Shown: piece by piece, positions 1-64,000 of the stretch
How positions within the stretch are numbered: the stretch's first letter is position 1
Layout of the letters: every line of letters begins with the position of its first letter
Source of the DNA: Spiribacter vilamensis
GTDB taxonomy: Bacteria > Pseudomonadota > Gammaproteobacteria > Nitrococcales > Nitrococcaceae
Direction: 5' to 3'
DNA length: 64,000 nucleotides
Assembly: GCF_004217415.1 (NCBI RefSeq)
Contig: NZ_SHLI01000001.1
Coordinates: forward strand, 124,001 to 188,000
Made by a program: the position numbers and the translations under genes
The notes under the pieces: generated by a model
What the model was told of the DNA's origin: nothing
Seen by the model: only the letters and a program-made list of their open reading frames with translations
Databases searched by the model: none

Positions 1-1
1 G

Positions 2-292
2 GCCGAGCTTGGCGAGGAGGCGGCATCGCTCCACCGCCGGGCGGGCGAGTATGCGCGTGAGATCGGGGTTGAGCGGTTGTTTGCTACCGGCGAGCTGAGC
101 GCCCACGCGGTTGAAGGATTCGGTGCGGGCGGAGACTGGTTTGCGAGCCGCAGCGCGTTGATCGAGGCCGTTACGGCAGCGGCGGTGCCGGGCGTCCGCG
201 TGCTGGTCAAGGGATCGCGCTCGGCGGCGATGGACGAGGTTGCCGCGGCGCTGGCCGGTGACGAACCGGGGGAGGGCCGCTCATGCTCCTGA
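2..292 (+). CDS. murF: UDP-MurNAc-tripeptide:D-Ala-D-Ala ligase MurF, C-terminal fragment
   Basis: This is the 3' end of a gene cut by the left edge of the window. The frame reads through without a start and stops at 290-292. The 96 or so visible residues resemble the C-terminal Mur ligase domain: a [16 protein letters not shown] helix, then a short VERLFATGE strand and a [13 protein letters not shown] segment, the usual MurF ending in which a KGSR motif precedes the last helix. MurF adds D-Ala-D-Ala to the UDP-MurNAc tripeptide in the cytoplasm. The stop overlaps the mraY start by 10 nt, the standard dcw order, which supports the assignment. The ATP-binding and central domains lie outside the window. 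Confidence 0.85.
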
Positions 293-1365
293 TGCTGGCC
301 GAGCAGCTGCAGTCCTTCTACAGCGCCTTCAACGTGTTCCAGTACCTGACTCTCCGGGCGATTCTCGGCACTCTGACCGCGCTGGGTATCGGGCTTCTGG
401 TCGGGCCCTGGCTGATTCGCCGACTCGAGCGCCACCAGGTGGGCCAGAACGTGCGTAGCGAGGGTCCGGTCAGCCATTATTCCAAGGCGGGGACGCCCAC
501 CATGGGGGGCGCGCTGATGCTGGTGGGCATTGCGGTGGCGACACTGCTCTGGGGTGATCTGACCAATCGGTTTGTCTGGATGGTGCTGCTCACGACGCTC
601 GCGTTCGGGGCAATCGGCGGTACCGACGACTGGCTGAAACTCACCCGCGGGAGCAGCGAGGGATTGCGGGCACGATCCAAGCTGCTGCTGCAGAGCATTG
701 CCGCGATCATTGCCGGTGTCGCGCTGTTCGCCACCGCGACGGCACCCGCGCAGACAACGCTTATCCTGCCGTTCGTCAAAGAGATTGCCATCCCCCTGGG
801 AGGCCTTCTCATCCCGCTGACCTGGCTGGTGGTCGTGGGCGCCTCCAACGCGGTCAATCTCACCGACGGACTGGACGGTCTGGCGATCATGCCGACCGTG
901 CTGGTCGGTGGGGCGCTGGGGGTATTCGCCTATGTCAGCGGCAACGTTAATTTCGCCGATTACCTGGCGATACCGTATGTGGCCGGTGCGGGTGAGCTCA
1001 CCGTATTTGTCGGCGCTCTGGTCGGTTCCGGGCTGGCGTTTCTCTGGTTCAATACCTATCCCGCGCAGGTCTTCATGGGCGATGTCGGGTCGCTGGCGAT
1101 GGGAGCGGCGCTGGGCATGATCGCCATGGTCGTCCGCCAGGAGGTCGTGCTGTTCATCATGGGTGGCGTTTTCGTGGCCGAGACCCTGTCGGTAATGCTC
1201 CAGGTGCTCTGGTTCAAGCGCACCGGGCGGCGGATTTTCCGCATGGCGCCACTCCATCATCACTACGAGCTCAAGGGCTGGCCCGAGCCGCGCGTCATCG
1301 TTCGATTCTGGATTATCTCGGTCGTGCTCGTACTGATCGGCCTCGCGACGTTGAAGCTGCGATGA
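283..1365 (+). CDS. mraY: Phospho-N-acetylmuramoyl-pentapeptide transferase MraY
   Basis: This integral membrane enzyme transfers phospho-MurNAc-pentapeptide from UDP to undecaprenyl phosphate, making lipid I. The protein has 360 residues, the length of E. coli MraY, with about ten hydrophobic segments. Visible signatures are the TDDWLKL aspartate pair near residue 113, the [10 protein letters not shown] loop near 191, [11 protein letters not shown] near 266, and the C-terminal [13 protein letters not shown] motif with its three histidines. The start overlaps the murF stop, and the stop overlaps the murD start in an ATGA arrangement, which implies translational coupling. Confidence 0.97.
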
Positions 1366-2723
1366 CGGCGGAGGCGCTCATGGCAAACGCTACGCAATGG
1401 GATCGGGTGATCGTCGGACTCGGCGAATCGGGGCATGCGGCGGCCTGTCACCTGGCCGCGGCCGGCGAGCGGGTCGCCGTTCTCGATACCCGGCTGCGTC
1501 CACCGCGGGCCGATGATCTGCGGGCACGGTTCCCGGAGGTGCCGGTCATCACCGGCGATTTCGATGATCGTTTGCTGGCGAACGCCGCCGAGATTGTCCT
1601 CAGCCCCGGCGTCGATCCCCGTCATCCGGCGCTGGCGGCCGCCCGTCAACGTGGCCAGCCGATTATCGGCGAGATCGAGCTGTTTGCCCGCGCCGTGAGC
1701 GCGCCGGTGATAGGGATTACCGGCTCCAACGGCAAGACCACCGTCACCCGGATGGTTGCGGCAATGGCGGCCCAGGCCGGTGTCGATGTCGTCGCGGGGG
1801 GTAATCTGGGTCCGGCGGCACTGACCCTGCTTGAACAGCATCCCGACGCGGAATGTTTCGTTCTCGAGCTCTCCAGCTTCCAGCTCGAGACAACCCGGTC
1901 GCTACGGCCCCGGGTCGCCGCCGTTCTCAATATCAGCCCCGACCATCTCGACCGCTACGAGAATATGGCCGATTACGCGGCCGCCAAGGCCAGAGTGTTC
2001 ACTGGCAGCGGCCATGCAGTGATCAATGCGGACGACCCCTGGGTTCGGACGATGGCAACAAGCGGTGCCGGGGTGAGCCGGTTCGCGGGCGAGAGCGATA
2101 CCGAGGCGGACTGGCGGCCCGAGTACCGGAGCGGTGTGGAATGGCTGACCGGCGACGGCGAAGCGGTCCTGAGCCGCGATGAAATGCAGCTGCCGGGGCG
2201 GCACAACACGCTCAACGCGCTCGCGTCGCTGGCGATTGGTGACGCTTTCGGTCTCGATCGCGCGGCCATGCGTGAAGCGCTCAGGGCGTTTCGTCCCCTG
2301 CCGCACCGCACGGAATCACTGGGCTGGCACGGCGGGCGCCTGTGGATAAACGATTCGAAGGCAACCAACGTCGCCTCCGCCGTCGCGGCGGTAAGCGGGA
2401 TGGATGTCCCGGTCGTGTTGCTGGCCGGTGGCGAGGCCAAGGGACAGCGCTTCGAGGCGCTGGCCGCAGCACTCGACAGCGTGGGCCGCGCCGCCGTGGT
2501 GTACGGACGTGATGCCGCGGCGATTGCCGACGCACTCGGCGATACCCTGACGGTGGAGGTCGTCGACGATCTCGATGCCGCAGTAATCGCCGCCCAGCGC
2601 CTGTCCCGGCGGGGTGATGCGGTGTTGCTGTCGCCAGCCTGCGCGAGCCTTGATCAGTTCCGCGACTACCGTGCACGTGGCGAGCATTTCCGCCGTCGGG
2701 TGGAGGCAATGGGCAATGGCTGA
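1362..2723 (+). CDS. murD: UDP-N-acetylmuramoyl-L-alanine:D-glutamate ligase MurD
   Basis: This cytoplasmic ATP-dependent ligase adds D-glutamate to UDP-MurNAc-L-Ala. The 453-residue protein shows an N-terminal Rossmann-like uridine-binding domain ([13 protein letters not shown], residues 16-28), the P-loop GSNGKTT at 121-127, a [10 protein letters not shown] motif in the central domain, and a C-terminal [21 protein letters not shown] segment typical of MurD. The ATG at 1362 overlaps the mraY stop as ATGA. An internal ATG at 1380 gives a start closer to the usual N terminus and cannot be excluded. It ends 8 nt inside ftsW. Confidence 0.97.
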
Positions 2724-3915
2724 GCGTCTGTTACTCCCCGTGCTGGCCATGTTCGGACGCGATCGTGAAATGACCGGTGTCGATATCGATCGCCCGCTAC
2801 TCGCCGCGATCCTCGCGCTTGCCGCGTTGGGGCTGGTGATGATGGCGTCGGCCTCGGTGGGCATCGCCGAGGAATCCAGTGGCACACCAACCTATTACCT
2901 GCTGCGCCAGCTGGTCTTTCTGGCGGTGGCGACGCTCGCCTTCGCAATCTGTCTGCGATTGCCGCTGGAGTGGCTCGCGGCGTCTGCGGCGCCGCTGCTG
3001 GTTATCTCGTTTTTCCTGCTGATCCTCGTGCTGGTGCCGGGCGTCGGGCAGGAGGTCAATGGCGCGACCCGCTGGATCCCGCTGGGTCCGGTGAACATGC
3101 AGGTGTCCGAGTTTGCCCGGCTTTTCCTGCTGATCTACTTCGCCGCGTTTCTCGAGCGACACGGGACGGTCCTGCGTGAGTCGGTTCGGCCGATGCTCCC
3201 GGTCGCCCTGATCATGGCTGTTGTCGGGGCCCTTTTGCTGGCGCAGCCCGACTTCGGCGCGCTCGGTGTCTTCTCGGCGACGCTCGGCGGCATCCTGTTC
3301 ATCGCTGGTGTGCCGATGCTGATTTTCCTCGCACTGGTCGGAATAACCGGGCTTGCGGGGACCTTGCTGGTCCTGGCGGAACCCTACCGGCTGGAGCGAA
3401 TTACCTCTTTCACTGATCCCTGGGCCGATCCATTCGCCAGCGGTTTCCAGCTCACCCAGTCCCTGATCGCGGTGGGCCGCGGGGAGTGGCTGGGCGTTGG
3501 CCTCGGCGACAGTGTCCAGAAGCTTTTCTACCTGCCCGAGGCGCACACCGATTTCCTGTTCGCCGTACTGGCCGAGGAGCTGGGCGTTATCGGAATGGCG
3601 GTGACCATTGGTCTGTACGCCTTTATCGTCTGGCGGGCCTGTCGGATCGGTGCCGCCAGTCTTCGCGGCGGGCGTCATTTTGGCGGCCTGCTCGCCTACG
3701 GCGTGGGGATCGCCTTCGGCCTGCAGGCCTTCGTCAATATGGGCGTCAACCTCGGGCTGCTGCCCACCAAGGGGCTGACACTGCCGCTGATGAGCTATGG
3801 CGGCAGCAGCCTCGTTGCATCCGCCCTGGGCCTCGGGCTGCTGATGCGTGCCGATCTGGAGTGCCGGCGCGCCGGACGGGCCGCGAGCCGGCGCGCGCGA
3901 CGGAGGTCATCATGA
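2716..3915 (+). CDS. ftsW: Septal peptidoglycan glycosyltransferase FtsW
   Basis: This SEDS-family polytopic membrane enzyme polymerises lipid II at the septum together with its partner transpeptidase PBP3 (FtsI). From the ATG at 2716 the protein has 399 residues and about ten membrane segments. SEDS motifs visible are RWIPLGPVNMQVSEFARL, the QPDFGA loop with the conserved aspartate, LFYLPEAHTDFLFAVLAEE, and PTKGLTLPLMSYGGSS. The frame is open further upstream to 2614, but that would bury the start in murD; the ATG 5 nt before the murD stop is the natural choice. Its own stop overlaps the murG ATG (ATGA). Confidence 0.95.
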   Translation: MAERLLLPVLAMFGRDREMTGVDIDRPLLAAILALAALGLVMMASASVGIAEESSGTPTYYLLRQLVFLAVATLAFAICLRLPLEWLAASAAPLLVISFFLLILVLVPGVGQEVNGATRWIPLGPVNMQVSEFARLFLLIYFAAFLERHGTVLRESVRPMLPVALIMAVVGALLLAQPDFGALGVFSATLGGILFIAGVPMLIFLALVGITGLAGTLLVLAEPYRLERITSFTDPWADPFASGFQLTQSLIAVGRGEWLGVGLGDSVQKLFYLPEAHTDFLFAVLAEELGVIGMAVTIGLYAFIVWRACRIGAASLRGGRHFGGLLAYGVGIAFGLQAFVNMGVNLGLLPTKGLTLPLMSYGGSSLVASALGLGLLMRADLECRRAGRAASRRARRRSS

Positions 3916-4985
3916 CGTCGCGGCCGGTACTGATTATTGCCGGTGGTACCGGAGGGCATGTCTTCCCGGCGCTGGCGGTTGCCGAGGTGCTCGTCCGGCA
4001 GTCAATTCCCGTGATCTGGGTTGGTACTCCCGCGGGGCTCGAGGCGCGGGTGGTGCCGGCGGCCGGCATCGAACTGGAGACCGTCACCGTGCGGGGGCTG
4101 CGGGGCAATGGGCTGACCGGCTGGCTCAAGGCGCCGTGGATGGTCGCCCGGGCACTGATCCAGACGCTTGCCGTGCTGCGTCGACATCGTCCGCGAGTGG
4201 TTCTGGGCATGGGCGGCTACGTAACCGGTCCGGGGGGGATCGCCGCCCGTCTGAAGCGCCTGCCTTTGATTATCCATGAACAGAATGCGATCGCCGGTCT
4301 GACCAACCGTATGTTGTCGCGGTTGGCCACGCAGGTTCTGACCGGGCTCGATGCAACCTTCCCGGCGGGCGGCCGGCCGACGTTTACCGGCAATCCGGTT
4401 CGCGCCGCGGTGACCGCCCTGGCGGAGGAAACACCGGGTCGGCCGTCGCAACACCCACGCCTTCTGGTGATCGGTGGCAGTCTCGGGGCGCGCACGCTCA
4501 ACCGTGTCGTGCCGGCAGCCCTGGCCACGTTGCCGGCCGCCGAGCGCCCCGAGGTGGTGCATCAGGCGGGAGAGCGCAGCCTCGATATCGCTCGTGCGGC
4601 CTATGGCGAAGCGGCGGTCGAGGCCGATGTACAACCCTTTATCGACGATATGGCGACCGCTTACCGAGAGGCGGACCTGGTGGTCTGCCGGGCGGGGGCG
4701 CTGACGGTCTCGGAGCTGGCTGCCGTGGGACGAGCGGCTGTCTTTGTCCCCTTCCCCTATGCCGTTGACGATCACCAGACCGCCAACGCCCGTTTCCTCG
4801 TCAATGCCGGTGCGGCCCGAATGATTCCCGAGTCGGAGCTGACCACGGAGAGACTGGCGGCGGTTCTTCGGGAATTGCTCGCCGACCGTGACGAGCGCGA
4901 GGCCATGGCGAGGAATGCCCGGCAGCTGGGTCGGCCACGGGCTGCCGAGCAGGTAGCCGACATCTGTCTGGAGGCGGGGTCATGA
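3912..4985 (+). CDS. murG: UDP-GlcNAc:lipid I N-acetylglucosaminyltransferase MurG
   Basis: This peripheral inner-membrane GT28 enzyme converts lipid I to lipid II. The 357-residue product starts [20 protein letters not shown], with the glycine-rich acceptor loop. Other signatures are [37 protein letters not shown] and, in the UDP-GlcNAc binding half, [21 protein letters not shown] followed by DDHQTANA. The frame is open well upstream (to 3486) through ftsW, but ATG 3912 gives the family N terminus and an ATGA overlap with ftsW. The stop overlaps the murC ATG in the same way. Confidence 0.96.
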
Positions 4986-6412
4986 GCACGATTATGCCTT
5001 CCCAGGCCGGTGGTCCGGGCGCCATGGGCCCGATCCATCGTCTGCATTTCGTGGGAATCGGTGGGGCCGGCATGGGCGGCATCGCCGAGGTTCTGCTCAA
5101 TCTTGGCTACCCGGTGAGCGGATCCGATCTGCGCGAGAACGCGGTTGTCGATCATCTACGCGGACTGGGGGCGGATATCCACATCGGTCATCACGGTGAG
5201 CATGTCCGGGATGCGGACGCAGTGGTCATTTCCAGTGCGGTTACCGAGGACAATCCCGAGGTGGTGGCGGCACGGGCCGCGCGCGTGCCGGTGGTACCGC
5301 GTGCCGAGATGCTGGCAGAGCTGATGCGCTTTCGGTTCGGTATCGCGGTGGCAGGCACTCATGGCAAGACCACCACCACCAGCCTGGTTGCGAGCATTCT
5401 GGCGGAGGCCGATCTCGATCCCACCTTCGTCATCGGCGGCAGGCTGAACAGCGCCGCAAGCCATGCGCGCCTGGGTGCCGGTCGCTATCTGGTAGCCGAG
5501 GCGGACGAGAGTGACGCTTCGTTTCTCTACCTCAATCCGATGCTCGCGGTGGTCACCAATATCGATGCCGATCACCTCGATACCTACGGGGGCGATTTCG
5601 ATCGGCTACGTGCGACGTTCGTCGAGTTTCTCCACCATCTGCCGTTCTACGGGCTGGCGGTGCTTTGCGACGAGGATGCCGAACTGCGTGCCCTGGCCGC
5701 CGAGCTGGGACGCCCGGCACGCACGTATGGCTTCTCCCCGGGCGCCGACCTTCAGGCGACGGAGGTCGTCGCCGACGCTGGTCGCAGTCACTTTACCGTC
5801 TGCGCCGCCGGCATGGATCCGCTGCCTGTCTCCCTGAATCTGCCCGGTCGTCACAACGTCCTCAACGCGCTTGGCGCCATCGCCGTGGCGCGTGCACTGG
5901 ATGTGCCGGATGCCGCGATCCAGCGTGCGCTGAGCGGTTTTTCGGGGATTGGTCGCCGCTTCCAGCAGCTGGGTCGTCTTCCCGTGGGTAAGGGCAGTGC
6001 CCTCCTCATGGACGATTACGCCCATCACCCCCGCGAGATCGAGGCGGTCACCGAGGCACTGCGCAGCAACTGGCCCGATCGGCGCCTGGTAGTGGTTTTC
6101 CAGCCCCATCGCTTCAGTCGGACCCGGGACCTGTTCGATGACTTCGCACGGGTGCTTGGCGAGGTCGATCTACTGCTCGTGACCGAGGTCTACGGCGCGG
6201 GTGAGCCGGCGGTTACCGGTGCCGATGCCCGCAGCCTCTGCCGCGCGATCCGGTTGCGCGGCCAGGTGGACCCCGTGTTTGTCGGCAGCCTCGACGAGCT
6301 CGTCTCGATCCTGCCCGACATGCTGCGGCCGGAAGATGTCGTCATCACGCTGGGTGCCGGCAGCATTGGTACGGCGCTGCCGCGTCTCCTGGCCGGGGAG
6401 ACTGCGTCATGA
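4982..6412 (+). CDS. murC: UDP-N-acetylmuramate:L-alanine ligase MurC
   Basis: MurC adds the first amino acid, L-alanine, to UDP-MurNAc. The 476-residue protein has the N-terminal nucleotide-sugar fold ([17 protein letters not shown], residues 22-38), the ATP loop GTHGKTTTT at 125-133, a central [14 protein letters not shown] motif, and a C-terminal [12 protein letters not shown] followed by FQPHRFSRT, which are diagnostic for MurC among Mur ligases. Both ends overlap their neighbours by 4 nt (murG and murB), so translation is probably coupled along the cluster. A slightly longer N terminus (about 19 residues before the Rossmann strand) than usual is unremarkable. Confidence 0.97.
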
Positions 6413-7305
6413 CGGCGTTGCGTGGCCAGCTGACGACGTCGGTGCCGATGGCGCGCCACACCACCTGGCGAGTCGGCGGACCGGCGGAGCGTGTCTACGA
6501 ACCCGCGGACAGCGGCGATCTGGCCGCTTTCCTGGCGAGTGACCAGGCCATCGAGCCGCTTTTCTGGCTGGGACTTGGCAGCAATCTGCTGATTCGCGAT
6601 GGCGGCCTGCGGGGTACGGTTATCCGCCTGCATCGGGGGTTGTCATCCGTCACCGATCTGGGGGCGGGGCGGGTCCGTGCCGACGCCGGCGTGCCCTGCG
6701 CCAAGCTGGCGCGCTGGTGTGGCCGTCGCGGGTATGAGGGGGCGGCGTTTTTCGCCGGTATCCCGGGCACCATCGGTGGCGCGCTGGCAATGAATGCCGG
6801 TGCCTGGGGGGGCGATACCTGGTCGCAGGTGGAGTCCGTGGAAACCGTTAGTCGCAGTGGCCATGTCCGCGAGCGCGATCCCGCCGATTACGAGGTGAAC
6901 TACCGCGAGGTTCGGGGCGTGGCCGATGAGTGGTTCACGGCGGCAACGTTCCGGTTCCAGCCCGGTGCTGACCCCGCCCAGCTCAAGGCGCGCGTCAGGG
7001 GGCTACTGCGCGAGCGCGCCGAGAAGCAGCCGACGGGTATCGCGAGCGGCGGGTCGGTATTTCGTAATCCACCGGGTGACCATGCAGCGCGGCTGATTGA
7101 CGCGGCTGGACTGAAGGGGGCCTGCGAGGGCGGAGCTCGGGTGGCGGACAAGCACGCCAACTTTATCGTCCACGACGGTGATGCCTGCGCTGCCGATATC
7201 GAGTCGCTCATCGGCCGGATTCAGTCACGGGTGCAGGCCGTTCACGGCATCGCTCTGCAGACCGAGGTGCGCATCATCGGGGAGGCGGGTTCGCATGACG
7301 CATGA
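6409..7305 (+). CDS. murB: UDP-N-acetylenolpyruvoylglucosamine reductase MurB
   Basis: This FAD-dependent reductase makes UDP-MurNAc from the enolpyruvyl intermediate using NADPH. The 298-residue product shows the FAD-binding motifs [12 protein letters not shown] and [18 protein letters not shown], the SGGSVFRNP motif carrying the catalytic serine, and a near-terminal TEVRIIG with the catalytic glutamate. The length, well short of the E. coli type I enzyme (about 340), is closer to the type II form. It starts 4 nt inside murC and ends 11 nt inside ddl. The gene order murG-murC-murB-ddl is the conserved dcw arrangement. Confidence 0.95.
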
Positions 7306-8236
7306 TCATCCCCTCGATCACCGCGATCCGGGCCGCGTCGCCGTGCTCATGGGCGGTCGATCCGCCGAGCGGGAGATTTCTCTGGCGAGCGGCGCCGAGT
7401 GCCTGGCGGCATTGCATGCGCTGGGGGTTGATGCCGAGGCTTTCGATCCGGCGGAGCGGTTGGTGACGGAGCTCGTTGATTACGATCGCGCCTTTATCGC
7501 TCTGCACGGGCCGGGTGGCGAAGATGGCGTGATCCAGGGAGCGCTCGAGGCCATGGGGGTGCCCTATACCGGCAGCGGCGTGCTGGCGTCGGCATTGGGG
7601 ATGGACAAATTGCGTACCAAGGGCGTCTGGCAGGCGATGGGACTGCCCACACCCGCCTTCCGCGTGCTGCGCGGCGATGACGACCCGAGCACCGTGATCG
7701 CGGCGCTGGGGCTGCCGCTGTTCGTGAAACCGCTGCGTGAAGGCTCGAGCATGGGCACGGCGCGAGTGGATCATGCCGCGGATCTGGCAACCGCCGCCGA
7801 GCAGGCGCGGGCCTTTGGTGACGCCGTGCTCGTCGAGCGCTGCATCGAGGGCCCCGAGTATACGGTCGCGCTACTCGACGGCCAGGTGTTGCCGGCGATT
7901 CGTATCGAAGTCGACGCGGCTTTCTACGACTACCGCGCCAAATACCAGTCCGACGCCACCCGCATGGTTCTTCCCTGCGGGCTGTCAGCGGCCGCCGAGG
8001 CGCAGATGGGTCAGCTCGCACAGCAGGCCTTCGCCGCGATTGATGCCAGCGGCTGGGGCCGCGTGGACCTCATGGCGGATGAGGCGGGTGCGTTATGGCT
8101 GCTCGAGGTCAACACCATCCCGGGGATGACCGACCACTCGCTCGTCCCTGCGGCCGCCGCGGCGCGCGGGATGGCGATGGACGAGCTCGTGGCCCGGATT
8201 CTGCTGACAAGCTGGAGGCGTGGTGAGGCGCAGTGA
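7295..8236 (+). CDS. ddl: D-alanine:D-alanine ligase
   Basis: This ATP-grasp enzyme makes the D-Ala-D-Ala dipeptide used by MurF. Starting at ATG 7295 the protein has 313 residues. Visible motifs are GRSAEREISLASG near residue 21, HGPGGEDGVIQGALE, the GVPYTGSGVLASALGMDK loop, KPLREGSSMG in the ATP-grasp core, and LLEVNTIPGMTDHSL at the metal site. The frame is open upstream to 7178 inside murB, but only the 7295 start gives the Ddl N terminus. The stop overlaps a GTG start for ftsQ (GTGA). The context corresponds to E. coli DdlB. Confidence 0.96.
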   Translation: MTHDHPLDHRDPGRVAVLMGGRSAEREISLASGAECLAALHALGVDAEAFDPAERLVTELVDYDRAFIALHGPGGEDGVIQGALEAMGVPYTGSGVLASALGMDKLRTKGVWQAMGLPTPAFRVLRGDDDPSTVIAALGLPLFVKPLREGSSMGTARVDHAADLATAAEQARAFGDAVLVERCIEGPEYTVALLDGQVLPAIRIEVDAAFYDYRAKYQSDATRMVLPCGLSAAAEAQMGQLAQQAFAAIDASGWGRVDLMADEAGALWLLEVNTIPGMTDHSLVPAAAAARGMAMDELVARILLTSWRRGEAQ

Positions 8237-8943
8237 AAAGGGTTTCCGGGAAAACCGCCATGCTGCTGGTCGGTGTGGCGATGCTGATAGCCGTGGCCGG
8301 GGCTGCGTGGTACGCCCTCGACCGGGGGCTGGTGCGGCCGTTGCTGCCGCTCGAGCGGGTCGGCTTCGACGGCGAGCTTGCCCAGCTGCAGGAGACGGAT
8401 CTGCGCAAGGTGCTTACGGGACATCTGACCGGTGGGCTACTGAGCGTGGATGTCGGGGCGATCCGTGGCGCGGTCGAGTCATTGCCCTGGGTGGCAACGG
8501 CGACCGTGCGGCGGGTCTGGCCCGACGCGCTACGGATTACTGTCGCCGCACACGAGCCGGTGGCGATCTGGGGGAGGGGGGCCCTGATTACCGCCGACGC
8601 GGAGGTGTTCCGGCCCAGCCCGCTGCCCGATCTGGCGCTGCCCGACCTGGCCGGACCGCCTGGCAGCGCGGCCCGTGTCCTCGAGCGCTACCAGGGGGTT
8701 ATGACGCTGCTCGAGGCGGCCCCACTAGAGCTGGAGTCGCTTTCACTCAACGAGCGCCGCGCCTGGACACTGACACTTGCGGGGGGTGGCCGCCTGCATC
8801 TGGGTCGCACCTCGGTCAACGCCCGACTGGCGCGCTTCATTGCCGCCTGGGCGGAGATACCCGAGGCCGACACCCGAGAACTGGGGGTAGCCGATCTGCG
8901 CTACCCGGACGGATTTGCCCTGCGCTGGCAGGACGAGGATTGA
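8233..8943 (+). CDS. ftsQ: Cell division protein FtsQ
   Basis: FtsQ is a single-pass inner-membrane protein that scaffolds FtsB/FtsL in the divisome. The 236-residue product has one hydrophobic segment (about residues 9-26, TAMLLVGVAMLIAVAGAAWY), then a POTRA-like domain (VGFDGELAQLQ to VRRVWPDALRITV) and the beta domain beginning at HEPVAIWG. It is shorter than E. coli FtsQ (276), mainly at the two ends. The start is GTG, overlapping the ddl stop. The gene lies 4 nt before ftsA, its usual neighbour. Confidence 0.9.
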   Translation: MKRVSGKTAMLLVGVAMLIAVAGAAWYALDRGLVRPLLPLERVGFDGELAQLQETDLRKVLTGHLTGGLLSVDVGAIRGAVESLPWVATATVRRVWPDALRITVAAHEPVAIWGRGALITADAEVFRPSPLPDLALPDLAGPPGSAARVLERYQGVMTLLEAAPLELESLSLNERRAWTLTLAGGGRLHLGRTSVNARLARFIAAWAEIPEADTRELGVADLRYPDGFALRWQDED

Positions 8944-8947
8944 AGGA

Positions 8948-10189
8948 ATGACAAGGAAACAGGAACGCAACCTCCTGGTGGGCCTCGATATCGGCACATC
9001 CAAGGTCGTCGCGATCGTTGGCGAGATGCAGACCAGTGGTGACGTCGAGGTAATCGGCATTGGCTCGCACAGCTCGCGCGGGCTCAAGAAGGGCGTCGTG
9101 GTGAATATCGAATCCACGGTGCAATCGATCCAGCGTGCGGTGGAGGAGGCCGAGCTCATGGCGGGCTGCCAGATCCACTCCGTCTACGTCGGTATCGCCG
9201 GTAGCCACGTCCGTTCGCTCAACTCCCACGGCATTGTCGCGATCAAGGATCGTGAAGTGACCCGCAGCGATGTCGAGCGCGTTCTCGATGCTGCCCGGGC
9301 GGTCGCCATCCCGGCGGACCAGGAAATCCTCCATACCCTGCCGCAGGAATACATCATCGATAGCCAGGAGGGGGTGCGCGAGCCGATCGGCATGTCCGGC
9401 GTGCGCCTCGAGGCCAAGGTCCACATGGTCACCGGCGCGGTGAGCGCGGCACAGAACATCGTCAAATGCATCCGCCGCTGCGGGCTCGAGGTCGACGACG
9501 TGATCCTCGAGCAGCTCGCCTCGAGTCATGCGGTGCTCACCGAGGACGAAAAGGAACTCGGCGTCTGCCTGGTGGATATCGGCGGCGGGACGACCGACAT
9601 CGCGGTGTTCACCGATGGCGCGATCCGCCATACCGCGGTGATTCCGATCGCCGGCGACCAGGTGACCAACGACATTGCGGTGGCGCTGCGTACCCCCACG
9701 CAGCACGCCGAGGACATCAAGATGCGTTACGCCTGTGCGCTTTCGCAGCTGGCGACCAGCGACGAGACCATCGAGGTGCCATCGGTGGGCGATCGGCCGC
9801 CGCGTCGGCTGTCACGCCAGACCCTGGCGGAGGTGGTCGAACCGCGCTACGAGGAGCTCATGACACTGATCCAGGCGGAGCTGCGGCGGAGCGGGTTCGA
9901 GGACCTGATCGCCGCCGGCGTGGTAATGACCGGTGGCAGCTCGAAGATGGAAGGCGCGGTGGATCTGGCCGAGGAGGTGTTCCACACCCCCGTGCGGCTG
10001 GGTCTGCCCCAGCACATGACCGGACTGACAGACGTCGTCCGCAATCCGATCTACTCCACGGGCGTGGGCCTGCTGCATGGCGGCTGGCAGCACCGTGATG
10101 AATCGCGTCCGGAACTCTCGGCCGGCGGAACCCAGGGGTTCACGGCGGTCTGGGGCCGGATGAAAGACTGGTTCAAGGGAAATTTCTGA
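8948..10189 (+). CDS. ftsA: Cell division protein FtsA
   Basis: FtsA is the actin-like ATPase that tethers FtsZ to the membrane. From ATG 8948, preceded by a GAAGG ribosome-binding site, the protein has 413 residues. It shows the phosphate-1 loop GLDIGTSKV (residues 12-20), the SHMA/1C region, a phosphate-2 loop [13 protein letters not shown], the adenosine motif [11 protein letters not shown], and a C-terminal amphipathic stretch ending [10 protein letters not shown] that fits the membrane-targeting helix. ftsZ follows after 22 nt. Confidence 0.97.
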
Positions 10190-10211
10190 TTCACTGATGG
10201 AGGGTGAAGGG

Positions 10212-11384
10212 ATGTTTGAATTAATGGATAGCTACAATCAAAACGCGGTGATCAAGGTCATCGGCGTCGGTGGAGGCGGCGGTAATGCCGTGCAGCATAT
10301 GGTCTCCGCCGACGTCGAGGGCGTGGATTTCATCTGTGCCAACACCGATGCCCAGGCGCTGCGCAACAGCTCGGCGCGCACGACGCTGCAGCTCGGTCAG
10401 GGCATTACCAAGGGGCTGGGTGCCGGCGCTCACCCGCAGGTCGGACGTGAGGCGGCGGATAACGATCGCGAGCGTATTGCCGAGGTGCTCGAGGGGGCCG
10501 ACATGGTGTTTATCACCGCCGGTATGGGCGGTGGTACGGGCACTGGCGCCGCGCCGGTCGTCGCACAGATCGCCCGCGAGATGGGTGTGCTTACCGTGGC
10601 CGTCGTAACCAAGCCGTTTCCGTTCGAGGGCAAGAAACGGATGACCGTTGCCGATGAGGGGATCCGCGAGCTCGAGCGCGAGGTGGATTCACTGATCACC
10701 ATCCCCAACGAAAAGCTGCTCTCGGTGCTGGGCCAGGACCTGACGCTGCTCAATGCCTTCAAGTCGGCCAACGACGTATTGCTGGGCGCGGTGAAGGGCA
10801 TCGCCGAGCTGATCACCCGACCCGGCCTGATCAACGTCGACTTTGCCGACGTGCGTACCGTGATGTCGGAGATGGGCATGGCGGTAATGGGATCCGGCGA
10901 ATCGAGCGGTGAGGGGCGTGCCCGCGAGGCGGCCGAACGGGCCATCGCCTGCCCGCTGCTCGAGGATGCCAACATCGCTGGCGCCAACGGGGTGCTCGTT
11001 AATGTGACCGCAGGCCTGGATCTGTCCATCGGCGAGTTCGACGAGGTGGGCAGTGCGATCAAGGAGTTTGCCTCGGATGAGGCAACGGTGGTGGTCGGAA
11101 CGGTAATCGACCCCGAACTCGAGGGGGAGATTCGGGTGACGGTGGTTGCCACCGGCCTGGCACCTGCACGACCGGCGGATGAGCCGGTAGCGGCACCAGC
11201 GGCGCGGTTGGTGCCCCGCAAGGCGGCGAGTGGTGATCCCGCCAGCGAGACGCCGGAGCGCCCCGCCGCCCGTCAGCGGACTGGCACGACCGGCAGCGGG
11301 GCAGCGGCCGGTAGCGGGGCAGCAGCCGGCAGCGACATGGAGTATCTCGATATTCCGGCATTCCTGAGGCGGCAGGCAGACTGA
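10212..11384 (+). CDS. ftsZ: Cell division protein FtsZ
   Basis: This tubulin homologue polymerises into the Z ring. The 390-residue protein has [10 protein letters not shown] near residue 18, the tubulin signature [11 protein letters not shown] near 106-116, the synergy-loop region [11 protein letters not shown], and the C-terminal partner-binding peptide [16 protein letters not shown] 10212 is chosen because GAGGGTGAAGGG lies just upstream; a start at 10197 would precede that site. The linker before the C-terminal peptide is Ala/Pro/Gly-rich and contains a short in-frame tandem repeat (see the repeat entry). The gene ends the dcw run; lpxC follows after 78 nt. Confidence 0.98.
11292..11333 (+). 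repeat. In-frame 18-nt tandem repeat in the ftsZ linker
   Basis: Two near-identical 18-nt units (11292-11309 and 11310-11327) followed by a partial third encode [14 protein letters not shown] in the disordered linker of FtsZ. The linker is known to be variable in length and sequence across bacteria, so this looks like recent in-frame duplication in a tolerant region. Confidence 0.85.
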
Positions 11385-11462
11385 TGTCTTCCGCGCCCGG
11401 AGAGCCCCGGTTTCTGCTACCCTACGTGGCTTAATAGCGCACATAAGCTCTGGATACGGCAA

Positions 11463-12377
11463 ATGATTCGACAACGCACCCTTAAAAACAGCATCCGGGC
11501 AACCGGCGTCGGACTGCACACGGGCGAGAAGGTTTATCTCACGCTGCGGCCGGCGCCGGTGAACAGCGGCATTCGGTTCTGTCGGGTCGATCTTGATCCG
11601 GTTGTCGAGATCGCCGCGGATCCGGAGAACGTGGTCGATACGGTTCTGTCGACCTGTCTCGGCCGCGATGGTGTGCGTGTTGCCACGGTGGAGCACCTTC
11701 TCTCGGCGATGGCCGGGCTCGGCATCGATAATGCCTACATCGACCTGTCCGCGCCCGAGGTGCCCATCATGGACGGGAGTGCCGGGCCTTTCGTGTTCCT
11801 CATTCGCTCGGCCGGCACGCTGGAACAGGCGGCGCCGAAGCGATTCATCCGTATCACCCGGCCGCTGAGTATCGAGGACGCGGACGGCAAACGGGTGAGC
11901 TTTACGCCGTATAACGGTTTCAAGGTCAGCTATACCCTCGAGTTCGATCATCCGGTCTTCAAGTCCGGTGAGCGTACGGCGGAGGTGGATTTCTCCTCGA
12001 CGTCTTTCGTCAAGGAGGTCAGTCGGGCACGCACGTTTGGTTTCATGCGCGATATCGAGTACCTACGGCAGAATAACCTCGCCCTCGGCGGGAGTCTCGA
12101 CAATGCCATCGTGGTCGACGATTACCGGGTGTTGAACGAGGATGGGCTCCGTTATCAGAACGAGTTCGCCAAACACAAAATCCTTGATGCGATTGGCGAT
12201 CTCTACCAGCTCAACCGCAGCGTGATCGGTGCGTTCCACGGGTACAAGTCCGGTCACGAACTCAACAACCGCCTGTTGCGCAAGCTGCTCGTCGAGCGCG
12301 ATGCCTGGGAAGAGGTGACTTTCGAGGGCGAGGAAGTGGCGCCCATCACCTATGACCAGCCGCTACCCGTGGCCTGA
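11463..12377 (+). CDS. lpxC: UDP-3-O-acyl-N-acetylglucosamine deacetylase LpxC
   Basis: LpxC is the zinc deacetylase that commits UDP-acyl-GlcNAc to lipid A synthesis. The 304-residue protein matches the family length. It shows the zinc ligand in [15 protein letters not shown] near residue 79, the [11 protein letters not shown] motif with the second histidine and the aspartate ligand near 238-242, and the catalytic [14 protein letters not shown] segment near 260. It stands alone 78 nt after ftsZ, as in other gammaproteobacteria. Its last 15 nt overlap the 3' end of dciA on the other strand. No LpxC C-terminal degradation tag was evaluated. Confidence 0.98.
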
Positions 12378-12830
12378 CGAGCGTTCGTGGCGGCGTGAGG
12401 CCAGTCGCCGAAGAGAGGTCGCGAGGCGGGCATCATCCATCCCCCGTGCGGCCGATTCCAGGTGTTCGGCCGCTTCGGCGCTGAGGACGACGCTGTCTCT
12501 GGGGGGTTTGGCCGGCGGCGGTGCCGCCAGCCGGATCTGAACCCTGGCAGGCTGGACGGCAATCAGCCGCGCGGCCGCTTCGAGCAGCGTTGACTGATTG
12601 GCCCGCAAGGGGGTTGCCCACACCGAACTCTCGGCGGTGATAACCAGCGCCTCCGCAGACAGCGACGCAACCTGCCAGTGGCCGTGCAGACGCGGCGGCA
12701 GGGATTCGTTGAGTGTGCGCGTTGCCTTTTCGAGCAATGCCGTCTGTCGCCGTATCGCGGCGATATCATTGGTGGACCGGCGCAGGATGCCCTGTAGACG
12801 ACCGGGTCCGCCCCCCTTGCGTTCGCTCAT
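12363..12830 (-). CDS. dciA: DciA/DUF721 family helicase-operator protein
   Basis: A 155-residue protein in the conserved DUF721 position between lpxC and secA. The N-terminal half ([25 protein letters not shown], then [33 protein letters not shown]) matches the KH-like DciA domain pattern. The C-terminal part is basic and likely flexible. DciA is known to help load the replicative helicase DnaB in bacteria without DnaC, so its presence suggests, without proof, that this organism uses DciA. It is transcribed divergently from secA and convergently onto lpxC with a 15-nt overlap. Confidence 0.82.
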
Positions 12831-12901
12831 CGGCGACTCCTGATTTTCCCTCGTTTGATGCGCTATAGTGATGCATTCATTGTAAAGCGCATTGGATTGG
12901 C

Positions 12902-15640
<2,739 letters not shown>

Positions 15641-15655
15641 CCGGGGGTATGGGTA

Positions 15656-16867
15656 ATGGCCGTATCCGAGTCGCCCCTGCCGGTTCTGCACCCCGTGCCC
15701 GGTGTTCGCATCGGGGTGGTGGAGGCCGCGGTCCGCAAGGCCGGTAGTAATGATCTGGTGGTGATGGCCCTCGACGAGGGGAGCCAGGTCGCCGGCGTGT
15801 TCACCCGCAATCTGTTTCGCGCCGCGCCGGTGCGCTTCGCCGAGTCGCATCTGCGCGATGACGATCCCCGCTACCTGCTGATCAATACCGGCAATGCCAA
15901 TGCCGGCACCGGTCAGGCCGGTGATCGGGCCGTGCAGCAGAATTGTGCCGCGCTCGCTGACCAGACGGGCTGTCGGTCAACCCAGGTCATCCCCTATTCC
16001 ACCGGTGTAATCGGCGAACCCCTGCCGGCGGATCGTATCGATGCGGCATTGCCCGCGGCCATCGACGGACTACAGGCCGATCACTGGGCCGAGGCGGCGG
16101 ATGCCATCCGCACCACGGACACACGCCCCAAGGGCAGAAGCCTGCGGCTCGAGCTCTCCGGAGGCACGATCACCCTGACAGGCATCGCCAAGGGCTCGGG
16201 TATGATTCGCCCGGATATGGCTACCATGCTTGCCTACATCGCGACCGATGCCGTCATTGATGCGGCAAGCCTGCGGCGTATGCTGCGCGATGCCGTCGCG
16301 GTCAGCTTTAACCGTATTACCGTGGATGGCGATACCTCCACGAACGATGCCTGCACGCTCATCGCTACCTCGGCGAGCGGCGTGACGCTGGCGGATGCAT
16401 CCGATCGCGAGCGTTTTCTGGACGCACTCACCACGATGTGCACGGCGCTGGCGCGGGAAATCGTTGCCGATGGCGAGGGTGCAACCCGTGACCTTGCGAT
16501 TCGCGTTACCGGTGCGCGGACCACCGCCGAGGCCGAGCAAGTGGCCTTTACCGTGGCCGAGTCGCCGCTGGTCAAGACGGCCCTGTTCGCCGCCGATCCC
16601 AACTGGGGCCGCATTCTGGCCGCGGTTGGGCGCGCCGGGATACGCGATCTCGACGTCGACCGCGTGCGCATCGGCATTGGTGACTGCCGGATTGTCGAAG
16701 GCGGCGGGCTGAGCCCGCACTACGATGAGTCGGCGGCGGCGGCGTGTATGGCCGCCGATCACGTGAGCATGACCATCGATCTCGACCGCGGTGGCGAGAC
16801 GGCGACGGTCTGGACCTGTGATTTCTCCTACGACTACGTGCGCATCAATGCCGAGTACCGAAGCTGA
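15656..16867 (+). CDS. argJ: Bifunctional ornithine acetyltransferase / N-acetylglutamate synthase ArgJ
   Basis: ArgJ recycles the acetyl group between N-acetylornithine and glutamate in arginine synthesis. The 403-residue precursor has the self-cleavage motif KGSGMIRPDMATML; the nucleophile Thr is residue 190, so an alpha and a beta chain are expected. Other motifs are NTGNANAGTG near residue 80 and AADPNWGRILAAVGRAG in the beta chain. The acetyltransferase activity is general for the family; whether it also accepts acetyl-CoA cannot be read from sequence. argF and argD occur at 49769-51886, so three arginine genes lie in the window. Confidence 0.96.
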   Translation: MAVSESPLPVLHPVPGVRIGVVEAAVRKAGSNDLVVMALDEGSQVAGVFTRNLFRAAPVRFAESHLRDDDPRYLLINTGNANAGTGQAGDRAVQQNCAALADQTGCRSTQVIPYSTGVIGEPLPADRIDAALPAAIDGLQADHWAEAADAIRTTDTRPKGRSLRLELSGGTITLTGIAKGSGMIRPDMATMLAYIATDAVIDAASLRRMLRDAVAVSFNRITVDGDTSTNDACTLIATSASGVTLADASDRERFLDALTTMCTALAREIVADGEGATRDLAIRVTGARTTAEAEQVAFTVAESPLVKTALFAADPNWGRILAAVGRAGIRDLDVDRVRIGIGDCRIVEGGGLSPHYDESAAAACMAADHVSMTIDLDRGGETATVWTCDFSYDYVRINAEYRS

Positions 16868-17801
16868 CCCGCACCGGCTGCGGGTAGCGGTCGGCGTTGT
16901 TCGGGATGGACAGGGCCGGGTTCTGACCGCTCGCCGGGCGGCCCACCGTCATCAGGGAAATCGCTGGGAATTCCCCGGCGGCAAGGTCGAGCCCGGTGAG
17001 TCCGTCGAGGCGGCGCTGGCCCGCGAGCTCGCCGAGGAGCTGGGCCTGACGGTCGAGCGCAGCCGCCCTCTGATCGACGTTACCCATGATTACGGCGACC
17101 GTGAGGTCGAGTTGCAGGTCCGCGACGTGACCCACTGGTCGGGACCGCCTGTCGGCCGAGAGGGTCAGCCGCTGCGCTGGGTGTCGCCGGAAGCACTGGA
17201 TCCGGACGAATTCCCGGCCGCCAACCAGCCGATCATCACGGCGACACGCCTGCCGCCGCATTACGTCATCAGTGCCGACTGCGACGAATCGTCGTCGTGG
17301 CTGGACACGCTCGAACGTGTGCTGGCTCGCGGTGAGCGCCTGGTCCAGTTTCGGGTGCAATCGAGAGGAGCGGCGCGGCGCTCGCTGGCGCTTGATGCCC
17401 TGGCGCGTTGCCGTGCGATGGGCGCGTCCCTGCTGATTAATGGAACGCCCGAGGAGGTGCGCGGGATCGGCGCCGACGGCATCCACCTGACGGCGGCGCA
17501 GCTTGCGGAATGCGTGTCCCGGCCGCTGTCATCGGCCTACTGGGTGGCGGCGTCCTGCCACAATGCCGTCGAGCTTGAACGAGCGGTCGCCTGCGGCGTC
17601 GATTTCGTGGTGCTCAGTCCGGTCAAGCCGACCGCCAGTCACCCCGATACCTGTCCCCTGGGGTGGCCGGCGTTCGCCGAGGCAGCGGCAGCGATGACCG
17701 TTCCCGTCTACGCACTCGGCGGAATGCAATCGGGCGATGTTGATGTTGCCCGCGCCAGCGGCGGCCAGGGCATTGCCGGTATTTCGGGGTTGTGGCGCTA
17801 G
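16848..17801 (+). CDS. Nudix hydrolase fused to a thiamine-phosphate-synthase-like domain
   Basis: A 317-residue two-domain protein. The N-terminal MutT-like half carries a full Nudix box, GGKVEPGESVEAALARELAE to EELGL (about residues 44-67), and an FPGGK motif, consistent with removal of 8-oxo-dGTP. The C-terminal half has the TIM-barrel pattern of ThiE (GADGIHLTAAQL, ASCHNAVELERA, VVLSPVKPTASHP, VYALGGM), but the usual LIND substrate motif reads LINGT, so thiamine activity is doubtful. This fusion is a known arrangement downstream of secA/argJ in gammaproteobacteria. The ATG at 16848 lies 20 nt inside argJ; upstream open frame is argJ sequence. The 3' end overlaps yacG by 4 nt. Confidence 0.88.
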   Translation: MPSTEADPHRLRVAVGVVRDGQGRVLTARRAAHRHQGNRWEFPGGKVEPGESVEAALARELAEELGLTVERSRPLIDVTHDYGDREVELQVRDVTHWSGPPVGREGQPLRWVSPEALDPDEFPAANQPIITATRLPPHYVISADCDESSSWLDTLERVLARGERLVQFRVQSRGAARRSLALDALARCRAMGASLLINGTPEEVRGIGADGIHLTAAQLAECVSRPLSSAYWVAASCHNAVELERAVACGVDFVVLSPVKPTASHPDTCPLGWPAFAEAAAAMTVPVYALGGMQSGDVDVARASGGQGIAGISGLWR

Positions 17802-18004
17802 TCGTCCTCTTCCGGCGAGGCCGGGTCACCGGGGATCTGGTGGCGTTCATCCAGCCAGTCGCCGAGATCGATCATTCGGCAGCGCCGCGAACAGAACGGA
17901 CGGTAGGGTGAATCCGTCGTCCACGGGACTCGCTCGCCGCATTGCGGACAGGCCACGGTGGGGGGCGTGTCAGATGACACAGCGCTCAAGGATGAATGCA
18001 ACAT
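17798..18004 (-). CDS. yacG: DNA gyrase inhibitor YacG
   Basis: A 68-residue zinc protein with the treble-clef pattern CPQCGERVPW and FCSRRCRMIDLGDW, giving four cysteines. E. coli YacG binds GyrB and inhibits DNA binding by gyrase. The C-terminal tail is acidic (PASPEEDD). Its first 35 nt overlap the 3' end of zapD, the classic zapD-yacG pairing, so the two are probably cotranscribed with coaE, pilC and pilB. Confidence 0.92.
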   Translation of the reverse strand: MLHSSLSAVSSDTPPTVACPQCGERVPWTTDSPYRPFCSRRCRMIDLGDWLDERHQIPGDPASPEEDD

Positions 18005-18758
18005 CGTCGTCCGCCTGGTTGGGGCGTTCCCCCTGTGTGGGCTGCTGGAGGAAACGGATATTACAGAAATGCCGGCTGCCGCTCACCTCGGGATAGCAAT
18101 GCATTGAGCGCGGGATTTTCACGCGCAGCATCTGGTAGGGCGTAGCGCGATCGAGGGTGGCCTGGAAGCTGCCGCCACTGGCTACCTCGTTAACCGGGTC
18201 GGCACTATCGCGCAGCAGTCTGATCACCAGTGCGGTGCCCTGGTCCATCAGCCGAAAGGCACCATGCCATTGCTCGAGCAGGGCACGTCGTTGTGAGACC
18301 TCGCTCTCCAGCCACAGATGATAGCCGGGCAGGTCGAAGGCGCAGGTGCCACCGGGTACGCCGGCGCGCTGCTCGATGGTGGTCAGGAATTCATTGTTGC
18401 GGACAACGGAAGGAATGCCGGTGGGAGCCTCGCGGAGTTGCCGGGCGATGTCGCGGCACTCTGCGAGGACCGGCTCCAGGCGCCGCTCATCGACCTCGGG
18501 CCGGGCCTGCAGTTTCTCGAGGCTCGCCAGAATGCGCTCCAGCTCTTTTTGCAGTTCCGAGCGCACATCGCTGCGGCTGAGCAGCGCGGTAATGTCGAGC
18601 AGCGCATCCACGGCCATGCGGGTATGCCATTTCGAATCGCCCTCGATTCCGAAGCGAAGGTTGTTGAACAGGAATTCCAGTCGCAGAAATGTGCGCATCC
18701 GCTCATTGAGCGGATACTCGTATATCATCTCGTCGGTTCCGGGAATGGTTGTGTCCAC
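17970..18758 (-). CDS. zapD: Cell division protein ZapD
   Basis: ZapD (YacF) cross-links FtsZ filaments at the division site. The 262-residue product matches the family: YEYPLNERMRTFLRLEFLF at the start, a helical middle with an RNNEFLTTIEQRAGVPGG motif, and a beta-rich C-terminal domain. A GTG start at 18758 is supported by a GAGGGG ribosome-binding sequence 5 nt upstream; an ATG at 18728 would shorten the protein by ten residues. It sits between coaE and yacG, the normal order. Confidence 0.92.
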   Translation of the reverse strand: MDTTIPGTDEMIYEYPLNERMRTFLRLEFLFNNLRFGIEGDSKWHTRMAVDALLDITALLSRSDVRSELQKELERILASLEKLQARPEVDERRLEPVLAECRDIARQLREAPTGIPSVVRNNEFLTTIEQRAGVPGGTCAFDLPGYHLWLESEVSQRRALLEQWHGAFRLMDQGTALVIRLLRDSADPVNEVASGGSFQATLDRATPYQMLRVKIPRSMHCYPEVSGSRHFCNIRFLQQPTQGERPNQADDDVAFILERCVI

Positions 18759-18827
18759 GCTGGCCCCTCGTTGCCTTGCGGAGATTGTCGCTCAGAGATC
18801 ATCGACTCGCCAAATCGGGGTGTGGAA

Positions 18828-19463
18828 TCAGTGGCCGGTAGCGGTCCGGAGATATCGATCGTGCAGGTCGGCCACCTGGCCGTCGAGCGCCCCGCTCTCA
18901 CCATCGTTGGTGATGACGTCATCCGCGATTGCCAGCCGGGCCTGGCGATCCGCCTGACTGGAAAGTATCCGATCGGCCTCGCCCGGATCCGTGCCGTCTC
19001 GCTGCATGAGCCGCTCGCGTTGTCGATCCGGTGGCGCGTCGACCACCAGTACTCGATCCATCAGCTCGATCCAGCCCGCCTCGAGTAGAAGGGGAACCAC
19101 GATCAGGGCATAGGGCTCGCGGACCTTGGCCAGTGTCTCGGCCACCGCGGTGCGAATACGCGGGTGCGTGATCGCCTCGAGATCGCGCCGGGCGAAGGGG
19201 TCGGCAAAAATCCGCTGTCGCAACGCCGGGCGATCGAGATGACCATTAGTGCCGATAACATCGGTGCCGAAGCGCTCACGAATGGCGTCGAGGCCGGCGG
19301 TGCCGGGTGCGACCACGGCCCGGGCCAGCCTGTCGGTATCGATGACCGCTGCCCCCAGCGCCTCGAATCGTCGACTGACCGCGGTCTTGCCGCTCGCGAT
19401 ACCGCCGGTCAGGCCAACGACCAGCCCGGGGCGACGTCGACTGTCGGATCCTCCACTGTCCAT
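18828..19463 (-). CDS. coaE: Dephospho-CoA kinase CoaE
   Basis: CoaE phosphorylates the ribose 3'-hydroxyl of dephospho-CoA, the last step of coenzyme A synthesis. The 211-residue protein has the P-loop GLTGGIASGKT at residues 17-27, the VIDTDRLAR motif, the HPRIR segment, and VVPLLLEAGW in the lid region. It lies 39 nt downstream of pilC. In many relatives a prepilin peptidase gene (pilD) sits between pilC and coaE; here it is absent. Confidence 0.96.
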   Translation of the reverse strand: MDSGGSDSRRRPGLVVGLTGGIASGKTAVSRRFEALGAAVIDTDRLARAVVAPGTAGLDAIRERFGTDVIGTNGHLDRPALRQRIFADPFARRDLEAITHPRIRTAVAETLAKVREPYALIVVPLLLEAGWIELMDRVLVVDAPPDRQRERLMQRDGTDPGEADRILSSQADRQARLAIADDVITNDGESGALDGQVADLHDRYLRTATGH

Positions 19464-19502
19464 CCCGGCAGTCTAATCGAAGTGGCCAGCTGGTGTGTGA
19501 GT

Positions 19503-20720
19503 TCATATCACCGAGCCGAGCTGGAAGACCGGCAGATACATGGCGAGGACAAGGCCGCCAATCAACAAACCGAGGATGCTCATGATGAGCGGCTCGATCG
19601 CGGTACCGAGCGTCTCGATTCCCTGGCTCAACTCCGCTTCCTGACGATCCGCAATCCGCTCTAGCACGCCTGGTAGCCGGCCGGCCGCTTCTCCGGTAGC
19701 GATCATTCTTGCCGTGCTTGCCTCGAAACGCTGCGTGCGCTCGACCGCGAAGGCAAGTGACCGACCGTCCCGCAGGTCATCCGTAATCCGCATCACCGCC
19801 CGTTGATAGGGCAGCGTACCGAGTGTACCGGCAACGGTGGGGAGGGCCTCGGCAAGGGGAGCACCGGCCTGCATGAGGATCGCCAGCGTGCGGGCGAAGC
19901 GCGCGGTTTCGGCACGCTCGACCAGGCCGCCGGTGATCGGAATCCGGAGTACGATCCGGTGACGGATCTGTCTGAGTGGCGTGTAGTGCCGGGTGAGGAC
20001 AAGCCATGCAGCGGTCCCGCCCACAGCGCCGATCAGACCCAGCCAGCCATCACTGCGAAGCCACGTGGACAGTCCGATGACATGACGGGTGAAGGTCGGC
20101 AGCTCGGCACCGAAGCCATGGAAAAGCGCCTCGAACCGGGGCACTACAAACATTAAAAGCGCCGTGCTGACGACAAGAGCCACGCCGAGCACGATCAGCG
20201 GGTAGAGCATTGCCCGGCGCAGGCGATGCCGTATCGCCGCAGTGCACTCGCGGTCATTCGCGATTCGCTCGAGCAGCGTATCCAGTTCGCCGGACTGCTC
20301 CCCGGCCCGGATCAGGCCGCAGACCAACGGATCGAAATGCGCGGGTTGGGTAGCAAAAGCAACAGAGAGTGGTGTACCGGTGGCGATTTCGTCTCTGAGC
20401 TCGCTGGCAAGGCGTCGCAGACCGGGCTGTCTGTCCTCGCGGGCGACCATCGCCATGGCGTCGATCAATGGCACGCCAGCGCTGCTCAACGTTGCGAGTT
20501 GGCGAAGGAGCGCGTTGATGTGCCGCGACCGAAGCCTCGGATTCGAGGGCGTCAACACACGCTCCAGCCAACCCGGCATCCGGATCGAGTACTCGACGGC
20601 AATGCCGTGGCCGCCCAGTTGACGACGGAGGTGACCCGGATCGGTCGCCGGCGTCAGGCCGTGCCGATGGCGGCCATCCAGGTCGCTGCCGCACCAGCCG
20701 TAGGTCGCCATGCCCGTCAC
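19503..20720 (-). CDS. pilC: Type IV pilus inner-membrane platform protein PilC
   Basis: PilC (GspF family) is the cytoplasmic-membrane platform on which PilB acts during pilus assembly. The protein has 405 residues with two GspF-type repeats: LRQLATLSSAGVPLIDAM (about 72-89) and FARTLAILMQAGAPLAEAL, each followed by hydrophobic segments, and a final membrane helix near the C terminus. The GTG at 20720 overlaps the pilB stop (GTGA); an ATG at 20711 is an alternative. The first 60 or so residues are more divergent than the core. A secretion-system GspF is possible, but prepilin-like genes elsewhere in the window favour type IV pili. Confidence 0.9.
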   Translation of the reverse strand: MTGMATYGWCGSDLDGRHRHGLTPATDPGHLRRQLGGHGIAVEYSIRMPGWLERVLTPSNPRLRSRHINALLRQLATLSSAGVPLIDAMAMVAREDRQPGLRRLASELRDEIATGTPLSVAFATQPAHFDPLVCGLIRAGEQSGELDTLLERIANDRECTAAIRHRLRRAMLYPLIVLGVALVVSTALLMFVVPRFEALFHGFGAELPTFTRHVIGLSTWLRSDGWLGLIGAVGGTAAWLVLTRHYTPLRQIRHRIVLRIPITGGLVERAETARFARTLAILMQAGAPLAEALPTVAGTLGTLPYQRAVMRITDDLRDGRSLAFAVERTQRFEASTARMIATGEAAGRLPGVLERIADRQEAELSQGIETLGTAIEPLIMSILGLLIGGLVLAMYLPVFQLGSVI

Positions 20721-22360
20721 GACCGGGTCACCCGGTCTATCTCGCTCCGGCTGGTCAGTCCCCGGGCGGCCTTGGCCATGCCCGTATCGCGGAGCGTTCG
20801 CAGTCCCGAGAAAGCCGTTTCGGTCGCAATGGCGGCGTCATCGTCGGCACGGAGGATTCGCCGGCCGAGGCTGTCGGTCATTGGCAAGACCTCGTGGATG
20901 CCCACACGGCCGCGATAGCCGTGGTGGCAGCGCTGACAGCCATCGGCCTCGAACCAACCGCCCTCGTCCGACGCCGATCCGGCCGGCCGGCGGCAATGAG
21001 GGCACAACCGCCGGATCAGCCGCTGCGCACTGATCAAGATCACCGACGCAGCGATGCTCCAGCGCGGGATGCCCATGTTGATCAGCCGCGTGATCGCTCC
21101 CGCAGCGGTGTTGGTGTGCAGGGTCGAGAGGACGAGGTGACCGGTCTGAGCGGCCTTGATAGCGATCTCGGCGGTTTCCCGATCGCGGATTTCGCCGACC
21201 ATCATTACGTCCGGATCCTGGCGCAGGAACGCTCGCAGGAGGCTGGGAAAATCCAGGCCGATGCGGTGATTGACGGCGATCTGATTGATGCCGGGGAGCT
21301 TGATCTCGACAGGATCTTCGACGGTGAGGATGTTGCGGCTGCTCTGGTTGAGCTGTTGCAGGGCGCTGTAGAGCGTGACGGTCTTCCCGGAACCGGTGGG
21401 GCCGGTCACCAGAATCATGCCGTGGGGCCGTTCGATGGCGGCCCGGTAGGCGGCAAGCTGATCGGCTTCCATCCCCAGGCTATCCAGATCCAGCGTGGTG
21501 GCAGCGGGATCGAGCAGACGCAACACCAGCTTCTCGCCGAATAACGTGGGCAGGCTGCTTACGCGGAAATCGACGCCGTCGCCCGCTCCGCTGCCGAGTC
21601 GCAGCCGGCCATCCTGCGGCAGTCGGCGCTCGGCGATATCCATGCGCGCCATGATTTTGAGACGTGCGGCGAGCCGGTCGGCCATGTCCCGGGGCGGCCG
21701 GGCCGCCTCGTGCAGGATGCCGTCGTGGCGGAATCTCACCCGGCAGTGGGTCTCGAAGGGCTCGAGGTGGATGTCGGACACCTCTTCGCGAATGGCCCGT
21801 CGGAGAAGCTCGTTGATGTAGCGGATGACGGGCGTGTCGTCGGGTGGATCGGCCGATGAGGTATCCCGCACTTCCTCGGCGCGTGACGCCGATGCCAGCT
21901 CGTCGGCAGCGGCACCAACACCCCCTTCCGTCAGTACTGCGATACGGGCGTGCAGATCGGCCTCGTCGGCGATGACCGGTACGACCGGCAGACCGGTATG
22001 GAAACGCAACTCGTCCAGTGCGGTGGTATTGGCGGGATCGGAAACGGCGATGCGCAGGAGGCCCTCGCTTATCCGTAATGGCAGTGCATTGAGGCGCAGT
22101 ATCAGATCGGTGTCGATCTGCTCCATAACCTCTGGATCGGGGTCGAGTGACGCGGCCGCAGCGCGCTCGATACCGAACACGCTGGATGCCGTATCGGCGA
22201 TGACGGCCGACGGCAGAGCGCCACTGTCGAGTAGCTGCCTGACCAGCGTACAGCCGGAACGCCGCGCCTCGGCGACGATGGCGTCGACGGTTGTCGCGTC
22301 AACCGCCTGCTGCTGAATCAGCCGTTTCGCCAGGGCCGGGCGAACGTCCACCGTGTTCAT
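20717..22360 (-). CDS. pilB: Type IV pilus assembly ATPase PilB
   Basis: PilB is the hexameric ATPase that powers pilus extension. From ATG 22360 the protein has 547 residues: an N-terminal MshEN-like domain, the central GspE domain with Walker A GPTGSGKT (about 320-327), an Asp box region (VEDPVEI), Walker B VMMVGEIRDRETAE, a HTNTA histidine box, and a C-terminal tetracysteine zinc module (CPHC and CQRC). The start is chosen because GGAGGA lies at the right distance; a GTG at 22375 would overlap that site. It is the first gene of the minus-strand pilB-pilC-coaE-zapD-yacG run. Confidence 0.93.
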   Translation of the reverse strand: MNTVDVRPALAKRLIQQQAVDATTVDAIVAEARRSGCTLVRQLLDSGALPSAVIADTASSVFGIERAAAASLDPDPEVMEQIDTDLILRLNALPLRISEGLLRIAVSDPANTTALDELRFHTGLPVVPVIADEADLHARIAVLTEGGVGAAADELASASRAEEVRDTSSADPPDDTPVIRYINELLRRAIREEVSDIHLEPFETHCRVRFRHDGILHEAARPPRDMADRLAARLKIMARMDIAERRLPQDGRLRLGSGAGDGVDFRVSSLPTLFGEKLVLRLLDPAATTLDLDSLGMEADQLAAYRAAIERPHGMILVTGPTGSGKTVTLYSALQQLNQSSRNILTVEDPVEIKLPGINQIAVNHRIGLDFPSLLRAFLRQDPDVMMVGEIRDRETAEIAIKAAQTGHLVLSTLHTNTAAGAITRLINMGIPRWSIAASVILISAQRLIRRLCPHCRRPAGSASDEGGWFEADGCQRCHHGYRGRVGIHEVLPMTDSLGRRILRADDDAAIATETAFSGLRTLRDTGMAKAARGLTSRSEIDRVTRS

Positions 22361-22552
22361 TGCGTCTTCCTCCACAGATGCTGGAGGGCCGACTTTAAGC
22401 GAACGGAAACGGGCGGGATGTCGCCGGGATCACAGATCCACGTGATCGGTAAGGGGCAAGACGCATGGAGTGCATGTAAGTGGTTTTGCGGATGAATGAG
22501 CCAACAGCCGGAGCTACCTTATTCGGTAACGGCACATCACGGGAGAAACAGA

Positions 22553-22990
22553 ATGAGTGCAAAGACCGAAGCGGTTGGTAATACCAGCTCCATCGCATCC
22601 ATGGCTGGCCATGCGCACTGGCTACTGCGGGCGGCCATCGCCGGCGTATTCCTTTTCCATGGTCTACAGAAATTCCTTGGCCCCGGCATCGAGGGCTTCT
22701 CCAGCATGATGGGCCTGCCGGTATTGATTGCCTTCCTCGTTGCTGTTGCTGAAGTGCTTGGTGGCGCAGGCATTCTGGCGGGTGGCGCCATGCGCAGCCA
22801 GCTCGGAGATGCCATAACTCGTCTGGCGGGCGCGGCGGTCGTACCGGTCATGGCCGGTGCGATCATCATGGTTCACTGGGGACGATGGAATTTCACGCCG
22901 ACAGAAGCCCACCCGATGGGCGGAATGGAATTCCAGGCAGTGCTGCTATTGATCGCCCTTTACTTCATCGTGCGGGGCAACGACACCTGA
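22553..22990 (+). CDS. DoxX family membrane protein
   Basis: A 145-residue protein with four predicted membrane helices. The N-terminal helix AAIAGVFLFHGLQKFLG carries the DoxX-type FHGxxK pattern, followed by a helix rich in Ala and Gly (AEVLGGAGILAGG), another near residue 100, and a final helix before the charged end RGNDT. The substrate or partner is unknown; DoxX proteins are usually linked to redox or stress functions. ATG 22553 has GGGAG upstream; the open frame starts earlier at 22496 but lacks a comparable site. The gene stands alone between divergent pilB and tRNA-Pro. Confidence 0.8.
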   Translation: MSAKTEAVGNTSSIASMAGHAHWLLRAAIAGVFLFHGLQKFLGPGIEGFSSMMGLPVLIAFLVAVAEVLGGAGILAGGAMRSQLGDAITRLAGAAVVPVMAGAIIMVHWGRWNFTPTEAHPMGGMEFQAVLLLIALYFIVRGNDT

Positions 22991-23019
22991 AAGGCAGGAC
23001 CGGGGATTTGCGGGGAAAC

Positions 23020-23096
23020 TGGTCGGAGTAGCAGGATTCGAACCTACGACCTCTGCCTCCCGAAGGCAGCGCTCTACCAAGCTGAGCTATACTCCG
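23020..23096 (-). tRNA. tRNA-Pro (anticodon CGG)
   Basis: A 77-nt cloverleaf on the minus strand. The acceptor stem pairs CGGAGTA with TACTCCG, the anticodon stem is CTGCC/GGCAG around the loop TTCGGGA, giving anticodon CGG (codon CCG), and the T-loop is TTCGAAT. The 3' CCA is encoded (23020-23022). It begins only 8 nt after the ispB stop on the same strand, so it is probably made from the ispB transcript. Confidence 0.96.
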
Positions 23097-23104
23097 AAGA
23101 TCGG

Positions 23105-24082
23105 TTAATACTCGCGACCGACAGCAAATTCCGCGAGGCCACGAAGCGCCTCGCGGAAGGGACTGTCACCGAAGGCTGCGAGCGCCCTGATGGCTCGCTC
23201 GGCCTCTTGTTCCGCGAGGTCGCGAGTATAGGCAATCGAGCCGGTGCGCGCAATCACTGCCGCGACTTCGGCGATGTCGTTTCGGCCGCCGCTCTCTATG
23301 GCGTCGCGAACAATGGCGCGGCCGGCGGGATCGGCGTTGGCCATGCAGTGGATTAACGGCAGTGTGGGTTTGCCCTCGGCCAGATCGTCTCCGATGTTCT
23401 TGCCGATCGCGCCGGCATCGCCATCGTAATCGAGGGCGTCATCGGCGAGCTGGAAGGCAATACCCAGGCGGCGGCCATATTTGGCGGCGGCATCCAGTCG
23501 CGCTCGGTCCGCCGGGTTGTTCAGTCCTACCGCCAGCTGGCAGCCGGCTTCGAAAAGGACGGCGGTTTTCCGATAGATAACCTGCTGGTAGCGATCTTCG
23601 GTCACATCCGGGTCGTGGACGTGCATCAACTGCATGACCTCGCCCTCGGCGATGCGGTTGGTGGTTCGCGAGAACAGCGCCATGACCGCCATATCGTCGA
23701 GTTCCACCATCATCTGGAAGGCGCGGGTGTAGAGGAAATCGCCGACCAGAACACTCGCTTCATTACCCCAGATCTGATTTGCCGTATCGCGACCGCGCCT
23801 GACCGCGGACTCGTCGACGACATCATCATGGAGCAGCGTAGCGGTGTGGATGAGCTCGACGGTGGCGCCGAGGAGGGCATGGCGGTCGTCTCCGTCTGCA
23901 TGTCCCGCAGCCCGGGCCATCAGGAGCGCAACCATGGGGCGCAGGCGCTTGCCGCCGCCACCGATAATGTAATGACCAAGCTGATTGATGAGGGCGACGT
24001 CCGACTGGAGTCGATCCTGGATAATCCGGTCGACCACGGACATATCGTCCGCGACCGGCCTGCGAATGGCGGCGATCTCCAT
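23105..24082 (-). CDS. ispB: Octaprenyl (long-chain) diphosphate synthase IspB
   Basis: IspB makes the side chain of ubiquinone. From ATG 24082 the 325-residue protein has GGGGKRLRP near residue 41, the first aspartate motif LLHDDVVDESAVRRG (DDVVD at 86-90) and the second QLADDALDYDGD. Residues just before DDVVD are small (Ala and Thr), which fits a long-chain enzyme rather than FPP synthase. The frame remains open upstream past rplU, but the start at 24082 gives the E. coli length and lies downstream of a good promoter. It is divergent from rplU, the usual arrangement. Confidence 0.94.
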   Translation of the reverse strand: MEIAAIRRPVADDMSVVDRIIQDRLQSDVALINQLGHYIIGGGGKRLRPMVALLMARAAGHADGDDRHALLGATVELIHTATLLHDDVVDESAVRRGRDTANQIWGNEASVLVGDFLYTRAFQMMVELDDMAVMALFSRTTNRIAEGEVMQLMHVHDPDVTEDRYQQVIYRKTAVLFEAGCQLAVGLNNPADRARLDAAAKYGRRLGIAFQLADDALDYDGDAGAIGKNIGDDLAEGKPTLPLIHCMANADPAGRAIVRDAIESGGRNDIAEVAAVIARTGSIAYTRDLAEQEAERAIRALAAFGDSPFREALRGLAEFAVGREY

Positions 24083-24116
24083 GCGGATGGCATCTCGAGG
24101 TAAATTAGGAAACTGG

Positions 24117-24145
24117 ATGCTAGGAATCGCCGCTGGGGGTGTCAA
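24117..24145 (-). promoter_or_regulatory. Sigma-70 promoter for ispB (and tRNA-Pro)
   Basis: On the minus strand TTGACA (24145-24140) is separated by 17 nt from TAGCAT (24122-24117). Transcription would begin about 28 nt before the ispB ATG. Confidence 0.7.
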
Positions 24146-24164
24146 GCGTGACCCCCGTATCGCG

Positions 24165-24193
24165 TTGACCCCGGGCGCGAATCCGACTATTCT
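24165..24193 (+). promoter_or_regulatory. Sigma-70 promoter for rplU-rpmA
   Basis: TTGACC (24165-24170) and TATTCT (24188-24193) are spaced 17 nt apart, placing the start about 30 nt before the rplU ATG. It diverges from the ispB promoter with 19 nt between the two -35 hexamers. Confidence 0.72.
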
Positions 24194-24229
24194 CTCACGG
24201 TTTTGGAACAACCTTCTGGAGTCGTTCAG

Positions 24230-24544
24230 ATGTACGCGGTAATCAAGTCGGGTGGCAAGCAGTATCGGGTCGCCGAGGGCGATCTGCTGCAGGTCGAAAA
24301 ACTCAATGCCGAGGCCGGCGAAACCGTGAGTTTCGACGACGTCCTGCTCGTCGCCGATGGTGATGACGTAAAGGTCGGAACGCCACGCCTCGAGGGAGGT
24401 GCGGTCTCGGCGGAGGTAATCTCGCAGAGCCGGGCCCGCAAGATCGAGGTGGTCAAATTCAAGCGCCGTCAGGACTACCAGCGCCACTACGGCCATCGCC
24501 AGCATTATACGGAAGTCCGTATTACCGGCATCCAGGCCGGCTAG
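24230..24544 (+). CDS. rplU: Large ribosomal subunit protein bL21
   Basis: The 104-residue product starts MYAVIKSGGKQYRVAEGD and ends with the GHRQHYTEVRITGI segment, both characteristic of bL21, which binds 23S rRNA. ATG 24230 gives the standard N terminus; an open frame to 24203 adds non-homologous residues. rpmA follows after 30 nt, the universal pairing. Confidence 0.98.
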   Translation: MYAVIKSGGKQYRVAEGDLLQVEKLNAEAGETVSFDDVLLVADGDDVKVGTPRLEGGAVSAEVISQSRARKIEVVKFKRRQDYQRHYGHRQHYTEVRITGIQAG

Positions 24545-24574
24545 CCCCGGCCCCTGATAACGGAGACAGTATCA

Positions 24575-27059
<2,485 letters not shown>

Positions 27060-27063
<4 letters not shown>

Positions 27064-27323
27064 CCGAGCTGCCGGATCTGCTGAGCGAGCCGGCTTTTGT
27101 GGCGTGCGGCCTTGTTCTTGTGGATGACGCCCCGCGTTGCCATGCGGTCGAGGACCGGAACGGCGGCGGCATAGGCGGCTTCGGCGGCGGCTTTGTCACC
27201 CTTTGCAACGGCGGCCGTTACCTGTTTGAGCTTGCCGCGCATCATCGAACGGCGGGCCTGATTGTGACGGCGCTGCTGCTCGGCCTGGCGGGCCCGTTTG
27301 CGGGCGGAGGCGATATTGGCCAA
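27060..27323 (-). CDS. rpsT: Small ribosomal subunit protein bS20 (TTG start)
   Basis: The mature sequence [20 protein letters not shown] and a basic helical body identify bS20, which binds 16S rRNA. No ATG precedes it: the codon before Ala is TTG at 27323, with AGGAG 7 nt upstream. E. coli rpsT also uses UUG, linked to autogenous translational control, so this looks like a conserved feature. The resulting protein has 87 residues, as in E. coli. A promoter lies upstream (27395-27367). Confidence 0.96.
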
Positions 27324-27344
27324 CGTGCTACTCCTGTTGAGTCT

Positions 27345-27371
27345 TTGTCGGGAGGAAAAGAGCGGTAATAT
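27345..27371 (+). promoter_or_regulatory. Possible murJ promoter sharing its -10 with the rpsT promoter
   Basis: TTGTCG (27345-27350) and TAATAT (27366-27371) are 15 nt apart, a short spacing. The -10 lies on the opposite strand of the rpsT -10, shifted by one base. Confidence 0.35.
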
Positions 27372-27395
27372 GCGAAGGCAGCGCCTGAATGTCAA
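27367..27395 (-). promoter_or_regulatory. Sigma-70 promoter for rpsT
   Basis: On the minus strand, consensus TTGACA (27395-27390) is followed after 17 nt by CATATT (27372-27367). The start would fall near 27360, giving a leader of about 37 nt before the TTG start. Confidence 0.7.
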
Positions 27396-27406
27396 CTGGT
27401 AAACGG

Positions 27407-28969
27407 ATGAATTCGCACTCACGCCTGTGGCGATCGGTCATGACGTTTGGCAGCTGGACGCTGTTGTCACGGGTCATGGGACTGGCAAGGGACATTGTTC
27501 TGGGCGTGATTTTCGGGCCCTCGGCGGCGACGGATGCGTTTTTCGTTGCCTTCAAGATCCCGAACTTCCTCCGCCGCCTGTTCGCGGAAGGGGCCTTCCA
27601 GCAGGCCTTCGTCCCGGTGCTCTCATCGGCCCGTCAGCGGGGCGGCGACGAGGCCGTGCGGCGCCTCTTCGGGCGCGTCAGCGGCTGTCTGGCGATGATC
27701 CTGGCGGCCATCACGGTCCTTGCCATGCTTGGCTCGCCCGCGCTTATCCGTGTGTTTGCCCCGGGATTTGCCGATCAGCCCGACCAGCTGATGCTGGCGG
27801 CGGAATTGTTGCGTCTCACCTTCCCGTACCTTCTCCTGATCGCACTCACCGCCGCCGCGGCCGCTGTACTCAACACCTATGACGAGTTCGGACCGCCGGC
27901 CTTCGCGCCGGTGCTGCTCAACCTCAGCTTGATCGCCGCCGCTATCTGGCTGTCACCGAGGCTTGAGACTGGCGTTATGGCGCTGGCACTGGCGGTGCCG
28001 GTGGCGGGTGTCCTGCAGCTCCTGCTGCAACTGCCCTTCCTCTGGCGGCGGGGTGTGCTGGCCTGGCCCTGGCCGCAGTGGTCTGATCCGGACGTCCGCC
28101 GCATCCTCCGACTGATGGGGCCGACGCTGTTCAGTACCTCGGTCCAGCAGATCAATCTGCTCGTCGATACCATTCTTGCGTCTTTCCTGGTCGTCGGATC
28201 GATCAGCTGGCTGTACTGGTCGGATCGGCTCATGGAGTTTCCGCTCGGGGTGTTCGGTATTGCGCTGGGGACCGTAATTCTGCCCAAGCTCTCCGCCGAG
28301 CATGCCGACGCCAGCCCCGAACGTTTCAACGCGACGCTGGACTGGGCGCTGCGGCTCGCCCTGGTGGTCATCGCCCCGGCAACCGTTGGGCTGGTGGTGC
28401 TGGCGGCCCCCCTGCTGGCGACGCTGTTCGGTTATGGCGAGTTTGGCGCGACCGATGTCCGGGCGGCGAGCTGGAGCCTGATGGCCTATGGTCTGGGCCT
28501 GTTCGGCTTCGTGCTGGTCAAGGTCCTGGTGCCGGGGTACTTCTCTCGCCAGGACACGCGGGGGCCCGTGCGTTGTGCAGTGATGGCAATGGCGGCGAAT
28601 ATGGTGGCGAGCGTCTCGCTGGTGCTGCTGCTGATCGACACCGGGTTTGCCCATGCCGGGCTCGCCCTGGCTACCGGGGTGGCGGCATGGATCAATGCCG
28701 CGCTGCTGCTGCGCGGGCTCCGGCGTCAGGGCGTTTATCAACCGCTGGCTGGCTGGCCCCAACTGGGCGGGCGCGTGCTCATCGCGGTTATTGCAATGGC
28801 CGCGGTGGTGGTCTGGCCGGCGGGGCTTGAGGACCTGTGGCTGGAATCCGGGGCCGCGTTGCGAATCAGTCTGCTGACGGCTGTGATCCTCCTCGGCGCA
28901 GGCGTCTACGCCGCCATGCTGTGGATGCTCGGAGTCCGACCCGGCCAGTTCCGGGAGCCCGCTGCATGA
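27407..28969 (+). CDS. murJ: Lipid II flippase MurJ
   Basis: MurJ (MviN) flips lipid II across the inner membrane. The 520-residue product has about fourteen membrane helices and the family N-terminal pattern [20 protein letters not shown], then [24 protein letters not shown], with the conserved arginines of the central cavity. An ATG at 27389 adds six residues; that start lies next to the -35 of the opposing rpsT promoter, and neither start has a strong ribosome-binding site. rpsT-murJ-ribF-ileS-lspA-ispH is a known gammaproteobacterial gene order. Confidence 0.94.
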
Positions 28970-29046
28970 ACATGGCTGGATACCGGGTCCCTCCCGTATA
29001 CTGCGTATTCGTAACGCTTTGAATCCGACGGGTGTGGATGGCGACA

Positions 29047-30000
29047 ATGGAACTCATCCGAGGCGCGCATAACCTCAGGCAACGGCATCGGCCAAGCGTG
29101 GCCACGATCGGGAACTTCGACGGCATCCATCGCGGCCATCAGGCCGTGATTGAATCGCTGCACGCGGCCGGACGGCGGCTGCAGTTGCCGACGACAGTGA
29201 TCCTGTTCGAGCCGCAACCGCGCGAATTTTTCGTACCCGACCGGGCGCCGGGCCGCATCACCCGTCTACGCGAGAAACTGCGGATCCTCGAGTCGCTGGG
29301 TGTGGAGCGGACGCTCTGCCTGAGGTTCGATCAGGTTCTGGCGTCGGAGCCGGCCGAAGACTTTATTCGTCGCCTGCTCGTCGACGCCCTTGATGTGCGC
29401 TTTCTCATGGTGGGAGACGACTTCCGTTTCGGCCACAAGCGGCGGGGCGACTTCAGTATGTTGCAGTCCGCTGCGCAGACCTTCGGTTTCGAGCTCGAGC
29501 GCATGCCGACGGTTCACGAGGGCGGCGAACGGGTGAGCAGCACGCGGATCCGCCGGGTGCTCGAGACCGGCGATATGGCGTCGGCGGAGCGGCTGCTAGG
29601 GCGTCGTCTCTGCATCTCGGGGCGGGTCGTGCACGGCGAAAAACTGGGCCGGGAACTCGGCTGGCCAACCGCCAATATCGGCTTTGGTCACCATCCGCCG
29701 CCGATGCGGGGGATCTTCAACGTCGCCGTGCACGGCCTGGGCGAGGTGCAGCCCGGCGTTGCCAGTCTCGGGACCCGGCCGACCGTGAATGGCGTAGAGA
29801 CCCTGCTGGAGACCTATCTACTGGACTTCTCCGGTGATATCTATGGTCGCCCCATCGATGTCGAGTTTCTGACTCGACAGCGAGGCGAGGAGCGATTCGA
29901 TGGGCTCGAGGCCCTGAAAAAGCAGATTGCCGCGGATGTCGCCGCGGCCCGAGCGTGGTTCGTGGACCACGGTTACCTGAAAGCAAGCAGTGCAGGATGA
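29047..30000 (+). CDS. ribF: Bifunctional riboflavin kinase / FAD synthetase RibF
   Basis: RibF makes FMN and FAD from riboflavin. The 317-residue protein has the adenylyltransferase domain, with the nucleotide-binding [10 protein letters not shown] (22-31) and SSTRIRR motifs, followed by the flavokinase domain with a GWPTANIG segment, RPTVNG and the final [23 protein letters not shown] helix. ATG 29047 gives the family N terminus [10 protein letters not shown]. It ends 4 nt before the ileS start, so the two genes are co-translated or nearly so. Confidence 0.96.
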
Positions 30001-30004
30001 CTCC

Positions 30005-32824
30005 GTGAGCGATTACAAGGACACCCTCAACTTACCGAGGACCGCATTCCCGATGCGCGCCGGTCTCGCCAAGAGCGAGCCGGTCAGGCTGGCGCGCTGG
30101 CGCGAGGAGGGGGTGTACGAGCGCCTTCGCGAGGCCCGCCGCGGCCGCAGTCGCTACGTCCTCCATGACGGCCCGCCGTATGCCAACGGCAGCATTCACA
30201 TCGGTCATGCGGTCAACAAGATCCTCAAGGACGTCATTGTCAAAAGCCGCAGCCTCAATGGACTGGACGCCGTTTATGTCCCGGGGTGGGATTGCCATGG
30301 CCTGCCCATTGAACACAAGGTCGAGCAGGAGATCGGCAAGGCCGGCGAGGCGGTCTCCAACCGGGCTTTCCGCGATGCCTGCCGGGCTTTCGCGACCGAC
30401 CAGGTCGCCGGCCAGAGCGAGGATTTCCAGCGCCTGGGTGTGCTTGGCGACTGGCACGATCCCTACCTAACCATGGCGCCGCGGACCGAGGCGAACATCC
30501 TCCGGGCACTCGGCGAAATCGTCCGTAACGGCCATCTCAAGCGCGGCTTCAAGCCCGTTCACTGGTGCACCGACTGTGGTTCGGCGCTGGCGGAAGCCGA
30601 GGTGGAGTACGAGGCGCATACCTCACCGGCGATCGACGTGGCATTCCGGGCCGTTGACGGCGAAGGTCTGGCGCGGCGCTGCGGGAGCACAGTGGATGTC
30701 GGCGACGCCCCCGTATCGGTAATGATCTGGACGACTACGCCCTGGACCATCCCGGCGAACCAGGCCGTCGCCCTCCATCCGCGGCTCGATTACGTGCTCC
30801 TGTCCATCGAACACGGTCGCGAGTTCATGCTGCTGGCCGAGGATCTCCACGAAACGGCGATGGAACGCTACGGCGTCGAGCACTTCGGGATCGTGGGGCG
30901 TTGTCAGGGGCATCACCTCGAGGATCTGACTCTCCGGCATCCGTTTCTCGATCGGCGTGTGCCGGTGATCCTCGGCGAGCATGTCACTACCGAGGCGGGT
31001 ACTGGTGCCGTCCATACCGCCCCGGACCACGGCGCGGACGACTTCGAGGTCGGCCAGTACTACAACCTGCCGCTCGAGAATCCGCTGGCGGACGATGGCC
31101 GCTTCCGGCGCGGCGAGTTCGAGGGGCAGTTCGTGTTCGACGCCAATCGCGCCATCGTCGAGCGGCTCGAGGCCACGGGTACGCTCGCCCATCACGAGCC
31201 CTATCATCACAGCTATCCGCACTGCTGGCGGCACAAGACGCCGATCCTGTTCCGGGCAACGCCACAGTGGTTCCTCAATCTCGAGGCCTCGCAAGTACGC
31301 GAGCGTACCCTCGACGCACTGTCCGAGGTGAACTGGTTCCCGACCTGGGGCGAGGACCGGATGGCCGCGATGGTCGGTAATCGGCCCGAGTGGTGCATCT
31401 CCCGGCAGCGCAACTGGGGTGTGCCGATTGCGCTGTTCATTGATCGCGAGACCGGCGAGCCTCATCCGGACACGAATGATCTGATCGAGGCCGTGGCGAA
31501 GCGCATGGAAACGGACGGCATCGATGCCTGGTTCGAACTCGATCCGGCCGAGCTGCTGGGCGAGGAGGCCGGTCGCTACGAGAAGGTCACGGACATCCTC
31601 GACGTCTGGTTCGACTCGGGGACGACCCATGCCACCGTGCTGCGCGGCCGGGAAGACCTGCAATGGCCGGCGGATCTCTATCTCGAAGGCAGCGATCAGT
31701 ACCGCGGCTGGTTCCAGTCGTCGCTGCTGACCGCAATGATGATCGACGGCAAGCCGCCGTACCGCAACGTGCTGACCCACGGCTTCGCGGTCGACGAGCA
31801 GGGCCGAAAGATGTCGAAATCCCGGGGTAATGTCATCGCGCCGCAGTCGGTGATGAATGCCCTTGGCGCCGATATCCTCCGTCTCTGGGTGGCCTCGTCG
31901 GACTACAGCGGCGAGATTGCCGTTTCCGACGATATCCTCAAGCGCACGGCGGATGCCTACCGTCGCCTCCGCAATACGGCACGCTTTCTGCTCGCCAACC
32001 TCGCCGGCTTCGAGCCCGCCGACAACGCCCTGCCGGCGGAGCAGATGCTGCCCCTCGATCGCTGGGCCGTGGATCGCGCCCTGCAATTGCAGGCATCGAT
32101 CATCGAGGATGCGGAACGATTCGATTTCCACCAGCTCTATCAGCGCGTGCACCACTTCTGCGTGCTCGATATGGGCGGGTTCTACCTCGACGTTATCAAG
32201 GACCGGCAGTACACGACCCGTGCCGACAGCGTTGCCCGGCGCTCGGCACAGACGGCGATGTGGCACATCGCCGAGGCGCTGGTGCGCTGGCTGATGCCGG
32301 TACTGTCATTCACCGCCGACGAGATCTGGGAGCACCTGCCGGGTGACCACCCCGGGACGGCGCTGGAAGCGGAATGGTACGACGGGCTGTTCGCGCTCGA
32401 TGAAGGATCGATGGACCGGGCCTTCTGGGAAGACGTTCTCGCCCTGCGGGACGCGGTCGCCAAGCGCATCGAGGCGATGCGGAACGAGCAGCGGCTGGGT
32501 GCCACGCTCGAGGCCGAGGTTGATCTGTTCTGTCCCGAGCCGCTGGCCGCCCGCTGGGCGTCGCTGGGGGACGAGCTCCGTTTTCTGCTGATCACGTCGG
32601 CGGCGCGGGTGCACCCCCTGGCAGAGGCCGACGATGACGCCCGGGCGGCGCATCTCGCCGACGGAACGCGATTCCTGTTCAGCGTCCGGCCCAGCGAGCA
32701 CGACAAATGCGAGCGCTGCTGGCACCGTCGCCCCGACGTCGGCACGGATCCGCAGCATCCATCGATCTGCGGGCGCTGTGTCGACAACATCGCGGGCGAT
32801 GGCGAGATCAGGCGCTTTGCGTGA
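30005..32824 (+). CDS. ileS: Isoleucyl-tRNA synthetase
   Basis: This class I synthetase charges tRNA-Ile and edits misactivated valine. The 939-residue protein, one more than E. coli IleS, contains the HIGH motif at 65-68, the editing CP1 domain with [13 protein letters not shown], the KMSKS motif at 602-606, and a C-terminal zinc-binding module (CERCWHRR and CGRC). The start is GTG at 30005 with AGGA upstream; a second GTG at 29990 would overlap ribF. lspA follows after 18 nt, the conserved pairing. Confidence 0.97.
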
Positions 32825-32842
32825 GGTCCGGGTCGGTCACGG

Positions 32843-33331
32843 ATGCCGGTGATAGGCCGCAGTCTACGCTTCGGTCTGTTGATCGCTGGCCTGGTGCTGG
32901 TGGCCGATCAGGTGACCAAGTGGCTGGCGATGAACGAGCTGGCGCTGCATCGGCCGGAGCCGCTCTTGCCGGTGCTCAATCTGATGCTTGCGTTCAACAC
33001 GGGCGCGGCGTTCAGCTTCCTCGCGGATGCACCGGGCTGGCAGCGCTGGTTGCTGAGTGGCGTGGCCCTCGCGGTGAGCCTGTATCTGCTGCACTGGCTT
33101 CGGGGACTCGCCGCCGACAGGCGATTCGAGGCCGCCGGGATCGGGCTGATCCTCGGCGGTGCGCTGGGCAACCTCGCTGACCGGGTCCGGCTGGGTGGGG
33201 TGGTCGATTTCATCGATGTCCACTACGCCGGCTGGCACTGGCCCGCTTTCAATATTGCCGACGCCGCCATTACGGTTGGGGTCGGAATGATCCTACTGAC
33301 GGCCTGGTCGGACTGGCGTCACAACCGCTGA
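32843..33331 (+). CDS. lspA: Lipoprotein signal peptidase LspA
   Basis: LspA removes signal peptides from prolipoproteins in the inner membrane. The 162-residue protein has four hydrophobic segments, the NTGAAFSFL loop near residue 52, and the two catalytic aspartates at D122 (VVDFIDVHY) and D140 (FNIADAAI). It is placed between ileS and ispH as in E. coli, though without fkpB between them. Confidence 0.96.
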
Positions 33332-33373
33332 CCCGACCCGGCCGGTCTCGATGCGCTACGGGAGAACCGAATC

Positions 33374-34357
33374 ATGCAGGAAATAAGAGTCGCCAATCCT
33401 CGCGGATTCTGCGCCGGTGTCGATCGCGCCATCAGCATCGTCGAACAGGCACTTGAGGCATTCGGCCGGCCCATCTACGTCCGCCACGAGGTGGTCCACA
33501 ACCGGCTCGTCGTCGATGATCTGCGCGACAAGGGCGCGGTCTTCGTCGAGGAACTCGACGGTGTGCCGGCCGGCGCCACCCTCATCTTCTCGGCACACGG
33601 TGTCTCGCAGTCGGTCCGTGACGAGGCGGTCGAGCGTGGGCTGCATGTCTTTGATGCGACCTGTCCGCTGGTCACCAAGGTCCACATGGAGGTGCGCAAG
33701 CACGCCCGGCAGGGCCGCGAGGTCATCCTCATCGGTCACGACGGTCATCCCGAGGTAGAGGGCACCATCGGTCAGTACGTTGGCGAGCGTGCCGATCAGG
33801 GCGGCATCTATCTGGTCGAGACGCCGGCGGATGCACAGGCCCTGAGTGTCAGGAACCCCGATGACCTGGCGTTCGTCACCCAGACCACGCTGTCGATGGA
33901 CGACACGGCCTCGGTGATCGAGGCCCTTCAGGCGCGTTTCCCGAGCATCGAGGCGCCCCGCAAGGACGACATCTGCTACGCCACCCAGAACCGCCAGGAC
34001 GCCGTGCGTGAGCTGGCCGGCGAGGTGGATGTCATGATCATCGTGGGATCGACCAACAGCTCCAATACACGCCGGCTCACGGAGCTCTCCGAGCGGCTTG
34101 GCGTGCCGGCTCACCAGATCGACCGGGCGGAGGAGCTCGAGGCCGACTGGATCGCCGATGCCAGCCGCATTGGCGTTACCGCCGGCGCCTCCGCACCGGA
34201 ATCACTGGTGCAGGCGGTGATCGACCGGCTGGTCGAGTGGGGCGTGCAGCGGCCGGACACCAGCGGTAACTATACCGAGGATGTCGTCTTTTCCATGCCC
34301 CGTGATCTGATGCGTGCCATCCCGAAGCGAGGCGAGATCAAGACCGTCGCGGACTGA
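33374..34357 (+). CDS. ispH: 4-hydroxy-3-methylbut-2-enyl diphosphate reductase IspH
   Basis: IspH is the iron-sulfur enzyme of the last MEP-pathway step, making IPP and DMAPP. The 327-residue protein retains the three cluster cysteines: C13 ([10 protein letters not shown]), C97 (DATCPLVTK) and C201 ([11 protein letters not shown]), and the [10 protein letters not shown] substrate loop. The stop codon directly abuts the stop of the convergent prepilin-like gene. Together with ispB and ispA it shows that isoprenoids come from the MEP route. Confidence 0.97.
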
Positions 34358-34891
34358 TCAGCACCCGGTGCCGTCGGCGGACATATCGGCGCGCTCGATC
34401 CGCGGCCGTCCGCTGGCGTTGATGATAATCGACCGGCTGGCCCGGATCGCACCGTCCGCCGCGCGCCGGCAGACATGCAACGTGCCCATCTGCAGGCTGC
34501 CACTGGGGCGCCGGGTGCCGCCATCGGCCTGATAGTGCAGCGCCTCCCCGATGCCGGCGTTGGCGGTGACAGTGATCGAGGTCGGTAACGGTTCGGCCGT
34601 CCGCAGCCGGTATTCGCCAGATTGATAGCGACCATCGGCGTTGCGATCCACGAAGATCGTCCAGCCGCGCTCCCAGCCATTGCTCTTCGCCCGTATGACG
34701 ACCGGCGTACCGCGTGCCACGGCGGCATTGCGGGTGTGGCGAATGGCAAGGTGGAGCTGGTCGGTCGCGGTATCCAGCCGGGTCTTCATGGCCAGATCCG
34801 AGAATACCGGTGCGCTCAGGGTCGCCAGTAGCGCCATCAGCGATAGCGTGACAAGGAGCTCGAGAAGGGTGAAGCCGCGCTGCTCGTGCAT
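34358..34891 (-). CDS. Type IV prepilin-like protein, FimT/GspH family
   Basis: A 177-residue minor pseudopilin. The N terminus MHEQRG then FTLLELLVTLSLMALLA is a class III signal with the cleavage after Gly6 and a Glu at +5, followed by the long hydrophobic helix. The globular part shows the FimT/GspH pattern (AIRHTRNAAVARGTPVVI, GWTIFVD, and two cysteines near the end, CRRA and TGC, that can form the C-terminal disulfide). ATG 34891 gives a 6-residue leader; the frame is open further upstream without a clear start. It faces ispH and diverges from the next pilin gene. Confidence 0.85.
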   Translation of the reverse strand: MHEQRGFTLLELLVTLSLMALLATLSAPVFSDLAMKTRLDTATDQLHLAIRHTRNAAVARGTPVVIRAKSNGWERGWTIFVDRNADGRYQSGEYRLRTAEPLPTSITVTANAGIGEALHYQADGGTRRPSGSLQMGTLHVCRRAADGAIRASRSIIINASGRPRIERADMSADGTGC

Positions 34892-34986
34892 GGGTGTTAC
34901 TGATCTCTGTAACCGGTGGTCGACCAATCTAGCGCAGCAGTCGGGTGGATCGGGCACCGCCGGTCGGTTACCGGCAGGCTTGGGTC

Positions 34987-35460
34987 ATGGTCAGGCGAAA
35001 CGGATTCACGCTGCTCGAGATGCTGGTTGTTCTGGCGATCATTGCCACCCTCGCGATGCTTGCCATGCCCGGTTACCTGCAGCCCACGAAACGCGTCGAG
35101 GCGACGCAGGCCGGCGCTTGTCTGCTCGAACTCGCGAGTCGCCTGGAGCGATACCGATTGATCGAGGCCGACTACGAGGGGTTCGCGATTGATACTGCGG
35201 GTGTGGCCTGCGAGGGCCGTCTGGCCGATCGTTACCGCTTCGAGGCGGGGATCCCGGGGGAGACGGGCTGGGGAGCCATCACGACGGATCCAGTGGCCTG
35301 GCAGCTCCGGGTCATCCCCCTCGATGCCGACGCAGGGATGGGGGGATACGGTGATTGCCGGGCGCTGGTGGTGCGCGATGATGGCCGCCGCGCGGTGATG
35401 ACTGGCACCGGCGGCGGTGTGGTGACCGATCCGGATCAGGTGCGGCGCTGCTGGCGCTAG
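34987..35460 (+). CDS. Type IV prepilin-like protein, PilE family
   Basis: A 157-residue protein with the class III leader MVRRNG and mature start FTLLEMLVVLAIIATLAMLA, with Glu at +5. The next segment (PGYLQPTKRVEATQAGACLLELASRLERYRL) is the pattern of the PilE minor pilin; four cysteines follow, two of them near the C terminus (GDCRAL, RRCWR). ATG 34987 gives a short leader. In many gammaproteobacteria pilE and fimT-like genes occur with pilV, pilW, pilX and pilY1; none of these is seen here. Confidence 0.82.
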   Translation: MVRRNGFTLLEMLVVLAIIATLAMLAMPGYLQPTKRVEATQAGACLLELASRLERYRLIEADYEGFAIDTAGVACEGRLADRYRFEAGIPGETGWGAITTDPVAWQLRVIPLDADAGMGGYGDCRALVVRDDGRRAVMTGTGGGVVTDPDQVRRCWR

Positions 35461-35463
35461 CGC

Positions 35464-35492
35464 TTGTCTGAAGCGGCCAGCTCGTCTAATAT
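35464..35492 (+). promoter_or_regulatory. Sigma-70 promoter for tRNA-Thr
   Basis: TTGTCT (35464-35469), 17-nt spacer, TAATAT (35487-35492). The predicted start lies just before the tRNA 5' end at 35503, and the segment follows the pilE-like stop immediately. Confidence 0.72.
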
Positions 35493-35502
35493 TCGCTTCG
35501 TC

Positions 35503-35578
<76 letters not shown>

Positions 35579-35609
35579 TCTCCTCCTTCCCGGGACTGGC
35601 GCCTGAACG

Positions 35610-37298
35610 CTATTCCCCCATCCCGAAGGCCAGCAGCAAGGCGAGGACGATCGCCGTCCAGAACGCCATTGAGCCGGTCGGCCAGCTGCGCAGCGGCCAG
35701 CCACTCACGCGCAGATGGGTTGCCTTCTCCTCGGCGCGACGGAAACCGAGCATGAAAGCGTCCCGGAACCCGGTGTCGATACGCCGGATTCCACTGCCGA
35801 CGCGCGCCAGTGTCTGCTTGCCCGGCACACGGTAGAACCAGTCGAGATCCAGGCTGATCTTTTCCTTGCCACCCAGAACGCGAAGGAAGAGGAAAAAGCC
35901 CAGCCCCGTGAACAGCAGGAGCTGCATTTCCTTGATCAGGTGCCCGGCGGTATACGCCTGGTAGTCCACGGGGTAGGGCAGAATGGCGTACAGCCACCCG
36001 GGGAAGATGCCGATGAGAAAGCACAGCAGTGCCGCGATGCCCATGGCGATGCGCATGTTGAGCGGTGCCTCGGCGGGCCTTAGTCCGGCGTCACGGCCCA
36101 TGAACGTGTACCACGGCAGCTTGAGGGTCGTGCTCATGAATGTGCCGACACCGGCAAGGGTCATCAGCAGGAACACGACACCTCGTCCATCGACGGCTGC
36201 CGCCTCGATGATCATGGTCTTGCTCACGAAGCCGCTGAATAGCGGGAACGCGGAGATCGAAAGCCCCCCGATCATGTAGAGCAGGAAAGTCACGGGCATG
36301 CTCCGGTAGAGGCCGCCCAGTTCCGTCAGACGGCTGCGTCCCGTCATCTGAAGCACCGCGCCCGCGCCCATCAGCAACAGCGCCTTATAGAGGATGTGAG
36401 TAAATGCATGGGCGGCGACGCCGCTGATTGCCAGCGCGCTGCCGAGCCCCACACCAGCGACCATGTAACCGACCTGGCTGATTATGTGATAGGACAGAAG
36501 CCGGCGGATATCGTTGACCAGGAAGGCGTAGATCACGCCGTAGAGCGTCATGAACACCCCCAGCCACACCAGCAGCTCCGTGCCCGGAAACCCCCTCGCC
36601 AGCACGTAGACGGCGGTTTTGGTGGTGAATGCACTGAGGAACACGGTGCCGGTGACCGTGGCTTCCGGATACGCATCCGGTAGCCAGGCATGCAGGGGTG
36701 GTGCGGCGGCGTTGATCAGGAACGCCACCAGGATCAGATAGAAGGCCGCGCCCCCGCCTTCCAGCGCCTCGAATGCGAGACTGCCGGTGTGGAGCCAGTA
36801 GGCGATAATGCCCGCAAGTAAAAGCATGCCGCCCAGCGCATGGATGATCAGGTAGCGGAATCCCGCGTCATAGGCGGCCTGTCGCCGGCGACGCCAGATC
36901 AACCAGACCGACGCCACCATCATGATCTCCCAGAACACGTACAGGGTGATCAGATCTCCCGCGAATACCGCCCCCAGGCCGGATGCCGCGTAGAAGGCCG
37001 CCGCGACGTGCTGGGCGCCATCATCGACCTGGAGCGCGAAGCAGTTGCCAATGAAGATGATCAGTGCAAAGACATAGCCGAACACGAGGCTGAGTTTGTC
37101 CACGCGCAGCGGGGCCAGCTCCAGCCCGACCAGCTGAATGCGAACCGTTGTGTCTGCGGGCAGCGCCATCACTGCACCGAGTACCAGTAATGGCAGGATC
37201 AGCTGCCAGAGCTGGCGTGAACGCCCCTGCAGCACGGCCAGCGGTAGCGCGCCGAGCATGAGCAGGAGCGCCGGGTGGAGGTGCAGCCCTTCAACCAT
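35610..37298 (-). CDS. MrpD/NuoN-type antiporter subunit, third paralogue (D3)
   Basis: A 562-residue, about fourteen-helix membrane protein of the proton-translocating subunit family (Proton_antipo_M). The TM5 glutamate is present (LYVFWEIMMVAS, E124), but the position of the TM7 lysine reads Asn (LINAAAPPLHAWLP, N196), unlike the two paralogues upstream. Later lysines are kept (TKTAVYVL and VSKTMII). A C-terminal extension of some 60 residues carries a charged segment and a final helix. It is the last gene of the operon and overlaps the small membrane protein gene by 8 nt. It probably forms part of the Mrp complex; its transported ion cannot be read from sequence. Confidence 0.85.
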   Translation of the reverse strand: MVEGLHLHPALLLMLGALPLAVLQGRSRQLWQLILPLLVLGAVMALPADTTVRIQLVGLELAPLRVDKLSLVFGYVFALIIFIGNCFALQVDDGAQHVAAAFYAASGLGAVFAGDLITLYVFWEIMMVASVWLIWRRRRQAAYDAGFRYLIIHALGGMLLLAGIIAYWLHTGSLAFEALEGGGAAFYLILVAFLINAAAPPLHAWLPDAYPEATVTGTVFLSAFTTKTAVYVLARGFPGTELLVWLGVFMTLYGVIYAFLVNDIRRLLSYHIISQVGYMVAGVGLGSALAISGVAAHAFTHILYKALLLMGAGAVLQMTGRSRLTELGGLYRSMPVTFLLYMIGGLSISAFPLFSGFVSKTMIIEAAAVDGRGVVFLLMTLAGVGTFMSTTLKLPWYTFMGRDAGLRPAEAPLNMRIAMGIAALLCFLIGIFPGWLYAILPYPVDYQAYTAGHLIKEMQLLLFTGLGFFLFLRVLGGKEKISLDLDWFYRVPGKQTLARVGSGIRRIDTGFRDAFMLGFRRAEEKATHLRVSGWPLRSWPTGSMAFWTAIVLALLLAFGMGE

Positions 37299-37578
37299 CC
37301 CCGGGCCCCTCGTTGTCGTCCTGGTAATAGTCCGGGCGCCGGTAGACGAGCCCGAAGCCGATCGCCTTGTAGACGCCGATCAGCAACAACGCCCCCAGGA
37401 AAGCGAACACGGCGGTAAAGCCGGGCACCCCGTCCCACGGGAAGCGGCTGTAATGGGAGGGTTTGAGGATGTCGAGCAGCACGACGAGTGCCATCAGGGC
37501 GATCATCGCCAGCCGCAACCCGCGGCCGTAGCGGACCAGCGCCTCGAGCATTGATGCGGTTGCATTCACCAGTTTCAT
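37291..37578 (-). CDS. Small two-helix membrane protein of the Mrp operon, unrecognised
   Basis: A 95-residue protein that I do not recognise as any named Mrp subunit. It has a basic N-terminal segment, a first membrane helix (about 21-37, LRLAMIALMALVVLLDIL), a loop with SHYSRFPWDGVPGF, a second helix (about 53-73, TAVFAFLGALLLIGVYKAIG) and a hydrophilic, acidic tail (YYQDDNEGPGDG). It lies 19 nt after the second MrpD paralogue and overlaps the third by 8 nt, so it is translated with them. The context suggests an accessory subunit linking or stabilising the two antiporter-like subunits; this is inference. Confidence 0.75.
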   Translation of the reverse strand: MKLVNATASMLEALVRYGRGLRLAMIALMALVVLLDILKPSHYSRFPWDGVPGFTAVFAFLGALLLIGVYKAIGFGLVYRRPDYYQDDNEGPGDG

Positions 37579-37597
37579 GCGATGTCCCTTTCCATCA

Positions 37598-39052
37598 TCA
37601 CGGAATGCCCAGGGTCAGAAGCCGGTAGGCGGGATCAGCGAGGATGAACAGTACGAGGGTACCGGCGGCGGTCACCAGCAGTGGGATCAGACACAGCGCG
37701 GGCGCTTCGGAGACTCGCTGACGGGCGGGGTCGTTACCGGGCAGGGGGCGCAGGAATGCCCGCATGACCGGCGGCATCAAGTAGCCGACATTGAGCAGCG
37801 TGCTCAAAACGAAGGCCGAGACCACCAGGTACTGCTCCGTACTCCAGGCACCGCTGATCAGATACCACTTGCTCCAGAAGCCACCCGTGGGGGGGAGTCC
37901 GATGACGCAAAGCGCACCGATGAAAAACGCCAGCATGGTCAGCGGCATTCGCCGCGCAAGACCGTCCATACCACTCACGGTATTGATGCCATTGGCGACG
38001 TAAATGGCGCCGGCACAGAAGAAAAGCGTGATCTTGCCAAAGCCGTGCATGAGCATATGCAAACCGCCGCCGATCGCCGATAACTCGGTGGCGAGGAGGG
38101 CACCGGTGACGATGTAGGCGAGCTGACTGACGGTGGAATAGGCGAGTCGAGCCTTGAGATTGTCCTGGCGCAGGGCGACAAGAGAAGCGGCTAGCATCGT
38201 GAATACGGCGATCGCGAGCATCGCTGGCTGCGTGACCAGCGATTGTGTGTATTCGAGTCCGAAGATGTACAACACAACGGTGAGCACGCTGAACACCCCG
38301 GCCTTGACCACCGCCACGGCATGGAGGAGTGCCGAGACCGGCGTCGGAGCGACCATCGCCGCTGGCAGCCAGCGGTGGAACGGCATGATTGCCGCTTTGC
38401 CGATGCCGTAGATCAGTACCACCAGCACCACCGCGCCGACGCCGGTCGGCACCTCGTCGGTCAGGATTCCACCGCTGGTAAAGCTGAGAGTGCCTGTGGC
38501 ATGCCAGATCCAGATAATCGCCGGCAGCATCAGTCCAATGCTCGTTACCAGTAGCAGTGCAAGGTAGGTGCGACCGCCGCTACGGGCCTTCTCGGTGCCG
38601 GTGTGGGCAACCAGCGGATAGGTCGAAATCGACAGGATCTCGTAGAACAGGTAGAGCGTGAGCAGATTCTCGGCAAAGGCAATACCCATGGTCGCGCCAA
38701 GGGCGATCGCATAGCAGGCCATGAACCGGGCAACGTGGCCGTATCCCCCGGCCCGCAGGTAGCCGATGGCATAGGGAGTCGCCGCGATGTACAGCGTCGA
38801 GGCTAGCAGCGCGAAGACCAGGCCAAGCGGTTGTGCGGAGAGGGTGATTGTCAGCCCCGGCATCAACTCGATCAGCGTCTGCTCCCCGGCATCACCGCCG
38901 CCGACCCGGTTCACCAGGACGCCAACCACGGTCAGGAACAGCGGAATCGGTAGCGCGAAACACAGCCCGTCGCGAAGTCGGGGCCGCCGGGCGGCAGCGC
39001 CGATCAGCGCCGCACCGATGAACGGGATGAGGACCGCAAGCAAAGGCGTCAT
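37598..39052 (-). CDS. MrpD/NuoN-type antiporter subunit, second paralogue (D2)
   Basis: A 484-residue polytopic protein of the NuoL/M/N-MrpD family. The TM5 glutamate (LYLFYEILSIS, E138) and TM7 lysine (GIGKAAIMPFHRWLP, K219) are both present, as is the HMLMHGFGKITLF motif and a WSKWYLISG motif in TM12, so a proton path looks intact. Its start overlaps the stop of the first MrpD paralogue by 4 nt. It differs from standard Mrp operons, which have one MrpD and one MrpA. Confidence 0.87.
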   Translation of the reverse strand: MTPLLAVLIPFIGAALIGAAARRPRLRDGLCFALPIPLFLTVVGVLVNRVGGGDAGEQTLIELMPGLTITLSAQPLGLVFALLASTLYIAATPYAIGYLRAGGYGHVARFMACYAIALGATMGIAFAENLLTLYLFYEILSISTYPLVAHTGTEKARSGGRTYLALLLVTSIGLMLPAIIWIWHATGTLSFTSGGILTDEVPTGVGAVVLVVLIYGIGKAAIMPFHRWLPAAMVAPTPVSALLHAVAVVKAGVFSVLTVVLYIFGLEYTQSLVTQPAMLAIAVFTMLAASLVALRQDNLKARLAYSTVSQLAYIVTGALLATELSAIGGGLHMLMHGFGKITLFFCAGAIYVANGINTVSGMDGLARRMPLTMLAFFIGALCVIGLPPTGGFWSKWYLISGAWSTEQYLVVSAFVLSTLLNVGYLMPPVMRAFLRPLPGNDPARQRVSEAPALCLIPLLVTAAGTLVLFILADPAYRLLTLGIP

Positions 39053-40533
39053 GGCAGCGCCCCGCTGGACAGCGCCTCGGCTGCGCGCGTCGCGCCGCCC
39101 ACGGTGAGCCGTGTGTCGATGCCAAACCAGAAGTTGGCGGCTACCAGTACCCAGACCGGCAGCAACAGGGTCCAGTGCACTTCTTCGACCGCGGGCGCGT
39201 CATCCGGCCGGGGCTGCATCCAGGCGATCTCGACCACCCGCGCGATGTAGAAAAGCGCCATCAGCGAGGTAATCAGAACTAGCGCGACCAGCCAGAGCTG
39301 ACCGGCATCCACCGCCGCCGTGAGGAGATACCACTTGCTGATAAACCCGGCCGTGGGCGGCAGTCCGACGAGGCTGACGCCGGCGAGGGCGAAGGCGGTC
39401 AGTGTCCAGGGCATTTGCCGGCCGATGCCCCGCAGATCGTTCATGCCCATACCGCCGCAGCGATAGACCATGAGCCCGGCAGAGGCAAACAGGGCGGCCT
39501 TCATCAGACCGTGATTGAACAGGTGCAGGAACGAGGCGGTCAGGCCGGACACCGTCGTCAGGCTGACGCCCAGTACCATATAGCCGACCTGCGCCACCGA
39601 TGAGTAGGCAAGCATGCGCTTGAGGTTGCTCTGCAGGATCGCCAGCCACGAGCCGACAAACATGCTGCCAATGGCGAGCGCCATCAAGCCCGCGGCGAGG
39701 GGCAGCGCGGTGAAGCTGTAAGCCGGGCCAAAGACATCGAAGATGAAGCGCAGCAGCACATAGAGTGCGACCTTGGTGGCAGTGGCGGCGATCAGGGCGC
39801 TGATCAGCGACGGAGCGTAGGTATAGGCATTCGGTAGCCAGTGATGGAGCGGGAAGAGCGCGAGCTTGATTGAAAGTCCGACCACGATGAACCCGAGACC
39901 GACATCGAGTGCCCTCGAGCCCTCGCCCACGGGCAGGCGCTCGGCGATATCCAGCATGTTGAGCGAGCCGGTCAGGATGTAGAGCACGGCAATGCCGATC
40001 AGCAGGAAGGTCGCACCCACTGTCCCCATGATCAGGTATCGGAACGCCGCGATCAGCGCCCGCCGGTCGCGGCCGTGGGCGATCAGGCCGTAAGTCGCCA
40101 GTGACGAAATCTCGAGGAAAACGAAGACGTTGAAGACATCGCCGGTCAGCGTGATGCCGAGGAGCCCGGCGAGCGCGATCAGCACCAGGGCGTAGAAACT
40201 GCCCTGACGTTCAGGCACCTCGTCATCGACCAGGGGTTTGCCCCATGGCAGGAGGATCGCCGACACGCCGGTAATGAGCAGGGCGACGAAGGCGTTGGCC
40301 GCATCCACCCGGTACTCGATACCCACCGGCGGTGGCCAGTCACCGAAAGCATAGCGCAGCGTGCCGCCATCAAAGACCGCTGCCAGCACGAGGGCGGCAA
40401 TGATGAACGCCGTGGTCATGGCGAATGTGGCCAGCAGCCACGGCAACCCGCGTCCCGGGAGCAGGACGCAGACCGGTCCGGCGATCAGCGGTATCAGGAC
40501 GACAAAGGGCATCAGCTCGGTGATCGAGCTCAT
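39049..40533 (-). CDS. mrpD: Na+/H+ antiporter subunit MrpD (D1)
   Basis: A 494-residue antiporter-like subunit following mrpC as in canonical Mrp operons. E141 (FVFLEISSLATYG) and K223 (GLSIKLALFPLHHWLP) match the essential TM5 Glu and TM7 Lys. The HLFNHGLMKAALF and FISKWYLL motifs are also present. It overlaps mrpC and the next paralogue by 4 nt each. Within the complex it should contribute a proton channel coupled to Na+ export. Confidence 0.92.
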   Translation of the reverse strand: MSSITELMPFVVLIPLIAGPVCVLLPGRGLPWLLATFAMTTAFIIAALVLAAVFDGGTLRYAFGDWPPPVGIEYRVDAANAFVALLITGVSAILLPWGKPLVDDEVPERQGSFYALVLIALAGLLGITLTGDVFNVFVFLEISSLATYGLIAHGRDRRALIAAFRYLIMGTVGATFLLIGIAVLYILTGSLNMLDIAERLPVGEGSRALDVGLGFIVVGLSIKLALFPLHHWLPNAYTYAPSLISALIAATATKVALYVLLRFIFDVFGPAYSFTALPLAAGLMALAIGSMFVGSWLAILQSNLKRMLAYSSVAQVGYMVLGVSLTTVSGLTASFLHLFNHGLMKAALFASAGLMVYRCGGMGMNDLRGIGRQMPWTLTAFALAGVSLVGLPPTAGFISKWYLLTAAVDAGQLWLVALVLITSLMALFYIARVVEIAWMQPRPDDAPAVEEVHWTLLLPVWVLVAANFWFGIDTRLTVGGATRAAEALSSGALP

Positions 40534-40892
40534 ACGCGATCGTCCTCCTCGGCGGCATCGTCGATATCATCGTCGTCGATGCTGCCGTACGCCTCGCGGA
40601 TGCGAACGGTCAGCGCCAGCGCCACCGCGGTGGTGGCAATGCCGACTACGATGGCGGTGAGGATGATCACGTGGGGGAGGGGGTTGGAATACGTCGACAC
40701 GCCCTCCCGAAGCACGGGTGTCGATCCGCCGATAACCTTTCCCGCGGAGATGAACAGGATAAATACCGAGGTCTGGAAGATTCCCAGGCCAATAACCTTC
40801 TTGAGCATGTTGCCGCGCACGATCATGCAGTAATAACCGGTCATCATCAGCGCGATCACCGCCCAGTAGTTGAACAGGCTGATAAAAGTCAT
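40530..40892 (-). CDS. mrpC: Na+/H+ antiporter subunit MrpC
   Basis: A 120-residue NuoK-like protein with three membrane helices. Residues 7-25 form the first helix, followed by NMLKKVIGLGIFQTSVFIL, a pattern of MrpC, then NPLPHVIILTAIVVGIATTAVALAL. The C-terminal tail is strongly acidic (SIDDDDIDDAAEEDD). It overlaps mrpB and mrpD by 4 nt. Confidence 0.93.
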   Translation of the reverse strand: MTFISLFNYWAVIALMMTGYYCMIVRGNMLKKVIGLGIFQTSVFILFISAGKVIGGSTPVLREGVSTYSNPLPHVIILTAIVVGIATTAVALALTVRIREAYGSIDDDDIDDAAEEDDRV

Positions 40893-41365
40893 TCCCTGTC
40901 ATCCTGCACGGCGTCCGCCGCGTCGGGGTCGAGACCCGCCGCCAGAGTGGCGGCGCGGCGCTGGACGAACAGCAGGAAGATGAGCATCACGACCGCCGCC
41001 ACGGTAATACCGACACCGAGCTCGACGAGGATGACGCCGGTCTGTTGTGCCGCCTTGGGCGCATCGAGGAGGGGGTAGAAATCGAGAAAGCGCCCGCCGA
41101 GGAAAACACCCAGCAGACCGATCAGCGCGTAGAGGAGGACACCGAGGGCGGCAAGGGCGTAGATCACGCGTTGCGGGATGACCCGCAGCCCGGTGTCCAG
41201 ACCGTAGATAAATACAAACAGGATCCATGCCGATGCGAACAGCACGCCCGCCTGGAAACCCCCGCCCGGCGAGTACTCACCGTGGAACTGGATATACAGA
41301 CCGAAGAGCATGACAAGCGGTATGGCGAATCGCGCAACCACCAACAGAATGGCGTTGTTTCTCAT
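40889..41365 (-). CDS. mrpB: Na+/H+ antiporter subunit MrpB
   Basis: A 158-residue membrane protein with four helices and the MrpB domain signature (YIQFHGEYSPGGGFQAGV near residues 24-41). The later segment LVELGVGITVAAVVMLIFLLF is also characteristic. It overlaps its neighbours by 4 nt at both ends. It corresponds to MbhF in membrane-bound hydrogenase complexes. Confidence 0.92.
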   Translation of the reverse strand: MRNNAILLVVARFAIPLVMLFGLYIQFHGEYSPGGGFQAGVLFASAWILFVFIYGLDTGLRVIPQRVIYALAALGVLLYALIGLLGVFLGGRFLDFYPLLDAPKAAQQTGVILVELGVGITVAAVVMLIFLLFVQRRAATLAAGLDPDAADAVQDDRE

Positions 41366-41892
41366 GACCGATCCTGCTTCCCGTGTCGACGTCGCTGCCG
41401 CGGCGGCGCGGCAAGGAGGGCGTAGACTACGATTCCGGCGGTAAGAATCACAACCGCTTCACCCATGGTGTCGATGGAGCGATAGCTCGCGAGGATGGCG
41501 GCCACCAGATTGGGTATGCCGGTATCCGCGTAGGTCTGCTCGATGAAATAGGGCGCCAGGTGCTGGTGAACCGGGTTGCCGGGTTGCCCGAATGCCGGGA
41601 GGTCGAAGGAGGCATAGACAAGGGCAGCACCGGTAATGGTCACAATGACCAGGGCCGGCAGGCTATGACCGGCATGACGGTGCTCGTATCGCGGCACGAG
41701 GCTGAGCACGGCGAGCAGCAGCACGGTACCGATGCCTGCACCTACCGCCGCCTCGGTCAGCGCCACGTCACCGGCGTCGAGATTGGCAAAGAAGCCGGCG
41801 ATGACCAGCGAGTAGATCGCAAACAGCATCGTCGCCTTGAGCAGATCCCGTGTCACCACCACCGTCGCCGCGATCACGATCAGGAACAGCAA
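41362..41892 (-). CDS. MrpA C-terminal-like subunit (DUF4040, MbhD/MbhE type)
   Basis: A membrane protein of at least 176 residues that resembles the C-terminal part of MrpA (the MbhD and MbhE units) and lacks the NuoL-like antiporter domain. The signature is LFAIYSLVIAGFFANLDAGDVALTEAAVGAGIGT; a later helix pair follows a loop. The start is uncertain: TTG 41892 is the first standard codon but has no ribosome-binding site; homologues tend to begin a few residues earlier, and a CTG at 41910 overlaps the mrpG stop (CTGA), like the ATGA junctions elsewhere in the operon. If CTG is used, the protein begins MIDIILLLFL. Confidence 0.82.
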   Translation of the reverse strand: MLFLIVIAATVVVTRDLLKATMLFAIYSLVIAGFFANLDAGDVALTEAAVGAGIGTVLLLAVLSLVPRYEHRHAGHSLPALVIVTITGAALVYASFDLPAFGQPGNPVHQHLAPYFIEQTYADTGIPNLVAAILASYRSIDTMGEAVVILTAGIVVYALLAAPPRQRRRHGKQDRS

Positions 41893-41906
41893 CAGAATGA
41901 TGTCGA

Positions 41907-42251
41907 TCAGGTGTTCGATGGCGACTCTCCCGTCTGATCGTGAGTCTCGTCATGCATCGGTCGCACACCGCCGGCGAGCGCGGCGCGAGCGGTCGCATGC
42001 GAGGCCGTCGGCGTGGTGAAGAGCAGGAAAAGCAGGATCAGCAGCATCTTGAAGCTTAGAAGATTGACCCCGGACTGGAGAATCAGCCCGCCGACGATTA
42101 GCAGCGGCGCGATCGTATCCGTCACGCCACCGGCATGAAGGCGCGTGTAGATATCCGGAAAGCGAACAACACCAATGCCGCCAATGATTGCAAAGGCGCC
42201 GCCCGCCAGCAGCAGCGCTGCGGAGATCAGATCAAGAGCCCCGTCAATCAT
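41907..42251 (-). CDS. mrpG: Na+/H+ antiporter subunit MrpG
   Basis: A 114-residue protein with three membrane helices and the MrpG pattern GGIGVVRFPDIYTRLHAGGVTDT. The remaining part after residue 90 is a hydrophilic, negatively charged tail (DETHDQTGESPS). It overlaps mrpF by 8 nt and precedes the MrpA-like subunit. Confidence 0.92.
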   Translation of the reverse strand: MIDGALDLISAALLLAGGAFAIIGGIGVVRFPDIYTRLHAGGVTDTIAPLLIVGGLILQSGVNLLSFKMLLILLFLLFTTPTASHATARAALAGGVRPMHDETHDQTGESPSNT

Positions 42252-42531
42252 CCGATATTTCCCCGCTTGCGGCCAGGTCGCGCTGGCCGATGAGCTTGAG
42301 GACGGCGACGACGGCGATGAAATTAATCAGCGCGTACACCAGCGCGACATCAATCAGGTCGTGATTGCCGGAGAAATAGGCAATGAGGGCGACAAGCAGG
42401 ACCGTCTTCGTGCCGAATACGTTCACACCCACGATGGTGTCGTAGACGGTCGGTCCCTTAATGGCGCGCCACAGCGCCAGTGCCATTGTCGTGAAAATCG
42501 CGAGGATCGTTGCAAGAAGCACGCTCTCCAT
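42244..42531 (-). CDS. mrpF: Na+/H+ antiporter subunit MrpF
   Basis: A 95-residue three-helix protein with the MrpF pattern RAIKGPTVYDTIVGVNVFGTK and a later helix ALVYALINFIAVVAVLK. It overlaps mrpE at one base and mrpG by 8 nt. Confidence 0.92.
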   Translation of the reverse strand: MESVLLATILAIFTTMALALWRAIKGPTVYDTIVGVNVFGTKTVLLVALIAYFSGNHDLIDVALVYALINFIAVVAVLKLIGQRDLAASGEISDD

Positions 42532-43010
42532 CAGCCTTTGCCCTCGAGCCAGAGGATCCTGCGTTCCATGTCGCCGGCCCTGAGCCCGTCGACGGCTGAT
42601 GGCAGCAATGCGTGCACCTTTGCGAAGGTCCCGTTACTGGGCAACCAGGTGGTCACCGTGCCCGGGGTCAGCGTGATCGAGTTGCCGTAGGTCACCCTTC
42701 CGACACGTGTGCGCTGGCGGACCGGCACCTCGATGAGTGTCGGCCGGATGCGGCGCGGATCAAGGACTGCCTGTGCCACCGCCACATTGGAGACAATGAC
42801 CTGCCAGACCAGCCATCCCCAGTAGACAGCCAGGCGCCAGGACAGCTGCGCGGGATCGTGCTCCGCGCCCAGCACCTCCATGCGTTCGGCGAGCCAGACG
42901 ACGAGTCCGATCGATACCACACCGAGCCCGAGCAGCAATGGCTTGTAGATCCCCGAGAGACCGAGCCACAGGACGGCAAGCACGACCGTCAACGTGAAGT
43001 AATAACGCAT
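42531..43010 (-). CDS. mrpE: Na+/H+ antiporter subunit MrpE
   Basis: A 159-residue protein with N-terminal membrane helices and a cytoplasmic C-terminal part containing the MrpE signature (GNSITLTPGTVTTWLPSNG). MrpE is the first gene of this operon, divergent from phoB. ATG 43010 yields MRYYFTLTVVLAVLWLGL; the open frame continues to 43073 without homology. No clear promoter was found for the operon. Confidence 0.9.
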   Translation of the reverse strand: MRYYFTLTVVLAVLWLGLSGIYKPLLLGLGVVSIGLVVWLAERMEVLGAEHDPAQLSWRLAVYWGWLVWQVIVSNVAVAQAVLDPRRIRPTLIEVPVRQRTRVGRVTYGNSITLTPGTVTTWLPSNGTFAKVHALLPSAVDGLRAGDMERRILWLEGKG

Positions 43011-43066
43011 AGGCGGGAATGTACCAATGTCGTGGAGTGGCTGCCAGCGACAGTCGGTCATTCGGC

Positions 43067-43101
43067 TTGTCACAGAGTCGCAATCTGGATGACTCTATAC
43101 T
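43067..43101 (+). promoter_or_regulatory. Candidate PhoB box and -10 upstream of phoB
   Basis: A TTGTCAC half-site (43067-43073), a 4-nt gap and a weak second half TCGCAAT (43078-43084) end 11 nt before TATACT (43096-43101), the geometry of a PhoB-activated promoter. The second half-site matches poorly (3 of 7). A further inverted repeat CTGTC-5-GACAG spans 43100-43114. It would make phoB autoregulated. Confidence 0.4.
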
Positions 43102-43132
43102 GTCGCCGTGACAGTGTTAGGGGGAAGCGACT

Positions 43133-43816
43133 TTGGCCAGCATTCTGCTTGTAGAGGATGAGGCGGCGATCCGCGAGATGGTGGCAATGGCCCTGGAGCG
43201 GGCCGGGTATCGGGTCCGCCACGCCGAGTCGGCGGAGGATGGCGAGGCGGCGATGCGCCTGAGCCAGCCGGATCTGGTCCTGCTCGACTGGATGCTGCCG
43301 GGACAGAGTGGCATCGACTTCGCTCGACGGCTCAAACGTGAGCGGGCCACGCGTGATATTCCGATCATCCTGCTGACGGCCCGCGGCGAGGAGGCGGATC
43401 GCATCCGCGGACTGGATGCCGGCGCGGATGACTATGTGCCCAAGCCATTCTCGCCCCGCGAACTGGTGGCACGCGTGAAGGCGGTATTGCGCCGAGTCCA
43501 GCCCACCAACGGCGATGCCCCCCTTGAGTCCCGCGACCTGCGGCTCGATCCGGTCAGCCACCGCGTGACGGAATCGGGTCGACCCATCGAGATGGGCCCG
43601 ACCGAATTCCGGTTGCTGCATTTTTTCATGACCCATCCCGATCGCGTCTTCAATCGCGCGCAACTCCTCGATAATGTCTGGGGGGCGAATATTTATGTCG
43701 AGGAACGGACCGTTGATGTCCATGTCCGCCGGTTGCGTAAAGCGCTCGAGCCTTCGGGCCACCATGATCTGCTGCAGACCGTGCGGGGTGCGGGCTATCG
43801 GTTTTCCGTCGAATAG
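43133..43816 (+). CDS. phoB: Phosphate regulon response regulator PhoB
   Basis: PhoB is an OmpR-family regulator activated by PhoR under phosphate limitation. The 227-residue protein has a receiver domain with the phosphoacceptor D52 (LLDWMLPG), the acidic pair at residues 8-10 (VEDE), and the lysine in YVPKPFSP, then a winged-helix DNA-binding domain ending with [12 protein letters not shown]. It starts at TTG with an AGGGGGAAG ribosome-binding site 5 nt upstream. phoR follows after 12 nt. Confidence 0.95.
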
Positions 43817-43828
43817 GGTTTTCTGATC

Positions 43829-45130
43829 ATGGTTTCCAGCAACCCCTGGCCCCGTTTCCTTGCCCAGACCCTGGCGCTGTTCACGGTGATTGCTCTCACC
43901 GGTTTCATCTTCGGGGTGTTGCCGGAGGCGCTGCTCGTCGCGCTGGTTTGCTTTCTGGTCTACCACGGTGTCAATTTCTATCGCCTCGAGCGTTGGCTGC
44001 GGGTAAGTCGAAAGTCCCGGCCACCCGAGTTATCCGGGGTCTGGCGGGCCCTGGCCGACAGCATCGTTCGCCGTCACGGGCATTACCGGCAGCGTCAGCA
44101 GTACCTGGTGGCGCTGATGGATCGGCTGAGTGACAGCGTCAAGGCGATGCCTGATGGCACGATCATTCTGTCCGAGTCCGGCGAAATGCTGTGGTGGAAT
44201 GAGCTCGCAGCCCGCTATCTCGGTTTGCAATGGCCGCGGGATCGCTTCCTGCGCATCGGAAATCTTATCCGCCATCCGGACTTTGCCGAGCACATTGTTG
44301 CCGGCGAGTTGAATGCGGCGGTTCGCATCCCCGCCCCGCGGAATAGCCGCCGCACACTGGAGATACGGCTTGGCGCCTACGGCAGCGCCCAGCATCTGCT
44401 ACTGGTCCGCGACCTGACACAGATCCATCGCCTGGAGACGATGCGGCGGGATTTCGTCGGCAATATTACCCATGAGCTCAGAACGCCGCTGACGGTGCTG
44501 CGGGGCATGTCGGAGGAGATCGCGAGCATGGAGTCGCCGGACGCGGAATCCCTGGTAAGGCCGGCCCAGCTGATGGAACAGCAGATCGACCGGATGAGTC
44601 GGTTGATCGAGGACCTGCTGCTCCTCTCCCGCCTTGAGACGGAGGCCAGTAGCAAGGCCAGTACCGCGGTGGATATACCAGCGGTGCTCGATGACGTGCT
44701 GAAAGAGGCCGAATCCCTGAGCGGGGGGCGTCACCGGATACAGTCGCAGATTGATCGCGAGCTGATGATCCGGGGTGACGAGGACGAGTTGCGCAGTGCG
44801 TTCTCGAATCTGCTGGCCAACGCGGTCAGCTACACCGGGGAGAATGGCATTGTCGATGTCCAGTGGTTTCAGGCGGGAGGAAAGGCCTGCCTGGCCGTCG
44901 CCGATACCGGGCCCGGTATCGCGCCCCACCACATTCCGCGGCTGACTGAGCGCTTCTACCGTGCCGACAGCGGTCGATCCGCGAAAAGCGGGGGGACGGG
45001 GCTCGGGCTTGCCATCGTCAAACACGTCCTGTCACGTCACGACGCCGAGCTCGAAATCAACAGCACGGTGGGAGAGGGGAGCACCTTCACGGCGGTCTTC
45101 CCTCACGGCCACGGATACGAGCTGCAATAA
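43829..45130 (+). CDS. phoR: Phosphate regulon sensor histidine kinase PhoR
   Basis: The 433-residue protein has two adjacent N-terminal membrane helices (about 11-45), a charged linker, a PAS-like domain, and a kinase core: the H box ITHELRTPL with the phosphorylated H215, an N box NLLANAVSY, and G boxes ADTGPGIA and GGTGLGLAIVKHVLSRHDA. PhoR responds to phosphate transport state through PstSCAB and PhoU, which follow directly. The end of phoR overlaps a candidate PhoB box for pstS. Confidence 0.94.
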   Translation: MVSSNPWPRFLAQTLALFTVIALTGFIFGVLPEALLVALVCFLVYHGVNFYRLERWLRVSRKSRPPELSGVWRALADSIVRRHGHYRQRQQYLVALMDRLSDSVKAMPDGTIILSESGEMLWWNELAARYLGLQWPRDRFLRIGNLIRHPDFAEHIVAGELNAAVRIPAPRNSRRTLEIRLGAYGSAQHLLLVRDLTQIHRLETMRRDFVGNITHELRTPLTVLRGMSEEIASMESPDAESLVRPAQLMEQQIDRMSRLIEDLLLLSRLETEASSKASTAVDIPAVLDDVLKEAESLSGGRHRIQSQIDRELMIRGDEDELRSAFSNLLANAVSYTGENGIVDVQWFQAGGKACLAVADTGPGIAPHHIPRLTERFYRADSGRSAKSGGTGLGLAIVKHVLSRHDAELEINSTVGEGSTFTAVFPHGHGYELQ

Positions 45131-45155
45131 AAACGTCATCAATGGTTGCTAGTCT
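45122..45155 (+). promoter_or_regulatory. Candidate PhoB box and -10 upstream of pstS
   Basis: Two seven-base half-sites, CTGCAAT (45122-45128) and ACGTCAT (45133-45139), each match CTGTCAT at 5 of 7 positions and are separated by AAAA. A weak -10 TAGTCT (45150-45155) lies 10 nt beyond. The box overlaps the phoR stop codon. Confidence 0.5.
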
Positions 45156-45192
45156 CAAGGCTCCTAATTGACGTAGTCAGGAGTTGAACCCG

Positions 45193-46179
45193 ATGAAACA
45201 TTCACTGCTTACCGCCTCCGCCCTGTCGCTGGTCGCGATGGCTCCTCTGTCTGTCATGGCTCAGTCCGGTGCGATTCAGGTCGATGGTTCATCGACGGTG
45301 TTTCCGATCTCCGAGGCCTTCGCCGAGGAGTATCAGAACGAGACGGGCAATCGTGTCGTCGTGGGTATTTCCGGAACCGGGGGTGGTTTCAAGAAATTCT
45401 GCCGTGGCGAAACCTCTTTCAGCGGGGCTTCGCGTCCGATCAAGAACTCCGAGAAGGAGCTCTGTGCAGAGAACGGTATCGAGTTTGTCGAAATGCCGGT
45501 CGCGATGGACGCGCTTGCCGTGATCGTCCATCCGCAGAATGACTGGGCGTCCTGCATGACCACCGACGAGCTGGCGACGGCCTACGGGCCCGAGGCGCAG
45601 GGCGAGGTTGATAACTGGAACCAGATCAACCCGGATTATCCGGATCGCGATCTGGCGCTCTTCGGCGCGGGTACCGACTCCGGCACGTATGACTACTTCA
45701 CCTTTGCCGTTGTGGGCGAGGAGGGCGCCTCGCGTGGCGACTTCACCGCGACGGAGGACGACAACATCACCATTCAGGGCGTCTCGACGAACCCGAATGC
45801 GATGGGCTTTCTCGGGCTGGCGTACGTCGAGGAAAACCGTAGCCGCGTGAATGCCGTTGAAATCTCCTACAACGGTGGCGACTGCGTGGCGCCGACCACC
45901 GAAACGGCAGGTAGCGGGGAGTATCAGCCGCTGACGCGTCCGCTGTTTATGTACGCCAATGCCGAGGATCTGAAAGAGGATCCGCAGGTCCTCGACTTTG
46001 CCGAGTACATGTTCAACGCGGACAAGGCCCCTCAGCTGGTCCGTGAAACGGGCTACCTGGCGCTGCCTGATTCGGCGTTCGACCAGGGCCTTGCCAAGAT
46101 CGAGGCAGGGACCACCGGTAGCTATTTCGATGGCGGCTCCGAGATCGGTGTAAGCGTCAGCGATCTCCTGTCAAACTAA
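45193..46179 (+). CDS. pstS: Phosphate-binding periplasmic protein PstS
   Basis: PstS delivers phosphate to the PstCAB transporter. The 328-residue precursor has a Sec signal peptide ([23 protein letters not shown], cleavage before QSGAIQ). Binding-site motifs are [30 protein letters not shown] and [15 protein letters not shown] 45193 follows AGGAG; a TTG at 45184 is too close to that site. The mature protein is acidic, as is common in halophilic bacteria. A hairpin after the stop would limit read-through into pstC. Confidence 0.95.
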
Positions 46180-46194
46180 GGACCCGTTTTGATC

Positions 46195-46221
46195 ACGGCG
46201 GGCCAGGCGGCCCGCCGTTTT
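46195..46221 (+). terminator. Hairpin with U-run between pstS and pstC
   Basis: A 10-bp perfect stem (46195-46204 and 46209-46218) with a 4-nt AGGC loop is followed by three further T residues. It lies 15 nt after the pstS stop and 17 nt before the likely pstC GTG. It is likely a partial terminator or 3' stabiliser that raises PstS over the membrane subunits. Confidence 0.75.
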
Positions 46222-46238
46222 AATACATGGGAGCGAAT

Positions 46239-47171
46239 GTGGCTAACCCGAAAATACCGACAGCGACCGAGCTCCGTGAGCAGGGGTTTGTGAAGCGGCG
46301 CAAGCTGATCGCGCGGAGCATGGAGGTGTTCCTTTTCCTCAGCGCCAGCCTGTCCGTGTTTGTCACCACCGCCATTGTTTTCATCCTCGTGAGTGAATCC
46401 TGGGATTTCTTCATGCAGGTGCCGCTGTCGGAGTTCCTGTTCACGACGATGTGGGCGCCCGTTTTCATTGATCCGAAGTTCGGCGTGCTGCCGCTTCTGG
46501 CGGCGACGCTCCAGACATCCGGGATCGCGATGCTGATCGCCGTTCCATTCGGTCTGATCATGGCCATCTACCTGAGCGAGTACGCGCAGCCGGCAGTGCG
46601 AGAGACGATCAAGCCGGCGCTGGAAATGCTCGAGGCCGTTCCAACGGTGGTCTACGGCTACTTCGCCCTCCTGGTGATGACCCCGTTTCTCCAGCAGTTC
46701 ATTCCGGGGCTCAGGGGTATCAACCTGCTCGTTCCCGGGATCATCCTCGGCATCATGATATTGCCCTATGTCGTCTCGGTGTCGGAAGACGCGATGCGGG
46801 CAGTGCCGAACGGGTTGCGCGAGGGGGGGTACGCCCTCGGTATGGCGCGCTGGCAGGTGGCGGTCCGCGTTGTTATTCCCGGGGCGTTCTCCGGCATCAC
46901 CGCGGCTTTCATCCTCGGACTGTCCCGCGCCATTGGCGAGACAATGGTTCTCGCAGTGGCAGCCGGGCAGAATCCCAATCTCACCTGGGATGTGCGTGAG
47001 GGTGCGGCAACGATTACGGCCTATATCGTCCAGATGAGTCTGGGGGATGTCGCCCACGGATCGCTTGCCTATACAACGATCTTCGCCGTGGGTCTGCTGC
47101 TGTTCCTCATCACGCTGTCATTCAATGTAATCGGCTTCTACCTGCGCCGGAAATTCCGCGAGGCTTACTGA
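46239..47171 (+). CDS. pstC: Phosphate ABC transporter permease PstC
   Basis: PstC is one of two membrane subunits of the phosphate importer. From the GTG at 46239 it has 310 residues and six predicted helices. The permease signature is EGGYALGMARWQVAVRVVIPGAFSGI with the EAA-type loop contacting PstB, followed by the family motif ALGxSRAIGET. The GTG start is chosen because GGGAG lies 5 nt upstream; ATG 46227 (four residues longer) lies within 10 nt of the hairpin stem and has no visible site. Membership in PstC rather than PstA follows from length and order. Confidence 0.92.
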   Translation: MANPKIPTATELREQGFVKRRKLIARSMEVFLFLSASLSVFVTTAIVFILVSESWDFFMQVPLSEFLFTTMWAPVFIDPKFGVLPLLAATLQTSGIAMLIAVPFGLIMAIYLSEYAQPAVRETIKPALEMLEAVPTVVYGYFALLVMTPFLQQFIPGLRGINLLVPGIILGIMILPYVVSVSEDAMRAVPNGLREGGYALGMARWQVAVRVVIPGAFSGITAAFILGLSRAIGETMVLAVAAGQNPNLTWDVREGAATITAYIVQMSLGDVAHGSLAYTTIFAVGLLLFLITLSFNVIGFYLRRKFREAY

Positions 47172-47172
47172 T

Positions 47173-48126
47173 ATGGCAACGGTTAAAGGCCCAAAAGCCG
47201 CGCCGGCAACCAAGACGGATGCATCGGCATTCGAAGCGGTCCGCAAAGCCAATCAAAAGGATATCTTCTTTGCCCTGGGGGGGTTGCTGGTCATGGCAAT
47301 CGCCATGACGCTGCTGTTGACTCTCATCGGCGACCTTCTGGTCCGGGGGCTTGGCGCCATTGATGGCAATTTCCTTACCAGCTTCCCCTCGCGGAATCCC
47401 GAGGATGCCGGGATCCTCTCCGCGCTGGTCGGGTCGCTCCTGGTGATGGTGGTGACGGGGCTTCTGGCGGTCCCGCTGGGGGTCGCCGCCGGTCTCTATC
47501 TCGAGGAGTACGCAAAGAAGGGATGGCTTTCGAATATTATCGAGATCAATGTCGCCAACCTGGCGGGGGTGCCGTCGATTATCTACGGGCTCCTCGCGCT
47601 GGGGTTGTTTGTCTACGGGCTCGGTCTGGGCAAGACCATTCTCGTGGCAGGCATGACCCTCGCGCTGCTGATTCTTCCCATCGTTATTGTCTCGACACGG
47701 GAAGCCGTGCGCTCGATACCACCGATCATCAAGGAGGGGGCGTACGGTATCGGGGCTGACCAGTGGCAGGTGATGTGGCACTACATTATTCCGGCTGCCA
47801 AGCCCGGGATCATGACCGGGGCGATCGTTGGCCTGAGTCGGGCGATTGGCGAGACGGCGCCCATCATTACGATCGGCGCACTGACCTTCATCGCCTTCCT
47901 GCCATCGGCGCCGGTGACCGGAGACTTCCCGTTTATCTCCTTCGCCTGGCTGAATGACAGCTTCACCGTGCTGCCGATCCAGATGTTCAACTGGACCTCC
48001 AGGCCGCAGGAGGGATTTCACATCATCGCAGCGGCAACGGGTGTCACGCTGATGGCACTGACGCTGTCGCTCAATGGGCTGGCGATCTGGGTCAGGTTCC
48101 GGCTTCGTCGTGGATACAGGAACTGA
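47173..48126 (+). CDS. pstA: Phosphate ABC transporter permease PstA
   Basis: The 317-residue permease pairs with PstC. After a hydrophilic N-terminal segment of about 34 residues it has six helices, with the EAA loop [26 protein letters not shown] and the [11 protein letters not shown]-type motif ([13 protein letters not shown]). It starts one base after the pstC stop, so translation is probably coupled. pstB follows after 5 nt. Confidence 0.94.
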
Positions 48127-48131
48127 ATACA

Positions 48132-49010
48132 ATGAGCTATACCGAAACCCTTAGTGCCCGAAACACCGCGAGTGAGACCGTGAAAGACGCGACACCCGAG
48201 AGTACGACGGAATCACTCCCGCCGATCCCGCCGGCCGCGGAAAGCAATCCCCTCCGCGCACGGATGGAGGATTTCAGCTTTTTCTACGCCGATGGAACAC
48301 AGGCGATCAAGAACGTCTCGATGCCGATTCTCGACCGGCATGTCACGGCGATCATCGGGCCATCAGGCTGTGGCAAGTCGACGCTGCTCCGCAGTCTCAA
48401 CCGGATGCATGACCTCTATCCCGGCAATCGATATCAAGGAAAGATCGTCCTCGAGCCCGAGGAAGAAAACCTTATCGGTGATGATTCCGATCCGGTGCTG
48501 GTCCGGTTGCGGGTGGGGATGGTGTTCCAGAAGCCCAACCCGTTTCCGAAATCGATTTACGAAAACGTCGCTGCCGGACTGCGGGTGCGTGGAATCAAGA
48601 ACAGCTCGGTGATTGACGAGGCGGTGGAGCAGGCACTGCGGCGCTCGGCCATCTGGGACGAGGTAAAGGATAAGCTGCACGGCTCGGCCTACGAGCTGTC
48701 CGGCGGTCAGCAGCAGCGGCTCTGCATCGCCCGTGCGCTCGCCCCCAACCCGGAAATCCTGCTGCTTGACGAGCCCACGTCGGCGCTCGATCCGATCGCC
48801 ACGGCCAAGGTCGAAGACCTGGTCCAGGAACTGTCCGAAACGGTGACCGTGGTGATCGTGACGCACAACATGCAGCAGGCGGCACGAATCTCCCATCGAA
48901 CCGCGTTCATGTATCTCGGCGAGCTGATCGAGTTCGGCGTTACCGACAACATTTTCACGAACCCGCAACACCCCGGGACCGAGAGCTACATTACCGGGCG
49001 CTACGGTTGA
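48132..49010 (+). CDS. pstB: Phosphate ABC transporter ATP-binding protein PstB
   Basis: PstB powers phosphate import. The 292-residue protein has Walker [10 protein letters not shown] (76-84), the Q loop FQKPNPFP, the ABC signature [15 protein letters not shown], Walker [13 protein letters not shown] and a switch histidine (VTHNMQQA). The N terminus is extended by about 35 residues compared with E. coli PstB (257); this stretch is rich in Ser, Thr, Glu and Pro and looks disordered. An ATG at 48264 would give the usual length, but 48132 lies right after pstA with AGGA upstream. Confidence 0.94.
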
Positions 49011-49049
49011 CGGGGTTGCGCTTAACGCAAGGACACAGGAACGAGTTCC

Positions 49050-49772
49050 ATGGATAAGAAAGATTTCTCGCAACATATCTCGAAGCAGTTCAACGAGGAC
49101 CTCGAGCAGATCATCACCCGCGTGATGACGATGGGCGGGCTCGTTGAACAGCAACTCGACGGGGCCCTCGAGGCGTTGGTGACCGGCAACCAGGAGAAGG
49201 GCCAACAGGTGGTCACCTCCGACTATCGGGTCAATGCCATGGAAGTGGAACTCGACGAGGCCTGCACCCATGTGCTTGCGCGCCGACAGCCGACTGCCAG
49301 CGATCTCCGGCTGATTATGTCGGTCATCAAGACCATTACCGATCTTGAGCGTATCGGCGACGAAGCGGAGCGGGTGGGCCGTATGGCGCTTCACCTGCTC
49401 GAAGAGGATCGGCAACGCAGTCCGATGGCGGAAATCTCGGCGCTGGGCGAACAGATCAAGCGAATGCTTCGGGGAGCCCTCGATGCCTTCACTCGCATGG
49501 ACGCCGAGCAGGCGGTTCACGTGGCACAGGAAGACATCAAGGCGGACTCGCAGTACGACTCGATCATCCGTAATCTGGTGAAAAACCTCGAAGACCACCC
49601 GAAGTCCGTGCCGCCGGTGCTGGATGTGCTCTGGGCGACGCGCTCACTGGAGCGGATTGGTGATCGTGCCCGCAATATCTGCGAGTACGTGATCTATTTC
49701 GTGCGCGGCAAGGATGTCCGCCATATCAGCTTTGAGCAGATGGCCGAGGAGGCCACCGGCGACCGCCGCTAG
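49050..49772 (+). CDS. phoU: Phosphate transport regulator PhoU
   Basis: PhoU is a helical metal-binding protein that inhibits PhoR signalling and limits Pst uptake. The 240-residue product shows the two PhoU repeats, each ending in the acidic helix motif ([22 protein letters not shown] and [21 protein letters not shown]). It ends the phoB-phoR-pstSCAB-phoU block and overlaps the convergent argF by 4 nt. No terminator is visible between them. Confidence 0.95.
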
Positions 49773-50671
49773 GCGGTCCCGCTGATCAGCCACTCCAGCA
49801 GCGCCTTCTGGGCATGGAGGCGGTTCTCCGCCTCCTCCCAGACCACGCTCCGGTCACCGTCAATGACCTCGGCGGTGACCTCTTCCCCCCGGTGGGCCGG
49901 CAGGCAGTGCATGAACAGTGCGTCCTCGCCGGCCGCCGCCATCAGGGCTTCGTTGACCTGGTAGGCGCTGAAGTCGGACAGGCGCGCGTCCTGCTCGTCC
50001 TCCATCCCCATGCTCGCCCAGACGTCGGTGACAACCAGGTCCGCACCGGCCACCGCGGCGAACGGGTCGGGCTCGTGGCGGCTGTTGGGGTACTCGGCCA
50101 GGTCCGCCGGTGCGTAAGCGCACGGCGCACCGATCGCCAGGTGGAAGTCCATGAGCTCGGCGGCCTGCATCCACGATCGGCACATGTTGTTGCCATCGCC
50201 CATCCAGGCGACGGTCCGACCGCGGAGCTCGCCCCGGTGAGCCTGCCAGGTCTGCAGATCGGCGAGCAGCTGACAGGGATGATGCTCATCGGTCAGGCCG
50301 TTGATGACGGGGACGCGGGACGCCCGGGCGAAGCGCTCAACGGTCTCGTGGGCGAATGTGCGGATCATGACCGCGTCCACCATCCCTGACAGCACCCGTG
50401 CGGTGTCCTCGACCGGCTCGCCGCGGCCGAGCTGGGTGTCCCGCGGTGAGAGGAACAGGGCGCTTCCGCCGAGCTGGGCCATGCCGGCCTCGAACGACAC
50501 CCGGGTGCGGGTCGAGGACTTCTCGAAGATCATTCCCAGTACCCGGCCACGCAGAGGCTCGTGGAGACTCCCGGCCTGGTGCAGTTCCCTCAGTTCGGCA
50601 GCCCGCCGTAGCAGGGTCTCGAGCGCCTCGGCGCTGATATCGGCGAGAGTCAGAAAGTGGCGCGATGACAT
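49769..50671 (-). CDS. argF: Ornithine carbamoyltransferase ArgF
   Basis: ArgF makes citrulline from ornithine and carbamoyl phosphate. The 300-residue protein has the carbamoyl-phosphate motif STRTR (53-57), the [10 protein letters not shown] segment and the ornithine-binding [13 protein letters not shown]. It is the second gene of a two-gene argD-argF unit (18-nt gap), under the promoter and leader hairpin found before argD. Confidence 0.96.
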
Positions 50672-50689
50672 CCGTTTCCCCTGTAAGCC

Positions 50690-51886
50690 TCAGGCAAGCT
50701 CGGCCGTTTCATCGGCGATTGCCTCTGCGGTCTTCTCGATCAATGGCGTCAGTGTGTCGACCAGTCGGTCGGCCTGCTCGTTGGTGAAAGTCAGTGGCGG
50801 CAGAAGGCGCACAACCCGCCCCGCCGTCACGTTGATCAGAATGCCCGCCTCGAGGGCCTGCGGGACCAGATCGGCACAGGGCCCGTCCAGCTCGACACCG
50901 ATCATCAGCCCCCGTCCGCGGATCTCGTGAATCCCCCGGACGTTGGCGAGGGCCTCACGCAGGCGGCCGATCATCCGGTCTCCGACCGCCGCCGCGTGCT
51001 CCAGCAGACCGTCGCGCTCGATGACATCGAGGACCGCGAGTGCCGCCCGGCTGGATAGCGGATTGCCGCCGAAAGTCGTGCCATGACTGCCGGGGCCCAG
51101 CACGCCACCCGCCGGTCCACCGGCGAGGCAGGCGCCGATGGGTACCCCGTTGGCGAGGGCCTTGGCGAGTGTCACCACATCCGGGCGGATGCCGGCGTGC
51201 TGATGGGCGAACCAGCGGCCGGTGCGACCGACCCCTGACTGCACCTCGTCGAGCATGAGCAGCCACCCCCGCTCGTCACAGAGGCGGCGCAGGGCCGGGA
51301 GGTAGTCATCATCGGGGACGACGATGCCGCCTTCGCCCTGGATGGGTTCGACAAAGACCGCAACCGTCCGGTCGGTCGCGGCCGCGCGGATCGCGCCGGT
51401 GTCGCTGTAGGGAACCCGCACGAAGCCCTCGGGCAAGGGACCGAAACCGGTCTGGGCGCGTTGGTTGCCGGTGGCCGTGAGTGCGCCCAGCGTGCGGCCG
51501 TGGAACGCGTTCTCGGCGACGATGATTTCCGGTGCCTCGATGCCGTGGTTGTAGCCGTAGAGCCGTGCCAGCTTGATGGCCGCTTCGTTGGCCTCGGCAC
51601 CGCTGTTGGCGAAAAAGACCTGCTCCAGGCCGGACAGGGCGCAGAGCCGCTCGCCGAGGCGCGACTGGTGCGGCACCTCGTAGAGATTGGAGGTGTGCAC
51701 CAGAGTTTGCGCCTGATCGGCAACGGCGGTAGCGACGTCCGGATGGGCATGGCCCAGTCCGCAGACGGCAATGCCCGACAGTGCGTCGAGGTACCAGTAT
51801 CCCTCGGTATCTTCGAGCCATGCCCCGTCGCCGCGCTGGAACGCGACCGACAGGCGTTTGTACGTGGGCATCAGGGCCGTTGACAT
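50690..51886 (-). CDS. argD: Acetylornithine aminotransferase ArgD
   Basis: This class III PLP-dependent aminotransferase converts N-acetylglutamate semialdehyde to acetylornithine. The 398-residue protein has the PLP aspartate and ring motif LLMLDEVQSGVGRTG, the Schiff-base lysine in TLAKALANGVPIGA, and FFANSGAEANEAAIKLAR. ATG 51886 is set by GGAGG 8 nt upstream; upstream in-frame codons lie in the leader hairpin. The same enzyme may also serve lysine synthesis, as in E. coli. It is followed by argF. Confidence 0.95.
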   Translation of the reverse strand: MSTALMPTYKRLSVAFQRGDGAWLEDTEGYWYLDALSGIAVCGLGHAHPDVATAVADQAQTLVHTSNLYEVPHQSRLGERLCALSGLEQVFFANSGAEANEAAIKLARLYGYNHGIEAPEIIVAENAFHGRTLGALTATGNQRAQTGFGPLPEGFVRVPYSDTGAIRAAATDRTVAVFVEPIQGEGGIVVPDDDYLPALRRLCDERGWLLMLDEVQSGVGRTGRWFAHQHAGIRPDVVTLAKALANGVPIGACLAGGPAGGVLGPGSHGTTFGGNPLSSRAALAVLDVIERDGLLEHAAAVGDRMIGRLREALANVRGIHEIRGRGLMIGVELDGPCADLVPQALEAGILINVTAGRVVRLLPPLTFTNEQADRLVDTLTPLIEKTAEAIADETAELA

Positions 51887-51899
51887 GGTGATGACCTCC

Positions 51900-51927
51900 A
51901 AAAACAAACGGCAGCCTGCGGCTGCCG
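51900..51927 (-). terminator. Terminator-like hairpin in the argD leader
   Basis: On the minus strand, CGGCAGCC (51927-51920), loop GCA and GGCTGCCG (51916-51909) form a perfect 8-bp stem, directly followed by TTTGTTTTT (51908-51900). It lies between the argD promoter and the argD ribosome-binding site, so a polymerase would meet it within about 35 nt of its start. This is the form of an attenuator or a 5' stabilising stem. Confidence 0.8.
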
Positions 51928-51935
51928 AGCATTTC

Positions 51936-51964
51936 ATTATAGGATGGGGCCATTAAGGCCACAA
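51936..51964 (-). promoter_or_regulatory. Sigma-70 promoter for argD-argF
   Basis: A perfect TATAAT (51941-51936) with TTGTGG (51964-51959) at a 17-nt spacing. Transcription should start near 51929, at the foot of the leader hairpin. The -35 lies 12 nt before the start codon of the divergent rnm-like gene. No ArgR-type operator was recognised around it. Confidence 0.78.
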
Positions 51965-51975
51965 GTAAGACGCCC

Positions 51976-52836
51976 GTGTCCGTTAGCCGCGTTGATCTCC
52001 ATATGCACAGTACCGCCTCGGATGGCCACCTGTCGCCGGCGGCCGTGGTGGAGCGCGCGGCTGAATCAGGTGTTCGGCTGATGGCACTGACCGATCACGA
52101 TAGCGTTGATGGCGTGGCCGAGGCGCAGACAAGCGCTCGCGAGCAGGGCATTGCGTGTCTGGCCGGCATCGAACTTTCGGCGCGATGGGCTCGCGGTGTG
52201 GTGCATATTGTTGGCCTCGATATCGATATCACCTCTCCGGCACTGGTCGAGGGCGTGACGCGACAGCAGGCCGAGCGCCACGACCGCGCCGCCCGGATCG
52301 CCGAGCGGCTGGCGGGGGCAGGTGTTCCCGGCATGGGTGATCGGGTAGCGCAACTGGCGAGTGGCGTTCCGGGACGTGCACACTTTGCCCGCGCACTGGT
52401 CGAGCAGGGGGCATCGCCGACGTTCCAGGCGGCGTTCGAGCGCTATCTCAAGCGCGGTCGTCCGGGTTACGCCGCCGTGCAGTGGGCGAGCATCGACGAG
52501 GTGGTCGCCTGGATCCATGCGGCCGGTGGCACCGCGGTTTTCGCCCATCCGCTGCGCTATGGCCTGTCTCGCGGCGCCCTGCGGGCGGTGATTCAGGCCT
52601 TTGTGGACGCGGGCGGTGGGGCGATCGAGGTCGCCAATGGTGGCGGCGGGCGCGACGATTTGTCGGCGGCCGCGGCGCTGGCGCGCCGATTCGGCCTGAC
52701 TGCCTCCAAGGGCTCGGACTTCCACGACCCCGACTTCCCCTGGATCGAGATTGGCCGGCTCGAGCCCATTCCCCGCGATCTCACGCCGGTCTGGGAGACT
52801 CTTCGCGTGACACCGGATACGCCGGCCAATGACTGA
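51976..52836 (+). CDS. rnm: PHP-domain 5'-3' exoribonuclease, RNase AM (YciV) family
   Basis: A 286-residue PHP protein. Metal-binding motifs are DLHMHSTASDGHLSP at 7-21, LTDHDSVDGV, GIELSARW, FAHPLRYGL and KGSDFHDP, in the order of the TrpH/YciV family. E. coli YciV (Rnm) trims 5' ends of ribosomal RNAs; that role is transferred by family. The start is GTG 51976 with only a weak ribosome-binding site; the argD promoter overlaps this region on the other strand. srkA starts 8 nt before its end. Confidence 0.85.
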   Translation: MSVSRVDLHMHSTASDGHLSPAAVVERAAESGVRLMALTDHDSVDGVAEAQTSAREQGIACLAGIELSARWARGVVHIVGLDIDITSPALVEGVTRQQAERHDRAARIAERLAGAGVPGMGDRVAQLASGVPGRAHFARALVEQGASPTFQAAFERYLKRGRPGYAAVQWASIDEVVAWIHAAGGTAVFAHPLRYGLSRGALRAVIQAFVDAGGGAIEVANGGGGRDDLSAAAALARRFGLTASKGSDFHDPDFPWIEIGRLEPIPRDLTPVWETLRVTPDTPAND

Positions 52837-53821
52837 TCCGCGGTCCGGCGAGCATCCGTTTGCCTGCCTCCAGCCCGCCCTGCTGCTGGACATGGTGGAG
52901 GCCGCCGGCGTTCATGCCGACGGCCGCCTGCTGGCGCTCAACAGCTACGAGAACCGGGTCTATCAGCTGGGCGTCGAGGAACGCGATCCGATGATTCTCA
53001 AGGCCTATCGGCCCGATCGCTGGCCGGATGAGGCGATCCTCGAGGAGCATGCCTTCGCGGCCCGGCTGGCCGAACACGACATCCCGGTGGTGGCACCGAT
53101 CAGCCTCGGTCACCGGACCCTGCATCATGCCGCCGGTTTCCGTTTCGCGCTCTATCCCCGGCGCGGCGGTCATGCGCCCGAACTCGATAACCCGGATACG
53201 CGGGAGTGGCTCGGCCGACTGCTGGGACGCATGCATACCGTGGGCGAGGCCGGCGTGTTCGAGCACCGGCCGGTTCTCGACGCCGATGTCATGGGGCGTC
53301 AGACCCGTGACTGGCTGCTTGCGGCCGACTGGATACCGGCGGGCGTCCAGGCGCCTTACCGGGCGGTCACCGACGAATTGCTCGCCGCGATCGATGAGGC
53401 CCGGGAAAGGGCGGCGGGCTGTGCCTCCATTCGCCTGCACGGCGACTTCCACCCCGGTAATATCCTCTGGACCGATCGGGGGCCTCACCTGGTGGATCTC
53501 GATGACTGCCGGACCGGACCGGCGATTCAGGATCTCTGGATGCTGCTCAGTGGTGACCGCGCCGAGCGAACGCTACAGCTCAGTGACCTGGTGGCCGGTT
53601 ACGAGCAGTTCCGTGAGTTCGACCCGCGCGAGCTCCACCTGCTCGAGGCCCTGCGCACGTTAAGAATCATGAGCTACGCCGCGTGGCTGGCAAGGCGCTG
53701 GGACGACCCGGCGTTCCCCGCGACCTTCACCTGGTTCGGGACCGAGCGTTACTGGGAAGACCATGTGCTGACCCTGCGCGAGCAGGTCGCGGCGATGGAG
53801 GCACCGGTGCTGAGCGTATGA
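52829..53821 (+). CDS. srkA: Stress response protein kinase SrkA (YihE)
   Basis: A 330-residue kinase of the APH-like fold. It has the catalytic loop RLHGDFHPGNILW and the metal motif LVDLDDCRTGP, with an N-terminal lobe containing LNSYENRVYQLG and ILKAYRPDRWPDEAILEEH, typical of SrkA. In E. coli SrkA is a Ser/Thr kinase that protects against stress-induced death; substrates here are unknown. It overlaps the upstream gene by 8 nt and the trkA ATG at its stop (ATGA). Confidence 0.9.
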   Translation: MTDPRSGEHPFACLQPALLLDMVEAAGVHADGRLLALNSYENRVYQLGVEERDPMILKAYRPDRWPDEAILEEHAFAARLAEHDIPVVAPISLGHRTLHHAAGFRFALYPRRGGHAPELDNPDTREWLGRLLGRMHTVGEAGVFEHRPVLDADVMGRQTRDWLLAADWIPAGVQAPYRAVTDELLAAIDEARERAAGCASIRLHGDFHPGNILWTDRGPHLVDLDDCRTGPAIQDLWMLLSGDRAERTLQLSDLVAGYEQFREFDPRELHLLEALRTLRIMSYAAWLARRWDDPAFPATFTWFGTERYWEDHVLTLREQVAAMEAPVLSV

Positions 53822-54498
53822 TGATAGTCGTGATCGGGGCCGGAACGGTCGGTAACAGCCTGATCGAACAGGCACTGGCGACCACCAATAACAACCTTGT
53901 GGTGGTGGAAAGCGATCCGACACTCGCGGATGCCTGTGCCGAGCGGCATGACGTACGTGTGCTCGCCATGGACGTCGGCGACGACGCATTCGTGGCGGAA
54001 AGCCAGCTGGCCCGGGCCGAGGCCCTGATCGCGACCACGGATGACGATTCCACCAATCTCATGGCGGTGCTGCTCGCGAAAGAGGTGGGCGTGGAGACGC
54101 TAACCGCCACCGTGAACCGGGATTCGCATATCCCCATCTTCCGTCGCCTCGGGGTTCGGGTATTGTCCGATCCGGAACGGCTGGTCGCCCAGCATCTGCT
54201 GGATATCACCCTGCTACCCGAGACCCACGACGTGACGACGCTGCGCGGTGGCCAGCAAATCATTGAGCTCAAGCTCGGCGAGAAGTCGCCGCTCGTGGGT
54301 CTGGAAGCCGCTGAAATCCGCCGTCGCGAGCTGCTGGGGGAGGATCTCCAGCTGCTCGCCCGGGTCCGCGAGGGGAAGACCCGACGGCTTGCCGATGGCG
54401 AGAAGCTGGCGGCGGGGGACGGGGTTATCCTTTTCGCGGCGGAGCGCCTTCGCGGCCGGCGCCGGCTCGCCTTCCGCGAGCGTCACCTGGAAGGCTGA
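53818..54498 (+). CDS. trkA: Potassium uptake regulator TrkA, half-length form
   Basis: TrkA gates the TrkH channel in response to nucleotides. The 226-residue protein has one NAD-binding RCK domain (VVIGAGTVGNSLIEQA then VVVESD) and one RCK_C domain from about residue 140, whereas E. coli TrkA (458) has two copies of each; the single-unit form resembles KtrA. ATG 53818 overlaps the srkA stop; an ATG at 53821 is equally possible. trkH starts 4 nt after its stop. Confidence 0.88.
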   Translation: MMIVVIGAGTVGNSLIEQALATTNNNLVVVESDPTLADACAERHDVRVLAMDVGDDAFVAESQLARAEALIATTDDDSTNLMAVLLAKEVGVETLTATVNRDSHIPIFRRLGVRVLSDPERLVAQHLLDITLLPETHDVTTLRGGQQIIELKLGEKSPLVGLEAAEIRRRELLGEDLQLLARVREGKTRRLADGEKLAAGDGVILFAAERLRGRRRLAFRERHLEG

Positions 54499-54502
54499 CA
54501 GC

Positions 54503-55969
54503 GTGCGCGAGGTACTGCGCGGTACCGGTTTTCTGCTGCATGTCCCCGGCCTGATGGCGCTGCTTTCGATCCCGGTGGCCGGTTGGGCGGACGAGTGGTG
54601 GGGCGCATGGGGGTTTGCCCTGACTGCGGCGATCGCACTGATCACCGGCCAGTCGCTGGTCCGGGCGACACGGGGCCGGGATCGGTTCTATCGCTATCAT
54701 TCGATGCTGATCGCGGGCATCAGCTGGGTGCTTATTGCGATCATTGGCGCGATCCCGGTATTCGTCAGCGCGCATCTGGCGCCGTTGTCGGCAGAGGCGG
54801 CGATGCAGCTGTTCCGGCAGCCGGCACATGCGTTTTTCGAATCGGTTTCGGGGTTCACCTCCACCGGGCTGACGGTGGTGGCGGCGGCCTCGGAGCTGCC
54901 ACATCACATCCAGTGGTGGCGGAGTTTCAGTCAGTGGGTCGGCGGAATCGGCGTCATTCTGCTGCTGCTCGCGATCGTTCCGGCCGAGCGCGGCGCCATT
55001 AACCTCTATTTCTCCGAGGCGCGCGACGAGAAGATCCTGCCCACTGTCAAATCGACTGTACAGACCATGTGGGCGATCTACGTGGGGTATACGCTTAGTG
55101 CGATCGCGTTGCTATGGATCGTCGGCGAGCCGCCCTGGCGGGCGATCAATCACGGGATGACGGCGATCGCGACCGGTGGATTCACGATCACCGATGACAG
55201 CCTGATGAGCGCCCCGGAGCATGTTCAGCTCGCGTATGTGCCGATCATGCTCGCCGGCGCGGTGAGTTTCCTTATCCACTACCGGCTGATTGTCGAGCGG
55301 GTCTCGCCCCGGTCCCTCTGGGAGCTCGTCGAGGTGCGGGTGCTGGTCTGGGTGCTGCTGGGCGGTTTTCTGCTGCTCTGGGGGCAGCGCTGGCTGACCC
55401 TCGGCAGCGATACGCTCATCAGCTCGGTGCTGGTCTGGGTGTCGGCGATCACGTCCGCGGGATTCGCGGCCGCCGATTTGTCGGCCTGGGCGGATGCGGC
55501 ACTGCTTCTGGTGTTGATGGCCGTACTGATGGGCGGGATGGCCGGATCGACCAGCGGCGGCATCAAGCTGCTCCGGGTGGGGCTCTTGCTCAAGGACCTG
55601 GTCGGCCAGCTCCGCTCGCTGCGTGCGACGCCGCACGAGGTGGTGGTGCTACGCTACGACGGTGCGCGTATCACCCCGGCGCAGATGGCCTCACTCGGCC
55701 ATACCGCCCTGCGCCTGGTGGGTATCTTCATGCTGCTGTGGCTGCTGGGGGTGTTCGTCATGCTCCACTGGCTGCCCGCCGATACCCGACTCGCCCACGT
55801 GTTTTTCGATACCGCCTCGGCGCTCTTCAACTCCGGCCTTGGCACCGGGGTTGCCGGCCCCGATCTGGAGCCGGGCGCGGCGGTCGTACTCAGTGTGCTG
55901 ATGCTGCTGGGGCGGCTCGAGGTGTTCCCGCTTCTGCTGCTGGTGGCGTTCCTCCTCGGACGGCGTTAG
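54503..55969 (+). CDS. trkH: Potassium uptake channel subunit TrkH
   Basis: TrkH forms the K+ pore of the Trk system. From GTG 54503 the protein has 488 residues (E. coli 483), with two N-terminal helices and four pore repeats. P-loop glycine segments include VSGFTSTGLTVV, IATGGFTITDD, ITSAGFAAADL and ALFNSGLGTGVAG. The frame is open upstream through trkA, but only the GTG start is outside it. With the half-length TrkA just upstream it forms a dedicated two-gene uptake unit, useful for salt adaptation. Confidence 0.92.
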   Translation: MREVLRGTGFLLHVPGLMALLSIPVAGWADEWWGAWGFALTAAIALITGQSLVRATRGRDRFYRYHSMLIAGISWVLIAIIGAIPVFVSAHLAPLSAEAAMQLFRQPAHAFFESVSGFTSTGLTVVAAASELPHHIQWWRSFSQWVGGIGVILLLLAIVPAERGAINLYFSEARDEKILPTVKSTVQTMWAIYVGYTLSAIALLWIVGEPPWRAINHGMTAIATGGFTITDDSLMSAPEHVQLAYVPIMLAGAVSFLIHYRLIVERVSPRSLWELVEVRVLVWVLLGGFLLLWGQRWLTLGSDTLISSVLVWVSAITSAGFAAADLSAWADAALLLVLMAVLMGGMAGSTSGGIKLLRVGLLLKDLVGQLRSLRATPHEVVVLRYDGARITPAQMASLGHTALRLVGIFMLLWLLGVFVMLHWLPADTRLAHVFFDTASALFNSGLGTGVAGPDLEPGAAVVLSVLMLLGRLEVFPLLLLVAFLLGRR

Positions 55970-55988
55970 AAGCATGGGGATGGATCAA

Positions 55989-56017
55989 TTCGAATGAATC
56001 CGCTTAATCTGTATACT
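55989..56017 (+). promoter_or_regulatory. Possible typA promoter
   Basis: A good TATACT (56012-56017) has a weak TTCGAA -35 (55989-55994) at 17 nt. A small hairpin GCTCG/CGAGC lies at 56036-56049 in the leader. AGGAAG forms the ribosome-binding site before ATG 56065. Confidence 0.4.
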
Positions 56018-56064
56018 GGGGAGTTTACATAAATCGCTCGTTCACGAGCCGTCAGGAAGATTCC

Positions 56065-57909
56065 ATGAGTACCGATCCAGCCCAGTCCGACGTACGCAAT
56101 CTGCGTAACGTCGCCATTATCGCCCACGTCGACCACGGCAAGACCACCCTGGTGGATCAGCTGCTGCAACAGTCGGGTACCCTCGAGTCGCGCGGCGAGG
56201 CGCAGGATCGCATCATGGATTCGAACGACCTCGAGAAAGAGCGGGGCATCACGATCCTGTCCAAAAATACGGCGATCGAGTGGCAGGAGCTGCGCGTCAA
56301 CATCGTCGATACCCCGGGCCACGCCGACTTCGGGGGCGAGGTCGAGCGCGTATTGTCCATGGTCGATTCGGTACTGCTTCTGGTCGATGCCGTGGATGGT
56401 CCCATGCCGCAGACGCGGTTCGTTACCGAAAAAGCCCTGGCCCTGGGCCTGAAGCCGATCGTCGTGGTCAACAAGGTTGACCGCGACGGCGCCCGGCCGG
56501 ACTGGGTGGTGGACAAGACCTTCGACCTGTTCGACAACCTCGGCGCGAGCGAAGAACAGCTCGACTTTCCGGTGATCTACGCCTCGGCCCTGAATGGCTA
56601 TGCCGGGACCGAATCCGATGTGCGCAGTGGCGACATGACGCCGCTGTTCGAACTTCTGCGCAATCTGGTGCCAGCGCCACAGGTGGACGCTGAGGGACCA
56701 TTCCGGATGCAGGTCACTTCCCTCGACTACAACAGCTATGTCGGGGTGATCGGTATCGGCCGAATCGAGCGCGGCAGTGTCAGGAGTAATCAGAACCTGG
56801 TCTGCGTCGATCGCGACGGCAAAAAGCGAAACGTGCGTCTGCTCCAGGTGCTCGGTTTCCTGGGTCTGAACCGGGTCGAGGTTCCCTCGGCCAGCGCCGG
56901 CGACATCATTGCCTTTACCGGTATTGACCGGATCAACATCTCCGACACGCTCTGCGATCCCGCCGACGTGGAGGCCCTGCCGGCACTGACGGTCGATGAG
57001 CCAACCGTGTCGATGACCTTTCAGGTCAATACGTCACCCTTCGTCGGGCGCGAGGGCAAATACGTCACCTCGCGCCAGCTGCGCGAGCGGCTGATGCGTG
57101 AGCTCGTTCACAATGTCGCGCTGCGGGTCGAGGATACCGACGATCCGGAACGGATGCGTGTCTCCGGTCGTGGCGAGTTGCACCTCGGCATCCTCATCGA
57201 GAACATGCGCCGCGAGGGCTACGAGCTGGGCGTATCCCGGCCCGAGGTCATCACCCGCGAGGTGAATGGCAAGCTCGAAGAGCCCTTCGAGCAGCTGACC
57301 GTCGATGTCGAGGAGGACTACCAGGGGGCGGTCATGCAGGCACTGGGCGAGCGTGGCGGCGAGCTCACCGACATGCTGCCTGACGGGCGGGGTCGTGTCC
57401 GGCTCGATTACATCATCCCGGCACGCGGGCTGATCGGTTTCCGTACCGAGTTCCTCACCGCGACGTCGGGCACCGGCCTCATGTACCACGTCTTCGACCA
57501 CTATGGTCCTGCCAAGACCGGGGAATACGGGCAGCGCACCAACGGTGTGATGATTTCGATGGCCGCCGGCAAGGCGGTCGCCTATGCGCTGTTCAACCTC
57601 CAGGATCGTGGCAAGCTGTTCGTCGGCCATGGAGACGAGGTCTATGAGGGAATGGTGATTGGCCTGCACAACCGCGACAACGACCTGGTGGTTAATCCGC
57701 TCAAGGCCAAGCAGCTTACTAACGTCCGCGCCGCCGGCACCGACGAAACCCTGATCCTGACGCCGCCGCAACGGCTCACGCTGGAGCAGGCGCTGGAGTT
57801 CATCGACGATGACGAGCTGGTGGAGGTGACACCCGGCGCCATCCGGATTCGCAAGAAGTACCTTCTCGAGCACGAGCGTAAAAAGGCCGCGAAGAAGGGC
57901 GGCAAGTAA
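56065..57909 (+). CDS. typA: Ribosome-associated GTPase TypA/BipA
   Basis: This translational GTPase helps 50S assembly at low temperature and stress. The 614-residue protein has G1 AHVDHGKTT (20-28), the switch ERGITIL, G3 DTPGHADF, G4 NKVDR, then EF-G-like domains and the BipA-specific C-terminal domain ([20 protein letters not shown], and the ending [15 protein letters not shown]). It stands alone, with convergent ispA 8 nt past its stop. Confidence 0.97.
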
Positions 57910-57917
57910 GGGTAGGC

Positions 57918-58808
57918 TCAGCGCTCGCGGCTGATGATGTAGTCGGCGAGCGAGCGCAGGGTGTCGGCACGGGGGCCGAAGGTCTCCATGGCCTGAATGG
58001 CCTCGTCGCGTAGATGCCGGGCGAACCGCTGTGATGCCTCGAGCCCCATCAGCCCCGGATAGGTCGGTTTCTCGCGCCTTGCGTCGGCGCCGCGGGCCTT
58101 GCCCGTATCACGGCTGTCACCGGTTACGTCGAGGATGTCGTCCTGGACCTGGAAGGCGAGGCCGATGCACTGGCCGTAGTGATCGAGGGCACTGTGCTGG
58201 TCTGCATCGGGTCCATCGACGGCGCCGAGTGACCCCAGCCGAAGGCTCGCGAGGATCAGGGCACCGGTCTTGTGACGGTGCATGGTCTCGAGCTCGGTGA
58301 CATCGATCCGATGCCTGACCGCGCCCAGGTCCAGCGCCTGACCGCCGGCCATGCCGCGCGAGCCGACCGCCTCGGCGAGAGTCGCGATCATGCGGATGCG
58401 GCGCTCGGCATTGGCGGGGCCTGTCTCCGCAATGCGCTGGAACGCCAGCGTTTGCAAGGCGTCGCCCGCGAGTATCGCGGTCGACTCGTCGAACGCGCGG
58501 TGACAGGTCGGCTGCCCCCGTCGCAGGTCATCATCATCCATTGCCGGCAGATCGTCGTGAATCAACGAATAGGCGTGGATCATTTCCACCGCGCAGGCCG
58601 GCGAGTCCAGGTCGGTATCGATCGCATCGAACAGCAGGCCCGCCTGGTAGACCAGGAACGGGCGCAGGCGCTTGCCCGGTGCGAGGGCCGCGTAGCGCAT
58701 CGCCTCATGCAGGCGCTCCGGCGCCAGCGTGGCATCGGGCAGTGCCTGATCCAGGACCGCCTCGACGCGGGCCCGGGCCTGTGTCAGCGAGTCACTCAGG
58801 CTGGCCAT
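57918..58808 (-). CDS. ispA: Farnesyl diphosphate synthase IspA
   Basis: IspA condenses IPP with DMAPP and GPP to make FPP. The 296-residue protein has GKRLRP at 45-50, the first aspartate motif DDLPAMD at 85-91 with the two-residue insertion typical of bacterial FPP synthase, a tyrosine five positions before it that limits chain length, and the second motif QVQDDILDVTGD. ATG 58808 has GGGA upstream; the open frame continues into xseB. It overlaps xseB by 17 nt. E. coli has dxs as the next gene; here it is missing. Confidence 0.94.
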   Translation of the reverse strand: MASLSDSLTQARARVEAVLDQALPDATLAPERLHEAMRYAALAPGKRLRPFLVYQAGLLFDAIDTDLDSPACAVEMIHAYSLIHDDLPAMDDDDLRRGQPTCHRAFDESTAILAGDALQTLAFQRIAETGPANAERRIRMIATLAEAVGSRGMAGGQALDLGAVRHRIDVTELETMHRHKTGALILASLRLGSLGAVDGPDADQHSALDHYGQCIGLAFQVQDDILDVTGDSRDTGKARGADARREKPTYPGLMGLEASQRFARHLRDEAIQAMETFGPRADTLRSLADYIISRER

Positions 58809-59043
58809 CGTCGGTCCCTTCGAAGGGTGTTGGCTCCGCCTCCGCATCCTTGCCGGTGAGGATCTCCACCCGCTGCTCCGCTTCCGATAGTGCCTTCTGG
58901 CATTCGCGGGTCAGGCGGATCCCCTGCTCAAAGCACTGTAGCGACTGCTCCAGCGTCAGTTCGCCGCGCTCCATTCGCTCGACCAGTGCCTCCAGCGTCT
59001 GCAGGGAGGTTTCGAAGTCTGGTGTTTCGTCATTTTCACTCAT
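58792..59043 (-). CDS. xseB: Exodeoxyribonuclease VII small subunit XseB
   Basis: An 83-residue protein with the XseB pattern FETSLQTLEALVERMERGEL, then EQGIRLTRECQKALSEAEQRVEIL. It pairs with the large subunit XseA (not in the window) in the exonuclease VII complex. ATG 59043 gives the typical length; the open frame upstream runs antisense to parE. It is cotranscribed with ispA. Confidence 0.93.
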   Translation of the reverse strand: MSENDETPDFETSLQTLEALVERMERGELTLEQSLQCFEQGIRLTRECQKALSEAEQRVEILTGKDAEAEPTPFEGTDDGQPE

Positions 59044-59115
59044 GGTGCGAAGTCTATCGCGCAGCGGCGACCGACGCACTCGCCCGATGGGGTGGCAGCC
59101 GTTACACTCCCGGGC

Positions 59116-61008
59116 ATGAGTGAACGCTACGATTCTGCTGCCATCGAGGTCCTGACCGGCCTCGACCCGGTGCGCCGTCGCCCGGGGATGTATACCGACA
59201 CCACCCGACCCAATCATCTGGCCCAGGAGGTCGTCGACAACAGCGTCGACGAGGCCATTGCCGGCCATTGCCAGCGTATTGACGTGACGCTGTATCGCGA
59301 TGGCTCGCTGTCGGTCACCGACGACGGCCGGGGCATGCCCGTGGATATGCACCCCGAGGAGGGCGCGCCCGGGGTGGAGATTATCCTCGGTCGGCTCCAC
59401 GCCGGCGGCAAATTCTCGCGCGAGAGCTATCAGTTTTCCGGCGGGCTGCATGGTGTGGGTGTCTCCGTGGTCAATGCCCTGTCGACGCGCCTCGACGTGT
59501 CGATCCGTCGTGATGGCCGGGAGTGGCGGATGGCCTTCGCCAATGGCGAGAAGATCCAGCCGCTCGAGGCCGTGGGTGAGGTCGGCCGCCGCAACACCGG
59601 CACGCGACTGCATTTCTGGCCCAACGCGGAGTACTTCGATTCGGCCCGCTTCTCGCTGCCGCGCCTGCGCCACGTGCTGCGGGCCAAGGCCGTACTCTGC
59701 CCGGGACTCGCGGTCCGGCTCGTCGAGGAGGCGAGTGGCGAGGAGACGCTGTGGCACTACGAGAAGGGGCTCGCCGACTACCTCGAAACGACGCTGGAGG
59801 GCGTGCCGCAGATTCCGGAGGCGCCCTTTACCGGCGAGTTCTCGGCCCGGCACGAGGCGGTCGAATGGGCCGTCGCCTGGCTGCCCGAGCAGGGTGAGCC
59901 GGTGCAGGAGAGTTACGTCAACCTGATTCCCACTTTGCAGGGCGGGACGCATGTTAATGGCCTGCGCTCCGGCCTGACCGAGGCGCTGCGGGAGTTCTGC
60001 GAGTTTCGCAATCTGCTGCCACGGGGCGTCCGCATCGCCCCGGAAGATGTCTGGGAGCGGGTCACCTACGTGCTATCGGTCAAGCTCGAGGAGCCCCAGT
60101 TCTCGGGGCAGACCAAGGAGCGGCTGTCGTCCCGGGCCTGTGCCGGTTTCGTCTCGGGCGTGGTCAAGGACGCCTTCAGTCTCTGGCTCAACGAACACAC
60201 CACCGAGGCCGAGCGGCTGGTGGAGCTGGTGCTCGCCAACGCCCAGCGTCGCCTGCGGGCCTCGCGCAAGGTCACCCGCAAGCGGGTCACCCAGGGGCCT
60301 GCCCTGCCGGGCAAGCTTGCCGACTGCAGTAACCAGGATCCGGGGATCAGCGAGCTCTTCCTGGTGGAGGGCGATTCCGCCGGTGGCTCGGCGAAGCAGG
60401 CCCGTGATCGCGACTTCCAGGCGGTCATGCCTTTGCGTGGCAAGATCCTCAACACCTGGGAGGTGGACCCGGCCGAGGTGATGGCCTCGCAGGAGGTGCA
60501 CGATATCGCCGTGGCACTGGGGATCGAGCCCGGATCGGACGATCTTACCCGCCTGCGATATGCAAAGGTCTGCGTCCTGGCGGATGCCGACCCGGACGGG
60601 GCGCATATCGCGACGCTGCTCTGCGCCCTTTTCCTGCGCCACTTCCCGGCTCTGGTGAAATCCGGGCATGTATTCATGGCAATGCCGCCGCTCTACCGGG
60701 TCGATGTCGGCAAACAGACCTGGTACGCGCTGGACGAGGACGAGCGACAGGGGATCCTCGACCGGATCGAGGCCGAGAAACTCAAGGGTAAGGTGGCGAT
60801 TACGCGCTTCAAGGGGCTGGGTGAGATGAACCCCTTGCAGCTCCGCGAGACAACCATGGCACCGGACACCCGACGGCTTGTGCAGCTGACCGTTGATGCC
60901 CCCGAAGAGACCGAGGCGCTGATGGCGATGCTGCTCGGCAAGCGCGCCGCGGGTAAGCGGCGTGCGTGGCTGGAGAGCAAGGGCGACCTTGCGGATGTGC
61001 TGGTATGA
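59116..61008 (+). CDS. parE: DNA topoisomerase IV subunit B ParE
   Basis: ParE is the ATPase half of topoisomerase IV, which decatenates chromosomes. The 630-residue protein has exactly the E. coli ParE length, lacking the extra GyrB insert. Motifs are the GHKL set ([12 protein letters not shown] near 40, [24 protein letters not shown]), a QTKERLSS segment, and the TOPRIM EGDSAGG near 418. ATG 59116 gives [16 protein letters not shown]. parC follows after 25 nt. Confidence 0.95.
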
Positions 61009-61033
61009 ATCCACGAGAGGACAGGCAGAGACG

Positions 61034-63286
61034 ATGACCGAACCCACCCCGGCAGACGGATTCGAGCGTCGCCCGCTCCAGGAGTTTACCGAAAAGGCAT
61101 ATCTCGATTACTCGATGTACGTCATCCTCGATCGGGCCCTGCCGCATGTCGGCGATGGCCTCAAGCCGGTCCAGCGGCGGATTGTCTACGCGATGTCCGA
61201 GCTCGGCCTGTCGGCCGTATCGAAGCACAAGAAGTCCGCCCGGACGGTGGGTGACGTGCTGGGCAAGTACCACCCACATGGCGACTCGGCCTGTTACGAG
61301 GCCATGGTGCTGATGGCGCAGCCCTTCTCCTACCGCTACCCGCTGGTGGATGGACAGGGCAACTGGGGCTCGGCGGACGATCCCAAATCGTTCGCGGCGA
61401 TGCGCTACACCGAGGCGCGTCTGGCCCCCTACGCCCGGCTGTTGCTCCAGGAGCTGGGGCAGGGGACAGTGGACTGGCAGCCCAACTTCGACGGCAGCCT
61501 CGACGAGCCGGTGACGCTGCCGGCCCGTGTCCCCAACGTGCTGCTGAACGGCGGCACGGGCATCGCGGTGGGGATGGCGACGGATATCCCTCCCCATAAC
61601 CTGCGCGAGGTGGCCTCGGCCTGCATCCGCCTGCTGGATGAGCCCGATGCCGGTGTCGAGGCGCTCTGTGAGCACATCCAGGGGCCGGACTTCCCCACCG
61701 ATGCCGAGATCATCACGCCTGCCGCGGATATCCGGCGTCTCTACGAGTCCGGTCATGGGGGCCTGCGGCTGCGGGCGCGCTGGGAACGCGACGGCCGGGA
61801 CGTGATCGTCACCGCGCTGCCCTTCCAGGTCTCGGGTAGCCGGGTGCTCGAGCAGATCGCCGCCCAGATGCAGGCGCGCAAGCTGCCCATGGTCGACGAC
61901 CTGCGTGACGAGTCCGATCACGAGAACCCGACCCGCCTGGTCATCACCCTGCGCTCCAATCGGGTGGATGCCGACGAGGTCATGCAGCATGTCTTCGCCA
62001 CTACCGATCTGGAGAAGACCTACCGGGTCAATCTGAACGTCATCGGCCTCGATGGCCGGCCCCGTGTCCGCAATCTCCGCGAAATGCTGACGGAATGGCT
62101 CGAATACCGGCGGGATACCGTTCGTCGACGCCTGCAGTGGCGCCTCGAGAAGGTGGAGGCCCGTCTGCACGTACTCGAAGGCCTGCTGGTCGCCTATCTG
62201 AACATCGATGAGGTCATCGCCATCATTCGCGAGGCCGATGAGCCCCGGCCGGCGCTGATGGAGCGTTTCGGACTGACCGAGACCCAGGCCGAGGCGATCC
62301 TGGAGCTGCGACTGCGCCACCTCGCCCGGCTCGAGGAAATGAAGATCCGTGGTGAGCAGGACGAGCTGGCGACCGAGCGTGACCAGCTCCGGGAAACGCT
62401 GGGCTCGGAGACCCGCATGACCCGGCTGATCCAGACCGAGCTCCAGGCCGATGCCGATACCTATGGCGATGAACGTCGATCGGTCATGGTGACCCGCAGT
62501 AGTGCGCGGGCGCTGAGTGAGAGCGAACTCGCCCCGACCGAGCCGGTAACGGTCGTGCTCTCGCGCAAGGGCTGGGCACGCACCGCCAAGGGCCACGAGG
62601 TCGATCCCGAAAAGCTCTCCTATCGTGCCGGTGACGGATTTGCCGCGGCGGCTGCCGGGCGTAGCAATCAGCTGGCCGTGTTCCTCGATACCCACGGCCG
62701 CAGTTACAGCGTTCCCGCCCACTCCCTGCCATCGGCAAGGGGACAGGGCGAGCCCCTCACCGGCCGACTGCAGCCACCGGAGGGGGCATATTTCGTGCAC
62801 GTCCTGTGCGCTGATCCGGAGGAGGGCGTGCTCCTTGCATCCGACGGCGGTTACGGGTTCGTGACCCGGGTGCAGTCGCTACAGGCCCGACAGAAGGCCG
62901 GCAAGGCCATCATCAATCGGCCCGCGAACAGCGATATACTGGCACCGGTCATGCTGCCCGCCAATGCCAGTCGGGTGGCGGTGGCCACCAGCGCCGGTCG
63001 GCTATTGGTGTTCCCGCTCGCACAGCTGCCCGAAATGTCGCGGGGAAAGGGCAACAAGCTGATCGACATCACCGCCGCCGCCCGGAAGGAGAGCGGTGAA
63101 AAAGTCGTGGGGGTGTGTCCGCTGCGGGCTGATGAGCCGCTGGTGGTCGCAGCGGGCAAGCGCACACTCACGCTCAAGCCCGCCGACCTAGCAGCCTACG
63201 AGGGGGAGCGCGGGCGCCGGGGTCGGTCACTGCCACGGGGTTTCCAGCGCGTCGATGGTCTTTCGCCGCGATCAACAGGAGCGTGA
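61034..63286 (+). CDS. parC: DNA topoisomerase IV subunit A ParC
   Basis: The 750-residue DNA-cleaving subunit pairs with ParE. The catalytic tyrosine is near residue 125 ([12 protein letters not shown]). The quinolone-resistance region [17 protein letters not shown] keeps the wild-type serine and glutamate. The C-terminal domain from about 500 is a beta-pinwheel of the short ParC type, without the GyrA box. The start at ATG 61034 is chosen over an open frame inside parE. htpX begins one base after the stop. Confidence 0.95.
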
Positions 63287-63287
63287 C

Positions 63288-64000
63288 ATGAAACGCGTGC
63301 TGCTTTTCCTCGGCACCAACATCGCCATCATCCTGGTGTTGGGAACAGTCCTCCGGCTACTGGGCGTCGATCGTCTGCTCGAGGCCGATGGCGGCGCGCT
63401 TGATTACGGTGCACTGCTCATCTTCGCCGCCGTCTTCGGCATGGGCGGCAGCTTCCTGTCGCTGGCAATCTCGAAGTGGATGGCCAAGAAGGCAATGGGT
63501 GTCCGCGCGATCGACAAGCCATCGAATGCCCGGGAACGGTGGCTGGTGGAAACCGTCAAGCGTCAGGCCACGACCGCCGGTGTCGGTATGCCCGAGGTCG
63601 GGATTTACGACTCGCCACAGGTGAACGCCTTTGCAACGGGGATGAGCCGGAACAATGCCCTGGTGGCGGTGAGCAGCGGTCTGCTCGAGACAATGAGCGC
63701 TGATGAGGCGGAGGCGGTGCTCGCCCATGAGGTCATGCACGTCCAGAACGGCGATATGATTACGCTTGCCCTCATCCAGGGCGTGGTGAATACATTCGTA
63801 ATCTTCTTCGCCCGCGTAATCGGTCATTTCGTCGACCGCGTGATCCTGAAAAACGAGCGCGGTCACGGCATCGGGTTCTGGGTCACGACCATCGTCGCCG
63901 AGATCATGCTCGCGGTGCTCGCCTCGGTGATCGTCATGTGGTTCTCCCGCCAGCGCGAATTCCGTGCGGACGCCGGCGCGGCCGATCTGGCGGGTCGTGA
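63288..64000 (+). CDS. htpX: Membrane zinc metalloprotease HtpX, N-terminal part
   Basis: The gene begins at ATG 63288, one base after the parC stop, and has no stop before the window edge; the visible 237 residues are most of a family of about 290. Two N-terminal membrane helices (4-24 and 40-60) are followed by the zinc motif HEVMH (where E. coli has HEISH), two more hydrophobic helices and a [14 protein letters not shown] segment carrying the third zinc ligand. HtpX degrades damaged membrane proteins with FtsH. AACAGGAG upstream is its ribosome-binding site. Confidence 0.93.

Follow-up and report, generated by a model that had tools for sequence, protein, structure and literature searches.

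A conserved terminator-like hairpin between the promoter and argD in Spiribacter vilamensis and its relatives, a candidate attenuator of arginine biosynthesis genes

Why should the promoter of an arginine biosynthesis operon be followed at once by what looks like a transcription terminator? The question is raised by the leader of argD in Spiribacter vilamensis, which lies in the 64,000-nucleotide stretch of DNA analyzed here (hereafter, the window; positions 124,001 to 188,000 of contig NZ_SHLI01000001.1).

The argD leader in the window

On the reverse strand of the window, argD (50690..51886, with its ATG at 51886) encodes an acetylornithine transaminase of 398 aa (NCBIfam TIGR00707, 466 bits, above cut-off). 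It is followed on the same strand by argF (49769..50671), which encodes ornithine carbamoyltransferase (NCBIfam NF001986, 442 bits, above cut-off) and is presumed to be the second gene of the argD operon. Upstream of argD and on its strand, a -35 element, TTGTGG (51959..51964), is separated by 17 nt from a -10 element, TATAAT (51936..51941). Both are evident in the sequence, conserved in the genus and supported by the class-wide -35 score and -10 position described below. From the position of the -10 element, transcription is predicted to start at 51929..51932, about 5 nt or less before a terminator-like hairpin (51909..51927). This hairpin was detected by scanning and folding and by covariation in relatives, and it pairs the arms CGGCAGCC (51927-51920) and GGCTGCCG (51916-51909) around the loop GCA. 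An interrupted T tract, TTTGTTTTT (51900..51908), seen in the sequence and in the scan and matched by a two-part T tract in relatives, abuts the Shine-Dalgarno sequence of argD, GGAGG (51895..51899), which was read from the sequence. All of these elements, down to the 8-bp stem and the 3-nt loop, had been named in a preliminary description of the locus and are present.

The -35 element matches TTGACA at 3/6 positions and is weak by consensus, and a simple consensus scan of the window region did not list the argD promoter. An in-frame ATG at 51937, which overlaps the -10 element, would add 17 residues to ArgD and extend the reading frame through the hairpin. Its use is unlikely if transcription begins near 51930.

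The neighboring gene (51976..52836, forward strand) encodes a PHP-type phosphoesterase (nucleoside bisphosphate phosphatase or RNase RNM-like; under both curated cut-offs) and is divergent, so the argD hairpin cannot end its transcript. Promoter elements directly before the hairpin, together with this divergent neighbor, place the hairpin in the argD leader, and the few nucleotides between the predicted start and the stem could accommodate neither a leader peptide nor an upstream antiterminator. On each of these points the preliminary description had reached the same view. The phosphoesterase gene starts 11 nt past the argD -35 element (region 51930-51976), so near that the promoter from which it is transcribed must share DNA with the argD promoter and the hairpin; a bidirectional -10 element common to the two genes is possible.

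The hairpin has 8 pairs, 7 of them G-C, and its G+C-rich stem-loop with a U tract flush against it has the form of an intrinsic terminator. Lying past the promoter and ahead of the first gene, with the start predicted from the promoter elements, it also has the placement of an attenuator. A terminator consensus scan listed exactly this hairpin, and it found 3 sites in 4 kb as against 1.6 +/- 1.3 in shuffled sequences, which is not significant by itself. Upon folding, the 21-nt hairpin stretch reached -14.7 kcal/mol (z = -3.4), a value that 0/200 shuffles equaled. The palindrome occurs at one place only in the genome, and a repeat element was rejected on this ground. A covariance model gave one match at E <= 1 in the window genome, the argD site itself (E = 3.7e-6), in a search that scored 150 of 912 first-look candidates and for which this site was among the 41 seeds of the model. 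It is conservation, not the scan score, that sets the window hairpin above chance.

Conservation in the genus and across the class

A comparison of the hairpin in related genomes had been proposed in the preliminary description. The covariance model found the element in each of the 14 genomes of the genus (14/14). Two of them seemed to lack it because of a broken contig or a second copy of argD, and in both the element is present on other contigs; in genome G011, the best model match was another hairpin (L252), and the argD site ranked lower. We aligned 11 of the 14 leaders, leaving out a short contig end, a contig break and a second argD copy. CTTGTG was invariant, and it formed, with the -10 region and with the hairpin and T tract, a series of conserved blocks separated by variable spacers. 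The hairpin core was common to 9 of the 11 leaders; one of the other two had a changed loop, and the second had a changed loop and a C-to-T change giving a G-T closing pair. All five argD loci from other genera of the family carried a hairpin. In four more genomes of the family, ArgD was not matched at the cut-off; one of these genomes is G014, an argF case described below.

ArgD was matched in 177 of 232 evenly drawn genomes of the class, and we read the leaders of the best-matching 150 of these 177 loci, the 27 weaker ones lying outside the sample. A stable hairpin with a T run within 160 nt was present in 114/150 argD leaders and absent from 36/150, compared with 50/450 dinucleotide shuffles and with 3/148 and 6/147 windows farther upstream. 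A strict motif, defined as a GGCRG-type arm, CTGCY and a T tract, was found in 76/150 leaders, or about half, and in none of the controls (0/750 mononucleotide shuffles, 0/148 and 0/147 upstream windows). The leaders of argC gave any hairpin in 8/30 and the motif in 0/30, which speaks against a general feature of arg genes; in the window genome, a hairpin was looked for in the argC leader and was absent. The difference between argD and argC had Fisher p values of 4.6e-7 (any hairpin) and 1.3e-8 (motif), with kin genomes treated as independent. At loci of the same phylum outside the class, any hairpin was seen in 10/29 and the strict motif in 0/29. Thus, the element is common across the class, beyond what the preliminary description had envisaged.

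Several features of the survey bear on how these counts are read. The scanner detected any hairpin at 41 of 80 named loci, and some of these hairpins may be the terminators of upstream genes. It overlooked several Rhodocyclaceae leaders because, judged by eye, their T run begins a few bases past the stem. Separately, five argD leaders from outside the class but within the phylum (L380, L383, L384, L385 and L386) carried hairpins of opposite polarity, with a C-rich 5' arm and a T run; these are possibly a parallel element.

The promoter travels with the hairpin. Scored with approximate frequency tables, 67 of the 82 anchored leaders (those of the 150 that passed arm anchoring) had a -10 element beginning 11-34 nt upstream of the hairpin arm, as against 4-9 of 80-82 in control windows. 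Scored in the same approximate way, a -35 element stood at 16-18 nt in 51 of these 67 leaders, as against 7-12/67 at other spacings, and the -35 score across the 67 showed a sharp peak at a spacing of 17 nt. The T tract proved to be two-part, with T runs at positions 1-3 and 7-9 and a loose middle. This pattern was present in 64% of 112 argD hairpins vs 22% of 356 other hairpin-T matches, a control set in which true terminators are mixed with chance ones.

We then scanned the class with the covariance model, seeded with 41 of 83 candidate hairpins hand-picked from the same class sample; strict filters were applied, and 28 candidates were scored per genome. With tables matched by eye, argD sites accounted for 30 of the best 31 matches, 23 of these 30 being seeds of the model; the best 60 included 46 argD sites. 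They also included three argF sites, none of them a seed: in G014, G082 and G200, TATAAT and the same hairpin lie ahead of the ornithine carbamoyltransferase gene. The element can therefore precede argF, a point also outside the preliminary description. G082 and G200 represent one genus, so that the argF cases are three genomes of two genera. The same leader stands before argF, with no argD between, at L308, L313 and L314. In 87/111 loci, argF lay <=400 nt downstream of argD.

Twenty other sites matched by the model were fetched. One (L320) lay before an ArgD-like ORF and three before argF; of the 16 remaining, 11 were within 60 nt after the end of a codirectional ORF, like ordinary 3' terminators. 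At L319, near position 1206 in the orientation of the motif, a match immediately precedes an fmt-like gene; the ORF upstream of it is divergent, and a 3' terminator does not account for the match.

Pfam assignments of 18 upstream neighbors of the hairpin comprised 6 superoxide dismutases, 2 urate-oxidase-N-like proteins, 1 methyltransferase, 1 divergent amino-acid kinase, 1 divergent guanylate kinase, 1 weak hydantoinase match and 6 with no family. Since the upstream neighbors vary, the element goes with the arg operon and not with any one neighbor. A split of the loci by orientation (34/48 'divergent' loci with a hairpin) is unreliable, because 5/8 scanned 'divergent' neighbors had no Pfam family and several of these loci prove, when read in frame, to have codirectional genes.

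Pairing in the stem and the role of the hairpin

We investigated whether the stem is maintained by compensatory changes. Counts of inner pairs in the 82 anchored leaders are biased, because the 5' arm with the most inner pairs had been taken. The test was therefore redone on 71 leaders with a single exact GGCRG arm, picked regardless of inner pairing. Inner pair 1 was formed in 62/70 leaders (shuffled mean 52.3), inner pair 2 in 55/69 (42.6) and inner pair 4 in 35/42 (23.9), in each case with 0/1000 shuffles as high. Inner pair 3 showed no excess (40/59 vs a shuffled 35.3; 67/1000 as high), and under a looser arm definition (21 leaders) pairing was not above shuffles. Inner pair 1 was C-G in 45 leaders, T-A in 14 and T-G in 3. 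Similarly, in the model alignment (96 rows from 99 chosen loci, mostly with a hairpin already seen), 94.6% of cells paired vs 88.4 in shuffles, and 46 cells were changed on both sides vs 20.5, with 0/500 shuffles as high in either measure. When the partner was slid along this alignment, pairing dropped to <=86.5%. In 5 of the 96 rows, a palindrome already in the alignment is read from the opposite strand; with these rows removed, 497/526 cells paired (shuffled 463.6), with 44 two-sided changes (shuffled 19.7). Two of the five measures gave no excess, namely pairs with two-sided changes (3 vs 2.5) and further pair types (8 vs 8.4). As the alignment was fitted to the structure and the sequences are related, we take this result as support, not proof. 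Taken together, promoter, hairpin and U tract form one conserved unit with a covarying stem, tied to argD or argF.

The hairpin is probably a promoter-proximal intrinsic attenuator of argD-argF that operates with no antiterminator. RNA polymerase would start a few bases upstream and form the hairpin at once; a certain fraction of rounds would end at the T tract with release of a short RNA, here of about 30 nt, and in the remaining rounds polymerase would read through into argD-argF. With no space for an upstream antiterminator or a leader peptide, this fraction would have to be set in trans or by elongation speed. An RNA-binding or Nus-type factor might act on the stem or on the polymerase, or elongation might be timed at the two-part U tract. 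To our knowledge, no factor for such read-through has been described. It counts against an attenuator that a strong terminator so close behind the promoter would shut down the operon if there were not substantial read-through.

The preliminary description had offered premature termination, RNA-binding control and a stabilizing stem without ranking them. We infer termination, rather than a plain stem, because a G+C-rich stem with a flush T tract is conserved even where the start codon is up to 88 nt off. As a 5' stabilizing stem, the hairpin would lengthen mRNA life or raise translation with no termination, its U tract serving as a single-stranded landing site for ribosome S1 or Hfq. The layout in the window suits such a role, the hairpin beginning within ~5 nt of the predicted 5' end, with the Shine-Dalgarno sequence in contact with the T tract. 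By contrast, many relatives have the hairpin well past the predicted start (8-32 nt from the end of the -10 element to the arm), and the distance from the end of CTGCY to the start codon has a median of 34.5 and a range of 17-88 nt. In either layout, the T tract adjoins the stem without a gap, which a terminator requires. A stabilizing stem is thus rather unlikely, although it is the strongest competitor of the attenuator.

The palindrome could also be a DNA operator, bound by an unknown arginine regulator that has replaced ArgR; the arm sequence is conserved among hairpin-aligned leaders, and ArgR is undetected in the genus. Operators usually hold a fixed spacing, whereas the arms here are 3-16 nt apart among leaders, and for this reason a fixed operator was dropped as a first choice. 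Moreover, one stem position is G-T in 21/82 anchored leaders, the inner pairs show two-sided changes, and the T tract is on one side only. Covariation of stem pairs with varying arm spacing points to an RNA and not a DNA element, as is seen for RNA, and we consider an operator improbable.

The chance is slimmer still that the element is the gene of a small trans-acting RNA, with argD downstream by history. A very short sRNA gene would have just this anatomy, a promoter with a terminator right behind it, and Hfq-binding sRNAs are reported to end in T-rich terminators of this sort (PMC5558911, PMC4509938). The hairpin-aligned leaders argue otherwise: no seed was seen, since no position outside the hairpin and T tract exceeds 0.37 bits (a seed at variable distance would escape this measure), and the element keeps with argD or argF while other neighbors change. 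Least probable of all is that the hairpin terminates the gene upstream or acts as an insulator that blocks read-through: many class members have a codirectional upstream gene, such as superoxide dismutase (6/18 neighbors), but the neighbor is divergent in the window genus, and in 44/46 codirectional cases (by a crude ORF rule) the -10 element lies after the upstream stop, indicating that the hairpin is within the argD transcript.

ArgR and known systems

The C-terminal domain of ArgR (PF02863) was detected in 0/14 genus genomes, with 8/14 control genomes positive, including E. coli. As no ArgR was detected in the 14 genomes, control of the window argD through an ArgR operator is unlikely, in line with the preliminary description, in which no ArgR boxes, the usual arg control, were seen. 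The same domain occurs in just 20/232 sampled genomes of the class, in which the element is a candidate new RNA family. ArgD-like genes of the ArgR genomes had any hairpin in 2/21 loci, both weak and A+T-rich. No ArgR genome is among the 150 sampled leaders (handles compared), partly because ArgR genomes match ArgD more weakly; taking the best-matching loci confounds the ArgR contrast with ArgD similarity, descent and the sample cut. Confounded as it is, the pattern of hairpin and ArgR fits another control replacing ArgR.

Nothing that we found explains arginine control in these ArgR-less bacteria, and recurrence of the element before the argD operon in many relatives suggests an unrecognized brake or switch on arginine production. 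We infer regulated read-through and service in ArgR-less lineages, as we do termination. A wider proposal is tentative: in gamma- and betaproteobacteria without ArgR, a class-wide argD-argF terminator might be read through under a stem-binding factor acting in trans or according to polymerase speed, and hence nucleotide levels, which would link the use of carbamoyl phosphate for arginine and for pyrimidines. So short a leader with a conserved, covarying terminator offers a clean test of attenuation by a factor or by polymerase kinetics alone.

E. coli argD shares its biochemical step and gene name with the window argD; it is repressed by ArgR, and no such hairpin was found there in our scan. 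In the leader-peptide attenuators of the trp and his operons, too, the leader of an amino-acid operon carries a premature intrinsic terminator. Unlike them, the argD leader of the window has only a few nucleotides between the predicted start and the stem, a gap that fits neither a leader ORF nor an alternative hairpin. The UTP-sensitive attenuation of pyrBI depends on a translated ORF in a longer leader, and the argD leader is without such an ORF. The two systems are alike in having a U-tract terminator and an operon that uses carbamoyl phosphate; that argD read-through might track nucleotide levels as in pyrBI is only an idea.

In the window stretch, no Rfam family matched the argD leader at E <= 1, and 20 relatives gave four weak matches, all under the gathering score, one of which (ceN115, opposite strand, L221) overlaps a relative's leader. 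A known RNA family, whether a riboswitch, a T-box or another Rfam leader, was rejected accordingly, none being above threshold on the leader. Elsewhere in the window, 53791-53840 weakly matches the sR44 snoRNA family (22.9 bits vs a gathering score of 45), probably by chance. The literature searched, to which most subscription journals did not belong, described no terminator in an argD leader; an earlier mention is possible.

The closest published kind of element is the rimP-leader, reported to be a short terminator-like hairpin with a conserved stem, a U stretch and no visible antiterminator, found in many species 4-130 nt from the gene start, for which a protein that acts on the terminator was proposed (Naville and Gautheret 2010, PMC2965389). 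Like the rimP-leader so described, the argD element is a terminator-only leader with a conserved stem. The rimP-leader has the stem GGGc...gCCC, precedes the operon rimP-nusA-infB and has a 180-nt leader in B. subtilis (PMC2965389). The argD leaders show GGCRG...CTGCY before argD-argF in place of that stem and operon. Compared with the rimP-leader as reported there, the argD element thus has a stem of the GGCRG...CYGCC type, serves argD or argF, and places its hairpin nearly at the start of the transcript.
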